13,202 nt of DNA from Phycisphaerae bacterium. Its GTDB lineage: Bacteria; Planctomycetota; Phycisphaerae; SM23-33. The notes below the pieces were generated by a model. It made no database searches. It saw only the letters and a list, made by a program, of their open reading frames with translations, and was not told the origin of the DNA. Position numbers and translations under genes: made by a program. Each line of letters starts with the position of its first letter. Within the stretch, counting starts at the first letter, position 1. Location: the NCBI GenBank assembly GCA_030754715.1, contig JASLZV010000016.1, positions 1-13,202 on the forward strand, read 5' to 3'. Positions 1 through 13,202 of the stretch are shown in pieces.

Positions 1-1337
1 TCGTGCAGTTCGAACACGCGGGCAGCGGCTGCGTCGCTGCGATGGAACCGCATGGATACGGTGGCCAACTTGCGGATCGGGTCGAACATGCCCATCAGGG
101 CGCCCATCCAGGCCATGAAGATTACCCCGTCCATCCGGTCGTTCAGCACCCAGTATCCAGCCACTCCGGCGGCTACCATGCCTGCGATGATGCCCATGGC
201 CTCAATGGACGGGGAGATGGCCGAGTCGATTCTGGCCATCCGCACCTGCTGCTTGAGTAGTCGGCGGTTGACGCGGAAGAAGCGTTTGCGTTCGGTTCCT
301 TCCATCGTGTAGGCCTTTACGACGCGGATGCCGGTGAGCGTTTCTTCCAGGATTCCCAGCATCGACGACCAGCCCTCCAGAGCGCGACGGGAGGTTTTTT
401 TTATGATTCGCCCCAACCTGGTAATCAGCCAGAATGCCGGCGGTCCGACGATCAGCGCCAGGAGCGTCAGTTCCCAGGAGCATATCATTGCTATGGTGAC
501 CGATGCGAGTGCCTTGGCCGGTTCGACCAGCGTTTTGCCGAACAGCGTCACTATTCCGCGGGCGATCTCGGCGGTGTCCTGGATGAATCGGCTCATTGTG
601 TCGCTGGTTCCGCGGGCGGCGAAGAACGTCACCGGCAGTCGCAGCGCCACGCTGTAGTTCTCGCAGCGCAGGTCCATGGTGGCGGCGAAGACGGCCGACT
701 GGACCAGGTACTCCTGCACGAATCGTAGCAGGTTGCGGAGCAGCGTGATGGCCACCATCACGGCCAACACCCACAGGAATACCGAGAACCGTTCGGGGCG
801 GGTAGTCGGTTCGGAGATGGCCCGGGCCATTTTGCCCAACAACTTTGGTCCGATGCCGGCCTCGGCCGGCGAAACGGTGACGGTGCGAACCTGCCGGTCC
901 TGGGGATTGAATACCCGCAGTGTGATGCGGCTGTCGGCGGGCGCCAGGGCGATGTAGCGGGCGACGTCGCGGGCGGGCATCAGGCGGCGGTCTTCCCAGC
1001 CCACGATCCAGTGGTGCTTTTTGATACCGGCCTCTTCCGCTGCGCCGCCTTTTCTTACGGCCACGACATCCAGGTACGTCGCTACCTGTTGGCCTTCGAC
1101 TATTGTGTAGGCCGAACCTTCACGCGAGACGATCCGCCCTTCGAGGCGGTCAGTGGTAAGTGAGTTCCACGCCCAGCCATGGAGGCCTTCGGCGCTGATG
1201 AGCACCTTCAACGCCGGTGCGAACATACCAAGGCCGCCGCCCCAGAGCACCGCGATCAGCAGCACGCAGACGACGGAGACGGCCAACCGCTTGCGGTAGG
1301 GCTTGAGGTACCGTAATGACCGGAAAAAGTCTTTCAT
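1..1337 (-). CDS. MsbA-type ABC exporter, membrane half with inserted PDZ-like domain (3' partial)
   Basis: 445 residues are visible; the rest, including the expected nucleotide-binding domain, lies beyond base 1. A basic N-terminus (MKDFFRSLRYLKPYRKRL) leads into a first membrane helix at about residues 19-40. TM2 follows only at about 184-205. The rest is a type I ABC exporter membrane region: helices around 275-305 and 378-397, with the EETLTGIRVVKAY stretch (about 331-343) typical of the coupling region in MsbA/LmrA-like half-transporters. Between TM1 and TM2, residues about 87-157 look like a PDZ fold: VRKGGAAEEAGI, then IVGWEDRRL, then a beta-rich ITLRVF end. Family knowledge says such exporters flip lipids or export hydrophobic substrates across the inner membrane; the substrate here is unknown. 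The start is the ATG at 1337, which places TM1 correctly. The Shine-Dalgarno is weak (GGGA). A promoter candidate lies just upstream, suggesting transcription independent of holB. Confident on family, moderate on the PDZ assignment. Confidence 0.9.
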   Translation of the reverse strand, partial: MKDFFRSLRYLKPYRKRLAVSVVCVLLIAVLWGGGLGMFAPALKVLISAEGLHGWAWNSLTTDRLEGRIVSREGSAYTIVEGQQVATYLDVVAVRKGGAAEEAGIKKHHWIVGWEDRRLMPARDVARYIALAPADSRITLRVFNPQDRQVRTVTVSPAEAGIGPKLLGKMARAISEPTTRPERFSVFLWVLAVMVAITLLRNLLRFVQEYLVQSAVFAATMDLRCENYSVALRLPVTFFAARGTSDTMSRFIQDTAEIARGIVTLFGKTLVEPAKALASVTIAMICSWELTLLALIVGPPAFWLITRLGRIIKKTSRRALEGWSSMLGILEETLTGIRVVKAYTMEGTERKRFFRVNRRLLKQQVRMARIDSAISPSIEAMGIIAGMVAAGVAGYWVLNDRMDGVIFMAWMGALMGMFDPIRKLATVSMRFHRSDAAAARVFELH

Positions 1338-1365
1338 ATGTGAAGTTCCCGCCTGGAAGTGCAGG

Positions 1366-1394
1366 ATTATGCAGCCAATCGGGCAAAAGGTCAA
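1366..1394 (-). promoter_or_regulatory. Sigma70-type promoter of the ABC exporter gene
   Basis: On the minus strand a -35 box TTGACC (1394-1389) is followed by exactly 17 bp and a -10 box CATAAT (1371-1366, 5 of 6 consensus). The predicted transcription start is near 1359, giving a leader of about 21 nt before the ATG at 1337. It lies in the 85-bp gap after the holB stop, so the exporter need not depend on holB read-through. The match is seen directly; activity is inferred. Confidence 0.55.
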
Positions 1395-1422
1395 TGGCCG
1401 ACTGGATCAAGCGGCGGGGCGG

Positions 1423-2565
1423 TTATCTTCCGGTGGCGCAGATCAGGGCAACGTTGTCCCAGACGATCTTTGGGCTGACGTTTCGCCAGAGCAGTTGTTC
1501 GTATCGCGACAACTGCTCGATGACCGCGGCCAGTCGGCCGGGCACCAGCCGGCGGGCAAGATTCTCCACGACCGGGCGCTGATCGGTGTGTATCAGCGGT
1601 CGCTGTGCGCCGGTGGCCAGCGTTACCGCGTCGCTGAAAGCCCCGGCGATCAACTCCAGCATCACGGCGGCGGCCTGCCGTGTGGCCAGTGTCTTGGCCA
1701 TCTCACTTCCGTCGGCGTTCCTGGAGGCTTTGACGGCGGCCTTGGCCAGGTTTTCGGTAATCTGGGCCAGGCGGCTGCCCAGGGCCGCGTCGCCATCGGC
1801 CGGCAGGCGCCCGAGATGTTCGAGAAGGTCCCGCTTGATCTGGTACATGCCGCCGTCGGCCAGAGCGATGGCCCGGCCGACCGAGCCGTTGGTGAATGCC
1901 GCCCAAAACTCCGCCTCGCCGGGCTCGACGCCGCTTTCGGTCAGTCGGGCGACGACGAACTGGCGCGGCAGCGGCCCTAGGTGCAGCGGTCGGCAGCGGC
2001 TTTGGGTGGTCGGCAGCATCTGGTCGACCCGCCGGCAGATCAGGATGATCGTGGTGCCGTCGGGGGGCTCTTCCAGGGTCTTCAGCAGGGCGTTCTGGGC
2101 GACGATGCTCATCAGGTCGGCCTGGCGGACCACGAAGACCCTCCCTCGCCCACGGGTGGGGGACAGCCCGGCCGGGGCGATAAGAAAATGGCGGATCACG
2201 TCGATGCCCAGTTCCTGCATCTTGCGGCTGCGGACAGCGGGGTCCGGGTGGAACTTGGCCAACTCCTTATGGACCATTTGGAAATCGCCGTGCGTACCGG
2301 CGGCCATCATCTTGCAATCGATGCATCGGCCACATGCCTGGGTCAATTGGAAGTCTTGAGGGAGTTGGGGTAATCGTCCGTTGTTGGGGGTCCTGTCGGG
2401 CCTCTCGCAAAGCAGCGACGCGGCCAGCGCGGCGGCCGTTGTCCGCCGCCCGACGCCCTCCGGTCCGACGAACATCATTGCATGAGGCAGGCGGGCGGTG
2501 GCGAGGGATCGCTGGAGGTCCGCGACGGCTGCGTCCTGCCCCACAATGTCAAGAAGTTGCAGCAT
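1423..2565 (-). CDS. holB: DNA polymerase III delta-prime subunit (clamp loader)
   Basis: 380 residues. The AAA+ clamp-loader architecture is clear: a degenerate Walker A at 34-42 (GPEGVGRRT, with Arg where the P-loop Lys normally sits), zinc-module cysteines C53, C78, C81 and C84, the stretch AQNALLKTLEEPPDG (156-170) characteristic of DnaX/HolB proteins, and an SRC motif at 189-191 supplying the trans-acting arginine finger. The Walker B acidic pair is also not evident. Degenerate nucleotide-binding motifs are common in delta-prime, which acts in the loader ring without needing to hydrolyse ATP, and they favour HolB over DnaX, as does the absence of a tau-like C-terminal extension. The protein helps load the beta clamp at replication forks. 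It lies 97 bp downstream of tmk. No Shine-Dalgarno precedes the ATG, but an extended -10 element ends 8 nt upstream, suggesting a nearly leaderless mRNA. Confidence 0.88.
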   Translation of the reverse strand: MLQLLDIVGQDAAVADLQRSLATARLPHAMMFVGPEGVGRRTTAAALAASLLCERPDRTPNNGRLPQLPQDFQLTQACGRCIDCKMMAAGTHGDFQMVHKELAKFHPDPAVRSRKMQELGIDVIRHFLIAPAGLSPTRGRGRVFVVRQADLMSIVAQNALLKTLEEPPDGTTIILICRRVDQMLPTTQSRCRPLHLGPLPRQFVVARLTESGVEPGEAEFWAAFTNGSVGRAIALADGGMYQIKRDLLEHLGRLPADGDAALGSRLAQITENLAKAAVKASRNADGSEMAKTLATRQAAAVMLELIAGAFSDAVTLATGAQRPLIHTDQRPVVENLARRLVPGRLAAVIEQLSRYEQLLWRNVSPKIVWDNVALICATGR

Positions 2566-2573
2566 GCTTCGAG

Positions 2574-2582
2574 ATTATAGCA
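2574..2582 (-). promoter_or_regulatory. Extended -10 promoter of holB, predicting a leaderless mRNA
   Basis: The minus strand reads TGCTATAAT, a perfect -10 hexamer (2579-2574) with the TGn extension (2582-2580). No good -35 is present at 16-18 bp, which extended -10 promoters tolerate. Only 8 nt (CTCGAAGC) separate the hexamer from the holB ATG at 2565, so transcription would begin about 2 nt before the start codon. No ribosome binding site is visible, in keeping with this. Confidence 0.5.
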
Positions 2583-2662
2583 GGGATGCGCAAGATGCAC
2601 GGGATTGTTTTACCGGCAAGTCGACGTCGGGCGCCTTGTCGGGCGATTCTCCGGCCTCCGGT

Positions 2663-3310
2663 TTACCCCTGCGTCCAATCCCACGTTTCGATGGTGTTTC
2701 TCAGGCACTTTTGAACGTCTTCGACGGAGGCGTCGGTGGAGATGACGGCGAAGCGTTTTGGGGCGGTAGAGGCCTGGGCCAGGAACATTTGGCGGACTTT
2801 GCGGTGGTATTCGACGTCTTTGGATTCGATCCGGTCGGTGCTGCGGGCCCCTGCGACGCGGGCCAGCCCCGTTTCGGCCTCGATGTCCAGGATGACGGTC
2901 AGGTCGGGCATGGTGTCACCGACGGCGATCCGCGCGGCGGTAGCCACGGCTACGGTGTCGGCGCCTCCTGCGCCCTGATAGGCGATGGTGGCTGAGATGT
3001 ACCTGTCGCTCAGCACGCAGCGGAGGGCGGAAAGGGTCGGACGGATGACCTGTCGGGCCAGTTGTGCGCGGCTAGCCATGTAAAGCATCAATTCGCACTC
3101 CACGGACATCTGATCGTGGCTGGGGTCGAGCAGGATTTCTCGGATTTTGTCGCCGATGGCGGTTCCGCCGGGGTCGCGTACGCGGCATAGATCCACGCCG
3201 CCGCCGGCGAGAAACCCCGCCAGCATGTCCACCTGGGTGGTCTTGCCGGCCCCGTCAGGCCCGTCGATGACGATGAATTTTCCCGCGAGTCTTTCCGCCA
3301 GTTGCGTCAT
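2663..3310 (-). CDS. tmk: Thymidylate kinase (dTMP kinase)
   Basis: 215 residues, the usual length for bacterial dTMP kinase, which phosphorylates dTMP to dTDP in the cytoplasm for dTTP synthesis. The P-loop is at 17-25 (GPDGAGKTT). The substrate-binding DPGGT (46-50) corresponds to the usual EPGGT, with Asp for Glu, and the SDRY motif is at 101-104. The stretch PDLTVILDIEAETGLARV (135-152) matches the conserved PD-L-LD region, and the arginine-containing lid follows at about 154-160 (ARSTDRIES). The frame stays open upstream to 3457, but the ATG at 3310 is chosen: it puts the P-loop at the normal distance from the N-terminus and has AAGGA 8 nt upstream (3323-3319), inside the end of topA. 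The topA stop is 4 nt away, so the two are almost certainly cotranscribed and translationally coupled. Confidence 0.93.
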   Translation of the reverse strand: MTQLAERLAGKFIVIDGPDGAGKTTQVDMLAGFLAGGGVDLCRVRDPGGTAIGDKIREILLDPSHDQMSVECELMLYMASRAQLARQVIRPTLSALRCVLSDRYISATIAYQGAGGADTVAVATAARIAVGDTMPDLTVILDIEAETGLARVAGARSTDRIESKDVEYHRKVRQMFLAQASTAPKRFAVISTDASVEDVQKCLRNTIETWDWTQG

Positions 3311-3314
3311 CGTG

Positions 3315-5945
3315 CTATTCCTTGGGTTCTTCTGGGTCCTGGCGGGCTTTGAGATTATCGTCCTGTGGCGGGGTTTCGATTTCCTGCGGCGTGTGGGGGT
3401 GGATGATGGGATTCCCGTGGATGTCTTTGATGACCGGTTGTGGGTGAGCCTTCTCATGATCGAGCAGTTGTGCTTCTAGGTCCTTGCGCTGCTGTTGACT
3501 CAGCGCGCGCCATCCCTGTCGGCCTCGGCATTTTGGGAACTTCGAGCACGACAGCCACGGGCCGCGCCTGGAGCGGCGGAGGTTCAGCGGCGCGGCGCAC
3601 TTGGGGCATGACAGGTCCACCTGGAGCGGGGGTCCGGCCGGCGGCTTGACGCAACCCTTGCGGTCGATGTTGACCACTCCGTGGCACTTGGGATACGTCG
3701 AGCAACTGAGGAACAGACCGAAACGTCCTTTTCTCAAGGCCATCGGCTTTTCGCACTTTGGGCAGGCCACGTTCGTGAGTTTCGCCTCGACCTTCTTGCC
3801 GGACTCGTCCACCGGCGCGGTACTCCTGCACTTGGGATAGCCGGTGCAGGCGAGGTATCTTCCGTCGGTGTTGAAGCGGTATACCATGGGTTGCCCGCAT
3901 TCATCACAGGTGTAGTCGCTGGGTTGTGACTCGGACTTGGCGTGAACCATTTTTTCGGCGGCTTTTTCGAGGTTCTTGCTGAATGGCCCGTAGAAGTCCT
4001 GAAGCACCTGGCCCCAGTCGACCAGGGCCTCTTCCACTCGGTCCAGTTCGTCTTCCATGTGGGCGGTGAAACGGATGTCGAAGATCCGCGGCAGGTGTTT
4101 GACGAGTTTGTCGGTGACCACCATGCCCAGGTGTGTTGGGCGAAAGGTGCGGGCCTGATAGCGGACGTAGTTTCTGTTCTGTATGGTCCTGATGATAGCG
4201 GCGTAGGTGCTGGGCCGCCCGATTCCTTCGGCCTCCAGGGCCTTGACCAGGGAGGCCTCGGTGTAGCGGGGCAGCGGCTGGGTGAAGTGCTGATTCGGCT
4301 TGATCTCCACGGGCGCCACAGGCTGGTTGACAGCCAGTTGTGGCAGGAGCTGGTCTCCCCCGCGGGGCAGGCCGGCTACCTTCAGGAACCCGTCAAATTC
4401 CAGGCGGCGGCCGAGGGCCTTGAACTCCGCATCGCCGGCGGGCGTCTCGGCGGTGATGGTTGCCTCGGTGACATTCCAGAGGGCCGCAGCCATCTGGCAG
4501 GCCACAAAACGCTTCCAGATCAAATCGTACAAGCGGAACTGCTCATTGCTGAGACAACCGCGAAGTTGTTCGGGCTCGCGGGCCGCGCCGGTGGGACGGA
4601 TGGCCTCGTGGGCCTCCTGGGTCCTCTTGGATGAGGCGAACTGGCGGGGTTTGTCGGGCAGGTACCGCCGACCGTATGAATCACCAATGAAGCCGCGCGC
4701 CTGGGTAATCGCTTCTCCGGACAGGTGTGTGCTGTCGGTTCGCATGTAGGTGATCAGGCCGACGCTGTCCTCGCCGGGTATCGCGATGCCCTCGTAAAGT
4801 TGCTGGGCGATGCGCATGGTCCGCGAGGCGCTGAAGTGGAGGCGGACGGCGGCGGCCTGCTGCATGGTTGCGGTGGTAAACGGCGCGGGGGGATTGGAGC
4901 GGCGGTCGTGCTGATTGATGTTGGTGACCTTCAGGGGCACGGCGGATTCGCCGGCCCGCACGACAATGGTGACCTTGTGGACCGCCGGTCCCTTGGCGTT
5001 GGGGTCTTCGGTCCGCTCGACTTTCTCGGTGGTCAAGCCCAGTGCCTTGAGAACCTCCAGGGCTCCCTGCGCATCGGTGGCCTGGAACCTTTGGCCGCCC
5101 CATCGGGCCAGTTCCGCGCAGAAGACGTTGTGTTCGGCCAGAAAGTGCTGGCGGGCGTCTTGGGTGGGTGGGCGGTCCTTTTCGTCGCGCTGGGCCATAA
5201 AGGCTTCCCACTGGCGGGCGATGTCCGCGGCGGCTGGCAGGTCGGGCGTGAAGATCGCTCCGATTCGCCAGTATTCCTCCGGCTGAAAATCGTCGATCTC
5301 CCGCTCGCGTTCCACGATCAGCCGTACCGCCACCGACTGTACCCGCCCGGCTGACAGCCCGCGGGCCACCTTCTTCCACAGCAGAGGGGAGACCATGTAT
5401 CCGACGATGCGGTCGAGTATCCGCCGGGCCTGCTGGGCGTTGACCTTGTTCATGTCGAGAGCGTGGGGGCTGGAAAAGGCCTGGCGGATGGCGCCGGCGG
5501 TGATTTCGTTGAATACCACCCGACGGAGCCGGCTGGCGGGGATCTTCAGTTCCTCGGCTAGGTGCCAGGCGATGGCTTCACCTTCGCGGTCGAGGTCGGT
5601 TGCCAGGAATACGGCCGGGGCGGATTTAGCGTACTTTTTGAGTTCGGCCAGGATCCCGCGTCGCTGGATCAGGGGTTGATAGGTGGGCTCGAAGTGATTG
5701 TCGATGTCCACGCCCATCTCCTTGGTCGGGAGGTCGCGGACGTGGCCCATGGAGGCCTTTACAATATAATCATTTCCAAGGTAACGATTTATGGTCTTTG
5801 CCTTGGCAGGTGACTCAACGACCACCAGATTCTTGCCCAGTCCCCGTCCGGCGGCCTTACGGGCGGGTTTACGGGCGGGTTTACGGGCGGGTTTGCGGGC
5901 GGCCTTGGTTGGGCGTTTCGCTGTTTTTCTGGTGGTCCTGGCCAT
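3315..5945 (-). CDS. topA: DNA topoisomerase I (type IA)
   Basis: 876 residues. It relaxes negative supercoils by a covalent 5'-phosphotyrosine intermediate. The Toprim domain occupies about 38-150, with catalytic Glu45 in VVVESPAKAK and the metal-binding DLDREGE at 117-123. The active-site Tyr400 lies in GLITYMRTDS. The helical gate follows, with the conserved EAEGIGRPSTYA stretch (571-582). Three four-cysteine zinc ribbons close the protein: C680/C683/C700/C706, C728/C731/C748/C754 and C780/C783/C800/C806. A roughly 65-residue charged tail ends in DPEEPKE. The first 35 residues are unusual: a Lys/Arg/Ala/Pro tract with three exact KPAR repeats (18-29), resembling histone H1-like or DNA-binding tails and probably adding nonspecific DNA affinity. 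The ATG at 5945 has AGGTGA 9 nt upstream. tmk follows 4 nt after the stop. All catalytic residues are present, so an active enzyme is expected. Confidence 0.97.
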   Translation of the reverse strand: MARTTRKTAKRPTKAARKPARKPARKPARKAAGRGLGKNLVVVESPAKAKTINRYLGNDYIVKASMGHVRDLPTKEMGVDIDNHFEPTYQPLIQRRGILAELKKYAKSAPAVFLATDLDREGEAIAWHLAEELKIPASRLRRVVFNEITAGAIRQAFSSPHALDMNKVNAQQARRILDRIVGYMVSPLLWKKVARGLSAGRVQSVAVRLIVEREREIDDFQPEEYWRIGAIFTPDLPAAADIARQWEAFMAQRDEKDRPPTQDARQHFLAEHNVFCAELARWGGQRFQATDAQGALEVLKALGLTTEKVERTEDPNAKGPAVHKVTIVVRAGESAVPLKVTNINQHDRRSNPPAPFTTATMQQAAAVRLHFSASRTMRIAQQLYEGIAIPGEDSVGLITYMRTDSTHLSGEAITQARGFIGDSYGRRYLPDKPRQFASSKRTQEAHEAIRPTGAAREPEQLRGCLSNEQFRLYDLIWKRFVACQMAAALWNVTEATITAETPAGDAEFKALGRRLEFDGFLKVAGLPRGGDQLLPQLAVNQPVAPVEIKPNQHFTQPLPRYTEASLVKALEAEGIGRPSTYAAIIRTIQNRNYVRYQARTFRPTHLGMVVTDKLVKHLPRIFDIRFTAHMEDELDRVEEALVDWGQVLQDFYGPFSKNLEKAAEKMVHAKSESQPSDYTCDECGQPMVYRFNTDGRYLACTGYPKCRSTAPVDESGKKVEAKLTNVACPKCEKPMALRKGRFGLFLSCSTYPKCHGVVNIDRKGCVKPPAGPPLQVDLSCPKCAAPLNLRRSRRGPWLSCSKFPKCRGRQGWRALSQQQRKDLEAQLLDHEKAHPQPVIKDIHGNPIIHPHTPQEIETPPQDDNLKARQDPEEPKE
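5859..5894 (-). repeat. Three exact 12-bp tandem repeats encoding KPAR in the TopA N-terminus
   Basis: The plus-strand unit ACGGGCGGGTTT occurs three times in exact tandem, followed by a degenerate copy (5895-5906). On the coding strand each unit encodes Lys-Pro-Ala-Arg. Because the unit is a multiple of three, slippage would change tail length without breaking the frame. Exact nucleotide identity suggests recent expansion. Confidence 0.9.
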
Positions 5946-6061
5946 CGTCTGGTTTCACCTGGCTGTCGGCAGATATCCCTTTATATGCAAATGTGCAGCG
6001 GCCGCATCCCTATATAATAAGGTTTACGGGTACAGACTGCCGGGTCCCACAGGCAGGGGTG

Positions 6062-6098
6062 TGACAACATCATTGAACGCCTCTGGCGGGGTTGTCAA
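6062..6098 (-). promoter_or_regulatory. Candidate topA promoter with overlapping inverted repeat, in the 250-bp gap 5946-6195
   Basis: A 7-bp inverted repeat, TGACAAC (6062-6068) and GTTGTCA (6091-6097), encloses a smaller CGCC/GGCG hairpin (6078-6081 and 6085-6088). On the minus strand the outer arm contains a perfect -35 box TTGACA (6098-6093), with AATGAT (4 of 6) 18 bp downstream. That would give topA a leader of about 115 nt. The symmetry could be an operator, since topA is often supercoiling-controlled, or simply a stem in the transcript. AT-rich islands at about 5972-5989 and 6009-6024 lie closer to topA and could be alternative -10 regions without a good -35. No gene is visible in this gap. 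Confidence 0.3.
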
Positions 6099-6195
6099 GG
6101 GTATGGGGATAGTTTCGGCCCGGCGAGGACGATAAGTTTAGAAATAACAAGGTGATGCGGAAGGGGGAATCTTCAAGGCCCCTTGGGGTTCCCCG

Positions 6196-6954
6196 CTATG
6201 GGGCTGGGGGCGTCTTGGCCTGGTCGGCCAGGACGGCGTCGCGCATGGCGGCTGAGACGATGACCCGCCTGACGTAAACCAGGTCCGCCAGGGTCTGTCC
6301 GACTTTGCCCTTGCTTCGTTCGTGCAGGACCATCGGGCCGGTGGTCTGTTGCCCCCGGCGGACCCAGATGGGCTGTCCCTTGACGCCCCCGGTGATGGTG
6401 CTGCCGTCGATGAGGCGGAATGTCCACAGGAACCGGCGTGTGGGGAACTTTTTGCCGGTATAGACCCGCTCCGGCTCGCCCATGGCCTTCCATCGCCACT
6501 GGAGGGCCATCTCTTCGCTGACGACCACGGCGGTGATGCTGAGGGCGGTGACGAATGGGATTCGCCGCCAGCGTTTCTCCTTTTCGACAAACACCAGCCA
6601 GGGCTTTTCGCGCGTGGTGTACAGCGCCCCGGCAAGCTGCCTGCCGTCGGACAGTTCGACGACGCCGGAGAGGGCAGCGCGGCGAAACGGGCGGTCGCGA
6701 CGGGCCAACGGGTTGGTACCTTGGTCGTCCGCCCTGGTTTGTGTATCCGGCTGAGTGGCGGCGGGGACGGCTTGAGACAGCCAGTATTCCAGATTGTTTT
6801 GCGGCCGGGCCGGCTGACTGGCTGCGGGTTGCGTGGTGGGTGAATTTTCGCCATTTTTACCGTTGTCGGCATTCTGGCTGCCGGCGCCCCCGACGGCCAG
6901 GACGGCCAGGACGGCCAGGAGGCAAATCGCAGCGCATGTGGCGCTTTTCGGCAT
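6196..6954 (-). CDS. Exported hypothetical protein with two beta-rich repeats
   Basis: 252 residues from the ATG at 6954, which directly precedes a signal peptide: MPKSATC, a hydrophobic run rich in LAV, then a small-residue region GGAGS near 22-26. No lipobox cysteine is evident. A low-complexity linker rich in Thr-Gln-Pro and Ser-Gln-Pro (about 38-85) leads to two similar modules. The first (about 98-144) contains ELSDGRQLAGAL, then PWLVFV. The second (about 179-234) contains RLIDGSTITGGV, then PIWVRR. Each looks like a small SH3- or Sm-like barrel. The function is unknown, and the protein probably acts outside the inner membrane. The start lies 1 nt past the TGA of the macro-domain gene, with AGGAG (6966-6962) 7 nt upstream inside that gene, so the two are translationally coupled. 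An upstream in-frame ATG at 6990 would bury the signal peptide and is less likely. Confidence 0.75.
   Translation of the reverse strand: MPKSATCAAICLLAVLAVLAVGGAGSQNADNGKNGENSPTTQPAASQPARPQNNLEYWLSQAVPAATQPDTQTRADDQGTNPLARRDRPFRRAALSGVVELSDGRQLAGALYTTREKPWLVFVEKEKRWRRIPFVTALSITAVVVSEEMALQWRWKAMGEPERVYTGKKFPTRRFLWTFRLIDGSTITGGVKGQPIWVRRGQQTTGPMVLHERSKGKVGQTLADLVYVRRVIVSAAMRDAVLADQAKTPPAP
6892..6918 (-). repeat. Three exact 9-bp tandem repeats in a signal-peptide core
   Basis: The plus-strand unit GACGGCCAG is repeated exactly three times. Read on the coding strand it gives the LAV-LAV-LAV pattern of the hydrophobic core of the exported protein's signal peptide. A change in copy number would lengthen or shorten the core in frame. 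Confidence 0.85.
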
Positions 6955-6955
6955 G

Positions 6956-7474
6956 TCAAGACTCCTGGGCGGTGAGTTTGTCGTGGACATCCTGGAAGAC
7001 CCTCCTGGCGGCCTCGTCGAACAGGATGGAATAGACGTCCTTCAGGCCGGTGCCCGCGGCGCGGTGGTTGTGGACTTCTTCGAGCATGATTTGGGCGCAC
7101 TCCTTAAGCCCGAAGCCGGCGATCCCCGTGCCGGTAGCCGGCAGAGCCAAGGTACGGAGGTGGTTTTCCTCGGCGAGTTTGAGCACGGCGCGGGTGGAAC
7201 TTTGCAAGGATTCAGTTGTCGTCGACCCTCCCAGTTGCATCGAGGCCTGGTGGATTACGTACTTTGCCGGCAGGTTTCCCGCGACGGTGATGGCGGCCTG
7301 CCCGATGGCGATGGGACCGTGTCGCGTGCATTGTTCCTGGATGGACGGTCCGCCGCCCCGTGCGATTGCGCCGGCCAGCCCGCCGCCGAGGATCAGGTCG
7401 TTGTTGGCTGCGTTTACGATGGCATCTAGGCGGCAGGTGGTGCTGTCGCCCTGGCGGATGTGAATGTTTGTCAT
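6956..7474 (-). CDS. Macro-domain protein (ADP-ribose binding or hydrolysing)
   Basis: 172 residues consisting of one macro domain. The signature NAAN is at 21-24 after LDAIV, followed by the glycine-rich GGGLAGAIARGGG loop (30-42), the GPIAIGQAAIT segment (53-63), KYVIHQAS (71-78) and the phosphate-binding LPATGTGIAGFG loop (111-122). The IHQAS form with a TGTGIAG loop resembles Af1521/Thermus-type stand-alone macro domains more than YmdB, which has IHxVGP. Family knowledge: these proteins bind ADP-ribose, and many hydrolyse O-acetyl-ADP-ribose or ADP-ribosyl esters in the cytoplasm. The catalytic mechanism here is inferred. The ATG at 7474 has AGGTGG (7487-7482) 7 nt upstream. It is the first gene of the minus-strand set and is coupled to the exported protein. 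No ADP-ribosyltransferase, antitoxin or NAD-metabolism gene adjoins it, so the substrate cannot be inferred from context. Confidence 0.9.
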   Translation of the reverse strand: MTNIHIRQGDSTTCRLDAIVNAANNDLILGGGLAGAIARGGGPSIQEQCTRHGPIAIGQAAITVAGNLPAKYVIHQASMQLGGSTTTESLQSSTRAVLKLAEENHLRTLALPATGTGIAGFGLKECAQIMLEEVHNHRAAGTGLKDVYSILFDEAARRVFQDVHDKLTAQES

Positions 7475-7650
7475 CGCGATTCCACCTGTGCGGCGGTATG
7501 ATACGCCCAGCGGATGCCGTTGCTGCGAATCATACGAACATGGACGAATCCGGCCGACCTTCAGTTAATATAACGGAGTCATCGGCGGGATTCGATTGAA
7601 TTCATGGTGTTCCGGGCGGCTGGGCGAGTTCCGCCGGACTGGTGTAAAAA
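7475..7650. promoter_or_regulatory. Divergent intergenic region with inverted repeat and weak promoter candidates
   Basis: This gap separates the two outward-transcribed gene sets and holds no gene. A 7-bp inverted repeat, GTATGAT (7496-7502) and ATCATAC (7529-7535), has arms 33 bp apart centre to centre, about three helical turns, a spacing that suits a dimeric regulator. For the macro gene, TATCAT on the minus strand (7503-7498, 5 of 6) could be the -10, and it coincides with one arm. For the plus-strand phosphatase gene, TATAAC (7569-7574, 5 of 6) is a possible -10. Neither has a good -35. Confidence 0.35.
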
Positions 7651-8937
7651 ATGAAAAGGGTCTGCGTGATCGACGTTGCCGGTTTGAGCCAGCGATTGCT
7701 TGACCGGCGGAAGGACTTGTGGATGCATTCGCTGGCCCATCCGGTCGGTGCGATGCGTCCGACGTTTCCGGCGGTGTGTCCCAGTGTGCAGGCGTCGATG
7801 ACGACGGGTCGGGCGCCGGGTGCGCATGGTGTGGTGGGTGGGGGTGTCTACCGCCGCCAGGCGCAAGAGGTAAGTTTTGCCGAGCGATCCAACACGCTGC
7901 TTAGCAAGAAGCGGTTCTGGCACGCGCGGGACCTTCCCGGGGCGCCGAAGGTGTCGTTGGTGTTCTGGTCGAACCCGCTGGCCGGCGGGGCGGACGTGGT
8001 TGTGGGCGCGGCCACTTACGGCTGTTACTGCGGGGGCGTCAGCCATCACCCGCTGGGACTCTATGAGGATCTGGCCGAGGCGCTGGGTCCGTTCGACGTT
8101 GATTCGCTGCATGGCCCGTCGGCCTCATTTGCGGCCGGCCAGTGGATTGGGCGGGCTGCCGAGGAGGTCTGGCGCAGCGGCCGGCCTGATTTGCAGTGGG
8201 TCTATCTGCCGGGGGTGGATTTCGAACTAGTCCGCGGAGGGCTGTCGGCCGGATCCGTCTTGGAGGCGATGATCGCCCTGGACGGCCTTGCCGAGCGCCT
8301 GGCTGCGGTGGTGAGGCAAGACGGCGGCGAAGTGGTGATTGTAAGCGACGGTGGATACGTGGACGTGTGCCGTGCGGCCAGTCCGAATATCCGCCTGCGC
8401 GAGGCCGGTTTGCTCACCGTGCGCCAGGGCGAACAAGGCGAAATGACGGACCTGCACAACTCCCGCGCGTTTGCCATGGTGGATCACCAGTTCGCTCATG
8501 TGTATTGCCTGGACCAGCGCGCCGAGGATGAGGCGGCTGAGGTCCTGGGTGCCCTGGACGGCGTGGATGCGGTGCTGAGTTGCGATGAAGCCTTCTGCGA
8601 GGGCCTGGGCCATGACCGCGCCGGCGAGCGGGTGCTGGTGGCCGATGCTGATGCGTGGTTTGCATATCGCTGGTGGCCGGATGGGCACGAGGCAGCGGCG
8701 GTGGCCGGTCGATTCGACGCCGAGGGCAAGTGCGGCTATGACCCGTGCGAGTTGCTGCCGGGTGGCGACGATGGAGGGTTCGATTGTGACGAGTCGCACG
8801 TTCGCGCCAGCCGCGGGCGGGTGGACATAGAACCCGCCGATGGCTGCGTTCTGGGGGCTACCTGCGACCTTGAGGCGGGGGGGGGGCTCTGCGTGACCGA
8901 CCTGCCGGGGGTGCTGCAGCGGTTGATGTTCGCCTGA
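7651..8937 (+). CDS. Alkaline-phosphatase-superfamily protein (type I phosphodiesterase/nucleotide pyrophosphatase-like) with altered active site
   Basis: 428 residues, without signal peptide, probably cytoplasmic. It matches bacterial phosphatase-superfamily proteins annotated as type I phosphodiesterase/nucleotide pyrophosphatase: metal-binding Asp8 in VCVIDVAG, the FPAV-x-VQA-TGRAPGAHGVVG block (39-63), WVYLPGVDFEL with Asp190, VIVSDGGYVDV (229-239), VDHQFAHVY (277-285), DAWFAYRWWPD (334-344) and CGYDPCELL (361-369). From memory of family consensus, three positions deviate: the nucleophile Thr aligns with Cys43, the LPH-LDY His with Gly188, and the late GSHG metal-ligand His with Arg388 (ASRG). 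Catalysis may be lost or changed. The protein is rich in cysteine (about 14), and ten consecutive G lie near its 3' end. The ATG at 7651 has only a weak GGTG upstream. Substrate unknown. It heads the plus-strand set. Family confident; activity doubtful. Confidence 0.8.
   Translation: MKRVCVIDVAGLSQRLLDRRKDLWMHSLAHPVGAMRPTFPAVCPSVQASMTTGRAPGAHGVVGGGVYRRQAQEVSFAERSNTLLSKKRFWHARDLPGAPKVSLVFWSNPLAGGADVVVGAATYGCYCGGVSHHPLGLYEDLAEALGPFDVDSLHGPSASFAAGQWIGRAAEEVWRSGRPDLQWVYLPGVDFELVRGGLSAGSVLEAMIALDGLAERLAAVVRQDGGEVVIVSDGGYVDVCRAASPNIRLREAGLLTVRQGEQGEMTDLHNSRAFAMVDHQFAHVYCLDQRAEDEAAEVLGALDGVDAVLSCDEAFCEGLGHDRAGERVLVADADAWFAYRWWPDGHEAAAVAGRFDAEGKCGYDPCELLPGGDDGGFDCDESHVRASRGRVDIEPADGCVLGATCDLEAGGGLCVTDLPGVLQRLMFA
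8877..8886 (+). repeat. Ten-guanine homopolymer inside the phosphatase-like gene
   Basis: Ten consecutive G encode part of Ala-Gly-Gly-Gly near residue 410, 16 codons before the stop. With ten G the frame continues to a plausible family-like end (TDLPGVLQRL). Losing one G gives a stop a few codons later; gaining one extends the frame to a stop just before 8982. This is a slippage-prone site and also a place where assembly errors are likely. Confidence 0.95.
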
Positions 8938-8955
8938 GGGGTCTTGTGTTTGTCG

Positions 8956-8984
8956 TTGACCGCCGATGGTGGGACTGCTAGGCT
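8956..8984 (+). promoter_or_regulatory. Sigma70-type promoter of the FabZ-like gene
   Basis: TTGACC (8956-8961) is followed by 17 bp and TAGGCT (8979-8984), preceded by TGC, so the -10 is of the extended type. The predicted start is near 8991, about 37 nt before the ATG at 9028. The same -35 hexamer and spacing occur upstream of the ABC exporter gene, which lends mutual support. The -10 itself matches only 3 of 6. Confidence 0.45.
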
Positions 8985-9027
8985 CTGCGACGAATAAAGT
9001 CCCTTTGTACAGGAAGGATGGAACTTC

Positions 9028-9501
9028 ATGCCGCCGAAAGTTCTGTTTGATATTTCTCACCTCGACTTCGACAAAGCTATCGTTGACCGGGAGGGGATAT
9101 ACAAGGTCAACCCGCACCGGTTCGAGTTCATAATGCTCGACGGGATCGTTCACGTGGACCGCGACACGGGACGTATTGTGGGATACCGCGACCTTACCGA
9201 AGATGAATTCTGGGTGCGTGGGCACATACCTGGACGGCCGATTTTCCCTGGAGTGTTGATGATAGAGTCGGCGGCGCAATTGGTCAGTTACTATGTTATG
9301 AGCGAGTGGCCGGACAAGGGGTTCCTGGGCTTTGGCGGCGTGACGGACGTGAAGTTTCGCGGTTCGGCGGTCCCGGGCGACCGGGTGGTGCTGCTGGGGC
9401 AGATGACGGAGATTCGCAGCCGCCGATGCACGGGGCAGGTGCAGGGATTCGTGAATGGCGCCCAGGTTTTCGAGGGCAGGATCACCGGGATGTGGATGTG
9501 A
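9028..9501 (+). CDS. FabZ-like 3-hydroxyacyl-ACP dehydratase (hot-dog fold)
   Basis: 157 residues. It carries the FabZ/FabA signature GHIPGRPIFPGVLMIESAAQ (65-84) with the catalytic His66 and Glu80, 14 residues apart as in FabZ; His-Ile-Pro replaces the usual His-Phe-Pro. The upstream HRFEFIMLDGI (30-40) corresponds to the FabZ HR-P-LLVD segment. An extra N-terminus of about 25 residues precedes the usual FabZ start. The family dehydrates 3-hydroxyacyl-ACP in type II fatty acid synthesis; whether this copy serves housekeeping or specialised lipids cannot be told. The ATG at 9028 lies 10 nt after AGGAAGG (9011-9017). An earlier ATG at 9018 is out of frame and hits a stop after ten codons. It has its own promoter candidate. 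Neighbours are not fatty acid synthesis genes, so this is not a standard fab operon. Confidence 0.88.
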   Translation: MPPKVLFDISHLDFDKAIVDREGIYKVNPHRFEFIMLDGIVHVDRDTGRIVGYRDLTEDEFWVRGHIPGRPIFPGVLMIESAAQLVSYYVMSEWPDKGFLGFGGVTDVKFRGSAVPGDRVVLLGQMTEIRSRRCTGQVQGFVNGAQVFEGRITGMWM

Positions 9502-9527
9502 GTTAGTTTCACTTGTTTATGTCGGGT

Positions 9528-9550
9528 GGCGGATTTCGGGCCTTTCCGCC
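9528..9550. other. Short GC-rich hairpin between the FabZ-like and UvrC-like genes
   Basis: GGCGGA (9528-9533) and TCCGCC (9545-9550) form a 6-bp stem with an 11-nt loop in the 72-bp gap. No U-tract follows, so it is not a typical terminator. It could be an attenuating or processing structure in a shared transcript, or incidental. Confidence 0.25.
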
Positions 9551-9573
9551 GGGTGCAGCGGGGGTGAGAACCG

Positions 9574-10719
9574 ATGGCCGATTGGGATTCGATGTTCGAC
9601 GGGCGGCTGAAAACAGCCGGGGGCCTGGATGAGTCGCAGTTGGACAAGGTTCCACCGCGTCGCGGGGTGGTGCTACTGAGCGGCCAGGCGCAGCCCATTG
9701 TCATGATTACCGCGGCCAACATGCGCGCCCGCGTCCGAAGCCGGCTCGACCGCCCGGCCGACGAGAAGCACAGGAAGGTGGTGAACCTTCGCGAGGTGAC
9801 CCGGCGGGTGTGGTGGAAGTTCGCCGCCAGTGCGTTCGAGGCGGACCTTTGCCTTGTGGAACTGGCTCGGGCGATCTGGCCGCAGACCTACGCTTCGATG
9901 GTGGGTTGGAAGCCGGCGTGGTTTGTACACGTCAATCCGGATGGGCAGTTTCCGCATTTCGTTCGCGGGCGAAAGTTTCCCCCGCCACCTGTGCGTTCTC
10001 TGGGCCCGTTTTTCCGCGGGCGCGACGCGGAGAGATTTATTTCAAGTCTCCAGGACACCTTCGACCTGTGCCGTGATTATCAAAGCCTTCGCCGCAGCCC
10101 CAACGCCCATCGGTGTTCGTATGCCCAGATGGGACGATGCCTGTGCCCCTGCGACGGTACGATCTCCATGGACGAATATGTCGCGGCGGTGGGGCGGGCG
10201 GCGGATTTCGCCGCGGGGAACCGCCGGGGCCTGGCGGAGCAGTTGGGGCGGCGGATGCAGGCGGCGTCCGATCGCCTGGACTTTGAGCGGGCCGCCGGCC
10301 TGAAGGCCCGGCTGCGGCGGATGACGGATTTTGACCGCCCGGTCTACGCACACGTGCGGCCGGTGGAGGAATTCTGCTTCCTGGTGATCCAGCGTGGGCG
10401 TGGGCGACGCCAGGTGCGGGTGTTCCTGTGCGATCGCGGCGCGATCGGCGCGGTGGCTGTGCTGAAGTATCCGCCGCCGCCGGCGGATTTGCGGGCCGTG
10501 CTGGACCAAATAGCGTTGTACGTATCGTCCTGTCCGGCCCAGGACGAGGCGGCAACCCTTCGGATGGGCCTGGTGTCCAACTATCTTTTCAGCGGGAAAG
10601 CGAGACGGGGCCTGATCGTCAGGTGGACTGAGGACCTGGACGGCGGAGAGTTGGGCGAACGGATCGCCGCGGCTGGGAATGTGCTGGGGCTCGGTGGGTC
10701 TGCTGGTGGTGGCCGATGA
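9574..10719 (+). CDS. UvrC N-terminal-half homologue with degenerate GIY-YIG domain
   Basis: 381 residues. Domain order follows the first half of UvrC: a GIY-YIG-like region (about 28-135), a four-cysteine cluster, a UVR motif, then a divergent tail. In the nuclease region GIY reads GVV (31-33) and the YIG strand reads PIVMI (41-45), so both signature tyrosines are missing, while an Arg-rich helix (RARVRSRL, 51-58) and a Glu at the catalytic position (Glu89 in AFEAD) remain. C166, C181, C189 and C193 match the UvrC Fe-S cluster pattern, in CSYAQMGRC then PCDG. The UVR helix pair (about 219-250, RLDFERAAGLKARL) would bind UvrB or DNA. The RNase H-like nuclease and HhH domains of full UvrC are absent. 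It is probably not a complete excinuclease; a repair accessory or structural role is inferred. GGGGTGAG lies 5 nt before the ATG. Confidence 0.82.
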   Translation: MADWDSMFDGRLKTAGGLDESQLDKVPPRRGVVLLSGQAQPIVMITAANMRARVRSRLDRPADEKHRKVVNLREVTRRVWWKFAASAFEADLCLVELARAIWPQTYASMVGWKPAWFVHVNPDGQFPHFVRGRKFPPPPVRSLGPFFRGRDAERFISSLQDTFDLCRDYQSLRRSPNAHRCSYAQMGRCLCPCDGTISMDEYVAAVGRAADFAAGNRRGLAEQLGRRMQAASDRLDFERAAGLKARLRRMTDFDRPVYAHVRPVEEFCFLVIQRGRGRRQVRVFLCDRGAIGAVAVLKYPPPPADLRAVLDQIALYVSSCPAQDEAATLRMGLVSNYLFSGKARRGLIVRWTEDLDGGELGERIAAAGNVLGLGGSAGGGR

Positions 10720-10848
10720 ATTCGTATTCGTGATTTGATCCGATTGGGGGCAACTCCGCGTTCGCGTGCGTTGCCATGGCGGGATCAGGCGTTCCGGCAG
10801 CGTGTGGATTTGGTGTGGGAAATGCAGGATAATGAGCCCGCTTGCGAC

Positions 10849-10854
10849 AGGAGG
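10849..10854 (+). promoter_or_regulatory. Ribosome binding site selecting the GTG start of the AsmA-like gene
   Basis: A perfect AGGAGG sits 6 nt before the GTG at 10861. An in-frame ATG exists at 10822, but it has poorer spacing to GTGGGA. A GATAAT -10-like box (10828-10833, weak -35) would start transcription downstream of that ATG. Both points favour GTG. Confidence 0.75.
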
Positions 10855-10860
10855 CAGCCG

Positions 10861-13202
10861 GTGCGCGGAATTGCCTGGATCATACGTTCGATACGTGTTT
10901 GGTTTCCCCGCCGGCCGCGGCGGTACTGGCGGTACGTTTCACCGCAGCGCCGCGGGGCGGCTGTGGTGATTCTCGCGCTGCTGCTTACGGGTGTTTACGG
11001 TTTCTGGTATCTCACCAACGACGCCCGCATCCGCCGCCAGGCCAGGCGGTACCTCCAGCGGATCACTGGGGCGCACGTAAGCATCGAGAGAGCGGATTTC
11101 CGCCTGTTCGGCCCCATCAGGCTGCACGGCGTACGGGTGGCAATTCCCGGCGAGCGGATGCGTGAATCGTTCTTCGTCGCCAAGTTGCTGGTTTTGCGAC
11201 ATCGCCCATGGTCGGTGTTCATTACGGGGCGTGTGCATCCCACAGAGATCATCTGCCAAGAGCCCACGGTCAAGATAGAACATGACCAGGATATCGACCG
11301 CTACAATTTCCAGCGGCTTTTCGCCGGGCGGTTGCCCACCTGGAGCCCGGGCGGCGGCGTGCTGCCTCCGATCCGCGTACTCCGCTGCCGTCACAGACCT
11401 GTGGAGATCGTAGCTGGAGTGCGTTTGCCGGGCGAAACCATGGTGTGGAACATTGTGATGGTTCCGAAGGGCAGCACCTACCGGGTGCGAGTTGAGGAGG
11501 ATCGCCGTGACGGCAAGATCCCCACGAAGGTTCGGGCCACGATCGACCTGACCACCGGTGGGATCACGGACTACACGGTTTCGGGAACGGTCCCCGGCGT
11601 GGCGCGAGCCCTGCCGCGCAAGTGGCGAATGTGGCGTGAGACGTACAAGATCACCGGCGAGGTGCGCCTCAAGGGGCGCGGGGGCGTACTGGCCAGCGGC
11701 GAGCCCCTGGAACTGAAACTATGGGACGTTGCCTTGGAACTTCCCAAGGAGCAGGGCGCGCTGAAGCTTACGAACGTCCGGGGGACGCTTGCCTTCACCT
11801 TCGGCCACGACTCGGCGGTGGGCGACGGCCAAAAGGGCGCGGTGGAACTGCGGAACATCACCGGTCGGGTGGTCCAGGCCGGCGGAGCTAAGTTTGAACT
11901 CTCGGGGAAGTACCACGGTTATGCTCCGAGCGACCCGTTTGACGTGAAGGTGAAGATTGAGAAGATGGCCGTACCGTTCGGCAGCGATCATCCCGGTCTG
12001 TCCGGGTTCCTGGATATTATCCATCGGTGGTATCGTCCGGACGGCAAGGCGGATGTGGCCATCAAATTCCTTAGGGGTCCGGACAGCCCCTATGTTACGA
12101 TGATCGGGACGATCCATCCTCGCGGCATGTCGGCCACCTACAAGTATCTTCCCTACCGCCTTGACAACCTGTCCGGAGCAATCAGGTTCACCAACAGCCA
12201 CTTTACCGCCAAAGACATCAAGGGCACCAGAGACGGCGGAAGGTTCACCATAAACGCGGAGGTCGCCCTGAAGCCTGACGGCGATCCGAGTCATTACAAC
12301 GTTGTGGTGAAGGCGGATTCGGCCTTGCTGGACGACGCGTTTCGCGATGCGCTGCCGGCGGAGGCCAGGGAAGCATGGGGGCAACTGAATCCTCGCGGCA
12401 GGGTGTCGGCCCGCGTCGTGGTGAGTCGTAAGGCGGACGAGGAAAGCGACCGGGTCAGGATTGACGTGATTGCCGAAGGCGATACTCAGGTGACCTACGC
12501 CGACGTGCCGTATCCCCTTCACAGCATTCGTGGTACAGCCCACATTGAGGGTGATCGCTGGTGGGTTCCTCACGACCAGCCGTTGGTTGCCAGGGGTCGC
12601 GGGAGGATGAAATGCGAGATCTACGGGGAGATCCGCTCACCTGGGACCGCCAAGGCCAGGGCCCATGTGACTATCAAGGCCAAGGACCTGCCGCTGGACG
12701 AGGCGCTGGCGGCTGCGCTGCCCCGGGAGGCTGGAGAGGTGCTGGAGGCCTTGGGCCCCACCGGTGCGTCCCGGCGGGTATCGGTGGAGGTACGCCAGAG
12801 GCTCGGGGAGGAACTGACATACGCCATCAAGGCCCGGCTCGAAGGCGCCGGCATCAAGTACAAGGGATTCCCCTACGCCGTTACGGATATGGTGGGCAAC
12901 GTTTTCATCGAGCCGGGTGTGGTTCGAATCGAGGAGATGTCGGGGCGGCACGGCAAGACCCCGGTCAGAGTTACCGGCCGCATCCTCATGGGCCGGAACG
13001 GAGTCGGATTGGACCTGGGCATCCACGGCACGCGCGTTGTGTTGGACAGGGAGTTTTACGAGGTTCTGTGGCCGGAGTTGAAGTTGCTCTGGGACACCTT
13101 GCGTCCGCGCGGCATGGCCGACATACACATGCGACTTCGGAGCAAACCGGGCGAGCGTGAGGGACAACTCGACTACCGAATGGAGATACTCCCCCAGGGA
13201 AT
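10861..13202 (+). CDS. AsmA-like membrane-anchored protein with tandem repeats of about 118 residues (3' partial)
   Basis: 780 residues are visible and the frame is open at the window end. A basic N-terminus (1-31) precedes one membrane helix (about 32-52). Next comes the AsmA-type N-terminal pattern: ITGAHVSIERADFRLFGPI (68-86) followed by LHGVRV. The remainder is beta-rich and predicted outside the inner membrane. From about residue 246 it is built of repeats. Each has a helix-like segment ending in a Pro-x-Gly (RPDG 392-395, NPRG 510-513, GPTG 632-635, RPRG 748-751), then beta strands, then a PY dipeptide (431, 550, 671) and a Gly eight residues later (439, 558, 679). AsmA/TamB/YhdP relatives carry phospholipids between membranes; that role is inferred here. 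Start: see the ribosome binding site at 10849. The 141-bp gap before the gene holds no other ORF worth calling. Family level confident, exact subfamily not. Confidence 0.83.
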   Translation, partial: MRGIAWIIRSIRVWFPRRPRRYWRYVSPQRRGAAVVILALLLTGVYGFWYLTNDARIRRQARRYLQRITGAHVSIERADFRLFGPIRLHGVRVAIPGERMRESFFVAKLLVLRHRPWSVFITGRVHPTEIICQEPTVKIEHDQDIDRYNFQRLFAGRLPTWSPGGGVLPPIRVLRCRHRPVEIVAGVRLPGETMVWNIVMVPKGSTYRVRVEEDRRDGKIPTKVRATIDLTTGGITDYTVSGTVPGVARALPRKWRMWRETYKITGEVRLKGRGGVLASGEPLELKLWDVALELPKEQGALKLTNVRGTLAFTFGHDSAVGDGQKGAVELRNITGRVVQAGGAKFELSGKYHGYAPSDPFDVKVKIEKMAVPFGSDHPGLSGFLDIIHRWYRPDGKADVAIKFLRGPDSPYVTMIGTIHPRGMSATYKYLPYRLDNLSGAIRFTNSHFTAKDIKGTRDGGRFTINAEVALKPDGDPSHYNVVVKADSALLDDAFRDALPAEAREAWGQLNPRGRVSARVVVSRKADEESDRVRIDVIAEGDTQVTYADVPYPLHSIRGTAHIEGDRWWVPHDQPLVARGRGRMKCEIYGEIRSPGTAKARAHVTIKAKDLPLDEALAAALPREAGEVLEALGPTGASRRVSVEVRQRLGEELTYAIKARLEGAGIKYKGFPYAVTDMVGNVFIEPGVVRIEEMSGRHGKTPVRVTGRILMGRNGVGLDLGIHGTRVVLDREFYEVLWPELKLLWDTLRPRGMADIHMRLRSKPGEREGQLDYRMEILPQG

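What the first reader, a model, noticed from the sequence alone, without database searches (positions are those of the whole stretch)
11596..13202. Tandem repeats of about 118 residues in an AsmA-like protein, a candidate lipid-conducting beta-groove
Pro-x-Gly landmarks at residues 393, 511, 633 and 749 are spaced 118, 122 and 116. PY dipeptides at 431, 550 and 671 are spaced 119 and 121, and the following Gly at 439, 558 and 679 likewise. An earlier, more diverged copy has its Gly at 308 and starts near 246. Two independent landmark series with the same period make chance unlikely. Repeating beta-groove proteins (VPS13/ATG2, and TamB/YhdP in bacteria) act as lipid slides between membranes. 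Here a regular module is visible in primary sequence, and the protein continues beyond the window.
Basis: partly seen in the sequence, partly recalled or inferred. Interest (0 to 1): 0.7.

Follow-up and report, generated by a model that had tools for sequence, protein, structure and literature searches.

The report
Tandem-module bacterial lipid-bridge protein
The window ends inside a gene for a long envelope protein built from repeated units between fixed end pieces, which most likely form a greasy groove carrying lipids from the inner to the outer membrane; related bacteria have the same kind of protein with three to about eight units, a natural way to ask what sets the length of such bridges.

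Summary
The repeats are real. A gapped self-alignment of the window's protein scores 102; 200 shuffles reach 58. A 96% identical full-length relative (1158 aa) has six copies, a-f: all 15 profile pairs among them reach 91.6-99.8% probability, the other 30 pairs at most 10.2%. AlphaFold gives each module six strands after a helical hairpin (a single helix in b). The N-terminal part is a transmembrane helix and a region resembling Vps13 and Atg2 N-termini; the best Foldseek match is the LPD-3/BLTP1 bridge. I read it as an AsmA-like periplasmic lipid bridge, related to YhdP but below the curated YhdP cut-offs, probably from a Phycisphaerae bacterium.

New here: Planctomycetota relatives keep both end caps and vary the number of modules (3 to 8 detected); cap-to-cap distance rises about 121 aa per module (r 0.92, 40 proteins). 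E. coli YhdP shows no significant self-repeat but matches the module profile. The 22 same-class genomes shown all have a relative; none has a detected TamB. Lipid conduction is inferred, not shown.

The parts
10861..13202 (+). coding sequence of the AsmA-like bridge protein; GTG start at 10861, 3' end missing (contig ends)
   Evidence: open frame 10735-13200; this GTG lies 19 residues before RRYWR, as do the first residues of P0004 and P0005; window is the whole contig G000:C77
10963..11013 (+). N-terminal transmembrane helix, preceded by an Arg-rich stretch
   Evidence: AF2 helix P0002 2-18; sequence; that it spans the membrane is inferred
10960..11574 (+). N-cap: TM helix and chorein-N-like strands
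11581..11970 (+). module a (diverged copy)
   Evidence: profile pairs with b-f 91.6-98.2%
11971..12324 (+). module b
   Evidence: profile pairs with c-f 94.9-99.6%; own-window model
12325..12690 (+). module c; part of it is missing in some relatives
   Evidence: deletion
12691..13038 (+). module d
13039..13200 (+). module e, first 54 residues; the rest of e, module f and the C-cap lie beyond the contig and are seen in P0002

Best explanation
It is an inner-membrane-anchored, periplasm-spanning lipid bridge of the AsmA-like kind that works like the repeating-beta-groove bridges. A transmembrane helix and a chorein-like N-cap sit at the inner membrane and take up phospholipid. Six tandem modules of about 118 residues, each helices and six antiparallel strands, join into one long curved sheet with a hydrophobic inner face. 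A conserved C-cap reaches the outer membrane. Lipid tails slide along the groove while head groups face water. Shown here: tandem homology, module anatomy by prediction, the two caps, and the varying module number among relatives. Inferred: the continuous groove, the outer-membrane contact, the cargo and the direction.
Confidence: 0.75

Rival explanations
1. It is a periplasmic scaffold or assembly factor for outer-membrane proteins (as TamB is said to be with TamA); the groove takes hydrophobic strands of protein clients rather than lipids.
For: Related superfamily; Omp85 in the same genome; TamB among the low-rmsd fold matches.
Against: No TamB domain found in the own genome or in the 22 same-class genomes shown, and none reported in P0002; E. 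coli genetics tie YhdP to phospholipids (PMC11226057, passages).
Confidence: 0.13
2. The protein is an amphipathic beta-sheet that lies on a membrane or lipid surface, in the manner of ApoB100, rather than bridging two membranes.
For: ApoB100 chains are among the best fold matches.
Against: The N-terminal helix with a chorein-like region and the two conserved caps are bridge features; ApoB rmsd is 9.1 A or more.
Confidence: 0.06
3. The modules are only a structural spacer that sets envelope width; lipids do not move through them.
For: The number of modules varies while the caps stay.
Against: Amphipathic strands on average; lipid role of the nearest studied relatives (papers above).
Confidence: 0.06

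Closest known systems
E. coli YhdP (PF13116, TIGR02099)
   Same: Similar size, hydrophobic N-terminus, module profile matches at 636-749 (20.5 bits) and 332-400 (9.5 bits).
   Different: No significant repeat in its single sequence (55; 60 shuffles mean 45.5, max 66). P0002 scores 35.4 of the 46 bits required by Pfam, the window's part 16.9 of 519 by NCBIfam. Our cap profiles do not find YhdP's ends.
TamB (PF04357)
   Same: Beta-taco groove (literature); 5.2 A over 213 residues with the module model.
   Different: No PF04357 match in our genome or in P0002. TamB works with TamA; not tested here.
VPS13/ATG2/BLTP1 repeating beta-groove (RBG) bridges
   Same: Chorein-N-like start, tandem groove modules, central copies most alike (c, d, e group 98/95), as Levine 2022 (PMC7613979, passages) infers growth by central duplication in VPS13.
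   Different: Six predicted strands plus helices per module, against five strands in most VPS13 domains (PMC7613979, passages); about 118 aa; bacterial, with one N-terminal membrane helix.

Membership tests
YhdP family (PF13116 / TIGR02099) | score above curated cut-off | tested here: not met
   P0001 32.2 and P0002 35.4 against 46 bits; TIGR02099 16.9 against 519
AsmA-like superfamily | N-terminal membrane helix followed by a beta-rich repeated region | tested here: met
   AF2 secondary structure and repeats; membrane insertion inferred from sequence
AsmA-like superfamily | chorein-N-like domain after the helix | tested here: inconclusive
AsmA-like superfamily | AsmA-type C-terminal region | tested here: inconclusive
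   PF05170 matches the C-terminal part of relatives P0010 and P0016 below its cut-off; not reported for P0002
Repeating beta-groove (RBG) bridge | tandem homologous beta-strand modules | tested here: met
Repeating beta-groove (RBG) bridge | five strands and a loop per module (usual in VPS13; variants exist in other members) | tested here: not met
   six strands per module by prediction; PMC7613979, passages, reports variant strand numbers in Tweek. Hence filed as working like an RBG bridge
Repeating beta-groove (RBG) bridge | continuous hydrophobic groove | tested here: inconclusive
   strands amphipathic on average; no coordinates given by the tool
Repeating beta-groove (RBG) bridge | lipid transfer between two membranes | not testable with these tools
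   needs experiment
TamB (PF04357) | TamB C-terminal domain | tested here: not met
   not reported for P0002 with matches up to E 0.1 shown; the own genome has no match but is 69% complete

The most novel reading that the evidence does not exclude
Planctomycetota use a ruler-like lipid bridge: fixed membrane caps with a run of 3 to about 8 interchangeable groove modules of about 118 residues, gained and lost as units or half units, so that module number matches the membrane-to-membrane distance of each lineage. At 0.48 nm per strand this is roughly 18 nm for three modules, 27 nm for six and 33 nm for eight (my estimate from textbook strand spacing and the 56 strands counted in P0002). In Phycisphaerae, where no TamB was detected, it may be the main outward phospholipid route.
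Probability: 0.35. Interest if true: 0.72.

Novelty: new variant of a known kind. Interest (0 to 1): 0.52.

Why it matters
How bacterial lipid bridges arose and what sets their length is open. A tandem origin that single-sequence tests no longer show in E. coli YhdP is readable in these sequences, and it parallels the domain-duplication history inferred for eukaryotic VPS13. The natural series of 3- to 8-module proteins with related caps makes it testable whether bridge length follows envelope width and whether modules can be added or removed.

Tried and rejected
Chance landmarks: rejected by shuffles. Recent duplication or assembly artefact: rejected, because modules group by position across species (a, c and d each on one side of a branch at 100/98-99; b and e not, needing 2 and 3 changes; bootstrap not fully settled), and profile pairs among b-e show 12-27% identity. 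Ungapped autocorrelation is weak: P0001 116 and 119 at 2.8 and 2.6 sd, P0002 119 at 2.1 sd with 159 higher. PDB sequence search: one chance hit at E 0.18. First genome-contig scan with the single protein: no relative; the alignment scan gave 12 loci. The last protein search, with E. coli YhdP, listed 120 of 1712 hits, all 98-100% identical, so YhdP's own repeats could not be tested by profile. In one search the scripted longest frame of 4 of 19 loci (L016, L027, L028, L032) held no module, probably the wrong frame in GC-rich DNA; 2 shuffled hits passed the loose E-value there, at 5.9 bits or less. Total length against module number over the 20 fetched proteins is a weaker relation (Spearman 0.55, p 0.012) than cap-to-cap distance, partly because the frames of L038, L039, L043 and L044 run far upstream, which looks like read-through of GC-rich frames. 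In one search, 4 of 44 proteins were dropped for lacking a cap hit of 8 bits (E. coli YhdP, L044, P0019, P0022). LptD was not found in the own genome; at 69% completeness that means little. Literature searches on repeats, module number or Planctomycetota in AsmA-like proteins: no title or abstract start listed reports this; most hits were not opened, subscription papers are not held, and the review of Kumar and Ruiz 2023 was not held. Known already: E. coli AsmA-like proteins differ in length (periplasmic part about 425 to 1,125 aa) and are predicted to hold several AsmA domains (PMC8593681, passages).

Full report
What was checked. The finding lies in an open frame (window 10735-13200, plus strand, 822 codons) that runs off the contig; the window is a whole contig of a 69% complete genome. 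The landmarks and spacings he gives are present. Ten Pro-x-Gly and four PY occur in the frame, so his landmarks are a selection, but 0 of 5000 shuffles reproduce two such series together at any period from 60 to 208. The test he named as refuting, a self-comparison, is positive: 102 against a maximum of 58 in 200 shuffles.

Full length. The protein database holds a 96% identical protein of 1158 residues, P0002. There the series continues past the window's end with PY at 756 and Pro-x-Gly at 832. I cut the family alignment (32 rows) into ten pieces: six modules a-f, two N-terminal and two C-terminal pieces. All 15 comparisons among a-f give probabilities of 91.6-99.8%; the other 30 give at most 10.2%. 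A profile trained on 108 modules of 23 rows finds six copies in P0002, five in the window's protein (the last cut off), and at best 5.9 bits in 1360 shuffles.

Anatomy. AlphaFold of P0002 (32 rows) has mean pLDDT 83.1 and pTM 0.50. After an N-terminal helix, each of the six modules has six strands, preceded by two short helices (one longer helix in b; strand 4 of c is broken in two). The Pro-x-Gly stands where the helices meet strand 1, the PY at the turn into strand 3 or its start, and the conserved Gly lies in strand 3. The window's own modules b-d, folded with 10 relatives, give pLDDT 86.7 and pTM 0.80 with the same order of elements, with strand 2 of b also broken. Strands are amphipathic on average: difference between faces 1.96, permuted 1.33, 0 of 500 as high, for 56 strands (my list joins the broken strand of c and leaves out three short ones); only 12 of 56 reach p < 0.05 alone. 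The tool gives no coordinates, so the groove itself was not measured.

Evolution. In a tree of 59 modules from 12 proteins, modules group by position rather than species: a, c and d each stand on one side of a branch at 100/98-99, b and e do not, and c, d and e together do at 98/95 (few columns, bootstrap not settled). So the duplications are most likely older than this family, and the middle copies are most alike, as inferred for VPS13 (PMC7613979, passages). Seven relatives (P0003-P0006, P0008; L002, L003) lack about 43 residues of module c, that is helix 2 and strands 1 and 2.

Length series. I fetched 20 relatives from other Planctomycetota genomes, chosen by me for a spread of frame lengths. 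A second profile (181 modules) finds 3 to 8 modules in them. Three proteins of 775-784 aa have three modules, with 204-208 residues before and 199-204 after; three of 1369-1392 aa have eight, with 202-222 before and 176-205 after. Profiles of the N-cap and C-cap, made from the 32-row alignment, find both caps in 19 of these 20 at 8 bits or more; 685 shuffles reach 4.8 and 2.1. Over 40 of 44 proteins the distance between caps rises by 121 residues per detected module (r 0.92, Spearman 0.86); in the 19 newly fetched ones by 136 +/- 10 (r 0.96). Limits: most of the other 21 proteins helped to build the cap profiles, three of the 19 genomes (G071, G107, G167) also lent modules to the second profile, cap ends are extrapolated from partial matches, relatives are not statistically independent, and total length correlates less well (Spearman 0.55).

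E. coli YhdP. Its single sequence has no significant repeat (55; 60 shuffles mean 45.5, max 66), whereas P0002 scores 203 and P0009 347. The first module profile gives it one match of 10 bits, the second 42 bits over the whole sequence against 6.1 in 300 shuffles, mainly at 636-749 and 332-400. The cap profiles do not find its ends. The simplest reading is that YhdP holds the same module in a more diverged form.

Distribution. The family profile matches 217 of 294 sampled genomes of the phylum, among them the 22 of the same class in the list, own genome included (57 genomes without a match are not listed, and the order of the list suggests that none is of this class). TamB (PF04357) matches 67 of 294 and none of those 22. 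The own genome has an Omp85 protein and one MlaD domain over the cut-off; no TamB or LptD was found. The 12 related loci are Phycisphaerae, Phycisphaerales or Planctomycetota MAGs. Neighbours: a UvrC-like and a FabZ-like gene upstream in the window, FabZ also in L007 and weak UVR motifs in L006 and L008; a nucleoside phosphorylase downstream in 5 of 5 relatives tested. This does not inform the function.

Mechanism and verdict. By homology and prediction this is an inner-membrane-anchored bridge that shields lipid tails in a groove across the periplasm. [quoted passage not shown] coli and implicated in phospholipid transport (PMC8593681, PMC8912898, PMC11226057; passages). Direction and cargo are inferred. 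The kind is known; the regular module readable in sequence, with conserved caps and a variable count, did not show up in the listings of my searches. It is not filed as YhdP because the curated cut-offs are not met.

Noticed in passing
L002, L003 and proteins P0003-P0006, P0008, module c: About 43 residues (helix 2, strands 1 and 2) are missing in these relatives; an even number of strands is lost, so the sheet could stay in register.
   Followed up: partly
L042:7186-8505 (minus strand): The AsmA-like frame is preceded, without a stop, by a glycosyltransferase-like region (PMT_2, 48.5 bits): a fusion or two genes in one open frame.
   Followed up: partly
window 6956-7474 (minus) and 7651-8937 (plus): Macro domain protein, and a type I phosphodiesterase/nucleotide pyrophosphatase.
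   Followed up: no
window 3-1394 (minus): Frame with a PDZ-like part (below cut-off) followed by an ABC transporter membrane region, an unusual order.
   Followed up: no
window 9574-10719 (plus): UvrC-like protein of 381 aa with a UVR motif directly upstream; weak UVR motifs in the upstream genes of L006 and L008.
   Followed up: partly
L054, L055, L056: Short three-module forms (775-784 aa), all from genomes of one taxonomic family (f49).
   Followed up: partly
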